A DNA stretch of 48,502 bases from a virus. Under the pieces are notes generated by a model. That model was not told the origin of the DNA, did not search any database, and saw only the letters and a list, made by a program, of their open reading frames with translations. Numbering within the stretch: the stretch's first letter is position 1; each line of letters opens with the position of its first letter. The position numbers and the translations under genes were made by a program. This document shows positions 1 through 48,502 of this stretch, one piece after another. The DNA lies in the IMG/VR virus record IMGVR_UViG_3300036770_006657, positions 1 through 48,502 of that record. The stretch is one strand, 5' to 3'.

Positions 1-639
1 GATCTTGTGATATTCGCAGCGTCGATAACGTTTGAACCAAGGACCTCCTTCGGTGTAGTGCAGAGCTCTTGGATCCCCGTCTTCGGGTTCTTGATACCAG
101 CCCACCAGCCAGTTCCAGGTTTTGTCTATGCTGCCAATTTCATGATCTTGCAACCATTGAAAACGGTGTAGATACTGCCCGGACTGAGTGTTGATCAAGT
201 CCGGCGTCAATGCACGATTGGAGGCATGGGCGCAGTTCCAGAGTATCATGCTAGACCAGTTTTTTCGAGGGTACACGGTTTGTCTACAGTTGTCCATTTT
301 GATTGTTGCAGGAGGCCGATAATCATGTTTGACCACCATCACAGCATAGCGATCGTCGGCTTGTTTCCACAATGCATCCACGTCTGACAGCCACAAAAAA
401 TCACAGTCGCAAAACAAGGCCCATCCGCGATATTCCTGGAGATATGGAACCAAGAATCTTGTGTAGGTAAACTCTGTGGTGCTTAGTGGATCTCGAGGAC
501 GATTGTACAAGCCAGTGTCTTGTAGCTCACGTAGGTCCAGAGCTTCGATCTTGATGTCTGGTGTGTGTGCTTGTAAACTGTATTCGCAGACTTGATAAGC
601 GATGTCTTCTCTTATATCATAGCCTATAAATGCTTTCAT
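1..639 (-). CDS. Glycosyltransferase, GT-A type (3' end cut by window)
   Basis: Reading the minus strand from an ATG at 639-637 gives 213 codons that stay open to the window edge, so the C-terminus is missing. The protein begins MKAFIGYDIRED and contains CDCDFLW near residues 77-83. Its D78-x-D80 pair is the DxD motif with which GT-A glycosyltransferases bind metal and a nucleotide sugar. Tryptophan- and aspartate-rich stretches follow, as in phage and LPS glycosyltransferases. The start overlaps the stop of the upstream gene in an ATGA, so the two are probably translationally coupled. The likely role is transfer of a sugar to a host surface glycan, DNA or virion. The acceptor cannot be read from the sequence. 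Fold assignment is fairly secure; substrate is unknown. Confidence 0.8.
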   Translation of the reverse strand, partial: MKAFIGYDIREDIAYQVCEYSLQAHTPDIKIEALDLRELQDTGLYNRPRDPLSTTEFTYTRFLVPYLQEYRGWALFCDCDFLWLSDVDALWKQADDRYAVMVVKHDYRPPATIKMDNCRQTVYPRKNWSSMILWNCAHASNRALTPDLINTQSGQYLHRFQWLQDHEIGSIDKTWNWLVGWYQEPEDGDPRALHYTEGGPWFKRYRRCEYHKI

Positions 640-1409
640 CCTAACCTTTCAATATCGTCTTCGTCGGTGGCATCACCGTATTGTATCTCTATCACCTTCA
701 ACGGATGTTTTTGGCTGTCGTTGCACAGTTGATGCCACTGATTGTCGCGTATGTGCAGGGTTTGGTGAGCAATATATTGGCCCATATCTTCAACATCGGT
801 GCTGGCCATGTCGATAGTGAGCACACGGGCAATACCTTCGGCCACGAACCAGTGTTCACTGCGATGTCGATGTCGCTGCATGCTGAGACTAGCACCGGGG
901 TTCACAGTGAGTTCTTTCACTTTCACACGAGGATTGGGCGTGTGTAGCACGCGATAGTAGCCCCATGGCCGTTCGGTGCGTGGAGCTTTCCATTCTTCCA
1001 AGATCCAGGAGCTGGAATTGGCTTTGACAGCACCGCCCACTGCAAATCGGAATTCCAAGTTGTCGTCTTTGACATCCATTTCAGGTATGTTGGCACTCAC
1101 GCGATCGCCACCGTTGGCAAAAATGATGTGTGCATCGGGATACTGCTGTCTTACTGTCTGTATTGCCGCACGACTGCTGCCATCTGTGTCATCATAGTCT
1201 ATGATTTCGTCCACGAATTTCAGGCTGGCAACAATCTCACAGCGTTCTGCATAAGGCAGGAAGCTGCGTGCCTTTTTCCGCTGTAACCATGAATCCGAAT
1301 TTACTCCCGCTATCAATCGATCTCCGAGAGCTCGTGCGCTGCGTAGATAAGCGATATGACCACTGTGTATGGGATCAAACCCACCGGTGACTATTACAAT
1401 ATTTTCCAT
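636..1409 (-). CDS. Cytidylyltransferase-like / cupin fusion (nucleotide-sugar metabolism)
   Basis: A 257-residue protein with two domains. Residues 1-140 carry GGFDPIHSGH (9-18), the HxGH-type signature of the glycerol-3-phosphate cytidylyltransferase and RfaE C-terminal family, which activates a sugar or alcohol phosphate with CTP or ATP. Residues 148-250 begin RPWGYYRVLH and contain a histidine cluster (H180, H182, E185, H186), as in the cupin domain at the C-terminus of type II mannose-6-phosphate isomerase/GDP-mannose pyrophosphorylase. One chain therefore joins a nucleotidyltransferase to a metal-binding cupin. It is coupled by ATGA to the glycosyltransferase downstream, which suggests it prepares a donor for it. 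A late-promoter-like element lies 4 nt before the start and no Shine-Dalgarno is seen. The exact substrate is not inferable. Confidence 0.82.
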   Translation of the reverse strand: MENIVIVTGGFDPIHSGHIAYLRSARALGDRLIAGVNSDSWLQRKKARSFLPYAERCEIVASLKFVDEIIDYDDTDGSSRAAIQTVRQQYPDAHIIFANGGDRVSANIPEMDVKDDNLEFRFAVGGAVKANSSSWILEEWKAPRTERPWGYYRVLHTPNPRVKVKELTVNPGASLSMQRHRHRSEHWFVAEGIARVLTIDMASTDVEDMGQYIAHQTLHIRDNQWHQLCNDSQKHPLKVIEIQYGDATDEDDIERLG

Positions 1410-1413
1410 GTAA

Positions 1414-1421
1414 ATATTTAT
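1414..1421 (-). promoter_or_regulatory. T4-late-like promoter element, minus strand
   Basis: On the minus strand this reads ATAAATAT, matching the T4 late consensus TATAAATA in all but the first and last bases. It sits 4 nt before the start codon at 1409, so the transcript would be nearly leaderless. The assignment leans on the same element recurring before other genes here. Confidence 0.5.
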
Positions 1422-1452
1422 CTAGTAATATTATCAGTAAATATCTTAGATC

Positions 1453-2184
1453 ATGCGTGTGCACAATAGATGTCTTGATGTGGCTTGTGTCATTTACGGC
1501 AACGCCTATCACTGGGATTACGTCCAGAATCTTTATGTCATGATCACTCGCAACATTGATTCGGATGTGAGATTCCATGTTTTCACTGAACCCACACGGT
1601 TGGTCCCTGCACCATTTGTACGCCATGATTTGATAGAATGGCCGTCGGCTGCAAATCTGCGGGCTTGGTGGTACAAGATGCAGATGTTTGATCCGCGGCA
1701 TGGTCTGACTGGACCGTTGCTGTATCTAGATCTTGATGTGGTGATCACCGGAGATCTAGATTGGATAGCGCAGCTCGATCAAACCGCGTTTTGGACCATA
1801 CGGGATTTCCGATATCTTTGGCGCCCTTCATGGAAGGGCATGAACAGCAGTTTTTTGTACTGGAATCCGGCACGATATGCGCAAGTATGGAAAATTTTCT
1901 GCGAAAAACCAGTGAGTCATTGGGCCAAACAGTTTCCAGGCGATCAAGACTTTCTCACACATTATGTTCCTGGCACAGATATCAGATTCGTGGATCAAGA
2001 CATTGTTCAAAGCTACAGATGGCAAATCAAGGACGGCGGCATGGATCCAGTCACGCGTCAATACCGCCGCCCAGGCGCAGGCGCTGTGATTCCTGCCAGT
2101 TGCCGTATCATGGTGTTCCACGGATCTCCAAAACCCGCAGATGTGGCGGACATGACTGTGCAATCTTTATGGAATCATAAATAA
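1453..2184 (+). CDS. Glycosyltransferase, GT-A type
   Basis: A 243-residue protein with the GT-A nucleotide-sugar site LLYLDLDVV at residues 89-97 (D93-x-D95). Later motifs include GMNSSFLYWN and FPGDQDFL, the second typical of acceptor-side loops in GT8-like and related phage glycosyltransferases. It has no signal peptide or membrane segment, so it should act in the cytoplasm. It is divergent from the two minus-strand sugar genes, with only about 40 nt between starts, so the three probably form one glycan-modification locus. The C-terminus runs to within 20 nt of the next gene, whose late-type promoter lies across this stop codon. The family call is good; donor and acceptor are unknown. Confidence 0.82.
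   Translation: MRVHNRCLDVACVIYGNAYHWDYVQNLYVMITRNIDSDVRFHVFTEPTRLVPAPFVRHDLIEWPSAANLRAWWYKMQMFDPRHGLTGPLLYLDLDVVITGDLDWIAQLDQTAFWTIRDFRYLWRPSWKGMNSSFLYWNPARYAQVWKIFCEKPVSHWAKQFPGDQDFLTHYVPGTDIRFVDQDIVQSYRWQIKDGGMDPVTRQYRRPGAGAVIPASCRIMVFHGSPKPADVADMTVQSLWNHK
2177..2184 (+). promoter_or_regulatory. T4-late-like promoter element
   Basis: ATAAATAA lies across the stop of the glycosyltransferase gene and 17 nt before the ATG of the virion-type gene at 2202. The same 17-18 nt spacing recurs before 9196, 15616 and 22818. Confidence 0.6.
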
Positions 2185-2201
2185 CCTTGGGAGAACCACC
2201 G

Positions 2202-2759
2202 ATGACCACACGAACTTTTCAACAACAGCTACAGGGCTATGGCAATGAGCCCGTGACCATATCTGCTTCCATTGACGGGGCTGAAATTTATTCGGGCGCA
2301 ATAGACACTACCACGGATCCTTTTCCGTCGCTGCCAAACAATGAGAACTATGGTGTAGTTGCCTTTGAATGGACCAAAGACATTGCCTTTGCCGGACAAG
2401 TGACCATGACTATCACGCACACCGGCGATTCAGGGCTGGCCCTGGTCACTGATACATGGGCAGACTGGAGTCGCACATTTCCAGTGGATCCTGCCACAGG
2501 CAACGTGTATGTGACAACCAGTGGTGCCGGAAATCATGTGCAGTATTGGTATGAAGCAGCAGAGGATGCCCAAGGAACATTTGTTGAGAGTGATCCTTGT
2601 GCCAGCGTGACCATCAACGGTTACAATGTGCAGCAGATGCCAACACGAGACAGGGCCGGGCAACAATACTACACACTGACTCCGGGCGATGTGTTCACTG
2701 CTGTGATCAACGTAGATGCAGGCTATGCCAATGTGAATCCACCGCCGGGTGCGCCATAG
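2202..2759 (+). CDS. Probable virion structural protein, beta-rich
   Basis: The ATG at 2202 is preferred over an upstream in-frame TTG at 2187 because GGGAGA sits about 8 nt before it and the late-type element is 17 nt upstream. The product is 185 residues, rich in Thr, Gly, Asn and Asp, has one cysteine, and shows no membrane segment or enzymatic motif. Alternating hydrophobic and polar stretches (for example VTISASIDGAEIYSG and QVTMTITHTGDSG) suggest Ig-like beta strands, as in tail-fibre or decoration proteins. A strong intrinsic terminator follows at once, so this is a monocistronic late unit. A structural role is inferred from promoter type and composition. I do not recognise the family. 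Confidence 0.75.
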   Translation: MTTRTFQQQLQGYGNEPVTISASIDGAEIYSGAIDTTTDPFPSLPNNENYGVVAFEWTKDIAFAGQVTMTITHTGDSGLALVTDTWADWSRTFPVDPATGNVYVTTSGAGNHVQYWYEAAEDAQGTFVESDPCASVTINGYNVQQMPTRDRAGQQYYTLTPGDVFTAVINVDAGYANVNPPPGAP

Positions 2760-2780
2760 TCGCGTCAAACATGCAATCTA

Positions 2781-2807
2781 AAAACCCTGCCTAGAGCAGG
2801 GTTTTTT
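2781..2807 (+). terminator. Rho-independent terminator
   Basis: An inverted repeat AAAACCCTGC / GCAGGGTTTT with a 5-nt loop CTAGA is followed by a T tract. It lies 21 nt after the stop at 2759 and separates a late gene from the early-type promoters just downstream. Confidence 0.9.
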
Positions 2808-2811
2808 GTGG

Positions 2812-2840
2812 TTGACCAATAAATCTGCTATGTGTACAGT
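2812..2840 (+). promoter_or_regulatory. Sigma70-like promoter P1 of the AAA+ ATPase gene
   Basis: TTGACC at 2812-2817 and TACAGT at 2835-2840 are 17 bp apart. The hexamers resemble TTGACC-17-TACACT before the ligase and TTGACT-17-TACACT at 4077. It would give a leader of about 120 nt. Confidence 0.55.
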
Positions 2841-2906
2841 AGTCGATAAGCTGTCCAGCAACAGACATCGCAAAGTCAGTGCTTACTAACCAACAAATCA
2901 ACCTGG

Positions 2907-2935
2907 TTGATCACTAATTCGCAATCGCATATAAT
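2907..2935 (+). promoter_or_regulatory. Sigma70-like promoter P2 of the AAA+ ATPase gene
   Basis: TTGATC at 2907-2912 and a perfect TATAAT at 2930-2935 are separated by 17 bp. Transcription would start near 2942, leaving a leader of about 25 nt with AAGGAG 7 nt before the ATG at 2968. Confidence 0.7.
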
Positions 2936-2967
2936 TATTAGACAATAAACGCTAAAGGAGCTAGCAC

Positions 2968-3996
2968 ATGACTCAAGTGATATTTCGTAGTGGTACCTAT
3001 CGCAATCAAGATATTGCCGGATACCAGTTCACGCTGTTGCGTGATTACCAAACTGATGCCCGCGGCGGCAATGTTGTAGTGGCCAATGAAGGTACATTTC
3101 CGGGCATGCCGGAGCAGATCCGGGTGCGTGTTTCTAGTCTAGATGACATCCAGGTGGTGTCGGGAGAACGTGTGGAAAACACAGTAAAGTTTGAAAAACG
3201 TGCAGAACAACCCGCGGAGTCTGATGAGGCGATCATGGCTCGTATCCGCGAGCGCTTTGACATCCTCACAGAAATGACCAAGGCCTGTATCGCAGGCGAC
3301 ATCCGAGCCATGATCGTATCGGGCCCGCCGGGTGTGGGCAAGAGCTTTGGCATAGAGCAAGAAGTAGAAAAGGCCCAGCTGTTTGATACCGTTGCCAACA
3401 AGCGGCTGCGGGTGCAGGTTGTGAAAGGGTCGGCCACCGCCATCGGCTTGTACCAGACCCTGTACCATCATTCAGATGCCAACTGCATGTTGGTATTTGA
3501 CGACTGTGACAGTATCTTGCTGGACGATGTGAGTTTGAACTTGCTGAAAGGCGCCCTGGATTCAGGCAAGAAGCGTACCATTTCGTGGCTTTCGGAAAGC
3601 TCGGCTCTGCGCCGCGAAGGCATCCCTGACAGATTCGAGTTCAAGGGCTCGGTGATTTTCATCACCAATCTCAAGTTTGATCAGATGAAGAGCCAAAAAC
3701 TGCGGGATCACTTGGATGCACTGCAGAGTCGTTGCCACTATCTTGATCTTACCTTGGATACCATGCGCGACAAGATCCTGCGCATACGCCAGATCGCCCA
3801 AGACGGCATGCTGTTTTCCAACTACGATTTTTCCACTACCGAACAGGAAGAGATTGTGCAATTTATGTCGCAGAATCAGAATCGCCTGCGTGAGATGAGC
3901 CTGCGAATGGCACTGAAGATCGCAGACTTGCGTAAACTCAGTGCCGACCGTTGGACCAGATTGGCTGAAACCACTTGCATGAAAGTGGGTGGCTAA
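2968..3996 (+). CDS. AAA+ family ATPase (phage replication/repair type)
   Basis: A 342-residue protein. Its N-terminal ~80 residues are non-ATPase; then comes Walker A GPPGVGKS (119-126), Walker B MLVFDDCD (174-181) and a sensor-1-like FITNLKFD near residue 225. The C-terminal part is helical, as in AAA+ lid domains. It is not a recognisable gp44 clamp loader, which has a different Walker A context, and it lacks an SRC motif. The start has AAGGAG at 2955-2960. Two sigma70-like promoters precede it and a strong terminator follows, so it is an independent early transcription unit. Similar AAA+ proteins occur in marine T4-like phages, to my recollection without an assigned role. ATPase activity is well supported; the partner or substrate is not. 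Confidence 0.88.
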   Translation: MTQVIFRSGTYRNQDIAGYQFTLLRDYQTDARGGNVVVANEGTFPGMPEQIRVRVSSLDDIQVVSGERVENTVKFEKRAEQPAESDEAIMARIRERFDILTEMTKACIAGDIRAMIVSGPPGVGKSFGIEQEVEKAQLFDTVANKRLRVQVVKGSATAIGLYQTLYHHSDANCMLVFDDCDSILLDDVSLNLLKGALDSGKKRTISWLSESSALRREGIPDRFEFKGSVIFITNLKFDQMKSQKLRDHLDALQSRCHYLDLTLDTMRDKILRIRQIAQDGMLFSNYDFSTTEQEEIVQFMSQNQNRLREMSLRMALKIADLRKLSADRWTRLAETTCMKVGG

Positions 3997-4047
3997 AGAT
4001 AGCAGTACCTGGTCGCCACATAGTCTAGCTCCTAGGCGACTGGTTTG

Positions 4048-4078
4048 GAGGATGGTAGAGATACCATCCTCTTTTTTT
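4048..4078 (+). terminator. Rho-independent terminator
   Basis: GAGGATGGTA / TACCATCCTC form a 10-bp perfect stem around a GAGA loop, followed by seven T. This ends the AAA+ ATPase unit. The T tract runs into the -35 box of the next promoter. Confidence 0.95.
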
Positions 4079-4105
4079 GACTTTTGTTTCTGTGCATGTT
4101 ACACT
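4077..4105 (+). promoter_or_regulatory. Sigma70-like promoter with extended -10; leaderless start
   Basis: TTGACT at 4077-4082, 17 bp, then TACACT at 4100-4105 preceded by TGT (extended -10). The start codon of the next gene begins 6 nt after the -10 ends, which is where transcription should begin. No Shine-Dalgarno is visible, so the mRNA is probably leaderless. Confidence 0.65.
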
Positions 4106-4110
4106 GAATC

Positions 4111-4974
4111 ATGTCTACAACCATGACCGTCCAATTGGCAAACGCATACGATCTTGTTTTTGATATCTACCAAGATGAGATTTCACAACTCTGGCTGGAT
4201 CGAATGGCACAAAGGCACGCCTGGCCCATGGACGATGCTCGTAGATTCTACGGGTTTGACAATTTGGAAACACAAAGACAGGATGCTGAGTCCAGATTGT
4301 TGCAAGACATTGATACTATAAATCAGTATCAGCACATCATACATCGAGCATGGACCAGCATTGACGATCAAGATCTTTTGAATTATCTGCATCATGTGTT
4401 TGAAGAGTATCACGGCCTCCTTGATCAACAGAACACAGAATGGTGGCATACAGCACCCAAGTCAGTGCAACAGGCACTGGCACAGCTCAACATTGACATA
4501 CATCGGGCCGAGTCAGTGACCCGCAATCCCCAGCCTAGATTTGTATGCACATGGTTTGGTCAACCCAAAACACACCAGTTCACACTGGAACAGATCAAAA
4601 AACATGGACGGTTGCATACTGAATGGGGTGGTGTGTACATCAATTATGTAGAAATTGGCAAGACCCTAGAAAATCTTTTCCATGACAACGACACTTATAT
4701 CGGAGCAGATGCTTTCAAACCATTTCGCCATTACAGCAGTGATTTTGTAGTGAGATTCTTTGATCAAACACCCAACATCGACGGTATCACTAAATATTAT
4801 TTTCAGCACGAAGATTTTTTCCGCAGTCACGGTATAGATTCGCCAGGTCATGAATTTGCACTGCCGTATGTTTTTAAGGTGGGCCAACTGCGTAACACCG
4901 ATCGCAACCTCACTATCAACGCCATCAGACCACGTCAACACATAACCAATATCGGCATACATGAAACGAGCTAG
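4111..4974 (+). CDS. Hypothetical protein upstream of uvsW
   Basis: A 287-residue soluble protein, rich in His, Gln, Asp and aromatic residues, with no signal peptide, membrane segment or motif that I recognise. The N-terminal half (residues 1-150) is predicted helical, with a Glu/Gln-rich stretch around DNLETQRQDAESRL. The C-terminal half contains conserved-looking aromatic patches such as HTEWGGVYINYVEIGKT. It overlaps uvsW by 14 nt, so the pair is co-transcribed from the promoter at 4077. The arrangement suggests a role linked to replication or recombination, but this is context only. The absence of a ribosome binding site fits a leaderless start. Confidence 0.8.
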   Translation: MSTTMTVQLANAYDLVFDIYQDEISQLWLDRMAQRHAWPMDDARRFYGFDNLETQRQDAESRLLQDIDTINQYQHIIHRAWTSIDDQDLLNYLHHVFEEYHGLLDQQNTEWWHTAPKSVQQALAQLNIDIHRAESVTRNPQPRFVCTWFGQPKTHQFTLEQIKKHGRLHTEWGGVYINYVEIGKTLENLFHDNDTYIGADAFKPFRHYSSDFVVRFFDQTPNIDGITKYYFQHEDFFRSHGIDSPGHEFALPYVFKVGQLRNTDRNLTINAIRPRQHITNIGIHETS

Positions 4975-6427
4975 ATTGATCATACGAGATGAAGTCAATG
5001 TCAAGATCGAGGGACTGGAACTGGATGCCAGACGTAAACTTGTAAACACTTTCAAGTACGACGTGCCCTATGCACGTTATCTTCCTGCAGTGCGTCTGGG
5101 ACGCTGGGATGGCAAAGTATCATATTTCCAGTTGGGCGGCAGTACCTACGTGAATCTTCTGCCTGAGATTATACCCATCTTAGAGGACTTCAACTACGAC
5201 ATCGAGCTGGATGATCAACGCGAATATCGGACCACGTTTGACTTCAAACCTGTCACAGAAGACACTTATGCAGACATTGCGTGGCCCACGGGACATCCTG
5301 CTGAGGGCGATCCGATACAGTTGAGAGATTATCAGGTAGACATCATCAATCAGTTCTTGGCCAATCCGCAGTGCCTGCAGGAAGTGGCCACTGGTGCTGG
5401 CAAAACCATCATGACGGCCGCTCTCAGCGAACGTGTGGAACAGCATGGTCGTTCGATCGTGATCGTGCCCAACAAGAGTCTTGTGACGCAGACCGAACGA
5501 GACTACAAGAACATGCAGTTGGATGTGGGTGTGTTCTTTGGCGATAGAAAAGAATTTGGTCACAGGCACACCATCTGCACCTGGCAGAGTCTCAATGTGC
5601 TGTTGAAAAACACGCGCAATCAAATGGCCGACATAACCATACAAGAATTTTTAGAGGACGTGGTGTGTGTGATCGTGGACGAAGTACACATGGCCAAGGC
5701 CGATGCTCTCAAGACCTTGCTCACCGGTGTCATGGCGCAAGTGCCGATCCGATGGGGTCTCACAGGAACCATACCCAAGGAAGCATTTGAAAGCCAGGCT
5801 CTGCTGGTAAGTCTAGGCCCCGTTATCAATCGATTGGCAGCAGTTGACCTGCAGGATCAGGGCGTTTTGGCACAGTGTCATGTCAACATCGTGCAACTGG
5901 TGGACGCGGTAGAACACAGCAACTACCAGAGCGAACTCAAATATCTCTTGGAAGAATACGGCAGACTGGATGCCATGGCCAGCCTCATACGTGAAGTGAA
6001 CGAGACTGGCAACACCTTGGTTCTGGTGGATCGTATCTCGGCCGGACAAGAGCTAGTCGCTCGATTAAATAATGCAACATTCATTTCCGGAGCCACCAAG
6101 GCCGGGGAAAGGCAAGAACACTATGACGAAATCGCTGATGCTGACGGCAAGATCATTGTGGCCACTTACGGCGTTGCCGCTGTGGGTATCAACATACCTC
6201 GTATTTTCAACCTGGTGCTGGTGGAGCCTGGCAAGAGTTTTGTTCGGGTGATACAGAGCATCGGTCGCGGCATCAGAAAGGCCGAAGACAAAGATCATGT
6301 ACAAATCTGGGACATTACCTCTACCTGCAAATTCGCGAAAAGGCACTTGACCAAACGCAAAGTCTTCTACAAAGAAGCACGATACCCTTTCACACAGGAA
6401 CGACTAGAATGGCAACAGATCAAATAG
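4961..6427 (+). CDS. uvsW: UvsW-like recombination/repair DNA helicase
   Basis: A 488-residue superfamily 2 helicase. The first ~115 residues resemble the UvsW N-terminal DNA-binding domain (RWDGKVSYF). The helicase core has LRDYQ as the Q-like motif, Walker A ATGAGKT (143-149), DEVH (240-243), TGT (268-270) and motif VI QSIGRGIRK near residue 433. T4 UvsW unwinds branched DNA and R-loops and moves the phage from origin-dependent to recombination-dependent replication. Length is close to T4 UvsW (about 500 residues). It overlaps the upstream hypothetical gene by 14 nt and shares its promoter. All core helicase motifs are present, so activity is expected. Confidence 0.95.
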   Translation: MKRARLIIRDEVNVKIEGLELDARRKLVNTFKYDVPYARYLPAVRLGRWDGKVSYFQLGGSTYVNLLPEIIPILEDFNYDIELDDQREYRTTFDFKPVTEDTYADIAWPTGHPAEGDPIQLRDYQVDIINQFLANPQCLQEVATGAGKTIMTAALSERVEQHGRSIVIVPNKSLVTQTERDYKNMQLDVGVFFGDRKEFGHRHTICTWQSLNVLLKNTRNQMADITIQEFLEDVVCVIVDEVHMAKADALKTLLTGVMAQVPIRWGLTGTIPKEAFESQALLVSLGPVINRLAAVDLQDQGVLAQCHVNIVQLVDAVEHSNYQSELKYLLEEYGRLDAMASLIREVNETGNTLVLVDRISAGQELVARLNNATFISGATKAGERQEHYDEIADADGKIIVATYGVAAVGINIPRIFNLVLVEPGKSFVRVIQSIGRGIRKAEDKDHVQIWDITSTCKFAKRHLTKRKVFYKEARYPFTQERLEWQQIK

Positions 6428-6469
6428 TTTTGCAATTGTCTCCGTGCCAGCGATCGTAGTTTAATACTC

Positions 6470-6499
6470 TTGACTTTGCGCGATCGATGATGTTATAGT
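6470..6499 (+). promoter_or_regulatory. Sigma70-like promoter
   Basis: TTGACT at 6470-6475 and TATAGT at 6494-6499 are separated by 18 bp, in the 135-nt gap after uvsW. It would drive the replication cluster from 6563 to 8820, with a leader of about 60-95 nt depending on the start codon used. Confidence 0.65.
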
Positions 6500-6562
6500 A
6501 ACATTTAGTATATTTGTTCTGTAAATACACTGCTAATAGTTCCTCATAAACTGTTAGATCAG

Positions 6563-7114
6563 ATGGTAGTTGCCACTACGCGATCTGCACTTTTATTTAT
6601 GCAGGTGAAGAAAATTCGAATACTGACCTTAGAAAACTTGGCCTACGAGCTTGATACCCTGCCCGAAGAGATCGACGACATGCGGTTCTCGATACTGGAC
6701 AACTCAGATCCCACCAATCCGGATTACTACTGTATTCCATTGATATTTCTCGAAAGTTTCAACTGCCCAGCACTGGTGCTGAGAATTGGAGAGCATGTCA
6801 TCAAGATGCCCATGGATTGGCATATCTTGATCGGAGAGCCCGACTTTGGAGATCTTGAAATGCTGCCTCTGACATCCATCAATGATCGCGGATTCACGGT
6901 GTTTGAATTCAATCCATTGAGCAGTTTCAGACCCAGTTTTCCCGAGGTAGAAATCATCGATGTCTATCAGGAAGTCACGTGGTACAGTCCCAAACTCAAG
7001 AACGGGCAGATTCTATGTGTTCCGTTGAACAGTGATCCACGGCCTGAGTGTGTGTACTTTGCCAAAGAAATAAGCCGTAACTGTGAAATAGTGGATTACA
7101 ATCAGGCCTGGTGA
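6563..7114 (+). CDS. Conserved hypothetical protein in replication cluster
   Basis: The reading frame opens at an ATG at 6563. A second in-frame ATG at 6599 gives MQVKKIRILTLENLAYEL and may be the real start, since neither has a good Shine-Dalgarno and the first 12 residues look uncharged and atypical. The product (183 or 171 residues) is acidic, mixed alpha/beta and cytoplasmic, with no recognised catalytic motif. Its stop overlaps the next start in GTGA. It lies between uvsW and a probable clamp-loader subunit, behind a sigma70-like promoter, which points to early expression and a replication-linked function. I cannot match it to RegA or to gp44/gp45. Confidence 0.8.
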   Translation: MVVATTRSALLFMQVKKIRILTLENLAYELDTLPEEIDDMRFSILDNSDPTNPDYYCIPLIFLESFNCPALVLRIGEHVIKMPMDWHILIGEPDFGDLEMLPLTSINDRGFTVFEFNPLSSFRPSFPEVEIIDVYQEVTWYSPKLKNGQILCVPLNSDPRPECVYFAKEISRNCEIVDYNQAW

Positions 7115-7563
7115 AATCAAACATGGACAAGCTCGGTATCGCCAATGAAATGGCACAGTTCGATCGCAAGAATCGTGGATTCTATGACGAGCTCACAGAG
7201 GAAGAACGTCGTAAATTTTCCAATTATCTCATGATCAGATGGGGGTCTTCGGTAGAAGGCACGCGCGAAGTTCAGGAATACTATGTACAAAGCACCAATC
7301 ATTATCTGAATCGACATTTTTTCGCAATCAATCGACATCCCAAGCTACAATGGTTGTGTGCCACGGCCGTGAGCCCGGCTCTGGGCACACATCGTCATCC
7401 CTGGATCGCCCCCAAGAAAAAAGATGGCGGGTCCGGGCCAATTAAAAAAACACTGATGGCTTTGTATCCAAACATGAAGCAGTCAGACATCGACATGTTG
7501 GCACGACTGGTCGACAGTCGAGAACTAAAGGAACTGGTGCGTGACCACGGAGACACAAACTAA
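7111..7563 (+). CDS. Probable clamp-loader small subunit (gp62-like)
   Basis: 150 residues from a GTG at 7111 that overlaps the previous stop in GTGA; an ATG at 7123 is the alternative. The central pattern of a helical segment, a paired-aromatic NRHFF stretch, HPKLQWLCA, and a final helical segment ending RELKELVRD resembles, to my eye, the small clamp-loader subunit gp62 of marine T4-like phages. T4 gp62 acts with gp44 to load the gp45 sliding clamp. The resemblance is weak at sequence level, and no gp44 or gp45 gene is present in the window. Its neighbours (a zinc-finger protein and a DnaE-like protein) are typical companions in such phages as I remember them. Treat the name as tentative. 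Confidence 0.55.
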   Translation: MKSNMDKLGIANEMAQFDRKNRGFYDELTEEERRKFSNYLMIRWGSSVEGTREVQEYYVQSTNHYLNRHFFAINRHPKLQWLCATAVSPALGTHRHPWIAPKKKDGGSGPIKKTLMALYPNMKQSDIDMLARLVDSRELKELVRDHGDTN

Positions 7564-8233
7564 TCTACATTGCCCCTACTGCCAACGAGAATTCCGGCGT
7601 GCCTCTAGTCTAGAGATACATGTCTGTGAACAAAAACGCCGTAGACAAGAGCAAGACACACCGGCTGTGAGGCTGGCGTTCCATGCGTTCTTGGAATTCT
7701 TCCGTGTTCTACAAGGCTCGGCTCGGCTCAAGAGCCGTGAAGATTTCATGACCAGTCCTTATTACCGAGCATTTGTCAAATGGGCCCACTACTGTGTGAA
7801 CACACGGGCCATAGAGCCCGAACGTTTCTTGGCCTGGCTGTTGACCAACAATCACAGGATTGATGCCTGGGCCAGTGATTCCAAGTATGAACAATATCTC
7901 ATGCAGCATGTACGTCAGGAATCGGCAGAATCTGCATTGGCACGTGCAGTGGAATCTGCACTAGACTGGAATGAACGCACGGGCAATCTGGATCGTGACT
8001 ATCTCAGATATGGAAATCATAACATGCTGTGTCATGCCATCACCACGGGACGCGTCACTGCCTGGGTGTTGTACAATTGCGAAAGTGGTCAGGCTCTGCT
8101 GTCCGCTCTGAGTCCAGAACATCTTGCCATGGTATGGCCGTGGATCGACAGCGAGTACTGGGGACAAAGATTTGGTCTCTACCCTGCAGATCGCGCCTGG
8201 GCACAAGAAATCCTACAACGACAAGGATGGTGA
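7541..8233 (+). CDS. C2H2 zinc-finger protein conserved in marine T4-like phages
   Basis: 230 residues from a GTG at 7541, overlapping the previous gene by 23 nt. Residues about 9-29 (HCPYCQREF then SLEIHVC) form a CxxC...HxxxC zinc knuckle of the C2H2/C2HC type, followed by a basic linker. The rest is helical with conserved motifs SPYYRAFVKW, YGNHNMLCHA and WVLYNCESG. I recall this domain order from cyanophage and pelagiphage genomes, where the protein is uncharacterised. The N-terminal finger suggests nucleic-acid binding. The stop overlaps the next ATG as TGATG. A role in replication or late transcription is inference from position only. Confidence 0.85.
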   Translation: MTTETQTNLHCPYCQREFRRASSLEIHVCEQKRRRQEQDTPAVRLAFHAFLEFFRVLQGSARLKSREDFMTSPYYRAFVKWAHYCVNTRAIEPERFLAWLLTNNHRIDAWASDSKYEQYLMQHVRQESAESALARAVESALDWNERTGNLDRDYLRYGNHNMLCHAITTGRVTAWVLYNCESGQALLSALSPEHLAMVWPWIDSEYWGQRFGLYPADRAWAQEILQRQGW

Positions 8234-8820
8234 TGTCAGCAGATATCGACATTGATTTCGCTGATCGTCAGCAGGTGTTGGCTCTGATCCGCCACGTTCC
8301 TGCATGTCAGCTCCAGGATGGGGCGATGAAAAAACACAATTCTGGAGTCTATGTCACCAACATACCAGTGGATGCTGTGGCCGGTCATGCTGCCATTGAC
8401 TATCGCACAGCTGAACAGCGTGGTTATTTCAAGATCGATTTCCTAAACATGTCGGTGTATCAGCTGATCCGAGATCCCGAGCACTATGATCGTGTGTTGT
8501 CTCGAGAACCCGATTGGTCACGCCTGTGGCAAGACTCGCACTGGGCTCAACAGTTGGTGCATGTGGGCAACTACACGGATCTCCTCAGACAAATGCGGCC
8601 TGATTCAGTGACCAGGATGGCTGCTTTTATCAGTGTGATACGACCTGGCAAGGCACATCTACAGCGGCAGGCCTGGGATCAAGTGTTTGCATCTGTGTGG
8701 GACGGGGATACCCAGCAGGGGTATACATTTAAAAAATCACATGCCCTGTCGTATTCAATGCTGGTGGTACTACACATGAATCTTCTGTCTGAGATCAATC
8801 CACTCGACGGACCAGGGTGA
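8233..8820 (+). CDS. Short DNA polymerase III alpha (DnaE)-like protein
   Basis: The chosen ATG at 8233 makes a TGATG junction with the upstream gene; the frame opens further upstream but inside that gene. In 195 residues the order of motifs mirrors the DnaE/PolC catalytic core: DIDIDF near the start (DnaE PDxDxDF), KHNSGVYVTN (like HxAGVxI), GYFKIDFLNM (like LxKxDFLG), VIRPGKA and YTFKKSHALSYSM (like FxKSHAxAY). DnaE is over 1,100 residues, so most of the palm, fingers, PHP and clamp-binding parts are missing. It may be a degenerate polymerase relative or a replisome-interfering factor. Its 3' end overlaps the converging minus-strand gene by 26 nt. Confidence 0.8.
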   Translation: MSADIDIDFADRQQVLALIRHVPACQLQDGAMKKHNSGVYVTNIPVDAVAGHAAIDYRTAEQRGYFKIDFLNMSVYQLIRDPEHYDRVLSREPDWSRLWQDSHWAQQLVHVGNYTDLLRQMRPDSVTRMAAFISVIRPGKAHLQRQAWDQVFASVWDGDTQQGYTFKKSHALSYSMLVVLHMNLLSEINPLDGPG

Positions 8821-9172
8821 TGCTGCGTCTTTTACTGCGTTTTTTTGCGATATCTGCAAGGCTACAGACAGGTCCTTGCAAGATGTCTAGATCTTTGTTG
8901 CTGAATGTGCGCAGGCAATGTCTGAACGGTTCCCATTCTATTTTTAAAAAAATATTGATGGGAATGGATCTGTTGCTTTCCCACCACCAGATGTTGGCCA
9001 GTTCTAGGAACAGTTCTTTTTCATCTTGCTGTATTATGCTGCCAAAATCATAGATAGTGGTCACAGTGGCATCTTGATTTTGTATGATTCCCACATATTC
9101 GTCGCCGGCATAGGTACAGACCGTCAGGAATGGATATTTTTCTGCTAATCTGTCTAGTAATGTTTTACCCAT
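8795..9172 (-). CDS. Conserved hypothetical protein of T4-like phages
   Basis: 125 residues with motifs YAGDEYVGIIQNQD, ELANIWWWESNRSIPINIFL and KRRSITLVR. I recall this arrangement from a small uncharacterised family in marine T4-like phages. No enzymatic motif, membrane segment or signal peptide is apparent, and the C-terminus is strongly basic. It is transcribed against its neighbours: its 3' end overlaps the DnaE-like gene, and its start codon overlaps the plus-strand late element of the 9196 gene. A minus-strand late-type element lies at 9213-9221. Late expression is therefore likely. Confidence 0.82.
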   Translation of the reverse strand: MGKTLLDRLAEKYPFLTVCTYAGDEYVGIIQNQDATVTTIYDFGSIIQQDEKELFLELANIWWWESNRSIPINIFLKIEWEPFRHCLRTFSNKDLDILQGPVCSLADIAKKRSKRRSITLVRRVD

Positions 9173-9179
9173 AAATACT
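9170..9179 (+). promoter_or_regulatory. T4-late-like promoter element
   Basis: CATAAATACT; its ATAAATAC core is 17 nt before the ATG at 9196. It overlaps the start codon of the minus-strand gene, so the two divergent units may interfere with each other. Confidence 0.6.
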
Positions 9180-9195
9180 TGATCGGTGAATCCCT

Positions 9196-9972
9196 ATGTA
9201 TGCAACCAACGTCTATTTATCGCCACAGCTACAGACCATCCTGTTGATTGACACCACAGGATCATATTTCGATCGGAGGTGGGAACCAGTGTATGCAAAA
9301 AATCTAAAACTCAATCTTGGTGTTGACAATGTTATTTTATTCCAATTTCTAAACCAAGATCAAAAACCTGTGAACATTTCAGGTGCCAGTTTCCTTTTCC
9401 GCATCATCGATCAAGATGGCGAAGCCGTGATCATTGACAAAGACATGGTAATACTTAGTGCCACATCTGGACGGGCCAAGATCACTGTCACGGCAGCCGA
9501 AACTGCTAGCATGACTGCTCAACCTGCAAATTGGAGCATAGAAATCAGCTCCGGTACACTGGATCAGGCAGTGCTAGTTGACGATGCTGCCGGAGCTCGT
9601 GGCGTGATTGACATTGTAGATTCTGTGCTGCCAAAGTTTGTGGGCAGCAGCGAGTTGACCATACCCGACCAGGCACCGGACAACAACCTGTACTACAGCA
9701 GCATCATCACTACCCGAGGATCTCGTACCAAGACCCTGCAGATTGATCCCAGCGCGTTCACAGGAACGATCACTGTACAAGGGGCCACGGACACCGCTGA
9801 TCAATGGTATGACATAGAATTCCAAAAACTCAGCGACGGCGCCACGGTGGCCAATCTGGATCTTTCCACATCCAATCAACGGGTGGCGATAAATGTGCTG
9901 GGTTATCATCCTTACCTACGTGTGGGATTCGAAATCAGTGCTGGATCTATACAACAAATACTTTATCGTTGA
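9196..9972 (+). CDS. Virion structural protein (baseplate or tail-fibre type)
   Basis: 258 residues, beta-rich, with few charged residues and one late-type promoter. Residues about 38-90 (LNLGVDNVILFQF, then SFLFRIIDQDG) look like the Ig-like fold at the N-terminus of baseplate upper proteins of the BppU type. The C-terminal half has repeated strand-turn units (TGTITVQGATDT, QWYDIEFQKL). There is no membrane segment or enzymatic motif. It is a single-gene late unit between a minus-strand gene and the early primase promoter. The structural role is inferred from promoter, composition and the Ig-like pattern; its exact place in the virion is unknown. Confidence 0.75.
   Translation: MYATNVYLSPQLQTILLIDTTGSYFDRRWEPVYAKNLKLNLGVDNVILFQFLNQDQKPVNISGASFLFRIIDQDGEAVIIDKDMVILSATSGRAKITVTAAETASMTAQPANWSIEISSGTLDQAVLVDDAAGARGVIDIVDSVLPKFVGSSELTIPDQAPDNNLYYSSIITTRGSRTKTLQIDPSAFTGTITVQGATDTADQWYDIEFQKLSDGATVANLDLSTSNQRVAINVLGYHPYLRVGFEISAGSIQQILYR
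9213..9221 (-). promoter_or_regulatory. T4-late-like promoter element, minus strand
   Basis: Read on the minus strand this is GATAAATAG, 40 nt upstream of the start of the 8795-9172 gene. It lies within the first codons of the divergent virion gene. Confidence 0.45.
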
Positions 9973-9975
9973 CTG

Positions 9976-10004
9976 TTGCATCTGATCGATAATCCTGTTA
10001 TGCT
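9976..10004 (+). promoter_or_regulatory. Sigma70-like promoter, extended -10; leaderless start of primase
   Basis: TTGCAT at 9976-9981, 17 bp, then TATGCT at 9999-10004 preceded by TGT. The primase ATG begins 7 nt after the -10 ends and no Shine-Dalgarno precedes it. This is the second clear candidate for a leaderless early mRNA. Confidence 0.6.
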
Positions 10005-10010
10005 AGCTTC

Positions 10011-11000
10011 ATGCTAGATCTGATTTCGTATCTTCCTGCCAAACGCAAACACACAGCTTCGGGTTGGATCAGCTTTGATGCTGCTTGCTGTGCCCACAAC
10101 GGAGAAAGACCCGATCGGCGTCAGCGTGGTGGTGTCAAGATCGCGGACACAGGCTGGAGCTATCACTGTTTCAATTGCGGATACAAGGCCAGTTTCATTT
10201 TGGGTCGCAATCTCAGTTTCCGTGCTCGCCGCCTCCTGGAATGGTTGGGTGTGCCCGTGGAAGAAATCGAGCGGGCCAATCTCGAAAGTATAAGACATCG
10301 TGGTATAGCAGGCATCTTGGATGATCGGCAGCGCACTGAGAATGCTTTGCAAGGCATACAGTTCGAAGATCGTGACTGTCCCTACATCGATCTAGTCACA
10401 GCCGAACACCATGAACAATGGCAGTATCTGCGAGACCGATGTGTGCCCGAAGACTATCCCATCATGCTGCCTGTGAGCTACGACAAGCGCGGACTTGCTG
10501 CGATCCTAGGCAGATCAGGTGTGGTGATACCGTTCACCTATGACAACAGGATGGTGGGCCATGCCATACGATTCTTGGATGCTCGCACGCCCAAGTACAT
10601 ACACGACATCCAGCCAGGTTATGTGTTTGGCACGGATCTACAACAACCAAACTGGCAGCATGTGCTGGTCACTGAAGGTGTGTTTGATGCCTTGAGCATT
10701 GGTGGCCTGGCAGTGCTGCATGCTGAGATTTCAGATACACAGGCACGCTTGATACGCAGCTTGGGTCGCGACATCACTGTCATACCCGATCAGGACGCTG
10801 CCGGCATGCGGTTGGTGGATCGTGCCCTGGAACTGGGTTGGGCCGTGAGCATGCCTGACTGGCCATCAGGCTGCAAAGATGTCAACGACGCTGTGAAGAA
10901 CATGGGACGCCTGACCACCGTGATAACTATCATGCAGGCACGAGAAACCAGCAGGATCAAAATAGAACTGAGAAGGAGACAGATTGTTAAAGGATTATAA
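10011..11000 (+). CDS. DNA primase, TOPRIM type (T4 gp61-like)
   Basis: 329 residues. An N-terminal zinc site (C27-x-H29 with C53-x2-C56) is of the CHC2/DnaG class. The TOPRIM core shows VTEGVFDAL (catalytic Glu) and VIPDQDAAG (DxD), followed by WPSGCKDVND as in phage primases. Primase makes RNA primers for lagging-strand synthesis together with the replicative helicase, whose gene overlaps this one by 17 nt. The start at 10011 lies directly downstream of a promoter, so initiation is probably leaderless. The length and order match T4-like gp61. All catalytic carboxylates needed for TOPRIM metal binding appear to be present. Confidence 0.92.
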   Translation: MLDLISYLPAKRKHTASGWISFDAACCAHNGERPDRRQRGGVKIADTGWSYHCFNCGYKASFILGRNLSFRARRLLEWLGVPVEEIERANLESIRHRGIAGILDDRQRTENALQGIQFEDRDCPYIDLVTAEHHEQWQYLRDRCVPEDYPIMLPVSYDKRGLAAILGRSGVVIPFTYDNRMVGHAIRFLDARTPKYIHDIQPGYVFGTDLQQPNWQHVLVTEGVFDALSIGGLAVLHAEISDTQARLIRSLGRDITVIPDQDAAGMRLVDRALELGWAVSMPDWPSGCKDVNDAVKNMGRLTTVITIMQARETSRIKIELRRRQIVKGL

Positions 11001-12390
11001 CGCGGATGTACAGCGGCTGTTCTTAGAAATGATGCTGGAGGATGCAGAAAGCTATGTGCGTGTGCAGAACATCTTTAATCCCGAGAATTTTGATCGAGCC
11101 TTGAGACCCGCAGCCGAGTTTGTCAAGACGCATTGCGATGCTCACAAGACCATGCCGGACCGTGCTCAGATTGCTGCCACCACCGGCATCAAGCTACAAC
11201 CGGTACCTGATCTCACGGAGGGGCACTTTGACTGGTTCTTGGAAGAATTTGAAGGGTTCACACGCCGTCAGGAACTGGAACGCGCCATCCTCAAGAGTGC
11301 AGACTTGTTGGAAAAAGGCAACTATGATCCGGTAGAAAAGCTGATCAAAGATGCAGTACAGATCTCACTCACTCGGGACATGGGCACAGATTATTTTGCT
11401 GACCCCCGAGCACGGCTCATGGCTTTAAAATCCAACAACGGACAGAATAGCACAGGATGGCCAGCCCTGGACCGACTGTTGTATGGTGGATTCAATCGCG
11501 GCGAACTGCAGATATTCGCAGGTGGATCGGGCTCGGGCAAAAGCCTGTTCATGCAGAACCTGGCCGTGAACTGGGCCCAGGCAGGACTGAGTGGTGTGTA
11601 CATCACACTGGAGCTTTCGGAAGGCTTGTGTAGCTATCGCATAGATTCGATGATGACCAATACTGCTGCCAAGGACATATTCCGAGATCTCGACACAGTG
11701 GAGATGAAGGTTCGCATGATGGCTAAGAAAGCTGGCCGACTACAGATCAAGTACATGCCAGCACAAAGCACCGTAAACGACATACGAGCCTACATCAAAG
11801 AGCTGCAGATACAGAACAATTTAAAAGCTGATTTTTTGTGTGTGGACTATCTCGATTTACTCATGCCGGTATCAGCCAAGGTATCGCCCAATGACCTGTT
11901 TGTGAAAGACAAATATGTGTCAGAAGAACTGAGGAATCTAGCCAAAGAACTCAATATCTTGTTTGTAACAGCGTCGCAGTTGAATCGTGCTGCTGTAGAA
12001 GAAATCGAGTTCGACCACAGCCACATATCGGGCGGTATTTCCAAGATCAACACAGCAGACAATGTGTTCGGTATTTTCACATCAAGAGCCATGCGTGAGC
12101 GTGGACGTTACCAGTTACAGCTCATGAAAACACGATCCAGTTCGGGCGTGGGCCAAAAAGTCGAATTGGAGTTCGACATAGAAAGTTTACGAATCCGAGA
12201 CCTCGCAGAAGATGCGGACTATCAAGAGTTCAAGAAACGAGCGCCTTCAATCTATGAATCAATCAAGGCCAAATCTACTTTGAGCGACAGTGAACCCAAT
12301 GCCACTGTGCCCAATGAACCCGGCAAGATCACAGCCGATGTGCAAAGCGCCAAGCTCAAACAATTACTGGGCAAGATCAAACAATCGTGA
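10984..12390 (+). CDS. Replicative DNA helicase, DnaB/T4 gp41-like
   Basis: 468 residues from a TTG at 10984, supported by AAGGAG at 10973-10978. The N-terminal ~140 residues form the helical collar. The RecA-like core has Walker A GGSGSGKS (180-187), ITLELSE as the catalytic-glutamate segment, FLCVDYLDLL as Walker B, and FVTASQLNR with the sensor-type Gln. These are the DnaB-family motifs in order. It should form the hexameric helicase at the phage fork and act with the primase encoded just upstream. The last ~60 residues are polar and probably disordered, where partner proteins often bind. The next gene starts within its stop (GTGA). Confidence 0.95.
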   Translation: MLKDYNADVQRLFLEMMLEDAESYVRVQNIFNPENFDRALRPAAEFVKTHCDAHKTMPDRAQIAATTGIKLQPVPDLTEGHFDWFLEEFEGFTRRQELERAILKSADLLEKGNYDPVEKLIKDAVQISLTRDMGTDYFADPRARLMALKSNNGQNSTGWPALDRLLYGGFNRGELQIFAGGSGSGKSLFMQNLAVNWAQAGLSGVYITLELSEGLCSYRIDSMMTNTAAKDIFRDLDTVEMKVRMMAKKAGRLQIKYMPAQSTVNDIRAYIKELQIQNNLKADFLCVDYLDLLMPVSAKVSPNDLFVKDKYVSEELRNLAKELNILFVTASQLNRAAVEEIEFDHSHISGGISKINTADNVFGIFTSRAMRERGRYQLQLMKTRSSSGVGQKVELEFDIESLRIRDLAEDADYQEFKKRAPSIYESIKAKSTLSDSEPNATVPNEPGKITADVQSAKLKQLLGKIKQS

Positions 12391-12884
12391 TTAATTACAT
12401 AAAATGGAGAGACCAGCAAATTGGTTCATTTTCCGGTCATGATAACAAACAAACTCTTCTAGCGCAAGAAAAAGTCATGCTTGATTTCATCTGTCAGTTT
12501 CCGCATGTAAGATGGTGTTGGGCCGGCGACAACAACAATTTTAAATTAATTTGTGCTGATTTGGTACAAATTGCCACTAAGACTGATGAATGTGACGGCA
12601 TAATTCTTTATGGCAACTTATTGCACGGACTTATGGTCAAAGATTTTGTAGCAAAAGTCAAAAAATTAATTTTTGGCAAACAATATGTGTATCTTGGGGT
12701 CAACCGATATGAAATTATTGGGCATGATTTTGCGCGATATCTTCCGGAAAGTATAGAGGATTCAATTGATTTCATAGTCAAAAACATCAATCCCGATTTT
12801 CGCCGTCTAGCCAGATTTCCGCAGGTAGATGGCAATCATATGGTTTTTGCTCACCCGATGGATTGTTTTGGTATATGCAAATAA
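12387..12884 (+). CDS. Hypothetical protein, first gene of AT-rich insert
   Basis: 165 residues from a GTG overlapping the helicase stop as GTGA. Composition changes abruptly here, with AAA, AAT and ATT codons becoming common. The protein has a mixed alpha/beta look (CDGIILYGNLLHGL, KQYVYLGVNRYEIIGHDF) and ends near HPMDCFGICK. No motif that I can name is present, and there is no membrane segment. It overlaps the following gene, so it belongs to a four-gene cassette with a radical SAM enzyme. A role in the same pathway is the only inference available. Confidence 0.75.
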   Translation: MINYIKWRDQQIGSFSGHDNKQTLLAQEKVMLDFICQFPHVRWCWAGDNNNFKLICADLVQIATKTDECDGIILYGNLLHGLMVKDFVAKVKKLIFGKQYVYLGVNRYEIIGHDFARYLPESIEDSIDFIVKNINPDFRRLARFPQVDGNHMVFAHPMDCFGICK

Positions 12885-13438
12885 TCCAGACATACCAGGC
12901 AAACATGACGTTGAGTCACCGTATGAGACTTTATTACTTAGATCGTCCTAAAGTGCGTCTTTGGCGTCAGCGCCGACATCAGAAATCTTTACCGTTGTTT
13001 GATTCCCTTGATAACATGATCATAGATTATGCAAAACAAACCACGGGCAAAATCACGGCTATAGATTTTGGTGGATGGTATCTACAACAAGAAGGCATCG
13101 GAGTAACATGCGTAGAGTCAAACGACATTTCTAAATGGCATTATAACCAGTGTATGATTGAATATGATTTAAAAACTTGGAGACCAACTTACGTCAGTCA
13201 GACCGATCTTGTTGTTTTTAAATATCCTTGGTTTTTAAAATATGCGCTATTGGAAGAATTGATTGTATTTTTTTCAATTTGGATCACATCGCCGGTGCTA
13301 ATTGAGTTCCAACCAAGGTATATCCAGCACAATCATCTTAAATATAATTTGCTTGACTTAGTGAAGTCTCAAAGGAATTATGAAATAACATTATGGTCAC
13401 CACTGGCATGGTTTATCAATCCCGTAAATGCGTATTGA
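12875..13438 (+). CDS. Hypothetical protein, possibly methyltransferase-like
   Basis: The ATG at 12875 overlaps the previous stop by 10 nt and is preferred to a TTG at 12863; an ATG at 12905 is also possible. The product is about 187 residues. ITAIDFGGWYLQ followed by VTCVESND resembles motif I and the acidic end of strand 2 in class I SAM-dependent methyltransferases, and TDLVVFKYPWFL could be the motif IV strand. The match is loose and key glycine spacing is unusual. It may be a reduced methyltransferase fold or an unrelated Rossmann-like protein. It lies next to a radical SAM enzyme in an AT-rich cassette. Confidence 0.7.
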   Translation: MQIIQTYQANMTLSHRMRLYYLDRPKVRLWRQRRHQKSLPLFDSLDNMIIDYAKQTTGKITAIDFGGWYLQQEGIGVTCVESNDISKWHYNQCMIEYDLKTWRPTYVSQTDLVVFKYPWFLKYALLEELIVFFSIWITSPVLIEFQPRYIQHNHLKYNLLDLVKSQRNYEITLWSPLAWFINPVNAY

Positions 13439-14457
13439 TCAAGCATGGATTATCCATGCGCCTGTCGCAACCCAACAGGAGAGGTGTATGTTGCTATAAT
13501 ATAGCACCTAGAGAATCATATACATCCTATGATATCAGTCCCAAGGACTGTACAGCTTGCATACAGCAAGAACACAGCGGCATCTATAGTTATAGACAAG
13601 GTGCTAACAACAAATATGGGCTAGATCACAGCCATGATCTTCCGTTGGTCATCGACATAGTTCCTGATCGAACTTGCAACCTAGCTTGTAAGATATGTAA
13701 CAAGGACAGTAGCAGTTTATGGCAAATATTAGAAGACAAATCAAACAAACAAAAAACCAGTATGTCTGAGCAGGAGTTTCTATCTTATTTTGACAATATT
13801 GATTTGAGTCAAGTTCGCGAAATTAATTTCAGCGGTGGAGAACCTTTACTCAACGATGCCATGATAAGATATGTTTCATTGTTGCAACACATGATAGATT
13901 TTAGTCGATGCACATTACGGTTCAGCACCAATGGTACAGTATCTGTTAAAAGAAATCTCGTCAAGGAATTTTTTCAGATGTTTGATCAGATTTTGATCCG
14001 GTTTAGTCTAGATGATATTACCGTGGGACACGAATATCAACGATGGCCGAGTAAATGGCATGATTGGTTAGAAGTCTGGAATGATTGTCTTGATCATCTA
14101 CCACACAATGTTTTACCCTCGATCAATCGCACTGTAGGAGTGTTAAACATTAATAGGCTGAACTTATTGGATGATTGGATCAAGGATTATCAACTGACAA
14201 AATTTGGTGACAGAATTGAAGTCATAGATCATTTTGCATTTGGTGTTTTTTCTTTGCACAACCTTCCAACCAAGCTCAAACAGCATGTGTTAGACATGCA
14301 TGGCCAAACCAGCAGGGCATGGTCCTACATCAACCATATTCCGGGGCTTGATGATCCTGTAGTATTGAGACAAAGGATATTAGAAATTGACCGTCTGCAT
14401 CAAACCAGCTGTCATATATTTGACCCTGATTTAGCGAGATCTATATTTGGAGAATAA
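13435..14457 (+). CDS. Radical SAM enzyme, twitch/SPASM-like
   Basis: I place the start at a TTG at 13435, which overlaps the previous stop as TTGA; an ATG at 13393 would overlap the upstream gene by 46 nt and an ATG at 13456 is the third choice. The radical SAM cluster motif is CNLACKICN (CxxxCxxC), with SGGEPLLN as the SAM-binding GGE and FSTNGT as a later core strand. An extra cysteine group ahead of the core (GVCCYNIAP, DCTACIQ) is like the auxiliary-cluster region of phage twitch-domain radical SAM proteins. It should cleave S-adenosylmethionine reductively to modify a small molecule, peptide or sugar. Substrate unknown. A second such enzyme is encoded at 45380-46558. Confidence 0.88.
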   Translation: MIKHGLSMRLSQPNRRGVCCYNIAPRESYTSYDISPKDCTACIQQEHSGIYSYRQGANNKYGLDHSHDLPLVIDIVPDRTCNLACKICNKDSSSLWQILEDKSNKQKTSMSEQEFLSYFDNIDLSQVREINFSGGEPLLNDAMIRYVSLLQHMIDFSRCTLRFSTNGTVSVKRNLVKEFFQMFDQILIRFSLDDITVGHEYQRWPSKWHDWLEVWNDCLDHLPHNVLPSINRTVGVLNINRLNLLDDWIKDYQLTKFGDRIEVIDHFAFGVFSLHNLPTKLKQHVLDMHGQTSRAWSYINHIPGLDDPVVLRQRILEIDRLHQTSCHIFDPDLARSIFGE

Positions 14458-15226
14458 AAATAATCTTACACCATTGATAATATTTCGAGAGGGATTGAGC
14501 GGGAATTATCTCAAAAATTTAATCCAAGATAGTGATCAAGAAATAAATTTCAGGGTTGACAATCCATTTATGTCGTGGCATCACCTACTCCAAAAAGTCA
14601 AAAAAAAATATGCTTGTGAGTGTGCGCACCTAAAAAATGTTGATCTAAAAAAAGCAGCAATTCAATATTATCCCATACTTACAATTCAGGTGTATAAAAA
14701 AATTTATCATGGTATCTACAATAATTTTCATAAAAAATTAATCGTAGAAAATCAAAATCTTGCCACCGATTTTGAACGCTGGCACGACAATGCCAAATTT
14801 TGGTATGATACCGCTTATTACAATATCAAAGAATACTATAGACTTTTCCAACAGGATCAAGAACAAAATACTTTGCCAAACATCATAAATTTTGATCATA
14901 TATTGGAATCACCATATATTGAAAAAATTTTTCATAGGTATCTCGATCGTGACATATCAGAAAATATCCGTTGTAAAGTAGAGTCCTATACTAAATTGCA
15001 AATGACATACGATCTATCAGGTAATGAAACCGACATGCACGATATCTTAAAAGTCATACCAGATCATGAGTTTGAACGCACTCCTTGGTTTGCTGCCTAT
15101 TGCATTTTTAAATACGAGTTGGCCCAGAAGTTCAACGAGGACCAGAGGCTATGGACCATAGACGAAATTGGTAGACTTATTGATAAAGATTGGTTACGCG
15201 ATATTGCAAATCAATACAATAAATGA
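14447..15226 (+). CDS. Possible sulfotransferase-like protein in AT-rich insert
   Basis: 259 residues from a TTG that overlaps the radical SAM gene by 11 nt; the base composition is the most AT-rich of the window (one 60-nt sample was 27% GC). The N-terminus PLIIFREGLSGNYLKNLI resembles the P-loop-like PAPS-binding segment of sulfotransferases (small residues then a helix), and IINFDHILESPYIEKIF resembles the conserved YEDL-type stretch before the C-terminal helix. The arginine/serine RDPxxRxxS motif is not evident, so the assignment is weak. The protein is rich in Tyr, Lys, Asn and Ile. Together with its neighbours it could form a small-molecule or glycan modification pathway. Confidence 0.7.
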   Translation: MENKNNLTPLIIFREGLSGNYLKNLIQDSDQEINFRVDNPFMSWHHLLQKVKKKYACECAHLKNVDLKKAAIQYYPILTIQVYKKIYHGIYNNFHKKLIVENQNLATDFERWHDNAKFWYDTAYYNIKEYYRLFQQDQEQNTLPNIINFDHILESPYIEKIFHRYLDRDISENIRCKVESYTKLQMTYDLSGNETDMHDILKVIPDHEFERTPWFAAYCIFKYELAQKFNEDQRLWTIDEIGRLIDKDWLRDIANQYNK

Positions 15227-15232
15227 ATTTAG

Positions 15233-15529
15233 CTATGCTCGATTTGACAGATATTTTTCGATCTCAAATGATTTGATATCGCTGCGATTGACTTGTAAAA
15301 ATTGGCTACCATCTTGATTTTGGCGTTTACCTTGTCCCACGATCACTGATCCCGATCCATATTTTATGGGATTGTCCACGATGAGATCCACGTACTCACC
15401 ATCGCCCACGCCCAGCGTGATGAAATGTATGTATCGCTGGCGATCTCGCTTGAATACTCGACTGTTGGCCACGCAAGGTCTCCGGAATTCGTTCATCAAT
15501 GCTTGTATTTGTTCTAGTTCGGTTGCCAT
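15233..15529 (-). CDS. Hypothetical protein, minus strand
   Basis: 98 residues with an ATG at 15529-15527 and AAAGG about 9 nt upstream. The sequence is basic and beta-rich in the middle (RYIHFITLGVGDGEYVDLIVDN), followed by a Gly/Ser/Gln stretch. A small nucleic-acid-binding fold is possible but no motif proves it. It lies between the AT-rich insert and a late block, transcribed in the opposite direction, with a late-type GTAAATATC element 25 nt before its start. Base composition returns to the phage average here, so it marks the right border of the insert. Confidence 0.75.
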   Translation of the reverse strand: MATELEQIQALMNEFRRPCVANSRVFKRDRQRYIHFITLGVGDGEYVDLIVDNPIKYGSGSVIVGQGKRQNQDGSQFLQVNRSDIKSFEIEKYLSNRA

Positions 15530-15554
15530 AATGTGCCTTTGAAATGCCTGTGCG

Positions 15555-15563
15555 GATATTTAC
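15555..15563 (-). promoter_or_regulatory. T4-late-like promoter element, minus strand
   Basis: On the minus strand this reads GTAAATATC, 25 nt upstream of the start of the 15233-15529 gene. It is back-to-back with the plus-strand element at 15590. Confidence 0.4.
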
Positions 15564-15589
15564 ATTAGTAACAAACGACAGCAACTAAA

Positions 15590-15598
15590 ATAAATACT
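15590..15598 (+). promoter_or_regulatory. T4-late-like promoter element
   Basis: ATAAATACT, with the 8-nt core ending 18 nt before the ATG at 15616. It heads the late block 15616-17761. Confidence 0.6.
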
Positions 15599-15615
15599 AT
15601 CAAAGGTCCAAGGCT

Positions 15616-15873
15616 ATGCAAAAAAAAACTCGCAGTATCTTAGAAGAACTTGACTCGCTGCACGAGGAAAAATATTCACGTCGTGATGACTTGTATGTGG
15701 CAGAGAGCCGTGCCACCAATGCCATCGCTGCTGGCATACGCTTGATCGAGTATTTTGAAGCTAGTTTTGCACCTGATGTCGCTGAAAATCTCACTCGCAA
15801 GTTTTTGAATTCACTGAGAGACAAAGATCCCAGCAAGTTCGTACGTACTGTGAGGCGTATCAATGCTGACTGA
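15616..15873 (+). CDS. Small helical protein of late block
   Basis: 85 residues, almost wholly helical by composition, with alternating Lys/Arg and Glu/Asp (RSILEELDSLHEEKYSRRDD) and a central AIAAGIRLIEYFEASF helix. No cysteine, membrane segment or catalytic motif. It overlaps the next gene by 11 nt and shares its late-type promoter. In related phages small helical proteins in this position are often unnamed; a virion or prohead-core role is possible but unproven. Confidence 0.8.
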   Translation: MQKKTRSILEELDSLHEEKYSRRDDLYVAESRATNAIAAGIRLIEYFEASFAPDVAENLTRKFLNSLRDKDPSKFVRTVRRINAD

Positions 15874-17761
15874 AGGCGGCAACGTATTCAAAGATTCTTC
15901 TGGCAATGCCAAAACACAACGCATCAATCTCGCTGATATAGCACCCACCATCAAGTGGTTGGAAGCAGTTACTGGCCTACCGCTTCGAGACAACACTCTA
16001 GGTACCACCGGTCTCAAACCCACGTCAGGTGACCTCGATCTCGGTGTGGATAGCAATCAGGTTTCCAAAGACGATCTTGCAAAACTGCTGTCTGACTATG
16101 TAGCCCAGAACGGACAAGATCCACGGGATTGGGTGCGCAAAAGCGGTATATCAGTGCACTTCTTGACCCCCATCGCAGGCCGAGCCGATCGTGGATTTGT
16201 GCAAACCGATTTCATGTTTGTGCCCAAGATGGAATGGGCCCGATTCATGTTGGCAGGATCACCGCCGGACAGTGACTTCAAGGGTGCCAGCCGCAACATA
16301 CTCATCAACAGCATGGGCAAGGCCCTGGGCTACAAGCTGAATCAAAACACTGGTTTGATGGATCGTATCACCAACCAGCTGATCACGGACGACCCTGATG
16401 AGATCGCCAAGATGCTGCTGAAGCCCGGGGCCACTCGCGGCGATCTCAGATCAGTGGAAAGCATTCTGGCAGCCTTGCGCGATGATCCACAACGTGATCA
16501 AAAACTGGCTGACTTTCGCGATCACATGGCCAGGGAAGGCAAGCCCATTGACGAAGGTGCCCAGCTCTACACTGAATACAACGAAGTGTCGTTCATGGCT
16601 CGGCTGAGAGACCGTATAGTGAACCAGGGCATGCAGGCCTTGGTGGAAAGTGAGTGGCTCACTGAAGCCAAGAGTCCCAGGATACCCTACATAGAAGATT
16701 TGGTTTTCCAGAAGGGTCTGACGGGTGTGCGCGAGGCCTTGGCCATAGTGCGTGACACCGCACAAAACACACGCCGCTATGCCACACAGAAATGGGATGG
16801 CAGTCCGGCTGTGATTTTTGGTCGGGACGCCAGCGGCGATTTCCGACTCACCGACAAAGGCAGCATGGGTCCCGAAGGTCCAGCTCGCAGTGTGCAAGGC
16901 ATCGAAGATGTCATGGCTCAGCGAGATCAGAGGGCTGCAGCTCAGGACAAGGCAGCCGACCGTGTGCAAAAACTCATGCCCATGTATCGCGAACTTTGGC
17001 CCTATCTTGAGCGTGCGACTCCGGCTGATTTTCGCGGCTATCTCAAGGGCGACCTGCTGTACAGCAGCGCAGATCCCGTGCGCCGTGAAAATGGCATGCT
17101 GAAATTCCAGCCCAACAAGCACGATGGTATTTCTTACAGCTTCCCGCAGGACTCGGCTCTGGGCCAGGCCATAGACCAGAGCCGTATAGGCTTGGCAGTG
17201 CATACCCGCATGGCAGACCCCGACGCACCTGAACAACCAGTGGGTGATCCCATGGCCATACTTGACCCAGTGCCGGGACTCATGATCACCGGTGCTGAAG
17301 TGTCGCACCTGGAGAACGTGCAGCCCGATCCTGACATAGTGCGACGCATTGAAGCATTGAGCACTGGCACCACAGCACAGGCTCTCAACAGTTTCTTGAA
17401 CCCTGCAACATTGCGAGATCGCAAGATCACAGATCTACCAGCGCTCATGGAACGATACATCAACAGTCTCAAGGGTACCGATTACAGCCAAGCCACCCCG
17501 GCCGATTTTGGTGCCTGGCTGGAAAAAAACGTGACACCACAGAAATACCGCAACACCGTGGAATATCTGCAAGGTCAGAATCTGCAGGGCATGCAGACAG
17601 CCTTTGACATCTGGAATCTCTTGCACGATCTCAAGCGTGATCTGCAGCGACAACTAGATCAACAACAGCCCGGACAAGAAGGCTGGGTCCTGGCCACTCC
17701 AGCGGGTCGCGCCAAGCTGGTAAGCCGCCTGGCCGGCGGATTTGGCGCACGCAAATCCTGA
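15863..17761 (+). CDS. Two-module nucleotidyltransferase: Pol-beta-type NTase signature plus ligase-type KxDG domain
   Basis: 632 residues. Near the N-terminus TSGDLDLGVD (54-63) and VQTDFMFV (113-120) provide three carboxylates (D57, D59, D116) in the arrangement of Pol-beta-fold nucleotidyltransferases. From about residue 305 a second module has TQKWDGSPAVIFG with K310-W-D-G, the lysine motif I of DNA/RNA ligases and capping enzymes, and FRGYLKGDLLY (390-400), which could be motif III with Asp for Glu. I recall uncharacterised cyanophage proteins with a similar K-x-DG-x-P and GDL pattern. It is co-transcribed with late genes. Candidate roles are nucleic-acid or protein nucleotidylation, end sealing, or a virion-packaged enzyme. 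Motifs are visible; activity is inferred. Confidence 0.88.
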   Translation: MLTEGGNVFKDSSGNAKTQRINLADIAPTIKWLEAVTGLPLRDNTLGTTGLKPTSGDLDLGVDSNQVSKDDLAKLLSDYVAQNGQDPRDWVRKSGISVHFLTPIAGRADRGFVQTDFMFVPKMEWARFMLAGSPPDSDFKGASRNILINSMGKALGYKLNQNTGLMDRITNQLITDDPDEIAKMLLKPGATRGDLRSVESILAALRDDPQRDQKLADFRDHMAREGKPIDEGAQLYTEYNEVSFMARLRDRIVNQGMQALVESEWLTEAKSPRIPYIEDLVFQKGLTGVREALAIVRDTAQNTRRYATQKWDGSPAVIFGRDASGDFRLTDKGSMGPEGPARSVQGIEDVMAQRDQRAAAQDKAADRVQKLMPMYRELWPYLERATPADFRGYLKGDLLYSSADPVRRENGMLKFQPNKHDGISYSFPQDSALGQAIDQSRIGLAVHTRMADPDAPEQPVGDPMAILDPVPGLMITGAEVSHLENVQPDPDIVRRIEALSTGTTAQALNSFLNPATLRDRKITDLPALMERYINSLKGTDYSQATPADFGAWLEKNVTPQKYRNTVEYLQGQNLQGMQTAFDIWNLLHDLKRDLQRQLDQQQPGQEGWVLATPAGRAKLVSRLAGGFGARKS

Positions 17762-17788
17762 CACAGCGGCGTTTTTGGCATCTATGAC

Positions 17789-17796
17789 ATAAATAT
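17789..17796 (+). promoter_or_regulatory. T4-late-like promoter element
   Basis: ATAAATAT between genes, 36 nt before the ATG at 17833, with AGGAG in the leader about 7 nt before the start. Confidence 0.55.
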
Positions 17797-17832
17797 GTGT
17801 AGGGCAAAAGCCCACACATTAGGAGAATTAAA

Positions 17833-18219
17833 ATGGCAATAGTAACGAAAGTTCATGGTGACTCACAACCAGTATTTCATATCGACGTGGCCAATGGTCC
17901 CGTATCACCCAGCGCCAGCACAGCAGCTACGCCGGTCAACCTTGCTGGTCCCAAGCTAGACTTTTTCTCGGTCACAGCCAACACCAGTGTGGCCGGTGAG
18001 CAGGGCGTGAACGAATATGTGGCAAATGTGATTGCTGCTGTCCAGCAGACATCAACAGTGGCCATGTATCAAGTTGATGCCGCGCAGATCAGCTTTGGCA
18101 TTTACCCCACAGGTGCATTCGCTAATGCAACAGTGTTTCTCAGCGCAGCAAACATCACTGCCACTGGTTTCCAACTCAACAGCGCGGCCACCACTGGCTT
18201 CAAACTAGCAACATCATAA
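17833..18219 (+). CDS. Small virion-type protein, Ala/Thr-rich
   Basis: 128 residues, extremely rich in Ala, Thr, Ser, Val and Asn, with almost no Lys, Arg or Glu. AGGAG lies 7 nt before the start. Alternating small and beta-branched residues (VAMYQVDAAQISFGIYPTG) suggest a beta-sheet protein, as in head-decoration or tail-tube-associated proteins. It is bounded by a late-type element upstream and a strong terminator downstream, so it is a monocistronic and probably abundant late transcript. No cysteine or membrane segment. I do not recognise the family. Confidence 0.8.
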   Translation: MAIVTKVHGDSQPVFHIDVANGPVSPSASTAATPVNLAGPKLDFFSVTANTSVAGEQGVNEYVANVIAAVQQTSTVAMYQVDAAQISFGIYPTGAFANATVFLSAANITATGFQLNSAATTGFKLATS

Positions 18220-18237
18220 TCATTCTACCTGGATGAC

Positions 18238-18265
18238 ACCCCGGATATCTTCCGGGGTTTTTTTT
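18238..18265 (+). terminator. Rho-independent terminator
   Basis: ACCCCGGA / TCCGGGGT stem of 8 bp with loop TATCT, then a run of T. It lies 18 nt after the stop at 18219. Confidence 0.95.
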
Positions 18266-18270
18266 GGCCG

Positions 18271-18278
18271 TTAAATAC
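18271..18278 (+). promoter_or_regulatory. T4-late-like promoter element
   Basis: TTAAATAC, only 7 nt before the ATG at 18286 and directly after the terminator. It implies a leaderless late mRNA. Confidence 0.5.
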
Positions 18279-18285
18279 ACATCCT

Positions 18286-18672
18286 ATGACTATCAGGATC
18301 AAATGTACCACCACCTTTGATATCACAGCCACCAACGAACGCCGGCAAGGTCGCAGCAGCGATCCTGGCATCAACCGTCGAAGAAATCAACAGCGCAACT
18401 GGGAAACCATCAATCAACTGATATCATTGCGCACACTACCAGAAAACATCACTGACCCTGTGCATGACCCGATGCTTGGTGTTTGGTCATTCAGTTTCGA
18501 TGTGCCAGATCCTTCTGCGATCACCGACATACAAGCCTTGGACATGTTGGAGCGCGATTGCCGGGGTGTGCCCATGATACTGGGTCTCAACGAATACAAC
18601 GATCACAGCCCAATTTTGGTAGTAGATGGCGACGGCACTAACCTTTGGTTTGAGTTCGATGCTGGTAAATAA
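18286..18672 (+). CDS. Conserved hypothetical protein of T4-like phages
   Basis: 128 residues. RRNQQRNWETINQLISLRTLPENIT and the closing CRGVPMILGL with WFEFD match a small conserved family I remember from marine T4-like phages, where it is uncharacterised and lies near virion genes. It is soluble, mixed alpha/beta and starts with a strand-like TIRIKCTTTFDIT. It begins a co-directional run that continues to 20561. Late-type promoter and position suggest a virion or assembly role. Confidence 0.82.
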   Translation: MTIRIKCTTTFDITATNERRQGRSSDPGINRRRNQQRNWETINQLISLRTLPENITDPVHDPMLGVWSFSFDVPDPSAITDIQALDMLERDCRGVPMILGLNEYNDHSPILVVDGDGTNLWFEFDAGK

Positions 18673-18690
18673 AAAATGATGGGAGATAGC

Positions 18691-18954
18691 ATGTCGGATA
18701 CCAGAGAAATAGAAAAGAAAAGCCTCGAAGCACACGTGGAACTGTGCGCTGAACGCTATCGATTTTTAGAAAACAAGCTGTCTGCTCTAGATGACAAAAT
18801 ATCCTCTGTTGGCTCAGTGATCCGAGAAGTACACGACAAAGTAGATCAAATGTCCAACAAGCGCAACGATCAGATCATGACATGGGCCGGTGCAGTCATA
18901 GTGAGTCTAGTTGGTATCATTGGATATCTGTTGGCTGTGTTTGTTATTCGATGA
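18691..18954 (+). CDS. XhlA-like small membrane protein with coiled coil (possible holin accessory)
   Basis: GGGAG 6 nt upstream favours the ATG at 18691 over those at 18676 and 18679. The 87-residue product has a polar heptad-patterned N-terminal region (residues ~8-60, e.g. RFLENKLSALDDKISSV) and a single C-terminal membrane helix (GAVIVSLVGIIGYLLAVFVI). This is the layout of the XhlA family found near lysis genes and in many phages. It would sit in the inner membrane with the coiled coil in the cytoplasm. A lysis or membrane-anchoring role is plausible, but no endolysin is present nearby. It ends in an ATGA overlap with the next gene. Confidence 0.75.
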   Translation: MSDTREIEKKSLEAHVELCAERYRFLENKLSALDDKISSVGSVIREVHDKVDQMSNKRNDQIMTWAGAVIVSLVGIIGYLLAVFVIR

Positions 18955-19556
18955 ATTCACATGTGATCGAAAAATTACAAAAAATCATCGAAGGCGGCGA
19001 TTGGCGTCAGTTCTTGATCGATGTGCAGGATGACACAGTTGATGTGTTTGGACGATATGCCATCCGTAGAAACATGGAACGTTTTGTGGTGCAAAAAAAC
19101 GCCGCAGATGTACACGATTTCTCAACTCTGCGTGTTGCATTGAGTTGGTGTGTGGCGGACCACATCGGTAATCATGGCCTTGGTAGAGACATAGCATACC
19201 TAGACAGTGACATCATACGCTACGAGTCACAGATCCAGGGCTATCAACAAAGGTTGGCTAAAAAAATCGATGCTTGGACACACAATTTGCTACACAATCG
19301 TCTCAGCGAAGCCAGACATCAGCTGCTGGTGCGAAAAAATCGTTTAGAAAAATGTTGCAATCTGGCTAAATATTTCCAACTACGAGGATTCTCAGATGAA
19401 ATTGCAAGAACTCAATCGATCAAATCCAACCGATCAGATCAACCGGGTAATCGAATCAAGACTTGGGGGCGCAGCAATGCTCGCAAATCTAACACGAACA
19501 CAGACTGTGCATATGTTGACTCGCGTGCGAGGACTGCTAAAAGAAGCAAGAAGTAA
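18951..19556 (+). CDS. Hypothetical protein with long 3' overlap
   Basis: The ATG at 18951 overlaps the upstream stop as ATGA. The frame runs 201 residues: a helical, charged N-terminal part (VIEKLQKIIEGGDWRQFLIDVQDD) and a coiled-coil-like middle (SDIIRYESQIQGYQQRLAKK). The last ~54 residues are read from the same bases as the start of the next gene, in a different frame; they are Arg/Ser/Asn-rich and look like shadow coding. The next gene starts with ATGA at 19396, the usual junction here, so either a 161-nt overlap is real or a one-base change has extended this frame. No function recognised. Confidence 0.7.
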   Translation: MNSHVIEKLQKIIEGGDWRQFLIDVQDDTVDVFGRYAIRRNMERFVVQKNAADVHDFSTLRVALSWCVADHIGNHGLGRDIAYLDSDIIRYESQIQGYQQRLAKKIDAWTHNLLHNRLSEARHQLLVRKNRLEKCCNLAKYFQLRGFSDEIARTQSIKSNRSDQPGNRIKTWGRSNARKSNTNTDCAYVDSRARTAKRSKK

Positions 19557-20220
19557 GCGCAGTTTTCATACCAGCGAAAAAAATGCAGGTTACCTAAAGG
19601 CCGTGATGTTGGAGCAAGCTCTGACATCACAGCTTGAAGAATTAGATGACAGTGCCATGTCAGCGGTCGTAAACGATCCCAAAAGCAAGCAAGTGATGGA
19701 CAAAGTCAAGCGTGGGCAGACTCTCACACCCGACGAACAAAAAACCATGAACTCGATCGCGTTGGCCAAAGAAAACAAGAAGCCCAGCAAGATGGTTCGC
19801 GAGCAGAGTGAGTTACAGCAAGCGCAGGTAGTTTTGGCCAGCCAGGACATGATCGATCGTGTGCAAGGCATGATGGAAGACGTCAGCGAAATGCAGTTCA
19901 AAGATCTGCCGGCCCTGGTTGACAGCATCCGCCAAGACATGGGTGTGGATCAGGCCAATCAGTTCCAGACTTCTGCGACTCAGGCCTTGACCACTCTGCT
20001 GCAGAGTATCCAGGGTGCCAAATCAGAATTGGCCGCTGCACAAGGTGCAATAACTGGTCAGCCCGTGCAGGTTCCAGGAGAGCAATCACAGCTGGGTGCC
20101 ACCGATGACATGGACACTGAGCCAGCCGGCGGCGAAGACGATCTCGATCTCAGTCTTGATGCCAACATCGACGACGAAGAACTTACCCCAGCCGGTGAGC
20201 TAGGACGTGAGCGACGCTGA
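19396..20220 (+). CDS. Conserved virion/assembly protein of marine T4-like phages
   Basis: 274 residues. The middle (QAQVVLASQDMIDRVQGMM, then DLPALVDSIRQDMGVDQANQF and LTTLLQSIQGAKSEL) matches, by memory, a conserved protein in cyanophage genomes annotated as virion structural. It is strongly helical, Gln/Ala-rich, and ends in an acidic disordered tail with many Asp and Glu. Such layouts are typical of scaffold or core proteins. The 5' end overlaps the preceding frame by 161 nt. The stop makes a TGATG junction with the next gene. Structural or scaffold function is inference from family memory and composition. Confidence 0.82.
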   Translation: MKLQELNRSNPTDQINRVIESRLGGAAMLANLTRTQTVHMLTRVRGLLKEARSKRSFHTSEKNAGYLKAVMLEQALTSQLEELDDSAMSAVVNDPKSKQVMDKVKRGQTLTPDEQKTMNSIALAKENKKPSKMVREQSELQQAQVVLASQDMIDRVQGMMEDVSEMQFKDLPALVDSIRQDMGVDQANQFQTSATQALTTLLQSIQGAKSELAAAQGAITGQPVQVPGEQSQLGATDDMDTEPAGGEDDLDLSLDANIDDEELTPAGELGRERR

Positions 20221-20561
20221 TGCGTCTCTTAGAGTTGTCGGACACTGATCCGCAAAATCTAAAATTGTTGGCACTGAGTCGATTTCTGGTCGGCAGGATC
20301 AAAGACACTGATGCCAAGAAAGACTTCAGCCTTTCTGCATTTGTGGATCTAGCACAAAACATGGGTATCAGTGTCACTGCAGATTCTCTCAAAACTTTGA
20401 TCCGAACAGCACCATTGAATTCAGTGATCGCCGACATCAAAGGCGGGCGCAATGATGGACGAGTGATTTTCAAAGGATCTACTTCGCAGAACAACGATAC
20501 CATGAGCGTGGATCAAGCCCGAAATACCGTAGAAAAGATGGCCAAGCGCGCATTGCCCTAA
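20220..20561 (+). CDS. Conserved hypothetical protein, late block
   Basis: 113 residues starting in a TGATG junction. The N-terminal part is helical (LKLLALSRFLVGRIKDTD), the middle has SADSLKTLIRTAP-like helices, and the C-terminal part is polar with SVDQARNTVEKMAKRAL. No catalytic motif. It appears to travel with the virion-associated gene upstream, so it may be a partner in assembly. The next gene follows after 8 nt with AAGGAG between them. Confidence 0.8.
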   Translation: MRLLELSDTDPQNLKLLALSRFLVGRIKDTDAKKDFSLSAFVDLAQNMGISVTADSLKTLIRTAPLNSVIADIKGGRNDGRVIFKGSTSQNNDTMSVDQARNTVEKMAKRALP

Positions 20562-20569
20562 GGAGCGCA

Positions 20570-21259
20570 ATGGGAATCACAGTGCATGGGCAGGTGCACA
20601 GAGTCGACACCACTGAGATTACTGTGCAACACTCTCTTCAACAGACTTCTTATCAGATCACTCGCACAGACATAGGTCTTGGCAAAGTCTGGGCCAACAC
20701 GCAATTCTGTTGGACCAGTATTCCCAAGAATGCCAACATGGTGTACAGGAAGATACTCAAAGATTTAGATGTACCGATCACACGGTATCGTGACGATCTT
20801 GGTCTTGATCACAGTATTTTTGTGATCCGTGATCCCAGGACACGATTATTGAGCGGCCTGGGCGAATATCGAAAGCGGCGCCACTCTGCAAAGTGGCATA
20901 GAAATCCAGATGTGCCAGTCAAACATTTGTTGGAAGATTTGATCAATGATCCCACGTGCTTTGACGAACACTTAGAACCACAAGTGGCTTTTATAGCAGG
21001 CAAAAGCTACACTGAAATTTTGATGTTTGAAAATCTCTACCAAGAAACCCTGGCTCATCCCTTTTTTGCTGGACATGAACAGATTGTAGATCGATATATG
21101 AACGCTGCTCGGTTAAATAACAGCAAGCATCACCAGCAAGATCTGCAACAGTTGATCCAAGAGCATCGGGTTTTAGTTGACAAAGCCATAGAATTGTATT
21201 ACAGTGTAGACTATGAAATATGGTCTGATCCGACATCTTGGATCAACAAACTGATATAG
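20570..21259 (+). CDS. Sulfotransferase-family protein
   Basis: 229 residues with FCWTSIPKNANMVYRKIL (residues ~43-60), matching the 5'-phosphosulfate-binding loop of carbohydrate sulfotransferases (IPKNANT-like), and FVIRDPRTRLLSGLGEY (~83-99), matching the 3'-phosphate-binding RDPxxRxxS segment. PAPS-dependent transfer of sulfate to a glycan is the family reaction. No signal peptide or membrane anchor is seen, unlike the eukaryotic Golgi enzymes. AAGGAG lies 4 nt before the ATG. It follows late virion genes, so it may act on virion glycans or on host surface sugars at the end of infection. Both cofactor-binding segments are intact. Confidence 0.85.
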   Translation: MGITVHGQVHRVDTTEITVQHSLQQTSYQITRTDIGLGKVWANTQFCWTSIPKNANMVYRKILKDLDVPITRYRDDLGLDHSIFVIRDPRTRLLSGLGEYRKRRHSAKWHRNPDVPVKHLLEDLINDPTCFDEHLEPQVAFIAGKSYTEILMFENLYQETLAHPFFAGHEQIVDRYMNAARLNNSKHHQQDLQQLIQEHRVLVDKAIELYYSVDYEIWSDPTSWINKLI

Positions 21260-21304
21260 ACTCGCTGTGTGGTGGAGAGTATTGGAAATTAAAGGTAAAA
21301 GAAG

Positions 21305-21335
21305 TTGGAGTTGCCAATATTATAGAAGATATAAT
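21305..21335 (+). promoter_or_regulatory. Possible sigma70-like promoter of iscU
   Basis: A perfect TATAAT at 21330-21335 lies in the 117-nt gap before iscU. The best -35 candidate, TTGGAG at 21305-21310, is 19 bp away, so the match is only fair. Confidence 0.35.
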
Positions 21336-21376
21336 GTTAGCAATGAAGCATTGTGGAACAATAAAGGAGACATGAC

Positions 21377-21769
21377 ATGGCCTATTCAGAAAAAGTATTA
21401 GATCACTACGAAAACCCTCGTAATGTGGGTGCATTTGACAAAGCAGATGACAATATAGGCACCGGCATGGTAGGAGCACCGGCATGCGGGGATGTGATGA
21501 AACTACAGATCAAAGTTGATTCAGCCACAGGCATCATCACTGATGCACGCTTCAAAACCTACGGGTGTGGTAGTGCCATCGCCAGCAGCAGCCTCGTAAC
21601 TGAAATGGTCAAAGGCATGACCCTGGATCAAGCCGGGACAATTCGAAATACTCAATTGGCAGAAGAACTGGCACTACCGCCAGTGAAAATACATTGTTCA
21701 ATTCTTGCGGAAGATGCAATCAAAGCCGCCATAGAAGACTACAGAGCCAAACATGCAGACTCAGTTTGA
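21377..21769 (+). CDS. iscU: IscU iron-sulfur cluster scaffold protein
   Basis: 130 residues, near-identical in pattern to proteobacterial IscU from the first residue (MAYSEKVLDHYENPRNVG). The cluster ligands are all present: C37 with D39 in APACGD, C64 in TYGCGSAIAS and C107 with H106 in the HscA-binding LPPVKIHC segment. IscU assembles 2Fe-2S clusters on sulfur from IscS and hands them on. No IscS, HscA or HscB is encoded here, so host partners would be used. The high similarity to host-type IscU suggests recent acquisition. AAAGGAG lies upstream. It overlaps iscA by 17 nt. Confidence 0.97.
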   Translation: MAYSEKVLDHYENPRNVGAFDKADDNIGTGMVGAPACGDVMKLQIKVDSATGIITDARFKTYGCGSAIASSSLVTEMVKGMTLDQAGTIRNTQLAEELALPPVKIHCSILAEDAIKAAIEDYRAKHADSV

Positions 21770-22091
21770 TGTCACAGATGTGGCAGCCGAAAAAATACGC
21801 ACACAGATAGAGCGGCGTGGTCACGGCCTAGGAATCCGGATAGGTGTTCGTACCACCGGCTGTTCGGGACTCGCCTATACCCTAGAATTCGTTGACGAAG
21901 AGCAGGGACGCGAAGTGTGCATGGAACATCATGACATCAATGGTATAAGAATCTATTTGGATCCTAAACATAGACCATATCTCTCGGGCATGACCATTGA
22001 CTATCAAAAAAAGGGACTCAACGAAGGGTTCGAATTCGTCAATCCCAATGAGTCAGGGCGTTGTGGTTGTGGAGAGAGCTTTACAGTTTGA
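21753..22091 (+). CDS. iscA: IscA-type A-type iron-sulfur carrier
   Basis: 112 residues with the three A-type carrier cysteines: C37 in TTGCSGLAY and C104/C106 in GRCGCGESF at the C-terminus. The fold pattern (FVDEEQGRE, then GIRIYLDPKH and GMTIDYQ) is that of IscA/ErpA/SufA. It accepts clusters from IscU and delivers them to apo-proteins. Overlapping iscU suggests co-translation. Likely clients in this phage include the radical SAM enzymes; the PD-(D/E)XK nuclease is a less certain client. IscA, ErpA and SufA cannot be told apart from motifs alone, but linkage to iscU favours IscA. Confidence 0.93.
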   Translation: MQTQFDVTDVAAEKIRTQIERRGHGLGIRIGVRTTGCSGLAYTLEFVDEEQGREVCMEHHDINGIRIYLDPKHRPYLSGMTIDYQKKGLNEGFEFVNPNESGRCGCGESFTV

Positions 22092-22804
22092 TCACCCAAC
22101 GTTACCAATATACTGCCCTCACTCGCGAGAATGCCAACGGGCAAAGACTGTATGCGACGCCGGATGGACAAAAGTTGCCTAGTGTGACCACCATACTGGA
22201 TCGCACCAAGCCTGCAGAAAAACGTCTCGCACTAGAAAACTGGAAGCGCAGAGTTGGACATGAACGGGCACAACAAATCACCACGGAAGCTGCCAACCGC
22301 GGAACACGCATGCACACCTATCTCGAGCACTGGATCATTAATGGCACACATCGAGAACGCGGATCCAACCCGTTTTCATGGGCCAGCCATGCCATGGCTG
22401 ACACCGTGATCTGTGAAGGTCTTTGCCGGGTAAACGAATTCTGGGGCACAGAAGTGCCCTTGTATTTTCCTAGCATATATGCGGGTACCACAGACTGTGT
22501 GGGCATTCATGAAGGTCAGGCAGCTATCATGGATTTCAAACAAACGAATAAACCAAAACGAGAAGAATGGATCGACGATTACAAGCTACAGCTCGCAGCC
22601 TATGCCGAAGCACACAACGAAATATACAAAACCGATATCTGCCGTGGTGTGATCTTGATGTGTGTTAAGCCGGCCGAGGACGATCAGGGCAATTTTAACA
22701 AGCCAGAATATCAAGAATTCGTGATCGACGGTGTGGAATTTGAACATTGGCGATCTCAGTGGTGGAAGCGGGTAGAACAGTATTATCAGCAGCTAAATAC
22801 GTGA
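22088..22804 (+). CDS. PD-(D/E)XK exonuclease, RecB/Cas4-like
   Basis: The TTG at 22088 overlaps the iscA stop as TTGA, the junction type used elsewhere here; an in-frame upstream start would lie deep within iscA. The 238-residue product has PSVTTILDRTKP and RGTRMHTYLE, the N-terminal motifs of phage RecB-like exonucleases, then the nuclease core GTTDCVGIHEGQAAIMDFKQTNK (D in TTD; D-x-K in DFK) and YKLQLAAYA (QxxxY). It should degrade or process DNA ends in recombination, repair or host DNA breakdown. The stop is 13 nt before the tail-spike start, and the late element for that gene lies across its last codons. Confidence 0.88.
   Translation: MITQRYQYTALTRENANGQRLYATPDGQKLPSVTTILDRTKPAEKRLALENWKRRVGHERAQQITTEAANRGTRMHTYLEHWIINGTHRERGSNPFSWASHAMADTVICEGLCRVNEFWGTEVPLYFPSIYAGTTDCVGIHEGQAAIMDFKQTNKPKREEWIDDYKLQLAAYAEAHNEIYKTDICRGVILMCVKPAEDDQGNFNKPEYQEFVIDGVEFEHWRSQWWKRVEQYYQQLNT
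22793..22800 (+). promoter_or_regulatory. T4-late-like promoter element
   Basis: CTAAATAC, 17 nt before the tail-spike ATG at 22818. CTAAATA variants are what I remember from cyanophage late promoters. Confidence 0.55.
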
Positions 22805-22817
22805 TCGAGGATCAAAT

Positions 22818-24434
22818 ATGGCCATAGTACAAATTTCCAGGATCACCAATCGCACAGGACTGCAAGAAGATCTGCCCCAATTGGATGGTGGCGAGCTAGG
22901 ATGGGCAGTTGATAGCCGTCGTTTATACATTGGCAACGGCACCCTAGACGAAGGCGCACCGGTTGTGGGCAATACAGAAATTCTCACAGAATTTTCTGAT
23001 ATCACTGTGCTCAGCGACTACACCTATGAAGACATTGTTGTGGGATATGCGGCTCAGACCGGCCCCACGTCCAGCGATCCTGTGATACGCAGTGTGCAGG
23101 CCAAGCTAGATGATCAAGCCAGTGTGCGTGATTTTGGAGCCACAGGAGATGGTAGTACCGATGACACCGCGGCCATCAATCGTGCCCTTTTCCAGCTTTT
23201 CTGCAGAGACAACAGCAGTCTCACTCGACGCAGCTTGTTTTTTCCAGCCGGCACCTACAAGATCACTGCAGCAATAAAGATCCCTCCCTATGCAAAAATC
23301 TTCGGCGAAGGTGCAGACTCTACCATCATTAGATTGGATTCAGCTTCGCCACCTACCTACATGGTACAGTTCGCAGACAGCCAGCAACAAACTGAGTCCA
23401 ACATCGGTACCAATGGTGCCACAGCCCCGCAACACATTGAAATTTCAAGTGTGACTTTTAGCTGTGCCCAAGCAACCAATATCTTGCAAGTGGCAGCAGC
23501 ATCAAGCTGCTGGTTCAACAGCGTGAATTTCCTCGGCCCTTACACAGTGGCCAATCTCCAGGCAGTGTCGTTCGCTCCCGACGGAGCCAATGACTATGCT
23601 GCTGTGAGATTTTACAACAAGTCCGGGTCTGGACCTGCTCCGGTGCTGACCTGCCAGGACATCACTTTTAATCTTTGTAGATTCTCGGGTCTGGCCAAAG
23701 CCATAGACACAGATATACAAGTCACTGGAATCAATGTCACTAACTGCACTTTGCAGACCTTGTACTATGGTATAGCTCTCGGACGTGGAACCATTTCGGG
23801 CACCGGTCCATCCGGTTTCCGTGTGCTGCATAACCGATTTGATGCTATCTTTGCGCAAGCTGTGATATTTGATGATTGTAATCTCAATATTTCGGCCTAC
23901 AATCTCTATCAGGATGTAGCAGATCAGATCTCGGTAGCACCCTACTCTCCAGTCATTACATTTGGAAACGACAACAATATCAGCGTGGGTGACATGTTCG
24001 TGCGCAGTGACAGCGACGTCACCGTAGGCGCCAGTGCCCAACCCAGGATCTCGATCACTGGATCTGCCACTGACAGTGGCAGTGGCATCCAACTGGGCCA
24101 TTACGGCCGTGCAAGAGGTCGGATTCTGGATATGATTGACGGGGGCAGCAATCAAACCATTGTTCAGGTAAACATCAATCAGATTTCTGGTTTTGTCATG
24201 GACTATTTCTTGTCAAGAGGTACTGTGACACGCGTTGGCTATTTCCGAGTCATAGCCGGCAGCGCAGATGGCAGCACTGAAAATCTGACCTGGACCGACG
24301 ATTTCTCAGAGATAGCCAGCACACAAGTCACGCTAAATGCTACTAGATCCGGAGATCTAGTCACTTTATTCTACACAGCCACACTCACCGGCACAGCTCC
24401 AAGCATCAAATACAGTCTAAGTTATCTCAACTGA
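22818..24434 (+). CDS. Tail spike/fibre protein with pectate-lyase-like beta-helix
   Basis: 538 residues. The N-terminus (VQISRITNRTG, then DGGELGWAVDSRRLYIGNG) is the head-binding type found at the start of many phage fibres. Residues ~95-120 (VRDFGATGDGSTDDTAAINRAL) are the signature of the pectate-lyase-3 right-handed beta-helix, followed by FFPAGTYKI and repeated strand units. The C-terminal ~80 residues could be a trimerisation domain. Such spikes bind and often cleave host capsule or O-antigen. No catalytic residues can be assigned from sequence. It has a late-type promoter and overlaps the next gene as TGATG. Confidence 0.88.
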   Translation: MAIVQISRITNRTGLQEDLPQLDGGELGWAVDSRRLYIGNGTLDEGAPVVGNTEILTEFSDITVLSDYTYEDIVVGYAAQTGPTSSDPVIRSVQAKLDDQASVRDFGATGDGSTDDTAAINRALFQLFCRDNSSLTRRSLFFPAGTYKITAAIKIPPYAKIFGEGADSTIIRLDSASPPTYMVQFADSQQQTESNIGTNGATAPQHIEISSVTFSCAQATNILQVAAASSCWFNSVNFLGPYTVANLQAVSFAPDGANDYAAVRFYNKSGSGPAPVLTCQDITFNLCRFSGLAKAIDTDIQVTGINVTNCTLQTLYYGIALGRGTISGTGPSGFRVLHNRFDAIFAQAVIFDDCNLNISAYNLYQDVADQISVAPYSPVITFGNDNNISVGDMFVRSDSDVTVGASAQPRISITGSATDSGSGIQLGHYGRARGRILDMIDGGSNQTIVQVNINQISGFVMDYFLSRGTVTRVGYFRVIAGSADGSTENLTWTDDFSEIASTQVTLNATRSGDLVTLFYTATLTGTAPSIKYSLSYLN

Positions 24435-24862
24435 TGTGGGCATCCACGTTCGAAGACCGCCTACGGCAATGGCATGACCTAAGAGCTCTGCGTCACAGCG
24501 ATCCCGAACATTGGTTGCTGTGTGTCAACGATTGGTGGTTCCGTGTTCCCACTGTGAATCATTATCTACACTGGCATTACAAAGATCAATGGCCTGACCC
24601 CTGGCAGTTGTTGGCCGACGATGTTTACTGCGAACTTGCCCGCGCGCTTGGAATGCTATACACTATTATTATTGACAGTGCCGGCATTGCCGGCACCAAT
24701 GATGCATTATTGGCCACAGATGGCAACCACAATTTAGTCCTAGTTGAGCAAGGGAAATATATTCTGAATTGGTGTCCAGGTGAAATCGTAAATAACCCAT
24801 CCCAAAAACTAATCTTCCAAAAAACATTGCGAAGCGAAGACCTTTACAGTAAAATAGGCTAG
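24434..24862 (+). CDS. Hypothetical protein between tail spike and nrdA
   Basis: 142 residues starting in a TGATG junction with the tail-spike gene. It is strikingly rich in Trp, His and Tyr in its first 60 residues (HWLLCVNDWWFRVPTVNHY), then mixed alpha/beta (GMLYTIIIDSAG, HNLVLVEQGKYILNW). No motif is recognised and there is no clear membrane segment. It could be a fibre chaperone or an unrelated small enzyme. Its stop is 4 nt before the nrdA start, so it may carry transcription from the spike into the nucleotide genes. Confidence 0.75.
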   Translation: MWASTFEDRLRQWHDLRALRHSDPEHWLLCVNDWWFRVPTVNHYLHWHYKDQWPDPWQLLADDVYCELARALGMLYTIIIDSAGIAGTNDALLATDGNHNLVLVEQGKYILNWCPGEIVNNPSQKLIFQKTLRSEDLYSKIG

Positions 24863-24866
24863 CTAT

Positions 24867-27182
24867 ATGACACAAATTTATGTACAAAAAAGAAACGGCG
24901 AACGAGAAAGTCTCGACCTTGAAAAACTGCACCGAGTGGTATTCTGGGCCACACAGAACATAACCGGAGTCAGCGCCAGCGAAGTCGAGATCAAAAGCCA
25001 TCTGCAATTTTACAACGGTATACCCACGGCCGACATACAAGAAACACTGATCAAGAGCGCAGCTGATCTCATCAGCGAAGAAACGCCCAACTATCAATAT
25101 GTGGCCGGGCGTTTGATCTGCTATGCCTTGCGCAAGCAGGTGTATGGAAAATTTGAACCAGACCATATTTTTGATCTAGTGACACGCAATGTAGGTGCCG
25201 GATTCTATGATGCTGATCTGCTGAAAGATTACACCCGTGAGGAATGGGATCGTATCAACTCGTTTTTGCGACATGATCGAGATGAAGATCTCACCTATGC
25301 TGCCATGGAGCAGTTTCGTGGCAAGTATCTGGTGCAAAATCGAGTCACCAAGCAGATCTATGAGACTCCGCAGATGACCTACATGCTGATTGCTGCCACC
25401 CTGTTCAGTGGTTATGATCCGGCACAGCGACTTTCCTGGGTCAAAGACTACTATGATGCCGTGAGCACACATCAAATCAGTTTACCCACTCCGGTCATGG
25501 CCGGAGTACGCACGCCACAACGCCAGTTTTCCAGCTGTGTGCTGATTGAAACCGACGATAGCCTTGACTCCATCAACGCCACAGCCAGTTCCATCGTAAA
25601 ATATGTGTCGCAAAAAGCCGGTATCGGTATCGGCGCTGGTAGAATACGTGCCATCAAATCTCCAATACGCAACGGTGATGCCTATCACACTGGTGTGATA
25701 CCTTTTTACAAATTGTTCCAGGCCGCGACTCGTAGCTGCAGCCAAGGCGGTGTGCGCAACGGCGCCGCCACTCTGTATTATCCACTGTGGCATCTCGAAG
25801 TTGAAGACCTCCTGGTATTGAAGAACAACAAAGGAACCGAAGATAATCGTGTACGACACATGGATTATGGCGTGCAATTCAACAAGGTCATGTATGAACG
25901 ATTGTTGGACAATGGTGATATCACTTTGTTCTCACCCCATGATGTTCCGGAAATGTATGAAGCTTTTTTTGCGGACGTAGATCGTTTCCGTGATCTCTAT
26001 GAGCGAGCCGAAAGAAACACACGTATCAGGAAAAAAACAGTGAAGGCCTTGGACCTGTTTTCTAGTTTTGTGCAAGAACGCAAGGACACCGGGCGTGTGT
26101 ATCTCATGAATGTTGATCATGCCAACAGTCACGGTGCTTTCAAGCCAGAGTTGGCACCTATCAAACAAAGCAACCTCTGTTGCGAAATCAATCTACCTAC
26201 GCGACCGCTCAACGATATCAACGATCCCGATGGTGAAATCGCGCTGTGTACCTTGAGTGCCATCAACTGGGGTGTGTTTCGTGAACCGCAGGACATGGAA
26301 AGAGCCTGTACATTGGCTGTGCGGGGCCTGGATGCCCTGTTAAGTTATCAAAACTATCCTATTTTAGCAGCGCAATCGGCCACAGAAAATCGACGCCCTT
26401 TGGGTGTGGGCATCATCAATCTGGCCTACTGGTTGGCCAAAAATGATTTGTCATACAGTGATCCAAGGGCTTTGCCTGAAGTGGATCTCTGGGCACAGCA
26501 CTGGAGCTATTATCTGATCAAAGCATCGGTGGACCTTGCGGAGGAGCGGGGCGCCTGTCCCAAAAGTAACCAGACACGATATCACGATGGAATCTTACCG
26601 GTTGACACCTACAAAAAAGAAGTGGATGAATTGGTGCCGCATCAGGATCATGTGGATTGGAAAGGTCTGCGTGCAAGATTGCGTGTGCATGGTATCAGGA
26701 ACAGCACACTCATGGCTCTCATGCCAGCAGAGACATCGGCACAGATCAGCAACAGTACCAACGGTGTAGAACCACCCCGAAGTTATGTGAGCATCAAACA
26801 AAGCAAAGACGGTGTGCTCAAACAGGTAGTGCCCGAGTATCGTAGGCTCAAAAACAAGTACGAACTTCTATGGGACCAAAAAAGTCCGGAAGGATATCTC
26901 CACATCATGGCAGTGTTGCAGAAATACATTGATCAAGGCATTTCTGTGAACACCTCCTACAATCCGCAGCACTACGAAAATGAAAAGATACCCATGAGCG
27001 AAATGTTGAAACACATGATCATGTTCTATAAACTAGGCGGCAAACAGTTGTACTATTTTAACACCTATGATGGATCCGGCGAAATCGACGTGGACCGTAT
27101 GAATCAGCGCCAGGCCCAGATGGAATCTGTGGATGTCGCTGCGCAGGCCGACGATGTCGACTGCGACAGTTGCAAAATATAA
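24867..27182 (+). CDS. nrdA: Ribonucleoside-diphosphate reductase, alpha subunit (class Ia)
   Basis: 771 residues. The N-terminal ATP-cone is intact (VQKRNGERESLDLEKL), so dATP feedback control is possible. Catalytic residues are all present: FSSCVLIE (first redox Cys), SNLCCEINLPT (Asn, thiyl Cys and Glu), ALCTLSAIN (second redox Cys), and the C-terminal redox pair DCDSCKI. The enzyme makes dNDPs for phage DNA synthesis with the beta subunit encoded 16 nt downstream and the glutaredoxin after that. Length is like E. coli NrdA (761). The set nrdA-nrdB-grx forms a compact operon. Confidence 0.98.
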   Translation: MTQIYVQKRNGERESLDLEKLHRVVFWATQNITGVSASEVEIKSHLQFYNGIPTADIQETLIKSAADLISEETPNYQYVAGRLICYALRKQVYGKFEPDHIFDLVTRNVGAGFYDADLLKDYTREEWDRINSFLRHDRDEDLTYAAMEQFRGKYLVQNRVTKQIYETPQMTYMLIAATLFSGYDPAQRLSWVKDYYDAVSTHQISLPTPVMAGVRTPQRQFSSCVLIETDDSLDSINATASSIVKYVSQKAGIGIGAGRIRAIKSPIRNGDAYHTGVIPFYKLFQAATRSCSQGGVRNGAATLYYPLWHLEVEDLLVLKNNKGTEDNRVRHMDYGVQFNKVMYERLLDNGDITLFSPHDVPEMYEAFFADVDRFRDLYERAERNTRIRKKTVKALDLFSSFVQERKDTGRVYLMNVDHANSHGAFKPELAPIKQSNLCCEINLPTRPLNDINDPDGEIALCTLSAINWGVFREPQDMERACTLAVRGLDALLSYQNYPILAAQSATENRRPLGVGIINLAYWLAKNDLSYSDPRALPEVDLWAQHWSYYLIKASVDLAEERGACPKSNQTRYHDGILPVDTYKKEVDELVPHQDHVDWKGLRARLRVHGIRNSTLMALMPAETSAQISNSTNGVEPPRSYVSIKQSKDGVLKQVVPEYRRLKNKYELLWDQKSPEGYLHIMAVLQKYIDQGISVNTSYNPQHYENEKIPMSEMLKHMIMFYKLGGKQLYYFNTYDGSGEIDVDRMNQRQAQMESVDVAAQADDVDCDSCKI

Positions 27183-27198
27183 CCAAAAGGTCTGACCA

Positions 27199-28326
27199 AT
27201 GACAGTATTGAATCTACGCAAGAATCGCGACCACACCACTAGCCTGGCCTTCCTGGACCCCTTGGGCGGAGTTGGTATGCAACGCTATGATACCTTGAAA
27301 TATCGACAGTTTGACAAACTCACCGATAAGCAGCTGGGTTTTTTTTGGCGCCCTGAGGAAGTGGATGTTTTACGTGACGCCAAAGATTTCAAAGATCTCA
27401 CAGCCTGGGAGCAACATATATTCACAGCAAACCTCAAGCGACAGATACTCTTGGACTCGGTACAAGGACGCAGCCCAAATCTAGCACTGTTGCCAATAGT
27501 GACCTTGCCCGAACTCGAAACCTGGATCGAGACCTGGGCTTTCTCGGAAACTATCCATAGCCGTAGTTATACACACATCATAAGAAACATCTACAGTGAT
27601 CCTGGACGTGTGTTTGATGAGATGCTGGACATGGAAGAAATCGTGACCTGCGGGCAGGATATCAGCTGCTACTATGATGATCTCATCACCTACAGCCAAT
27701 GGTATCAGTTGCTGGGTGAAGGTCGTCACACCGTGAACAACAGAGTAGTGGATGTAGATCTACGGGAACTCAAGAAAAAACTTTGGTTATGCCTGGCATC
27801 AGTGAATGTGCTAGAAGGCATTAGATTTTATGTGAGTTTTGCCTGTTCTTGGGCCTTTGCTGAGTTGAAAAAAATGGAGGGCAATGCCAAGATCATCAAG
27901 TTCATCGCTCGTGACGAAAATGTGCATCTCGCTTCCACACAACAATTGCTGAAACTGTTGCCACATGATGATCCAGACTTTGCCAAGATACGTGACGAGA
28001 CCATACACGAAGTTCAGGCCATGTACGAGACCGCTGTTGAACAAGAAAAGGCCTGGGCAGCTTATCTATTCCGAGACGGTAGCATGATTGGTCTCAATCA
28101 AAAACTGCTCGAGGAATACGTGGAATGGATAGCCCACAAAAGAATGACAGCCATCGGTGTGCCCAGCAGCTATCGTGGAGGATCCAATCCTTTGCCTTGG
28201 ACGCAAAAATGGATCGCTGGTGCCGAGGTCCAGGTCGCTCCACAAGAAACGGAAATCAGCAGTTACATAGTAGGCGGTACCTTGCAAGATGTCAACGAAC
28301 AGACCCTGAGCGGTTTCAGTCTTTAA
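27199..28326 (+). CDS. nrdB: Ribonucleoside-diphosphate reductase, beta subunit (class Ia)
   Basis: 375 residues. Di-iron ligands and the radical tyrosine are visible: LTAWEQHIF (Asp/Glu region), FSETIHSRSYTHII (Glu, His and Tyr of the ExxHxxxY pattern), DMEEIV, and later ARDENVHLASTQ (Glu and His). The C-terminus TLSGFSL matches the tail with which NrdB docks to NrdA. The subunit generates the tyrosyl radical for ribonucleotide reduction. It lies 16 nt after nrdA and 9 nt before the glutaredoxin gene. The iron centre could be a client for host iron handling, but does not need IscU. Confidence 0.97.
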   Translation: MTVLNLRKNRDHTTSLAFLDPLGGVGMQRYDTLKYRQFDKLTDKQLGFFWRPEEVDVLRDAKDFKDLTAWEQHIFTANLKRQILLDSVQGRSPNLALLPIVTLPELETWIETWAFSETIHSRSYTHIIRNIYSDPGRVFDEMLDMEEIVTCGQDISCYYDDLITYSQWYQLLGEGRHTVNNRVVDVDLRELKKKLWLCLASVNVLEGIRFYVSFACSWAFAELKKMEGNAKIIKFIARDENVHLASTQQLLKLLPHDDPDFAKIRDETIHEVQAMYETAVEQEKAWAAYLFRDGSMIGLNQKLLEEYVEWIAHKRMTAIGVPSSYRGGSNPLPWTQKWIAGAEVQVAPQETEISSYIVGGTLQDVNEQTLSGFSL

Positions 28327-28335
28327 GGATTCAAT

Positions 28336-28614
28336 ATGCTGACCATTTATTCCAAGACCACATGTCCATTCTGTGTGAATGCCAAGTCCTATCTGTCTCA
28401 GAATCAGATCCCTTATGTAGACATCGACGTTGAGCAAGACCCGGTCGCACTGGATTTCATCAGAAACGAGGGTCATCGCACAGTTCCCCAGATTTATCTC
28501 AATGGCAAACTTTTTGTAGCAGGCGGGTGGCAAGGGTTAAGTAACCTTGCACCTGATATGATCCGGCAAGAAATGGAACTGAGACAGGCCCTTGACGACG
28601 TGGACGCCATATGA
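28336..28614 (+). CDS. grx: Glutaredoxin
   Basis: 92 residues with the active site TTCPFCVNAK (CPFC near residues 10-13), HRTVPQIYLNGK (cis-Pro TVP) and AGGWQGL in place of the usual GGxDD glutathione-binding turn. Glutaredoxins return electrons from glutathione to ribonucleotide reductase, here the class Ia enzyme encoded directly upstream. The altered C-terminal turn may change affinity for glutathione. It overlaps the next gene as ATGA. Confidence 0.95.
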   Translation: MLTIYSKTTCPFCVNAKSYLSQNQIPYVDIDVEQDPVALDFIRNEGHRTVPQIYLNGKLFVAGGWQGLSNLAPDMIRQEMELRQALDDVDAI

Positions 28615-28910
28615 AAATCGAAATCAACAAAATATACACATTCAAATTGATCACCGGCGAAGAGATCATCGCCAAGGTCATGGATATCTCAGACGACAGC
28701 TTGCTGATCTCCCAGCCCATAAGTGCAGTGCTGGGACCACAAGGGCTGCAGCTCATGCCTAGCCTGTTCAGTGCAAAGATGGATAAAAATGTGCGGATAA
28801 ATACCCACAGTTGGGCCATGGTAGCCGAGCCAAGAGAAGACGTGCAAAACAGTTATATCCAAGCCACTACTGGTATAGCACCAGTGACCAAGCAGATAAT
28901 CACTGGATAG
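28611..28910 (+). CDS. Small conserved phage protein, LSm-like fold possible
   Basis: 99 residues starting in an ATGA junction. The N-terminal half (YTFKLITGEEIIAKVMDISDD, then LLISQPISAV) has the strand-turn-strand pattern of Sm-like folds, in which TGEEI lies at the first turn. I recall similar short proteins in T4-like marine phages without function. The second half is polar. RNA binding is possible by fold analogy only. The next gene starts directly after its stop. Confidence 0.72.
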   Translation: MKIEINKIYTFKLITGEEIIAKVMDISDDSLLISQPISAVLGPQGLQLMPSLFSAKMDKNVRINTHSWAMVAEPREDVQNSYIQATTGIAPVTKQIITG

Positions 28911-29117
28911 ATGCCACATCGGTTCAGGATAATGATCCAGGACCGGATCGTGACATACAGTAGATACGAGGATATACCTGATCGATTCGATCATGTCATT
29001 GAATTTTCTCCAGAGATTCCGCCACCGCCTCACAACAAAGACCAACATCGAGAAATAGATGCTTGGAATGATAGGCTTGCAACATTGATGGAGAAAGAAC
29101 ATGCCGGCAGCAGCTAG
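28911..29117 (+). CDS. Small hypothetical protein
   Basis: 68 residues, starting immediately after the previous stop and overlapping the PAAR gene by 17 nt. It is rich in charged residues and has a proline run (SPEIPPPPH). No motif, membrane segment or signal peptide. Position in a tight operon argues that it is real. It may be a chaperone or adaptor for the PAAR protein, but there is no direct evidence. Confidence 0.65.
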   Translation: MPHRFRIMIQDRIVTYSRYEDIPDRFDHVIEFSPEIPPPPHNKDQHREIDAWNDRLATLMEKEHAGSS

Positions 29118-29391
29118 AAAAGGTGATTCAGGAGTGGTGCATTGCTCGGGATTCAACATCGCGTCAGGATCCGGTGATGTGTTCATCAACGGCCAGTCTG
29201 CAGCACGCAAGGGTGACACCAGCAGCGCTCACAAGCGGCCAGGAAGTCCTTGCCCAACACATACCAGTAGCATCGCGGGCGGCAGCAGCTCAGTGTTCAT
29301 AAATGGCCGAGCCGCAGCGCGTGTGGGCGATGCGTTTGCGGGCTGTACTTCAGTGTCATCGGGCAGCGGTGATGTGTTTATAGGAGGCTGA
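29101..29391 (+). CDS. PAAR-domain tail-tip spike protein
   Basis: 96 residues with two copies of the PAAR-type repeat: AAARKGDSGVVH / GDVFINGQSAARKGD and SSVFINGRAAARVGDAF / GDVFIGG. Conserved His and Cys residues (H16, C18 in the first, several Cys in the second) could bind the single metal ion at the tip. PAAR proteins cap the central spike of contractile tails and help pierce the outer membrane, as T4 gp5.4 does. This supports a myovirus-type tail and a Gram-negative host. It overlaps the upstream small gene and carries a strong AGGAGG for the next gene at its end. Confidence 0.93.
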   Translation: MPAAARKGDSGVVHCSGFNIASGSGDVFINGQSAARKGDTSSAHKRPGSPCPTHTSSIAGGSSSVFINGRAAARVGDAFAGCTSVSSGSGDVFIGG

Positions 29392-29392
29392 C

Positions 29393-31297
29393 ATGGGCGC
29401 ACTTTCTCCCAGCATGGCCATAGCCGGCGCCGGTCTTTTGTCCAATCCGCCGGCCAACATTGGGCCGGCACTGGCCGCGAATACTCAAGCAGTCTCCACG
29501 GCCAACAGTTATGCCAACATCACAGTGGTATCTGACATCGTGACTGTGCTCGAAGACGCATACATCGCCACCTTTGATGCCAATCTCAGTGAGAACATCA
29601 GTGAAAGCACCTACAACAGTATCTATGATATCACAGCCACGGCTTTGCCCTCATTGGCTGATCAACCTTCGGCTGGTAACACAGCAGCTGATCTCATTTT
29701 CAATACCGGAAACGTGGCCAACATAGGGAATGTGGTGTTTGTGAGTGACTTGATATCGGTAAATCAAACTGCCATTATTGCGGATTCGGATCTCAGTCGT
29801 TTCTGTCAGGTTTTCATGCAGAGCGTGGGTTATATCAGTCAGGCCAACGCCACACTGAACAGTTGTCGCAATGCTGCCACCTTGGCGCAAACTTTCAATC
29901 CTGCCAACGGCGGAATGGATGCGATCAGCACTGGTGGTCTCAATCTTGTCACTGGAAATCTCCAGGCCATGAGCAGAGATTTGGCCAATCTTGGTGCACT
30001 CATTGATCTTGCCAGATTGGACATGTTGGGTTTACCCAGCACTCTGTTGACTCAGATCAGCTCAGTGGCCGGAGGATCATTGCCCAGTGTCACTGAGTTG
30101 TTGTTGGCCGGAGGATTGCCAGCGCGCGCGATCCAGGCATTGGATCGCGGCCAGAATCAATTCAGTGCTGCCGACGAAAAACGTGCTTACATGATCATGC
30201 GTGGCATCAATGATGATGTGTTGAGCACAGTCAAAACAGTTTTGGGTGTGACTTTACCTGGTGTAGAGAACATGGCACAGTTATTGGACCCTAAACTACT
30301 TTTTCCCGGCAGTTATCTCGATCTTGTGTGCCCTACTGCACAAGGTCCAACAACGATTTATGTTCAATCCGGAACCACAGGCGCCAGCGCCGTGAACTGG
30401 AATCTCGAATCCACTGTGTCAGATGCCACGATCACTGCCTATGCCGGCGAGGGTGCGACCAACAGCTATGATGTCATGAAAAAGATCATCCCCAGTGATC
30501 AGGCCTTGGCCAACAAGGCCTTGAGTCGAAGTCTAGCTCAGGTAAAACAGATTGACAATACCACACTGGAGAAATTGGGATCTGCCATGGCATCAGTACA
30601 GACCAATTCAGGATTGGGAGAACTAGCAAATCTAGTGACACCAGTACCTGCCGAAGTCACATCAGCATACCAGAGCGCACTTGGCAATGGCACAGGTGCC
30701 AATGGAACCATTGTTTTGGTAGATGTGATAGGTGTGGCTACTGGATTCCGCATCACAGGAGCTTTTGCAAACCTGGCTAATATCATTGGCAATCTCCAAA
30801 GTTCTGGTGCACTCATTGATATCACAGACAGCTATGCCAATATGTCGATCACTTTGGCCAATCTCTTTGCCGGCGGCACACCCCCGGATGGCAGTTCCAC
30901 GTTTGATGATTCTTTCACTGCCAACCTCATTCCGGCTGCAGCATCGTCGATCTCTTCCCTGATCACACAATATCCCAATGATGTAGAAAACATGAGCAGC
31001 AATCTCGATGTCATCATTACCTGTCTGATTGATCAACGCACAAATCAAATCGCGGCCGAGCTTGATTTCGGAAACCTGCAATCAAACAGTCGACAGGCCA
31101 CCATGAGTTGGACCACCAATCTCCATGACTACGGAGTGGATGCCAACAAGATAGGTGCCAATGTTTTCATTGAAGCTATCGCCAACACATCTAGTCTTAG
31201 CGGCCAAGCAGTTGTGGCCAGTCTCCGAGAAGGACTCAATATCCAACGCATGCAGGAATCCGGCATGGTACTTGACACACAACTTTCCGATCAATGA
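29393..31297 (+). CDS. Large tail-associated virion protein downstream of PAAR
   Basis: 634 residues led by AGGAGG at 29383-29388, the strongest ribosome binding site in the window. It is rich in Ala, Ser, Asn, Thr and Leu, poor in Lys, Glu and aromatics, and largely helical. Short similar units recur (TVVSDIVTVLEDAYIATFD, FVSDLISVNQTAIIADSD; SYANITVVS and SYANMSITL). Adjacency to the PAAR tip and high expected translation suggest a tail-tip, baseplate hub or tape-like protein. No lysozyme or peptidase motif is visible. I do not recognise the family; the structural role is inferred from context. Confidence 0.78.
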   Translation: MGALSPSMAIAGAGLLSNPPANIGPALAANTQAVSTANSYANITVVSDIVTVLEDAYIATFDANLSENISESTYNSIYDITATALPSLADQPSAGNTAADLIFNTGNVANIGNVVFVSDLISVNQTAIIADSDLSRFCQVFMQSVGYISQANATLNSCRNAATLAQTFNPANGGMDAISTGGLNLVTGNLQAMSRDLANLGALIDLARLDMLGLPSTLLTQISSVAGGSLPSVTELLLAGGLPARAIQALDRGQNQFSAADEKRAYMIMRGINDDVLSTVKTVLGVTLPGVENMAQLLDPKLLFPGSYLDLVCPTAQGPTTIYVQSGTTGASAVNWNLESTVSDATITAYAGEGATNSYDVMKKIIPSDQALANKALSRSLAQVKQIDNTTLEKLGSAMASVQTNSGLGELANLVTPVPAEVTSAYQSALGNGTGANGTIVLVDVIGVATGFRITGAFANLANIIGNLQSSGALIDITDSYANMSITLANLFAGGTPPDGSSTFDDSFTANLIPAAASSISSLITQYPNDVENMSSNLDVIITCLIDQRTNQIAAELDFGNLQSNSRQATMSWTTNLHDYGVDANKIGANVFIEAIANTSSLSGQAVVASLREGLNIQRMQESGMVLDTQLSDQ

Positions 31298-31318
31298 TAT
31301 AACCAAAATCGGGCAAGG

Positions 31319-31347
31319 TTGACCAAATATTCCCATTGTGTTACACT
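31319..31347 (+). promoter_or_regulatory. Sigma70-like promoter with extended -10, DNA ligase
   Basis: TTGACC at 31319-31324, 17 bp, TACACT at 31342-31347, with TGT before the -10. The string TGTTACACTG also occurs at the 4077 promoter. The leader is about 23 nt, with AAGGA 6 nt before the ligase ATG at 31377. Confidence 0.7.
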
Positions 31348-31376
31348 GTACGCAATGGATCATTCAAGGACCACAT

Positions 31377-32786
31377 ATGGGCATGACCCGCACCAGTAAA
31401 TATCACGAAGCCGCGATTGACTACGCAGAGACGCGCTTTGAGGGAGCAGACATGGCGGCCGACTGGATCCGCGACCTAGAAAGTTCGGACAGCCGCAAAC
31501 ACAAAGAGACCGTGATCGAGAAAGCACTCATGGCGGCTCGGCTAGGGTCAGCATCAGCACAGGGTTTTCTCTACAACTGCTATCTGGCCTATAACCCTTA
31601 TTTTGTGTACGGCGTCAAGAAAGTGCCCGAAAGCTCGGGCCTCACAGACAGACCCAATCCGTGGCCGCGATTCTGGGCCATGTGTGAAAGCCTGCGTACA
31701 CGTTCTGTGACAGGTGGCAACGCCCAGCGTGCTATCAACGAGGTCATGCAGGAATTTGATTCAGAACAATGGAATGGCATGGCCCGGCGTGTGCTGATAA
31801 AAGACCTGCGGTGTGGCGTGTCAGAAAAAACCATCAACAAGGTGTGCAAAAATTCCGAGTGGGCCATTCCGGTATTTGCCTGCCAGTTGGCGCAGGATTC
31901 AACAGACCGACCCACCAAATTGAAAGGTCGCAAACGACTGGAAGTCAAGCTGGACGGTGTACGAGTGTTGGCTGTGTTTAATGGTCCCAGTGTAACCCTG
32001 ATGAGTCGCAACGGCAAAGTGTTTGAAAACTTCGGTGACATCGCCACATGGCTGGGTACCAATCGTGGCCTGTTCGAACATGGCACACGCACCAGCGGCC
32101 GATTCGTGTTGGACGGTGAGATCGTGGGTGAATCATTCCAGAAGCTGATGCGTCAGGCGCATCGCAAAACCGATGCTGAAACTGCGGGCATGACGTATCA
32201 TGTGTTTGATTTTATTCCCTTGGATGACTTCGAACGCGGTTACTGGAATGCAAATCAACAGAAGCGACTTGAATGCCTCGAACGCGCACGTGCGGCTGCC
32301 ATTGAAAATAATGATCTCGTACAGATCATGCCGGGCATGGAAGTGGATCTTGATACCGCCGAGGGGCATGACATCATGCGCCGATTTGCCGAAGCCGCAG
32401 TAATTGAAGGCTACGAAGGCATCATGATCAAGAGTCTGGATGCGCCCTACGAATGCAAGCGTTCGGATTTTTGGATGAAGTGGAAACCCACCATATCAGT
32501 GGACTTAAATATCGTGGGCTTCGAAGAAGGCACCGGTAGGAATGCCGGACGTCTGGGAGCCCTAATCTGCGAAGGAGATGACAATGGACGTCGTATTCGG
32601 GTCAATGTTGGCAGCGGCTTCAGTGATAGCGATCGTGATCAGTATTGGGTGGCAAGGGATCTACTGCTTGACCACATTGTGGAGATCGAAGCTGACGCAG
32701 TCACCCAAAATCAAGACGGAACCTACAGCCTCAGATTCCCGCGATTCATGAGGTTCAGAGATTTCGAAGCAGGGGCGAAGGTGTGA
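31377..32786 (+). CDS. ATP-dependent DNA ligase (T4 gp30-like)
   Basis: The ATG at 31377 has AAGGA 6 nt upstream; a GTG at 31338 lies inside the -10 box and is rejected. The 469-residue protein has motif I EVKLDGVR with adenylated Lys191, motif III FVLDGEIV, motif IV EGIMIK and motif V WMKWKP, plus a C-terminal OB-fold region. The N-terminal ~170 residues are helical as in T4 ligase. It seals nicks in phage DNA. It has its own early-type promoter. The stop overlaps the start of a 22-residue membrane peptide. Confidence 0.95.
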   Translation: MGMTRTSKYHEAAIDYAETRFEGADMAADWIRDLESSDSRKHKETVIEKALMAARLGSASAQGFLYNCYLAYNPYFVYGVKKVPESSGLTDRPNPWPRFWAMCESLRTRSVTGGNAQRAINEVMQEFDSEQWNGMARRVLIKDLRCGVSEKTINKVCKNSEWAIPVFACQLAQDSTDRPTKLKGRKRLEVKLDGVRVLAVFNGPSVTLMSRNGKVFENFGDIATWLGTNRGLFEHGTRTSGRFVLDGEIVGESFQKLMRQAHRKTDAETAGMTYHVFDFIPLDDFERGYWNANQQKRLECLERARAAAIENNDLVQIMPGMEVDLDTAEGHDIMRRFAEAAVIEGYEGIMIKSLDAPYECKRSDFWMKWKPTISVDLNIVGFEEGTGRNAGRLGALICEGDDNGRRIRVNVGSGFSDSDRDQYWVARDLLLDHIVEIEADAVTQNQDGTYSLRFPRFMRFRDFEAGAKV

Positions 32787-32851
32787 ATCCTGTTTTGTTT
32801 GTGATCTCAGCTCTTGTTATGATTGCGGTGTTGTTGCAGACCCTGCGATGA
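32783..32851 (+). CDS. Predicted 22-residue membrane microprotein
   Basis: A GTG at 32783 overlaps the ligase stop as GTGTGA and the frame ends in ATGA with the next small gene. The peptide is MNPVLFVISALVMIAVLLQTLR: one membrane helix with a short basic tail. Both junctions follow the coupling pattern of this genome, which favours translation. Too short for any family match. It could equally be a chance frame that carries ribosomes to the next start. Confidence 0.4.
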   Translation: MNPVLFVISALVMIAVLLQTLR

Positions 32852-33018
32852 AGCACAGCACACGACTCTATGTGATGGCCATGCTCATGGCCGTGATGCA
32901 GTTCTATGACCTGGAAGGATTGAGCTTGGGTATCTGGGCTCTGGTCGCCCTGGTCGTGGCGCGTGTATGTGAAGGCGCGGAAGAGTGGGAGCGTCAGCAA
33001 TCACGCCATAAAGATTGA
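32848..33018 (+). CDS. Small membrane protein (56 residues)
   Basis: The ATG at 32848 overlaps the preceding stop as ATGA. The product has two hydrophobic segments (LYVMAMLMAVMQFY and LSLGIWALVALVVARV) and a charged C-terminal tail EGAEEWERQQSRHKD. This would give a hairpin in the inner membrane with both ends on the same side. Possible roles include superinfection exclusion or a lysis helper, but none is shown. The -35 box of the next promoter overlaps its stop codon. Confidence 0.65.
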   Translation: MKHSTRLYVMAMLMAVMQFYDLEGLSLGIWALVALVVARVCEGAEEWERQQSRHKD

Positions 33019-33043
33019 ATTCCGACCAATATCTTCATAAAAT
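33015..33043 (+). promoter_or_regulatory. Sigma70-like promoter of the structured RNA
   Basis: TTGAAT at 33015-33020 and TAAAAT at 33038-33043 are separated by exactly 17 bp. Transcription would start near 33050 and read the folded region before reaching the 33298 gene. Confidence 0.7.
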
Positions 33044-33049
33044 ACTATT

Positions 33050-33290
33050 GCAGTGATGGGGCATGATGGGAGCGGGGTCAGGGCTGACTGCGGTTGGTAC
33101 CATGGCAAGGACCTGTAAGTCTCTGAGGATGTGGAACCGTCCTGACCTATGATAGGCTGTGCAACAATCATAGGTCAAAACCCGGGCGAAACCGGTGTTG
33201 ATAGCACCGGTCCGGGTGTGGGCCTGTAAAGGACAGCCACGGTAAAAGCTGGTAGGTTACAGCGTTGATATGGAGATCTCTAACAAGGTA
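33050..33290 (+). ncRNA. Putative structured non-coding RNA or cis-regulatory leader
   Basis: About 240 nt without a plausible gene, GC-rich, directly after a good promoter. Visible helices: GACCTATGAT (33144-33153) with ATCATAGGTC (33167-33176), 10 bp perfect; ACCGGTG (33191-33197) with CACCGGT (33205-33211), extended by CCCGG/CCGGG (33181-33185 with 33212-33216) across a 5-nt GCGAA bulge; GTGG/CCAC (33218-33221 with 33237-33240) enclosing CTGT/ACAG; GCTG/CAGC near 33248-33263. CCTGTAA occurs twice (near 33112 and 33224). No tRNA, tmRNA or RNase P core motif is seen. It could be a free RNA or a leader controlling the 33298 gene. Marine-phage RNA motifs such as manA or wcaG are alternatives to test. 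Confidence 0.62.
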
Positions 33291-33297
33291 ACTGGTT

Positions 33298-33582
33298 ATG
33301 TCAAAATCCCTCAGCCCACTTGAAACAACGATCCCGGATCTGCACCGATTCTATGTGAGCCTGACCACCACGGAACAGTGGTATGCCGTGATGCGGGAAT
33401 GCCGTGCCTGGTTCGGCGCCACATGGCGCACTCAACCCAAGATACGTCGCCGACTGGAACGCAATTTTGACAACGCCGTGGAGGCCTGGTTCGAAGTGCC
33501 CGATCCTACTTGGAGTACCTGGATAGCTACAAAGCTGGCTCTACAGGTGCGTGGTGAACCCCGCACCTTGGTCAATAAATAA
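33298..33582 (+). CDS. Hypothetical protein downstream of structured RNA
   Basis: 94 residues, Trp-rich (WYAVMRECRAWFGATWRTQ), basic in the middle, soluble. An AAGGTAA sequence lies about 7 nt before the ATG. It is the first gene after the folded leader, so its translation may be controlled by that RNA. No motif is recognised. A late-type element overlaps its last codons and serves the next gene. Confidence 0.75.
   Translation: MSKSLSPLETTIPDLHRFYVSLTTTEQWYAVMRECRAWFGATWRTQPKIRRRLERNFDNAVEAWFEVPDPTWSTWIATKLALQVRGEPRTLVNK
33575..33582 (+). promoter_or_regulatory. T4-late-like promoter element
   Basis: ATAAATAA across the stop of the 33298 gene, 6 nt before the ATG at 33589, again predicting a nearly leaderless late mRNA. 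Confidence 0.5.
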
Positions 33583-33588
33583 CTTGTT

Positions 33589-35097
33589 ATGATCTTGACC
33601 TGGCTAATGTTCCTGGTGGCCGTCTGTCTTTCGGCAGTGGCTGCTTTTTACAGCATAGTTGGCCTGGCGGCCATCTTCTCAGCTGCCATCATGCCCATAG
33701 TGATCATGGGCACTATCCTAGAAATCGCCAAGCTGACTGTGACTGTATGGTTGCACGAACATTGGCGCCAGTGCCGATGGATCATGAAGGCATACCTGGT
33801 ACCAGCAGTGGTGGTACTCATGATCATCACCTCCATGGGCATATTTGGGTTCCTTTCCAAAGCACACATCGATCAGATCATACCCACCGGAGATCGAACC
33901 TCCCAGATAGCCTTGTTTGATGAGCGCATCGCCAACGAACGTGCCACGATAGAAAACAGCCGTAGTCTTATCCGGCAGATGGATGACACTGTGAATGGCA
34001 TTATTGCGCAAGGCGAAAGCCGCGAGATCAAGTTAGGGGATGGCAGGACCATAGTGCGTTCACCAGCAGAACTGGCCCTGCAGGTACGCCGCAGCCAGTC
34101 CCGGGATCGCGATGCTCTCACCAAGACCATTGAAGAGGCACAGAAGCGCATAGTAGTTCTGCAAGAAGAGCGGGCCCCTATTGCCAAAGAAATACGTGGG
34201 CTCGAAGCCGAAGTGGGTCCCATCAAGTACGTGGCTGCCTTGATCTACGGAGACAATCCTGATACCAATCTCTTGGAACGCGCAGTGCGATGGGTCATTA
34301 TAATCCTGGTGGCTGTATTTGATCCCTTGGCTATAATGATGCTGTTGGCAGCCACCGAAAGCCTTAAATGGCACCGAGAAAGTCAAAGAAAGGATCCCGA
34401 CCATGATCCCATTGTTCCCCCAGAGCCTGATGTTGTTCGTGTTACTGACCCAGATCCACCTCGAGACCCTGAACCAGAGCTTGACGCCGTGGAGCCCCAT
34501 GTACCGCCAGTGGATCTTCCAAGACCTGCCTACCTTGATCAGGGCGGCTTCGGATTCCAAAATCTAGCACCAATGGTGGCCGCTCCAAAAATTGAAACCG
34601 CAGTTTTTGCTGAGAGCACCAACGACGATCAAGCCAAGATTGATGATCCAACACAATTCCAGCAAGAGTCTGACGATGACGACGAAGATGAAGATCAGAT
34701 ACTCAAGCAGGCCAAGAGATTATGGAAACAAGACAATCCTGGCAAAACATTGAAAGAGCAACGGCGTCTCTTGGCCATGGGCTATATCGACCACGAACCA
34801 TGGTTGCAGTATCTCGAGGATTCTCGTTTGCATCGCCAAGCTGATTTTGGAAGATCTTTGCCAGATTCGGCGCAACGCGGAGATTTGTTCGTGCGTATAG
34901 ACAAGGTGCCTACTGAACTCTACAAATTCAATGGTGATCGATGGATCAATGTAGACAAAAACATGACTGACAACTATACCTACAACGATGCCTATATCGC
35001 ACATCTGATCGAACAGATTTCGCTGGGCAACTACGAGTTTGACATGTTGACTGATGGAGAGCGCGAGCAGATCGAACGACATCTCAAACAGGATTGA
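33589..35097 (+). CDS. Large membrane protein with coiled coil
   Basis: 502 residues. Three hydrophobic helices occupy residues ~1-25, ~28-52 and ~65-90 (VPAVVVLMIITSMGIFGFL), a charged coiled coil spans ~105-205 (FDERIANERATIENSRSL; EEAQKRIVVLQEER), and a fourth membrane segment lies at ~228-252. The remainder is an acidic, proline-rich cytoplasmic tail with a run of Asp/Glu, then a folded polar domain. I recall proteins of this layout in marine T4-like phages without function. It should span the inner membrane. It precedes clpX by 3 nt, which suggests a shared transcript. Confidence 0.82.
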   Translation: MILTWLMFLVAVCLSAVAAFYSIVGLAAIFSAAIMPIVIMGTILEIAKLTVTVWLHEHWRQCRWIMKAYLVPAVVVLMIITSMGIFGFLSKAHIDQIIPTGDRTSQIALFDERIANERATIENSRSLIRQMDDTVNGIIAQGESREIKLGDGRTIVRSPAELALQVRRSQSRDRDALTKTIEEAQKRIVVLQEERAPIAKEIRGLEAEVGPIKYVAALIYGDNPDTNLLERAVRWVIIILVAVFDPLAIMMLLAATESLKWHRESQRKDPDHDPIVPPEPDVVRVTDPDPPRDPEPELDAVEPHVPPVDLPRPAYLDQGGFGFQNLAPMVAAPKIETAVFAESTNDDQAKIDDPTQFQQESDDDDEDEDQILKQAKRLWKQDNPGKTLKEQRRLLAMGYIDHEPWLQYLEDSRLHRQADFGRSLPDSAQRGDLFVRIDKVPTELYKFNGDRWINVDKNMTDNYTYNDAYIAHLIEQISLGNYEFDMLTDGEREQIERHLKQD

Positions 35098-35100
35098 TGC

Positions 35101-36312
35101 ATGGCCAAAGAACAAGAATCCTGTAACTTTTGTGGCAAGAACAAAGAACAAGTCGCCAAGCTCATAGTGGGATCAGAATCAGCAATCTGCAACGAGTGTG
35201 TGGAACTCTGTAGAGAATTACTGGTCGACGCACCTGCCATCCAAAATCAACCATCCAACGGATCTGCCCAGGATCGCGATGATCCGCAGGCACTGAAAAA
35301 TTTCCTTGATCAATATGTGATTGGACAGGATCGTGCCAAGATAACATTGGCCGTGGCAGTGATAAATCATTACAAGAGACTGCATCGTGATGCGGCTGCA
35401 CCCGAGATAGACAAAGCCAATGTGCTGATGCTGGGTCCCACTGGCAGCGGCAAAACCCTGCTTGCAAGATCTGTTAGTCGGTTTCTGGATATACCGTTTG
35501 TGATCGCGGATGCTACCAGTGTCACTGAAGCAGGCTATGTCGGCGACGATGTGGAAATGATGATAAGCCGTCTTTATATGGCCAGTGGGGAGGACATCGA
35601 AAAAACACAGAAAGGCATAGTGTTTATCGATGAAATTGACAAAATAGCACGCAAAAGCGAAAGCAGCAGCATAACCAGAGATGTCAGCGGCGAAGGCGTA
35701 CAGCAGGCCCTGCTCAAACTCGTGGAAGGCACTGTGTGCAGATTTCCTGCACGTGGTAATCGCAAACATCCACAGCAGGATGTCATAGAAATCGACACCA
35801 GTGATATTTTGTTCATTGCCGGCGGTGCCTTTGTTGGTCTGGAAGCAATCATCCACAACAGGTTATACAGCAGCAATATAGGATTCAACGGTAGGATTTC
35901 CACTGCAGCACAGGCACATCTCAGAGACCTCAATGCGGATGATCTTGTAAAGTTTGGGTTGATTCCTGAACTGATAGGGCGTTTCCCAGTCACAGTCAGT
36001 CTGGAACAGCTGACCAAAGATGATCTGCGTGCTATCATGACATCAATCAAAAACAATTGGATTTCCCAATACCAGTGGTTGTTATCACAGGACCACATTG
36101 ATCTCAATCTCAAAGACTCTGCGATTGATGCTCTAGTGGACAGGGCCATGACATACAACACCGGAGCACGTGCTCTACAGAGCGAACTTGAAAGAGCACT
36201 CTTGCCACACATGTTTCATGCCAAAACATACCAACGACAAGGGATCAAACAGATTATATTGGATGATGCATTGGTAAATAATCCTAATCAAATCAATCAA
36301 GGAGACCAATGA
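35101..36312 (+). CDS. clpX: ClpX, ATP-dependent unfoldase of the Clp protease
   Basis: 403 residues, close to the E. coli length (424). All functional parts are present: zinc-binding domain C8-x2-C11 and C30-x2-C33; Walker A GPTGSGKT (112-119); GYVG pore loop (145-148); Walker B GIVFIDEID; RKH loop (RKHPQQ); the ClpP-contacting IGF tripeptide in SSNIGFNG; sensor-2 GAR in YNTGARAL. ClpX unfolds tagged proteins and feeds them to ClpP. No clpP is in the window, so the phage enzyme should engage host ClpP, possibly with altered substrate choice. It overlaps rpsU by 4 nt (ATGA). The near-complete host-like sequence suggests acquisition from a proteobacterium. Confidence 0.97.
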   Translation: MAKEQESCNFCGKNKEQVAKLIVGSESAICNECVELCRELLVDAPAIQNQPSNGSAQDRDDPQALKNFLDQYVIGQDRAKITLAVAVINHYKRLHRDAAAPEIDKANVLMLGPTGSGKTLLARSVSRFLDIPFVIADATSVTEAGYVGDDVEMMISRLYMASGEDIEKTQKGIVFIDEIDKIARKSESSSITRDVSGEGVQQALLKLVEGTVCRFPARGNRKHPQQDVIEIDTSDILFIAGGAFVGLEAIIHNRLYSSNIGFNGRISTAAQAHLRDLNADDLVKFGLIPELIGRFPVTVSLEQLTKDDLRAIMTSIKNNWISQYQWLLSQDHIDLNLKDSAIDALVDRAMTYNTGARALQSELERALLPHMFHAKTYQRQGIKQIILDDALVNNPNQINQGDQ

Positions 36313-36530
36313 ATTTTTACGGACGATCAGTTTTAGTCACTGGCGACAACATAGACAAAGCACTACGCAAATTCAAGAAAAAGATACAAAGCAGTGGGCT
36401 TTTGCAGGAGCTGCGTGACCGAGAAACATATCAAAAACCCACTACCCGTCGCAAAACCAAACGCAGCCAGGCCAAACAACGCTGGAAAAAGTATGTCTCA
36501 AGCCAAAAATTACCAACTCGCATGTACTGA
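36309..36530 (+). CDS. rpsU: Ribosomal protein bS21
   Basis: 73 residues. NIDKALRKFKKKIQSSGLL followed by RETYQKPTTRRKTK and a basic C-terminal helix ending TRMY matches bS21 along its full length (E. coli 71 residues). bS21 sits at the mRNA exit side of the 30S subunit near the anti-Shine-Dalgarno and affects initiation. Phage S21 may replace the host protein and bias translation to phage mRNAs, including the weak-RBS and leaderless messages seen here; that is inference. Translation is coupled to clpX (ATGA) and to the next gene (TGATG). S21 genes are known in some marine phages. Confidence 0.95.
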   Translation: MNFYGRSVLVTGDNIDKALRKFKKKIQSSGLLQELRDRETYQKPTTRRKTKRSQAKQRWKKYVSSQKLPTRMY

Positions 36531-36748
36531 TGTACATTGAATTTGACATACTCACCGCCAGCGATGATTTTGACACACTGCAAGAACAAATAAACGATTG
36601 GGCACGATCGCATAGCGTGCCCTACACTACCAAAGTGGCCAAAGGTCTCCGGCTGAGACTGGGCCTCAACTGTTCTGAACACTTCACCTTGTTTTTCATG
36701 ACCTGGAATCACAGCGATTACCTGATCAAAAACGCCAATCAAACTTGA
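36530..36748 (+). CDS. Small hypothetical protein
   Basis: 72 residues beginning in a TGATG junction with rpsU. Mixed alpha/beta: an N-terminal strand (YIEFDILTA), an amphipathic helix (DFDTLQEQINDWARSH) and two further strands (GLRLRLGLN, FTLFFMTW). No motif recognised. Tight coupling to S21 hints at a shared role in translation control, without direct support. The hsp20 promoter begins at its stop codon. Confidence 0.72.
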   Translation: MYIEFDILTASDDFDTLQEQINDWARSHSVPYTTKVAKGLRLRLGLNCSEHFTLFFMTWNHSDYLIKNANQT

Positions 36749-36773
36749 CAGCCAGCGGAATTCGCTGTATAAA
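36745..36773 (+). promoter_or_regulatory. Near-consensus sigma70 promoter of hsp20 with dyad in spacer
   Basis: A perfect TTGACA at 36745-36750, 17 bp, then TATAAA at 36768-36773. The spacer holds CAGCG GAATT CGCTG (36753-36767), a 5-bp dyad that fills the space between the two boxes, as an operator for a dimeric regulator would. The -10 is also the start of a T4-late TATAAATA element. Confidence 0.8.
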
Positions 36774-36775
36774 TA
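36768..36775 (+). promoter_or_regulatory. Perfect T4 late promoter element of hsp20
   Basis: TATAAATA matches the T4 late consensus exactly and is superimposed on the sigma70 -10 box. hsp20 could thus be read by host RNA polymerase early and by the late-modified enzyme afterwards. Confidence 0.7.
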
Positions 36776-36779
36776 ACCA

Positions 36780-36803
36780 TGTAGTGCCGATGGTCGGGCT
36801 ACA
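36780..36803 (+). promoter_or_regulatory. Hairpin in hsp20 leader
   Basis: TGTAG...CTACA with inner CCGA/TCGG around a TGG loop forms a bulged stem at the 5' end of the ~60-nt hsp20 leader. AAAGGAG before the ATG is outside the stem. It may stabilise the message or be part of a temperature-sensing leader; the second is speculative. Confidence 0.45.
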
Positions 36804-36838
36804 CGTTAGTCAACTTGCTTAACAAAGGAGAAGACATC

Positions 36839-37279
36839 ATGACTAAAATCACTTCGTTTGACCTCACGCCCTTCTACAGGAACTCTGTGGGAGTAGACAG
36901 CCTCTTTAATCGCATCGTCAATCAACTGGATACCGCAGCCACTTCCGGCAACTATCCTCCCTATGACATAGTCAAAGTCAAAGACGATCATTACGAGATC
37001 CGTATAGCAGCCGCAGGATTTTTAAAGGGCGAGATTGAAGTTAAGTATCACGAAGGTATGCTCACTGTACTGGGGCGCCGATCCAGTGATGCAAATCCTG
37101 AGGTCGAATATCTGCATCATGGTATCAGCAACAGAGACTGGGCTCGTACCTTTGCCTTGGCCGATTATGTCGAAGTCAAAGACGCGGTTATGCAGGATGG
37201 AATACTCACCGTCAAGCTGGAACGAATGATTCCTGAAAGCCAAAAGCCCAAACAGATCGCTATAACCTACGCGAACTAG
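36839..37279 (+). CDS. hsp20: Small heat-shock protein Hsp20/IbpA
   Basis: 146 residues from the ATG at 36839, with AAAGGAG in the leader. The alpha-crystallin domain has YEIRIAAAGFLKGEIEVKYHEGML and DWARTFALADYVEV, ending LTVKLERMIPE with the conserved GILTVKL strand. Like IbpA it begins with an aromatic N-terminal arm (FDLTPFYRNSVGVDSLF). Small heat-shock proteins hold unfolding proteins for later refolding or degradation. They occur in many cyanophages. Here it sits between bS21 and ClpS and near ClpX, in a proteostasis cluster. A perfect 10-bp hairpin lies after its stop. Confidence 0.96.
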   Translation: MTKITSFDLTPFYRNSVGVDSLFNRIVNQLDTAATSGNYPPYDIVKVKDDHYEIRIAAAGFLKGEIEVKYHEGMLTVLGRRSSDANPEVEYLHHGISNRDWARTFALADYVEVKDAVMQDGILTVKLERMIPESQKPKQIAITYAN

Positions 37280-37300
37280 TACAATCTAGTAAATAACAAA

Positions 37301-37323
37301 TGCAAGGGGCGCCGCCCCTTGCA
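37301..37323 (+). repeat. Perfect inverted repeat between hsp20 and clpS
   Basis: TGCAAGGGGC (37301-37310) and GCCCCTTGCA (37314-37323) form a 10-bp GC-rich stem with a 3-nt loop. There is no T tract, so it is not a standard terminator. It may attenuate readthrough or protect the 3' end of the hsp20 message. Confidence 0.75.
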
Positions 37324-37340
37324 CCATGTGGGAATAAACG

Positions 37341-37652
37341 ATGAGCACAGATACTTCAAGCCAAACCAACATCGCTGTCAATCTCGAACTACAGGAACCG
37401 CCTATGTTCCGTGTGGTCTACATCAATGACAACAAAACCAGTATTGAGTTTGTGATTGACAGCCTGATAACCTATTTTTCCTACACCACTGATACTGCCC
37501 TGGTCATTACCGAGGACATACATAACACTGGCAGTGCTGTGGTAGCAGTGCTGCCATTTGAAATTGCCGAACAAAAGGGCGTGGAAATCACATTGGCTGC
37601 ACGTGCCAATGGGTTTCCTCTGCAGATACGTCTAGAGCCTGAAGTTGGATGA
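37341..37652 (+). CDS. clpS: ClpS, N-end-rule adaptor of the Clp protease
   Basis: 103 residues with the ClpS core: PPMFRVVYINDN, SIEFVIDSLITYFSY, DIHNTGSAVV and a final LQIRLEPE strand. ClpS delivers proteins with N-degron residues to ClpAP. The substrate pocket Asn-Asp is kept, the second Asp of the E. coli INDD-type sequence is Asn here, and the gatekeeper Met (E. coli Met40) is Ile, which could change which N-terminal residues fit. The pocket His is present (DIHN). ClpS works with ClpA, not ClpX, so the phage may target two Clp complexes. It converges with the phosphoesterase gene 3 nt downstream. Confidence 0.94.
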   Translation: MSTDTSSQTNIAVNLELQEPPMFRVVYINDNKTSIEFVIDSLITYFSYTTDTALVITEDIHNTGSAVVAVLPFEIAEQKGVEITLAARANGFPLQIRLEPEVG

Positions 37653-37655
37653 TGA

Positions 37656-38432
37656 CTACACTTCCACACGTCGTGGAAAGTAGACACTCTTGTATTGTGC
37701 ACTGCCGGATCTACCACGACAGTTGTTGATCAGTCTTGTGTTGCCAATATATTGATCCACCAATCCATGATAATGCCCAAAACACCAGTGTGAAATCTTG
37801 TGCTCGGTATCAAGGGCATGTACGTCAAACATCAGTGAATTGCCCATCACATTGCATTTGTATGATCCTGCAAAGTCGATGTCATTGAGTATGATATCTG
37901 CTACGGGAACAGTGTGTGTGGCCAGCACCAGTTTATTAACATCTGGCATGGTTTGGGCGCGTCTCACACAACTGCCAAGATAGTCTGTGTCAACCTCGGC
38001 CATGCGACTGATCAGTTCTGGCACGTCACTGTGACATCGATAGGTAGAAACAAACCATTGGTACAACTGTTGTGGATCTATATCGGTATCAAAATCCCAG
38101 GTCCACCAACCGTTGGTACCTACAAATCCCACTCCATTGATGACAACCATGTTGTCATAGAGATAGACCACATCCGAGTCTCGGCACACCTGGCAGATAC
38201 TTTGGTGACTGGCCTGGAAATCAGGCCATAGATCTTTGTGTTCTTCGTTGCCGTCGATATATAAAACTGTGGCATACTCGGATCTAAGAGTGGTCAATAC
38301 TTGATGCAGTTGATGATGATCACGGCAAATGTCGCCCAGCACCAAACAAATAGGAGCAGTGGCCTGACCTTCCCAACAAAAATTGTCGTTGACAGACAAG
38401 TGTAGATCTGATATTATGTCAAAGGCCAGCAT
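37656..38432 (-). CDS. Calcineurin-like metallophosphoesterase
   Basis: 258 residues from an ATG at 38432-38430; a GTG one codon earlier is less likely. Metal-binding motifs appear in order: DIISDLHLS (DxH), LVLGDICRD (GD), IDGNEEHKD (GNxE in place of GNHE), LATHTVP (H) and CFGHYHG (GHxH). This set binds two metal ions in phosphodiesterases and phosphatases. The third motif has Glu where His usually follows GN, which may alter catalysis. Substrates could be nucleotides, cyclic nucleotides or nucleic-acid ends. It converges with clpS and is divergent from the 38457 gene. Confidence 0.88.
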   Translation of the reverse strand: MLAFDIISDLHLSVNDNFCWEGQATAPICLVLGDICRDHHQLHQVLTTLRSEYATVLYIDGNEEHKDLWPDFQASHQSICQVCRDSDVVYLYDNMVVINGVGFVGTNGWWTWDFDTDIDPQQLYQWFVSTYRCHSDVPELISRMAEVDTDYLGSCVRRAQTMPDVNKLVLATHTVPVADIILNDIDFAGSYKCNVMGNSLMFDVHALDTEHKISHWCFGHYHGLVDQYIGNTRLINNCRGRSGSAQYKSVYFPRRVEV

Positions 38433-38437
38433 CACAG

Positions 38438-38447
38438 TTATTTAAAT
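38438..38447 (-). promoter_or_regulatory. T4-late-like promoter element, minus strand
   Basis: On the minus strand this reads ATTTAAATAA, containing TTAAATA, 5 nt before the phosphoesterase start codon. The self-complementary TTTAAA core means it could be read either way. Confidence 0.35.
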
Positions 38448-38456
38448 GGAAACCAC

Positions 38457-38816
38457 ATGAACATTATATTTGCCAACCGCGAAGACGCAGCTGAAATGAC
38501 CGCAAGGTATATCTTGTTAGAATTAGACACCTTCCGTATCAACGATGAGGTCAAGATATCATGGTGCGTGCTAGATCCAGCCACTGTGCCAATGACTGAA
38601 CTATGGCAAGTTGACACACTGAGAGGGCTGCACGCTAAATTGCTGGAGAGTTATCAAACCCAAAACTGGAAAAACGCAGCTGGATACCTCGAACAACTGG
38701 TTGGAAAATGGGCCTGCCAGGTAGACAGTTACTACGCCATAATGAAGAAACGCCTGGAAGATCTGACCCAGCACGATATGCCGGACTGGACACACGTGAT
38801 TGACAAACAACCCTAG
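38457..38816 (+). CDS. Hypothetical protein
   Basis: 119 residues, soluble, helical in its second half (LHAKLLESYQTQNWKNAAGYLEQLVGKW, KKRLEDLTQHDM). No catalytic or binding motif is apparent. It is divergent from the phosphoesterase with 24 nt between start codons, and is followed by about 290 nt without a convincing gene. A TTAAAT-like sequence lies in the short divergent gap, so the two genes may share a regulatory region. Confidence 0.75.
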   Translation: MNIIFANREDAAEMTARYILLELDTFRINDEVKISWCVLDPATVPMTELWQVDTLRGLHAKLLESYQTQNWKNAAGYLEQLVGKWACQVDSYYAIMKKRLEDLTQHDMPDWTHVIDKQP

Positions 38817-39109
38817 CAGCGTTCACAATATCATTCTATCTATCAGCCTACTACTGCAGGGTATCAATGTTGGTTTTTTTGATCGGATCATGCACTTGTT
38901 TTTTTTATGTCAGTCCTTGGAAAAATAAATAATCTACGTAGAATATTGGTGTGTAACTCAAAGTTCTTGACAGCATTTTATTCTTCAATAACACCCACTC
39001 AGACAATCTACAGTGATCTGATAAATTTTCGATGGGTATGCATTGAGGTTGATCTGGCCCACAAGATCGAATCATCTTGTAAAAAAACTTGAAACGGAGA
39101 TCATTGTAT
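38817..39109. other. Intergenic stretch without a convincing gene
   Basis: About 290 nt, AT-rich, with several T runs and no good hairpin. A plus-strand 61-codon frame (38907-39092) and a minus-strand one cover it, but neither has a ribosome binding site or protein-like composition. It holds a late-type ATAAATAAT at 38925-38933 and a TTGACA at 38967-38972 with only a poor -10 (TAACAC) 16 bp on. It is probably the promoter region of the sugar dehydrogenase gene. Confidence 0.5.
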
Positions 39110-40351
39110 ATGAAAATAGGGTTTATAGGATTAGGTAAACTAGGCATGGATTGTGCCGAAGTGTTTGCCGAAAAGCATGAGGTGTGTGGATATGATATCT
39201 ACCCACGTGTCAGTGACAGCGTAAAAATAACCACGCCAGAACAAACCATCCGCAACAGCGAATGGATTTTTATAGCAGTACCTACACCACACGAATCTGG
39301 ATATGATGGCTCTGTGCCTTCAAGCCACAAAGAGCCCAAGGATTTTGGACATGCAGCAGTCAAGGATGCCTTGCACAAGATCAACGAGTTCGCTGACTCG
39401 CCAAAAAAAGTGGTGTTGATATCCACAGTGTTGCCAGGAACCACTCGCCGGCATTTCATAGATTTATTGGATAAACAACATCAATTCCTGTACAATCCCT
39501 ATCTCATAGCCATGGGATCAGTGAAATGGGACATGGTCAATCCCGAAATGGTCATGATTGGCACCCGCGATGGTGACCGAACCACACTGGCAGGAGAATT
39601 GATCGAGCTCTACAAAACCATAATGCAAAACGATCCGCGATATGTGGTTGGAACCTGGGATGAATGTGAAGCCATCAAAATCTTCTACAACACTTTCATA
39701 TCCGCCAAGGTAGGGCTGGCAAACATGATACAAGATTTTGCCATGCGCATCGGCAACATCAACGTTGATGTGGTCACAGATGCCTTGGCCCAATCCACCA
39801 TGCGGATCATGGGACCCAAATACATGACCGCAGGCATGGGCGATGCAGGCGCATGCCATCCTCGAGACAACATCGCACTGCGTTGGTTGGCCAAAGAATA
39901 CAACATCGGTTATGACATGTTTGATACCATCATGCATGCTCGAGAGGTGCAGGCTGAAAATCTCGCACATTATCTCATTGAAACCAGTGAGGCAAATGGC
40001 AATCTACCCATAGTCATACATGGCAAGGCCTATAAACCAGACGTGGAATATTGCATAGGAAGTTATTCTACGTTGGTAGGATTCTATGTGGAGAAATCTG
40101 GCCGCCATGTTTTGTATCTTGATCCCTTGGCCGACGACACTGATGGTGTGGTAGCAGATGTGTCGGTGCCAGCTGTGTACCTTTGGGCCCACAATCGTAA
40201 AATCACCTACGAATATACCGGCGAACAAGATGATACCAGACCATATTGTGAAATACGCCCGGGATCAGTTATCGTTGACCCATGGCGACGGCTGCCTTTG
40301 GACATGTCTGGTATAAAGGTCCTGCATTATGGCAATTCTAGACAGCAATAA
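39110..40351 (+). CDS. UDP-glucose/GDP-mannose dehydrogenase family protein
   Basis: The ATG at 39110 is chosen because GGAG lies 10 nt upstream and the Rossmann motif then starts at once (MKIGFIGLGKLG). The 413-residue protein has the family's nucleotide-binding GxGxxG, the catalytic lysine region NTFISAKVGLANMI and the active-site cysteine in GDAGACHPRDN (GGxCxPKD in relatives). These enzymes oxidise a UDP- or GDP-sugar twice to the uronate. The middle domain looks complete; the C-terminal sugar-binding part is less conserved. It overlaps the next gene by 23 nt, in a run with an oxygenase and an amidinotransferase. The sugar is unknown. Confidence 0.9.
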   Translation: MKIGFIGLGKLGMDCAEVFAEKHEVCGYDIYPRVSDSVKITTPEQTIRNSEWIFIAVPTPHESGYDGSVPSSHKEPKDFGHAAVKDALHKINEFADSPKKVVLISTVLPGTTRRHFIDLLDKQHQFLYNPYLIAMGSVKWDMVNPEMVMIGTRDGDRTTLAGELIELYKTIMQNDPRYVVGTWDECEAIKIFYNTFISAKVGLANMIQDFAMRIGNINVDVVTDALAQSTMRIMGPKYMTAGMGDAGACHPRDNIALRWLAKEYNIGYDMFDTIMHAREVQAENLAHYLIETSEANGNLPIVIHGKAYKPDVEYCIGSYSTLVGFYVEKSGRHVLYLDPLADDTDGVVADVSVPAVYLWAHNRKITYEYTGEQDDTRPYCEIRPGSVIVDPWRRLPLDMSGIKVLHYGNSRQQ

Positions 40352-40856
40352 TCCGGTATGGGGACAGACCAAAGTACAGCCATGGTGGAGCACAGAGTAT
40401 CGCGATCTGCCATACAGATACGAACCTTTCAATGATCCAGAGACCCGACGCCTATGGATGGATCTGGGATTCGAAAACCAAAGATTCACCGGCGATCTCT
40501 ACGATATGCGATATGCCCAACCCGACTTTGTCAAGCCCTTCCAGCAAAAATTACCATTGAAATTTTTCAGTTGGAGTTTGTATCGGATGACACCGGGCAC
40601 AGTGTTACCGCAACACAGTGATACCTATAAAAAATTCTGTGAACTACACGACATCGACGATATTATGAACATAAGAAGATATCTGGTCATGTTAGAGGAT
40701 TGGCAGAGTGGGCATTATTTTGAATTGGCCAACACTGTCCAGGTGCCTTGGAAGGCCGGGGATGTTTTTTATTGGCACGGCGATTGCCCACATCTGGCAG
40801 CCAACATGGGTCACACCAATCGATATACCTTGCAAATCACAGGAGTGGTTGAATGA
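40329..40856 (+). CDS. 2-oxoglutarate/Fe(II) oxygenase-like protein
   Basis: 175 residues. The iron-binding set looks complete: H-x-D in LPQHSDTYKKF, a distal His in GDCPHLAANMG and an Arg for 2-oxoglutarate in NRYTLQITG, in a double-stranded beta-helix context (YLVMLEDWQSGHYFEL; WKAGDVFYWHG). Such enzymes hydroxylate proteins, nucleic-acid bases or small molecules, and are frequent in T4-like marine phages. It overlaps both neighbours (23 nt upstream, ATGA downstream). Its place between a sugar dehydrogenase and an amidinotransferase suggests a small-molecule or glycan target, but a protein target cannot be excluded. Confidence 0.82.
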   Translation: MAILDSNNPVWGQTKVQPWWSTEYRDLPYRYEPFNDPETRRLWMDLGFENQRFTGDLYDMRYAQPDFVKPFQQKLPLKFFSWSLYRMTPGTVLPQHSDTYKKFCELHDIDDIMNIRRYLVMLEDWQSGHYFELANTVQVPWKAGDVFYWHGDCPHLAANMGHTNRYTLQITGVVE

Positions 40857-41758
40857 TATGCTCACGCAATGAATGGGATCCTTTACAGGAAATAGTGGTA
40901 GGTTCCGCGGTCGGCGCTTTTTGGCCCACTGATTTATTGAAAGTAGAAACTGCCTGGAAAGAAACGCCAATACCACAGGGCCGGATCAACAATGATGTGA
41001 TACTCACTGCACAACGTGAGTTGGACGAGCTAGCCAAAGTGCTGGAAGGTCTGGACATAACCGTGCAGCGTCCCCGGACCAAAGACTTCAGTGCAACTGA
41101 TGGACTTTATAATTACTGTCCCAGAGATAGGTTGTTGATCTTGGACAACACAGTAGTGGTACCTAACATGATGATGCCATGCCGCAATCAAGAGATCGAT
41201 TGTCTGGATTTTGTCATCGAAAGAGCCGATCGTGTAATCACTATGCCCACTGATGATACCGGGATGGTATTGGATGCTGCAAATGTTTGCAGAATCAATG
41301 ATACACTGTTGATTCTGCGCAGCTCCAGTGGTTCAGATTCTGCGATCAAATGGTTGACCGATCAACTTCCAGAATATCAGATTGAAGTCTGCGATTTTTA
41401 TGGAGGCACCCACATAGACAGCACAGTGTCTGCCATACGCGACGGGGTTGTGGTTCTCAATGCACAACGTGTCAATGAATCCAATTGTCCGCAGGTCTTT
41501 GAAGGATGGACCAAGATATGGGTAGATGATGTTGTGGCACAGCCGTTCCATGATTATCCTTATGCCAGCAAATGGATTGGCATGAACATGCTGGCTGTGG
41601 ACCCACAGTGTGTCATAGTGGATGTCTTGCAAACAGATCTAATTAGACAACTTGAGCAGCATAGATTCACAGTGATTCCTATGCAACTCAGCCATTCACG
41701 CACGCTGGGCGGTGGATTCCATTGTGTGACATTGGATCTAAGGAGAAATCATGGCTGA
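40853..41758 (+). CDS. Amidinotransferase-family protein (glycine amidinotransferase-like)
   Basis: 301 residues with the family N-terminus RNEWDPLQEIVVGSA, YNYCPRDRLLI, the catalytic His in YGGTHIDSTV, and the nucleophilic Cys in the C-terminal SRTLGGGFHCVTLDLRR (C291). This last segment closely parallels the active-site loop of arginine:glycine and inosamine amidinotransferases. Family members move an amidino group from arginine to an amine. It starts by ATGA overlap with the oxygenase and overlaps the fibre gene by 8 nt. A role in building a guanidino group on a sugar, polyamine or amino acid is inferred; the acceptor is unknown. Confidence 0.9.
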   Translation: MICSRNEWDPLQEIVVGSAVGAFWPTDLLKVETAWKETPIPQGRINNDVILTAQRELDELAKVLEGLDITVQRPRTKDFSATDGLYNYCPRDRLLILDNTVVVPNMMMPCRNQEIDCLDFVIERADRVITMPTDDTGMVLDAANVCRINDTLLILRSSSGSDSAIKWLTDQLPEYQIEVCDFYGGTHIDSTVSAIRDGVVVLNAQRVNESNCPQVFEGWTKIWVDDVVAQPFHDYPYASKWIGMNMLAVDPQCVIVDVLQTDLIRQLEQHRFTVIPMQLSHSRTLGGGFHCVTLDLRRNHG

Positions 41759-42824
41759 ACTCGATTTCAATGATGTGGTCAAGACCGCGGTGAATTCTGC
41801 GGTACAAAACACAATCACACCCATTATCTTAAAAACAGTGGACGATCTGGTTCTTGACCCTGATTGGTTGATCCAGGTTGAACAACGAGCACAACAACAA
41901 GTTAGCCAAAAATTGGTAGGTCGCATCAGCAACATCGATCTACAGACCATGATCCGGGATCAAATCGATGCAGCTTTGGAAAGCTGGCGCTACAAGTTGG
42001 TTGAGAATTTCAACAGCGCAGGTATCACAGATCGTGCCAGCCGCACACAGATGGTGATCATGGATGAAGCAGTGGTAATCAACACTGCTTTGAGCAGTGT
42101 TTCTGCCAATGTGGAGATGGATGCCGAAGTCGGCGGCTGCTTGCGTGTCAAAGATCTCGCGGTGCGTGGTGATATCAACCTTGACAATCGTGCCTGGCAA
42201 AAATTACAAGATGCTGTAGCTGAACGTGTTAACAATCACATAGATCAAACCTGGCGAGAAACTTTGATATCTCAGGTGCTGGCCCTGGCAAAAACACAAG
42301 GCATTGACTTTGATTCAGTTACTGTTGGGGGGCAGCAGTTGGTCAAAGACGCCACCCTGGGATCGCATATCACACACAGCAATCTTGCAACAGTGGGCGT
42401 GCTGGAAAAGCTCACTGTGTCAGGAGAATCTTCGCTGTCTGGCGTCATGCAAATATCCAGCAAACGCGTGGGTATCAATACCAAAGATCCTGAAATGGCG
42501 TTGAGTATCTGGGACGAGGAAGTCAACTTGTTGTTGGGCAAGCACAGCAAGGATGGAGCGTTCTTGGGCACCGGCCGTAGACAAACCCTGTCTATCGGTA
42601 TCAATCGCCGACCATCGATCCGTATCAACGAAGATGGTCAAGTGAGTTTTGATCAAAATATCACAGTAGACCGTTTCTGCCTGGGATTCACTGATCACAC
42701 TCCGGGGCACAGCGGCACTCGCGGAGATATACTGTTCAACAGCGATCCCAAACCAGGACAGCCTTTTGCTTGGACGTGCTTGGGTGGGTATAAATGGAAA
42801 TCTCTCAAGGTTGTTGAACAATGA
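41751..42824 (+). CDS. Tail fibre-type structural protein
   Basis: 357 residues. The N-terminal ~200 are helical and coiled-coil-like (QRAQQQVSQKLVGRIS), then short beta motifs appear (EKLTVSGESSLSG, KRVGINTKDPEMALSIWD), the last being a phrase typical of phage fibre shafts (GIGTxxPxxxL). The C-terminal part (GTRGDILFNSDPKPGQPFAWTC) resembles a fibre tip or a pre-tip domain. There is no enzymatic motif. It overlaps the next gene as ATGA; that gene may be a fibre partner. The assignment is by pattern and context. Confidence 0.8.
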   Translation: MAELDFNDVVKTAVNSAVQNTITPIILKTVDDLVLDPDWLIQVEQRAQQQVSQKLVGRISNIDLQTMIRDQIDAALESWRYKLVENFNSAGITDRASRTQMVIMDEAVVINTALSSVSANVEMDAEVGGCLRVKDLAVRGDINLDNRAWQKLQDAVAERVNNHIDQTWRETLISQVLALAKTQGIDFDSVTVGGQQLVKDATLGSHITHSNLATVGVLEKLTVSGESSLSGVMQISSKRVGINTKDPEMALSIWDEEVNLLLGKHSKDGAFLGTGRRQTLSIGINRRPSIRINEDGQVSFDQNITVDRFCLGFTDHTPGHSGTRGDILFNSDPKPGQPFAWTCLGGYKWKSLKVVEQ

Positions 42825-43384
42825 AAACTGTGTGGATCGTGGCCAGTGGCAGTCAACGTCCAGACAACTTTGAGCTCAACGACATCAAACACATAGGGCC
42901 AATCTGGGGAGCACACAACACCTGGCGATCATGGAAAACCGATAATGTGGTAGCCAGCGGTGTCAGTGCATGTAAATTGATGCTGGAAAGAAAAATACAA
43001 CTTCATTCCAATCTTTACATTCCACGCACTCTCTACACCGATCTAGGAAGACCCAACGATGTAAACCTGTACGACAGTCCCAATTGGATGGAAGCCAAAG
43101 ACATCGACGATGTGATAGCCATGAATCTGGCTGCTGCCAACTCAGACATCGTGCTCTTGTTCGGATTTGATCTATCTACACCTGAATCCAGCGGGGATAC
43201 CATCAAAGATCGTATGGTCAAAAACAGATATGGTATCATCCTGAGCTTGATACGTGGTTTTGATCATACACAATGGGTGCTGATTGATCCGCCGTCGGAC
43301 ACTGATGCCAGTTTTGGATCTCTTGCCAATTTCACTTGTGATTCGTTGTCAAATGTGTTAAAATTATTTTCTGATCAATCCTGA
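42821..43384 (+). CDS. Conserved hypothetical protein coupled to fibre gene
   Basis: 187 residues from an ATGA overlap with the fibre gene. An alpha/beta order is visible: VWIVASGSQR, NVVASGVSAC, DIVLLFGFDLSTPE and QWVLIDPPSD, like a Rossmann-type or a small glycosyltransferase-fold core. VLLFGFDLSTPESSGD resembles segments in phage proteins linked to surface-glycan work, but no DxD or nucleotide loop is proven. The promoter of uvdE lies inside its 3' end. Confidence 0.75.
   Translation: MKTVWIVASGSQRPDNFELNDIKHIGPIWGAHNTWRSWKTDNVVASGVSACKLMLERKIQLHSNLYIPRTLYTDLGRPNDVNLYDSPNWMEAKDIDDVIAMNLAAANSDIVLLFGFDLSTPESSGDTIKDRMVKNRYGIILSLIRGFDHTQWVLIDPPSDTDASFGSLANFTCDSLSNVLKLFSDQS
43336..43364 (+). 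promoter_or_regulatory. Sigma70-like promoter of uvdE, extended -10
   Basis: TTGTGA at 43336-43341, 17 bp, then TAAAAT at 43359-43364 preceded by TGT. It lies within the 3' end of the preceding gene. The leader is about 25 nt and has no strong Shine-Dalgarno. Confidence 0.5.
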
Positions 43385-43394
43385 GATAACAATC

Positions 43395-44411
43395 ATGCGT
43401 CGAATCGGCTTTTGTTGCAAATGGTTGACCGATCCCTCGGAATGCAGAGGAATGAAGGTCAATGCTGCCAACCGCGAACTCAATGGCCGCTCAACCACCA
43501 TGCGCTGGCTGCGCGAACATCGCGAAGAAGCCGAACAACGCCAGTGGGACATCATGAATCACAACGCAGCCGCTGCCCTCCGGATGGTGGAAGCCGTGGG
43601 AGCCTTGCGTCCAGAATTCCGCATGGTGCGACTGGGATCGGAAATGTTGCAAGGCTACACAGAGCGAGATTGGAAAGCCTGGTGGCAACGCCGGGAGATA
43701 CAAGATCATTGCGAACGAATATTCGCTCCCGTGGGCGAGGCTGCCCGCAGACTTGGTGTGCGACTGTCGTTCCATCCCGGACAGTTCTGCGTGTTGGCGT
43801 CTGACAACGAAGACATAGTAAATAGGAGCATAGAGGAGTTTGAATATCATGCCGACATGGCGCGGTGGATGGGTTATGGAAAAACGTTCCAAGATTTCAA
43901 GATCAATGTTCACATATCTGGACGCCAAGGTCCTGCAGGTATTCGAGCCGCCTTGCCACGACTCAGTGCCGAAGCCCGCAATTGCATCACTATCGAAAAC
44001 GACGAAATGTCCTGGGGCATCGATGCCAGTCTTGAACTCGCTGATGACCTGGCGCTTGTTCTAGATATCCATCATCATTGGATCAGGACCGGTGAATACA
44101 TTTCTCCCCAAGATGACCGTGTTAAACGGATACGTGACAGCTGGCGTGGCGCTCGCAGGCCTGTCATACATTACAGTGTCAGCCGTGAAGACCTATTCGT
44201 CGGTCATGATGCAAATGTATTACCTGACATGGCCGATCTGCTAAGTAAAGGTTACAAAAAAGCCAAACTGCGTGCGCATTCGGACTTTTACTGGAATCGT
44301 GCTGTGAATGAGTGGGCTGTCACTTTCTCCGAAGAATTTGACATCCAGTGCGAAAGCAAAGGTAAGAATCTCGCCCGTGATGCTTTTGCTGCCACACTCT
44401 TAGACAAGTAG
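43395..44411 (+). CDS. uvdE: UV damage endonuclease (UvdE/UvsE)
   Basis: 338 residues, TIM-barrel type. Family motifs occur in order: IGFCCKWL at the start, RLGSEM, LSFHPGQFCVLAS (metal-binding His), FKINVHISGRQG (His), CITIENDEMSW (Glu), LVLDIHHHW (Asp and His) and PVIHYSVSRE (His). UvdE nicks DNA 5' of UV photoproducts and some other lesions, starting repair without the UvrABC system. It suits a phage living in lit water. It has its own early-type promoter inside the upstream gene. Length and metal ligands match bacterial UvdE. Confidence 0.95.
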   Translation: MRRIGFCCKWLTDPSECRGMKVNAANRELNGRSTTMRWLREHREEAEQRQWDIMNHNAAAALRMVEAVGALRPEFRMVRLGSEMLQGYTERDWKAWWQRREIQDHCERIFAPVGEAARRLGVRLSFHPGQFCVLASDNEDIVNRSIEEFEYHADMARWMGYGKTFQDFKINVHISGRQGPAGIRAALPRLSAEARNCITIENDEMSWGIDASLELADDLALVLDIHHHWIRTGEYISPQDDRVKRIRDSWRGARRPVIHYSVSREDLFVGHDANVLPDMADLLSKGYKKAKLRAHSDFYWNRAVNEWAVTFSEEFDIQCESKGKNLARDAFAATLLDK

Positions 44412-44464
44412 CCTCTCATACACTCTAGGGTGTCGTTTCAAACTTAAAATTCAAAGGAATCGTC

Positions 44465-45073
44465 ATGAACATCAAAATTTTCACAGCCGCTCTGGTCGTA
44501 CTTGTTGCCACTGTAGCTCAAGCACAGACATCTGCACTGACCGTTTGCCAGGGCAAGTATGCTTTATGTGCTGCCAGCACCTGTACCAAGACCGGACGCA
44601 CCATCACCACCAACGACGGAGTCACCTATCCCGAAGTGGTATGCCAATGTCCAGTGTTGGAAGGACCCAGCATAGCTGATCTCAGCGCCGGAGTCATGAA
44701 AGGTACCTGTGATGTGGTTGATCCTACCACCCAAGTCTGGAGCTTGTTTGCTCCTAGGCTGGTGGAGGGATTCCATTATCCGCAGGAAGCCAATGATTTC
44801 CTGCGTGTGCCTCCATCCAAGACGCGGGCAAAAGCCCAAGCCTGCCCGGGAGAGTTGGCCCAGGAATCTGCCAACTGTTGGGGCATGATGTGTAGGTATG
44901 ACAAGCACCCCACCAATGGTACGGTCACTGCCACATGTAGCTGTCCTATAGGCCAGATAGCCAAAGGCACCAAATTTTTAACCGAGGCCGGTCAAGGAGC
45001 TAGCAGTGCCTGCGCACGACATCCGGTAGCTGCGCCAGATCCTTTGTCGCAACCAAACCTACCAAAAAAATAA
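44465..45073 (+). CDS. Secreted cysteine-rich protein
   Basis: 202 residues with AAAGGAA 8 nt before the ATG. Residues 1-21 form a signal peptide: a basic start, hydrophobic core FTAALVVLVATV and a likely cleavage after AQA. The mature part has 12 cysteines in closely spaced groups (VVCQCP, NCWGMMC, ATCSCP), suggesting disulfide bonds formed in the periplasm. No enzyme motif is seen. Exported proteins are uncommon among tailed-phage genes; possible roles are superinfection exclusion, envelope modification or periplasmic sequestration. Similar unnamed secreted proteins exist in proteobacteria, so host origin is plausible. It is followed after 6 nt by a membrane protein gene. Confidence 0.82.
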   Translation: MNIKIFTAALVVLVATVAQAQTSALTVCQGKYALCAASTCTKTGRTITTNDGVTYPEVVCQCPVLEGPSIADLSAGVMKGTCDVVDPTTQVWSLFAPRLVEGFHYPQEANDFLRVPPSKTRAKAQACPGELAQESANCWGMMCRYDKHPTNGTVTATCSCPIGQIAKGTKFLTEAGQGASSACARHPVAAPDPLSQPNLPKK

Positions 45074-45079
45074 ATCAAG

Positions 45080-45373
45080 ATGATTGAATTGTTCCAGCCC
45101 ACGCTGGTCTGGATACGCGAAGACTTCCAAAGCTGGCCCATGAGATTCAGTCTCGAAGTGTTGGCCTGGGCCATGAGCATCGGATGCAGTCTAGTGATGG
45201 CAGCCACGGTGCCCACGCCGCCCTTGATCTGGATCTATCCTTTTTTCATCATAGGATGTGCCATCTATGCCTGGGCAGCTTGGACACGTCAGAGCTTTGG
45301 CATGCTGGCCAATTACTTGCTGTTGGTGACTATCGATCTGGTGGGACTAGGCCGTATGATATATCAGGCATGA
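45080..45373 (+). CDS. Small integral membrane protein (three helices)
   Basis: 97 residues with hydrophobic segments at ~25-45 (LEVLAWAMSIGCSLVMAAT), ~48-68 (PLIWIYPFFIIGCAIYAWAA) and ~75-94 (MLANYLLLVTIDLVGLG). Short loops and few charges suggest a compact inner-membrane protein. No transporter motif can be assigned. It lies 6 nt after the secreted protein, so the two are likely a functional pair at the envelope. It converges on the radical SAM gene, 6 nt away. Confidence 0.8.
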   Translation: MIELFQPTLVWIREDFQSWPMRFSLEVLAWAMSIGCSLVMAATVPTPPLIWIYPFFIIGCAIYAWAAWTRQSFGMLANYLLLVTIDLVGLGRMIYQA

Positions 45374-45379
45374 AATCTG

Positions 45380-46558
45380 TCACGAAATTGAACTGGGCTG
45401 GAATATTTCATCGTAGCTCATGCTGTTTAATTGGTCAATGACTTTGATGTAATCTCTATAAGATTGATAGACTTGGTGATCAAATCTTATGTCACGCAGC
45501 CCCAAAATATATTCTTTCACTGCCTTGGATTTCAGCCAAGGTTGTTCGGGCCACTGGTATCGCTCTGCCCAGTCTACCATTCTTTTGAAATCTTTGGGTG
45601 GCGCACCGTTGATACCCAGATGTGGATAGCCTTGAACTGTGGTCAAATGCAACATAAGGTTATTGCAATGACTCCATTCGATCAAAGCAGGCAAAGAATA
45701 CACGCTGGCATGCTGTAAGGTGTGATTAACACAGAGATCTACATTTGGAGCATCGCGTTTGACTCGTTGCACATTTGATTCTATCTCCGACCAACGACTG
45801 GGATAGCGCACATAATCATTCATTGTACCTGTACCTTCAAGACTGATGGCAATACTTGTATGTTTGATTTGTCCAATACTCCTAAGTATGCGATCACTGA
45901 CTTTGGTAAAATTGCTGTTGAATTGCAATGCGATATCGTCGGCCCTACCAATCTCCACAATCATTTCCAATATTTCTTCGGTCTGTGGAATGATCAATGG
46001 TTCGCCGCCTGTGATATCTATTCTTAGAGCAGTGGTTAGATTGGATCTCAACCAATCCATGAAACCTGGCTCTTCCCACCAATTTGCACGACCACGTACC
46101 GAATGCTGCCATTTTACCAACTGTTCTTGATTTTTGTCAAAAGTAGTGGCCCAGAGACTGCTGGCATAAGGACCACACATCATACAGCGTAGATTACATA
46201 GATTACCGAGACTGAGCTCGATGTCAAGCACATAGTCTGTGCCTTGCTTGGCTTTTTCCAGCTCAGAAGCAGGAACTCTAGAGTTCCAGTCCAACCGTAG
46301 ACTCTTGTGACCGTATTGTTCTTCTTGCCAACAGTGTTGGCATCCTGGATGTTTGATGCCAGCATTGAGATCCGCCAATATTTTTGGTCTTATTTCGCGA
46401 TTGAACCGTTCAGTGTCTTGCCAAGTGGCATAATATTCCTTGCCCACCAGGTGAGGGTGCCATTGACAGCAGGGAGCCAGAGTACCTGAATTGGTAACCC
46501 CCAGACCGTATTCTGCCAAGTGACACTTGAGAGACGTGTCCTGGGCTTCTGACATCAT
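45380..46558 (-). CDS. Radical SAM enzyme, twitch/SPASM-like (second copy)
   Basis: 392 residues; the start lies in an ATGATGA junction with the upstream gene, so either of two adjacent Met codons may serve. The cluster motif is CNLRCMMCG (CxxxCxxC), with TGGEPLI as the SAM-binding GGE and LQFNSNFT and ISLEGTG as later core strands. An N-terminal cysteine group (APCCQWHP, then GCQHCWQEE) matches the auxiliary-cluster region of phage twitch-domain radical SAM proteins. It is related in layout to the enzyme at 13435-14457 but clearly different in sequence. Substrate unknown; the linked EF-hand-loop membrane protein could be a target or partner. Confidence 0.9.
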   Translation of the reverse strand: MMSEAQDTSLKCHLAEYGLGVTNSGTLAPCCQWHPHLVGKEYYATWQDTERFNREIRPKILADLNAGIKHPGCQHCWQEEQYGHKSLRLDWNSRVPASELEKAKQGTDYVLDIELSLGNLCNLRCMMCGPYASSLWATTFDKNQEQLVKWQHSVRGRANWWEEPGFMDWLRSNLTTALRIDITGGEPLIIPQTEEILEMIVEIGRADDIALQFNSNFTKVSDRILRSIGQIKHTSIAISLEGTGTMNDYVRYPSRWSEIESNVQRVKRDAPNVDLCVNHTLQHASVYSLPALIEWSHCNNLMLHLTTVQGYPHLGINGAPPKDFKRMVDWAERYQWPEQPWLKSKAVKEYILGLRDIRFDHQVYQSYRDYIKVIDQLNSMSYDEIFQPSSIS

Positions 46559-46860
46559 TTAGCGGGTTTTTTGGTCGTGGATTTTCGTTGATTTGTTGTC
46601 CGGGCTTTGGCAACTGTGCGCTTGGCAGCAGCTTTGGTTTTATTGACCACAGCTTTTGCATCTTCGCTGTCGAGTTTGCCATCTTTGTTGACATCCATGA
46701 CCTGCTTGACTGTGTCTACTGTGTTGGATACTGCTTGTGTGAGGTCTTGGACATCAACTCGACTGTCTTGATTGACATCAATACCTTTGCGCCGATTCAC
46801 AAAAACTACAGCACCTACAGCTACTACGACTGCGCCGATGATTAAAATAATTGGATCCAT
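46555..46860 (-). CDS. Membrane-anchored protein with two EF-hand/dockerin-type calcium loops
   Basis: 101 residues. Residues 1-22 are a membrane helix (PIILIIGAVVVAVGAVVF). Two 12-residue loops follow with the EF-hand calcium pattern: D28-N30-D32-D36-D39 (DVNQDSRVDVQD) and D56-N58-D60-D64-D67 (DVNKDGKLDSED). The spacing is like dockerin duplicated loops. The last 30 residues are Lys/Thr/Arg-rich and disordered. AAAGGAG precedes the start. It should be an inner-membrane protein that binds two calcium ions; the side depends on topology. It is coupled to the radical SAM enzyme by ATGA overlap, which could be its modifier. Confidence 0.82.
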   Translation of the reverse strand: MDPIILIIGAVVVAVGAVVFVNRRKGIDVNQDSRVDVQDLTQAVSNTVDTVKQVMDVNKDGKLDSEDAKAVVNKTKAAAKRTVAKARTTNQRKSTTKKPAK

Positions 46861-46877
46861 GAGATTTCTCCTTTGCA

Positions 46878-46885
46878 GTATTTAC
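46878..46885 (-). promoter_or_regulatory. T4-late-like promoter element, minus strand
   Basis: On the minus strand this is GTAAATAC, 17 nt before the start of the 46555-46860 gene, the same spacing as the plus-strand late genes. Confidence 0.5.
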
Positions 46886-46923
46886 ACCATTTGAGATTTT
46901 GCCCAATGATATCTTGCAGGGCA

Positions 46924-46930
46924 ATAAATA
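46924..46930 (+). promoter_or_regulatory. T4-late-like promoter element of isocitrate lyase
   Basis: ATAAATA, 22 nt before the aceA ATG, with AGGAG in between. No sigma70-like -35/-10 pair is visible here, so aceA looks like a late gene. It faces the minus-strand element at 46878-46885 across about 40 nt. Confidence 0.55.
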
Positions 46931-46952
46931 GGTCATCAGGAGAATATTAGAA

Positions 46953-48236
46953 ATGGCAAGATCAGGATTTGAATCACGTGTTATTTCACTGAAGAATTCG
47001 TGGGCGACCGATGCACGCTGGCGTGGTATCACGCGGAATTACACAGCTGAACAGGTAGTGAATCTTCAAGGATCGCAGGTACCAGACCAGCCCTTTGCCC
47101 AACAACAGGCACGCAAATTATGGCGCCTGCTCAACACTCAAGACTATGTGCATACTCTGGGTGCGCTCACTGGTATGCAGGCCCTGCAGCAGGTCAAGGC
47201 CGGCCTGAAAGCCATTTACCTTTCGGGTTGGCAGGTGGCCGGAGATGCCAATCTGGCCGGGGAGATGTATCCAGATCAGAGCCTATATCCAGCCAACTCT
47301 GTGCCAGCTGTGGTGCGTAGGATCAACAACACATTCAGGCGGGCAGATCAGGTACAATGGAGCGAGGGCATGGATGGCATCGACTTCTTTGCACCCATCG
47401 TGGCCGATGCCGAAGCCGGATTTGGCGGTGTGCTCAATGCGTTCGAACTCATGAAAGCCATGATTGAAGCCGGCGCTGCCGGTGTGCACTTTGAAGATCA
47501 ATTGGCCTCGGCCAAAAAATGTGGTCACATGGGAGGGAAGGTACTTGTATCAACTCAAGAAGCTGTTAACAAACTTGTGGCAGCCCGTCTGGCAAGTGAT
47601 GTCATGGGTGTACCTACTGTGCTGCTTGCTCGTACTGACGCTGAAGCTGCCTGTCTGGTTACTAGTGACGTGGATCCAAGGGATCAGGAGTTCATCACGG
47701 GCGAGAGGACCGTAGAAGGATTCTATCGTACTCGCAACGGCCTGGAGCAGGCACTGGCTCGTGGCCTGGCCTATGCGCCCTATGCCGATCTCATCTGGTG
47801 TGAGACTGGCGTGCCTGATCTTGAGTTTGCGAAACAGTTCGCCGAAGGTATCCGCGAACAGTATCCTGATCAGATGCTGGCCTACAACTGCTCGCCCAGC
47901 TTCAACTGGAAAAAACGACTCACAGATGATGAGATAGCTAGGTTTCAGCGTGAACTCGGCGCCATGGGCTATCGATTCCAATTCATAACATTGGCCGGCT
48001 TCCACAGTCTCAACAACAGCATGTTCGAACTGGCACATGGCTATGCAAGATCCGGCATGACGGCTTTTGTAGATCTGCAAGAACGTGAGTTTGCGAACCA
48101 GAGTCTGGGATTTGAGGCGGTACGACATCAGCGTGAAGTTGGCACCGGATACTTTGACCGAGTCACCACCACCATCGAAGCCGATGCATCAACACAGGCA
48201 CTCAAAGGTTCAACCGAAGAAGAGCAGTTCCATTGA
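46953..48236 (+). CDS. aceA: Isocitrate lyase
   Basis: 427 residues, nearly the full length of E. coli AceA (434). The catalytic loop KKCGHMGGK is intact, with [14 protein letters not shown] (metal-binding Asp/Glu), YNCSPSFNW (substrate-binding NxSPSF) and a C-terminus ending TEEEQFH. It splits isocitrate to glyoxylate and succinate, bypassing the two CO2-releasing steps of the TCA cycle. Malate synthase is not in the window. A phage could use it to save carbon for building blocks, to make glyoxylate for glycine, or to support growth on acetate. It is complete and host-like and carries a late-type promoter, so it is likely expressed in infection. Confidence 0.97.
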
Positions 48237-48424
48237 ACACCGTTGAACGCATCTGGGCGCGTGCCACTGGGCATGTAATGGGAACCAACGATCAAGATCG
48301 CCCCCGGATACCCATCCTCACGCTGCGTGAAGCCAGGATAGCTCTGGCTCTCAAGACTTCGTGGGTGGTAATACACGTCGTGACCTGCGGTTTTATTATT
48401 GCCAACACGATCCGACATTGGTAG
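48233..48424 (+). CDS. Small membrane protein downstream of aceA
   Basis: 63 residues from a TTG at 48233 that overlaps the aceA stop as TTGA. A polar N-terminal part ([18 protein letters not shown]) is followed by one membrane helix near the C-terminus ([16 protein letters not shown]). No motif recognised. Translation is coupled to aceA, so it is probably expressed with it. Its last codons overlap the start of a further membrane frame. Confidence 0.65.
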
Positions 48425-48502
48425 ACATCCTGCTTCTTCTGCTGTTGACGGTCGGCGTCCTGATCCATGTCTGGGCTGTGTGGGAGATATTTCGCCGAAA
48501 TC
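48418..48502 (+). CDS. Partial membrane protein (cut by window end)
   Basis: A TTG at 48418 opens a frame that stays open to the window edge: 28 codons with a run of Leu then VGVLIHVWAVWEIF, a membrane helix. It overlaps the previous stop by 7 nt. The 3' part lies outside the window, so length and role are unknown. The start is uncertain. Confidence 0.45.
   Translation, partial: MVDILLLLLLTVGVLIHVWAVWEIFRRN

Follow-up and report, generated by a model that had tools for sequence, protein, structure and literature searches.

The window, by which we mean the whole 48.5-kb stretch analysed here (IMG/VR record IMGVR_UViG_3300036770_006657), carries a proteostasis block that is conserved among T4-like phages of one freshwater lineage with genomes of roughly 350 kb. 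Our main reading, to which we give a probability of about 0.72, is that this lineage combines the conserved block with a Clp machine of its own and with a separate hsp20 unit under a ROSE-like thermometer leader. The leader, missed in the first-pass annotation, is the most novel finding at the locus. The record is classed as linear and is therefore a genome fragment; its tailed, T4-like phage encodes a UvsW-type helicase, a DnaB-type helicase, NrdA/NrdB, a T4-type DNA ligase and a tail-spike protein.

Organisation and conservation of the block

The genes clpX, rpsU, a 72-aa gene, hsp20 and clpS all lie on the plus strand between positions 35101 and 37652 (Table 1), where Pfam and the coordinates confirm the first-pass annotation. 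The translational coupling that it ascribed to the first three genes can be read directly in the overlapping stops and starts, ATGA at 36309-36312 for clpX/rpsU and TGATG at 36528-36532 for rpsU/72-aa gene. The coupling of clpX reaches further upstream, because the ORF of a 502-aa protein (p502) stops three bases before its ATG, and clpX, bS21 and the 72-aa gene would thus be coupled in translation to the gene of a membrane-like protein.

Table 1. Features of the proteostasis block and its surroundings in the window
Feature	Position	Strand	Remarks
94-aa gene	33298..33582	+	first gene of the conserved neighbourhood
502-aa protein (p502)	33589..35097	+	hydrophobic N-terminal segments; stop 3 bases 5′ of clpX ATG
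clpX	35101..36312	+	403 aa, full-length; Pfam Zn finger, AAA_2, ClpB_D2-small
rpsU (bS21)	36309..36530	+	73 aa; Pfam PF01165, 3.1e-16; PHROG 21469
72-aa gene	36530..36748	+	predicted beta-alpha-beta-beta-alpha fold
hsp20 promoter-like element	36745..36775	+	TTGACA-N17-TATAAA
ROSE-like hsp20 RNA leader	36778..36853	+	two hairpins; Rfam RF02523 ROSE_3 match
hsp20	36839..37279	+	146 aa; Pfam PF00011, 1.5e-16; PHROG 432, 2.7e-37
GC-rich inverted repeat	37301..37324	+	perfect, no T-run; hsp20/clpS gap; folding z -2.5
clpS	37341..37652	+	103 aa; Pfam PF02617, 1.3e-20
metallophosphoesterase gene	37656..38435	-	PHROG 1649; convergent conserved neighbour, bounds the block
119-aa gene	38457..38816	+	conserved neighbour, 73/82 ClpX loci

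The arrangement recurs in 80 viral loci retrieved with ClpX (31 clusters at 90% ClpX identity). The first-pass annotation had proposed looking for the four named genes within 5 kb of each other, and among the ClpX clusters with enough flank hsp20 and clpS were found at that distance in 29/29, with bS21 additionally present in 26/29. When loci were retrieved with bS21, all four genes occurred in 41 of 44; with ClpS as the query it was 26 of 43, hsp20 being present in all 43. The order is thus neither a chance arrangement nor a chimera, the latter being one of the outcomes that the annotation had named as refuting it, since it recurs by three retrieval routes. Some clades have lost bS21 and others have an inserted dnaK. 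The conserved neighbourhood is wider than the block: counting the window and its sub-locus L001, p502 has homologues in 82/82 ClpX loci, the 94-aa gene in 75/82 (phmmer), and the metallophosphoesterase is kept in 72/82. The first ~270 aa of p502 resemble hypothetical proteins of Mosig, XacN1, SCTP-2 and others, and the 94-aa gene is without a match in the Pfam and PHROG searches.

The bS21 protein reaches 59.2 bits for the Ribosomal_S21 domain (Pfam cut-off 27), and its gene is absent from 4 of the 12 long records of the lineage described below. For the 72-aa protein, M1, W24, K35 and R43 are invariant across 43 homologues and the AlphaFold2 model has a mean pLDDT of 91.9; it belongs to no Pfam family and Foldseek gave no significant match.

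A probable phage-encoded Clp system

The catalytic motifs of ClpX are complete, as had been annotated: the window protein has a C4 zinc finger, Walker A and B, pore loops, RKH, an IGF ClpP-docking loop and sensor II. In 81 of 81 sequences the zinc finger and the pore loops (GYVG) are kept, as is a docking loop of the form [I/M/L]-G-F with GF invariant, while RKH and sensor II are supported by column conservation. ATPase, unfoldase and ClpP-activating functions are predicted from these intact motifs. In the tree the lineage ClpX form a single clade (support 100) outside 70 bacterial ClpX, and their best bacterial matches, mostly Burkholderiales and Acinetobacter, are only about 50-52% identical. 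We therefore reject the idea that clpX was acquired recently from a host, and such matches are too distant to decide the host. Several of the best-scoring ClpX matches, among them the INPHARED entry 'Acinetobacter phage MD-2021a', were left out of the phage counts because they resemble bacterial DNA.

In ClpS, residues N29, D30, T33 and H61 are kept in 54/54 homologues (PDB alignment) and match N34, D35, T38 and H66 of E. coli ClpS, which we take to be its N-degron contacts. The hydrophobic gate (E. coli M40 and M62) is different: the M62 position is Thr in 54/54 (T57 in the window), and at the M40 position the window has I where 41/54 have M. The N-degron specificity may therefore be altered, as the Thr at the M62 position would predict, and we speak of a ClpS-fold adaptor and not of a proven N-recognin.

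Genes for ClpP and ClpA are absent from the window, and both are inferred from relatives. Each of 12 long relatives (210-345 kb, about ten of them distinct once a few near-duplicates are considered) encodes a canonical ClpP and a divergent second one (two PF00574 genes), as well as one ClpA-like protein (Clp_N gene), whose ORF is truncated in G012. The Ser, His, Asp triad is intact in both ClpP1 and ClpP2. The ClpA have Clp_N and two AAA+ modules without a ClpB-type middle domain, among solved structures they match E. coli ClpA best (588 bits, ahead of ClpC and ClpB), and the docking tripeptide IGF is present in 11/11 full-length proteins. Given these genes, ClpX and ClpS more likely belong to a Clp system of the phage, with ClpA and two ClpPs encoded elsewhere in its genome, than act as mere host adaptors. 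ClpX and ClpA would then dock on phage ClpP, possibly also on that of the host, and ClpS would hand N-degron substrates to phage ClpA. FtsH was rejected as a member of the set; it is absent from 12/12 long relatives and present in PA5oct.

hsp20 as a probable separate unit with a ROSE-like leader

Hsp20 has an alpha-crystallin domain and an IAI (IxI motif) near its C-terminus; an upstream TTG at 36815 was discarded as its start in favour of 36839. The promoter-like element of hsp20 overlaps a T4-late-like octamer, TATAAATA, at 36768-36775. The motif [TA]ATAAATA precedes 104 of 129 unique leaders, and 45 of the 129 have a TTGACA-like, sigma-70-like -35 at 16-18 bp. The window has both motif types, and a pure T4-late promoter is one possibility. 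The promoter-like motif and the structured leader argue against a single operon of all five genes, and together with the GC-rich hairpin before clpS they suggest that the five genes probably form more than one transcript. hsp20 is thus probably a transcription unit apart from clpX, rpsU and the 72-aa gene.

Structure, covariation and specificity for heat-shock genes show that hsp20 is preceded by an RNA element of ROSE-like type. Hairpin I occupies 36780-36803; in hairpin II, UUGCU pairs with the Shine-Dalgarno sequence and AGUCA with the start-codon region UGACU. The window leader matches Rfam RF02523 (ROSE_3) over the full length with 35.3 bits (E 7e-6). Melnitz-3 scored 34.1 and the relatives 24-32.5, so that no leader scanned reached the gathering threshold of 43 bits, and we therefore term it ROSE-like and not a family member. 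A MAFFT and RNAalifold structure of mixed leaders was poor because the hairpin arms were misaligned, and a covariance model, R1, was used instead. The window, itself among the R1 training sequences, scored 75.3 bits, and R1 matched 5′ of hsp20 in the window and in 11/11 long relatives searched (E 1e-11 to 1e-19); several of these relatives had each supplied a training sequence.

Covariation in 87 leaders was 0.316 against 0.093 +/- 0.006 after shuffling; 62 leaders collected through the motif alone gave 0.354 against 0.108 +/- 0.008, with slid copies at most 0.056. Pairs of hairpin I with changes on both sides numbered 9/10 in the first set and 10/10 in the independent one. The U(U/C)GCU motif is present in 128/129 unique leaders and the cells of the Shine-Dalgarno helix are paired in 96.7-99.7%; as this helix is invariant, covariation lends it no support.

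A motif-only scan covered 2.9 million viral contigs, and among the 79 matches that were read, 69 lay 5′ of hsp20 and 3 of dnaK, against 0/80 at either gene in a scrambled-motif control. Relatives have dnaK immediately before hsp20, and groES at another place; both genes carry a ROSE-like leader of their own, dnaK in 14/14 cases. As a core gene of the lineage dnaK was rejected, since none of the 11 long relatives searched has it; it occurs in other sub-lineages.

hsp20 is a reported core gene of T4-like cyanophages. The same type of leader precedes hsp20 in many unrelated phages, and cultured ones with it take in cyanophages (8/8), pelagiphages (HTVC115P), Mosig, Melnitz-3, Phosso and, as a UUGCG variant, PA5oct. 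A whole-genome search with R1 gave no match in PA5oct, Phosso and SCTP-2; the leaders of the first two are visible by eye nonetheless.

By analogy, the phage hsp20 leader would respond to temperature. At low temperature hairpin II would block hsp20 translation, warming would melt it so that the small heat-shock protein is made, and the phage would thereby have a heat-shock response of its own in an infected cell whose host functions are shut off. Nearest-neighbour folding between 5 and 50 °C did not give a clear melting transition of the leader: median Shine-Dalgarno openness rose from 0.25 to 0.41 (ViennaRNA, which ignores the non-canonical pairs of ROSE elements), shuffled upstream sequence behaved alike (0.28 to 0.49). 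For the window itself, the Shine-Dalgarno is predicted to be mostly open (0.72-0.79).

Comparison with known systems

The first-pass annotation knew of no phage with the full set as a unit, and here it must be corrected. Earlier publications already report Clp and Hsp20 genes close to phage bS21, and the GenBank annotation of Pseudomonas phage PA5oct (MK797984) shows the same order, clpX, rpsU, hsp20, clpS. PA5oct and its relatives Paride, MIJ3 and Callisto (Wroclawvirus) encode clpP and clpA outside the block, as in the window lineage, and the hsp20 leader of PA5oct joins a hairpin I to the UUGCG partner of the Shine-Dalgarno. The PA5oct group differs in a ClpX only ~40% identical to that of the window, in two small genes instead of one and in the presence of FtsH; p502 was not detected in PA5oct. 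For Agrobacterium phage Atu_ph07 seven Clp-family genes have been published (PMC6102473), and in it and the Sinorhizobium phages Phosso and AP-J-162 genes for ClpX, ClpA, ClpP, ClpS, bS21 and Hsp20 are reported or annotated. Phosso shares the ROSE-like hsp20 leader with the window, but in these phages the genes are scattered and clpX adjoins IF-3 and topoisomerase genes. Salicola phage SCTP-2 keeps p502 homologue, clpX, small gene and clpS in a block without bS21 or hsp20; its hsp20 is elsewhere, with an unclear leader.

Chen et al. (2022) looked within ten genes of bS21 in 900 phages and counted Hsp20 127 times and two Clp pVOGs 50 and 47 times; their five bS21 clades infect Bacteroidetes, with bS21 beside terminase and capsid genes (PMC9723584). 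The neighbours are alike, whereas no cassette, own ClpAP/XP or RNA thermometer was described there, and bS21 of the window is coupled to clpX.

For the leader, the closest likeness is with the experimentally demonstrated ROSE-like thermometers of Pseudomonas ibpA, which have the same two-hairpin plan and U(U/C)GCU motif (PMC3669281). Both are ~60-75 nt long and directly 5′ of a small heat-shock gene, with a stable GC-rich hairpin I and a U(U/C)GCU:Shine-Dalgarno hairpin II. The phage leader differs in being phage-borne, in its paired start codon (GUCAU:AUGAC) and in its presence on dnaK and groES, and its thermometer role is the conjectural part. In the literature we found no report of thermometer control or a temperature response for phage heat-shock genes.

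Alternative explanations

The first-pass annotation saw the genes as redirecting host functions, so that phage ClpX would compete for host ClpP, ClpS steer host ClpAP and bS21 enter host ribosomes. The conserved syntenic cassette of proteostasis genes and bS21 stands; a main use of host ClpP and ClpA is not supported as proposed, as 12/12 long relatives encode their own and a phage-only machine is available. The docking loops fit an E. coli-type ClpX, host ClpAP was proposed as the partner of phage ClpS (Iyer et al. 2021, PMC7824862) and bS21 takeover of host ribosomes by Chen et al. (PMC9723584). We regard host redirection as unlikely overall, with mixed use being possible. About equally doubtful is that the block persists through conserved genome order with no joint function. 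Neighbours of unrelated type, the metallophosphoesterase and the 119-aa gene, are indeed kept equally well, and the loss of bS21 and insertion of dnaK in some clades would fit; yet PA5oct, its relatives' ClpX being only about 40% identical, retains clpX-rpsU-(two genes)-hsp20-clpS, and SCTP-2 retains p502-clpX-(one gene)-clpS. Assembly chimerism or contaminating bacterial DNA, conceivable for a metagenomic fragment whose four named genes all have cellular homologues, has a negligible probability and is refuted by synteny, since the order recurs unchanged in dozens of assemblies that are independent of each other and have phage flanks, and the viral ClpX form a clade apart, about 50% identical to bacterial ones.

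Leader hairpins bound by proteins are a known feature of phages, and the hsp20 leader could be a structured translational control whose signal is a phage repressor, ribosome state or mRNA stability instead of temperature. The folding energies, which lack a sharp melting curve, and the RegA gene adjoining hsp20 in ACG-2014f and Bellamy would agree with this. We nevertheless hold it to be improbable, given that the architecture and the U(U/C)GCU:Shine-Dalgarno pairing match proven ROSE thermometers (PMC3669281), that the leader is strictly tied to the heat-shock genes hsp20, dnaK and groES, and that it occurs in phages of unrelated hosts. Still less probable is a role of Hsp20 and ClpX in capsid assembly or maturation and not in heat stress, for which the late-promoter-like octamer and an earlier suggestion of a scaffold role for HSP20, cited in PMC7674155, could be invoked; the ROSE-like leader would tie the supply of an assembly factor to temperature, and dnaK and groES bear the same leader, although a dual role is possible.

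Significance

The frequency of hsp20 in aquatic phages has hitherto been without explanation, and a thermometer-type leader makes the temperature question directly testable, with PA5oct, Paride and the cyanophages as cultured relatives open to experiment. The phage Clp set points to phages that bring a whole protease system instead of borrowing that of the host. More broadly, we think it fairly probable that tailed phages of freshwater, ocean and soil run a heat-shock response of their own through ROSE-type leaders on hsp20 and, in some, on dnaK or groES, joined in the present lineage by the Clp system and independent of host regulators. If this is true, temperature would gate the folding and turnover of phage proteins without the host heat-shock regulators, and through translation the warmth of the water would bear on how infections by abundant phages of fresh and sea water turn out.

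Gene order and conservation of the cassette

The five genes that the first-pass annotation had grouped (clpX, rpsU, a small gene, hsp20 and clpS) are all intact at the positions it gave, and the coupling it proposed for the first three is seen in an ATGA overlap between clpX and rpsU and a TGATG overlap between rpsU and the small gene. The window is a 48.5-kb IMG/VR fragment from a T4-like tailed phage, in which the stop codon of the upstream 502-aa gene lies three bases ahead of clpX, and hsp20 starts at the ATG at 36839, preceded by AAAGGAG. The gene order was nearly identical in 80 loci retrieved by ClpX from viral contigs (31 clusters when ClpX is grouped at 90% identity, with a median of 68% between pairs). 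Of the clusters that extend 5 kb or more downstream, 29/29 contained hsp20 and clpS, and 26/29 contained bS21. Since loci should not be picked by ClpX, a second retrieval was made by bS21 and by ClpS: the former gave all four genes in 41 of 44 loci (hsp20 and clpS in 44/44), the latter all four in 26 of 43 (clpX in 36, hsp20 in 43). Recurrence in the three retrievals rules out an assembly chimera or a chance grouping.

bS21 is missing from 4 of the 12 long records and from some clades, and no second bS21 was found in those long records tested; bS21-less clades that keep the rest of the cassette include L007, L011, L025, L060 and L067 with their near-copies. The inverted repeat between hsp20 and clpS could be a processing, stability or termination element.

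The first-pass annotation was not aware of the full set as a unit, but in the annotation of PA5oct these genes stand in the same order as in the window. Seven Clp genes are reported in Atu_ph07 (PMC6102473), Iyer et al. catalogue ClpP, ClpS, ClpA and ClpX of jumbo phages (PMC7824862), and Chen et al. count Hsp20 and Clp among bS21 neighbours (PMC9723584).

Location of the main features (window coordinates unless a compared locus, L, or relative's genome, G, is named)
Feature	Location	Remarks
clpX	35101-36312 (+)	
rpsU (bS21)	36309-36530 (+)	
Small gene	36530-36748 (+)	72 aa
hsp20 leader, ROSE-like	36778-36853 (+)	
hsp20	36839-37279 (+)	
Inverted repeat	37301-37324	perfect, GC-rich, no T-run
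clpS	37341-37652 (+)	
Shared order	80 ClpX loci	94-aa, 502-aa, clpX, bS21, small gene, hsp20, clpS, metallophosphoesterase (opposite strand), 119-aa
ROSE-like leader + groES (Cpn10)	L475:1501-1841 (G001), L459:1219-1564 (G002)	outside cassette
dnaK	L144:3472-5400, L258, L050, L209, L158, L159, L137, L157 and others	14 in total
~91-aa gene	L118:6287-6617, L116, L113, L129, L115, L132, L460	MFTxDxTIDAVQTGKKQFVKTFV...
Fe-S assembly, IscU/NifU-type and IscA-type	21377-21769 and 21753-22091	overlapping
UvdE-type UV endonuclease	43395-44411	homologue by eye in G011 (L460)
Isocitrate lyase	46953-48236	PF00463, 6e-112; glyoxylate-shunt enzyme, unusual in phage

A ROSE-like leader before hsp20

Upstream of hsp20 lies TTGACA-N17-TATAAA, overlapped by TATAAATA, and the 5′ leader region comes next. 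Rfam ROSE_3 (RF02523) matches this leader end to end with 35.3 bits (E 7e-6), under the curated threshold of 43. U(U/C)GC precedes the Shine-Dalgarno in 128 of 129 unique leaders (222 in all). A covariance model of the leader (R1) was trained on 24 leaders, and with it the window and each of the 11 long relatives searched gave a match ahead of hsp20 (E 1e-11 to 1e-19); some of these genomes had supplied training sequences. Over 87 distinct R1 matches, paired cells reached 97.9% (shuffled 85.5 ± 0.4) and covariation scored 0.316, against 0.093 ± 0.006 for shuffled alignments and no more than 0.047 for slid structures. Hairpin I varies freely in sequence, with compensation, and hairpin II has an invariant UUGCU:AGGAG core and a lower stem, GUCAU:AUGAC (AGUCA:UGACU in the window), that buries the start codon.

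ATAAATA occurs at 12 sites in the window where 4.1 would be expected (a count as high came up in 1 of 100 shuffles), several of them closely preceding ORF starts (e.g. 9171, 17789, 33575, 36769, 46924), and these sites are possibly T4-type late promoters.

IMG/VR was also scanned by motif only (CTTGCTTA-N0-10-AGGAGA-N2-9-ATGA). Among the matches listed, an Hsp20 gene followed in 69 of the 79 read and a DnaK gene in 3, against 0/80 for a scrambled anti-SD control (CTGTCTTA; Fisher p about 1e-37, the loci being partly non-independent and the Hsp20 proteins diverse). Covariation was 0.354 versus 0.108 ± 0.008 in 62 distinct aligned leaders from this set, which were picked blind to hairpin I and most of the start-codon stem.

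Cultured-phage leaders were read directly. Hairpin I and U(U/C)GC before the Shine-Dalgarno were present in 8/8 cyanophages (Syn1, P-RSM4, S-RIM2, ACG-2014f, Bellamy, S-SRM01, P-SSM5, P-RSM3), pelagiphages HTVC115P and Mosig, Methylophilales phage Melnitz-3 and Sinorhizobium phage Phosso; in PA5oct the motif is the variant UUGCG, and SCTP-2 shows no clear ROSE-like leader. R1 agreed best with Melnitz-3 (E 6e-8) and weakly with most others. The annotated hsp20 start of S-SRM01 (L615, NC_070963) falls within hairpin I, and the true start is probably the ATG following CTCGCTTTTAAAGGAG.

Weaker R1 matches (E 3-4e-4) lie directly before groES, confirmed as Cpn10, in two relatives, and the Rfam model also matches the groES leader of the near-duplicate G009. 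Full-length phage dnaK is present at 14 loci, lying directly upstream of hsp20 wherever the order was read, and a ROSE-like motif precedes dnaK in 14/14. A weak ROSE-like leader (E 4e-4 to 0.013) stands before the ~91-aa gene in six genomes; its product has no Pfam match and appears phasin-like by eye, and in several genomes clpP lies within a few kb of the gene.

The leader is thus a conserved, covarying RNA that is tied to heat-shock genes and in which both the ribosome-binding site and the start codon are paired. It shares the two-hairpin plan of the Pseudomonas ibpA leader, which works as a thermometer and has a hairpin II that melts between 25 and 42 °C (PMC3669281), and by this likeness the phage leader would act in the same way, hairpin II melting with warmth. 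ViennaRNA profiles of the phage leaders were not separable from those of shuffled sequence.

Phage-encoded Clp proteins and standing of the finding

ClpP and ClpA were surveyed in the twelve long relatives, which span 210-345 kb and include two near-duplicate pairs, L007/L008 and L056/L067. Each carries two ClpPs (PF00574), of which the canonical one scores about 211-272 bits and the divergent one 89-110 bits, with Ser, His and Asp retained in both. Each also has one Clp_N ORF, ClpA-like with two AAA modules (750-765 aa; truncated in one record), whose best solved match is E. coli ClpA. In all eleven full-length ClpA the ClpP loop bears IGF, and HEY..EH is retained around the glutamates that contact ClpS. 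Strong constraint on ClpX shows in a zinc finger, pore loops and docking-loop GF that are invariant across 81 sequences; the lineage forms a single clade (support 100) separate from 70 bacterial ClpX, its deeper placement being unsure because several branches are long. ClpS residues N29, D30, T33 and H61 are conserved in 54/54, and all 54 have Thr where E. coli has M62, which may alter the choice of substrates. The record CAKLQH020000005 (L107, 'Acinetobacter phage MD-2021a') has leuA, metX, tig and clpP-clpX in bacterial order and, though labelled phage, looks like bacterial genome sequence.

The first-pass annotation had ClpX and ClpS acting with the host's ClpP and ClpA. The window itself has no ClpP, as expected of a fragment, and the two ClpPs and ClpA-like ORF of each long relative point instead to window ClpX and ClpS as probable members of the phage's own ClpXP/ClpAPS set, host ClpP being a possible additional partner; the earlier interpretation is partly right.

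RNA thermometers in phages have a precedent, a fourU thermometer being known in prophage SP-beta (PMC10586365). Open-licence full texts on phages or cyanophages and RNA thermometers gave unrelated or incidental papers only, an absence that is no proof of novelty. The broader finding is that of ROSE-like leaders on the heat-shock genes of phages together with a complete phage Clp set.
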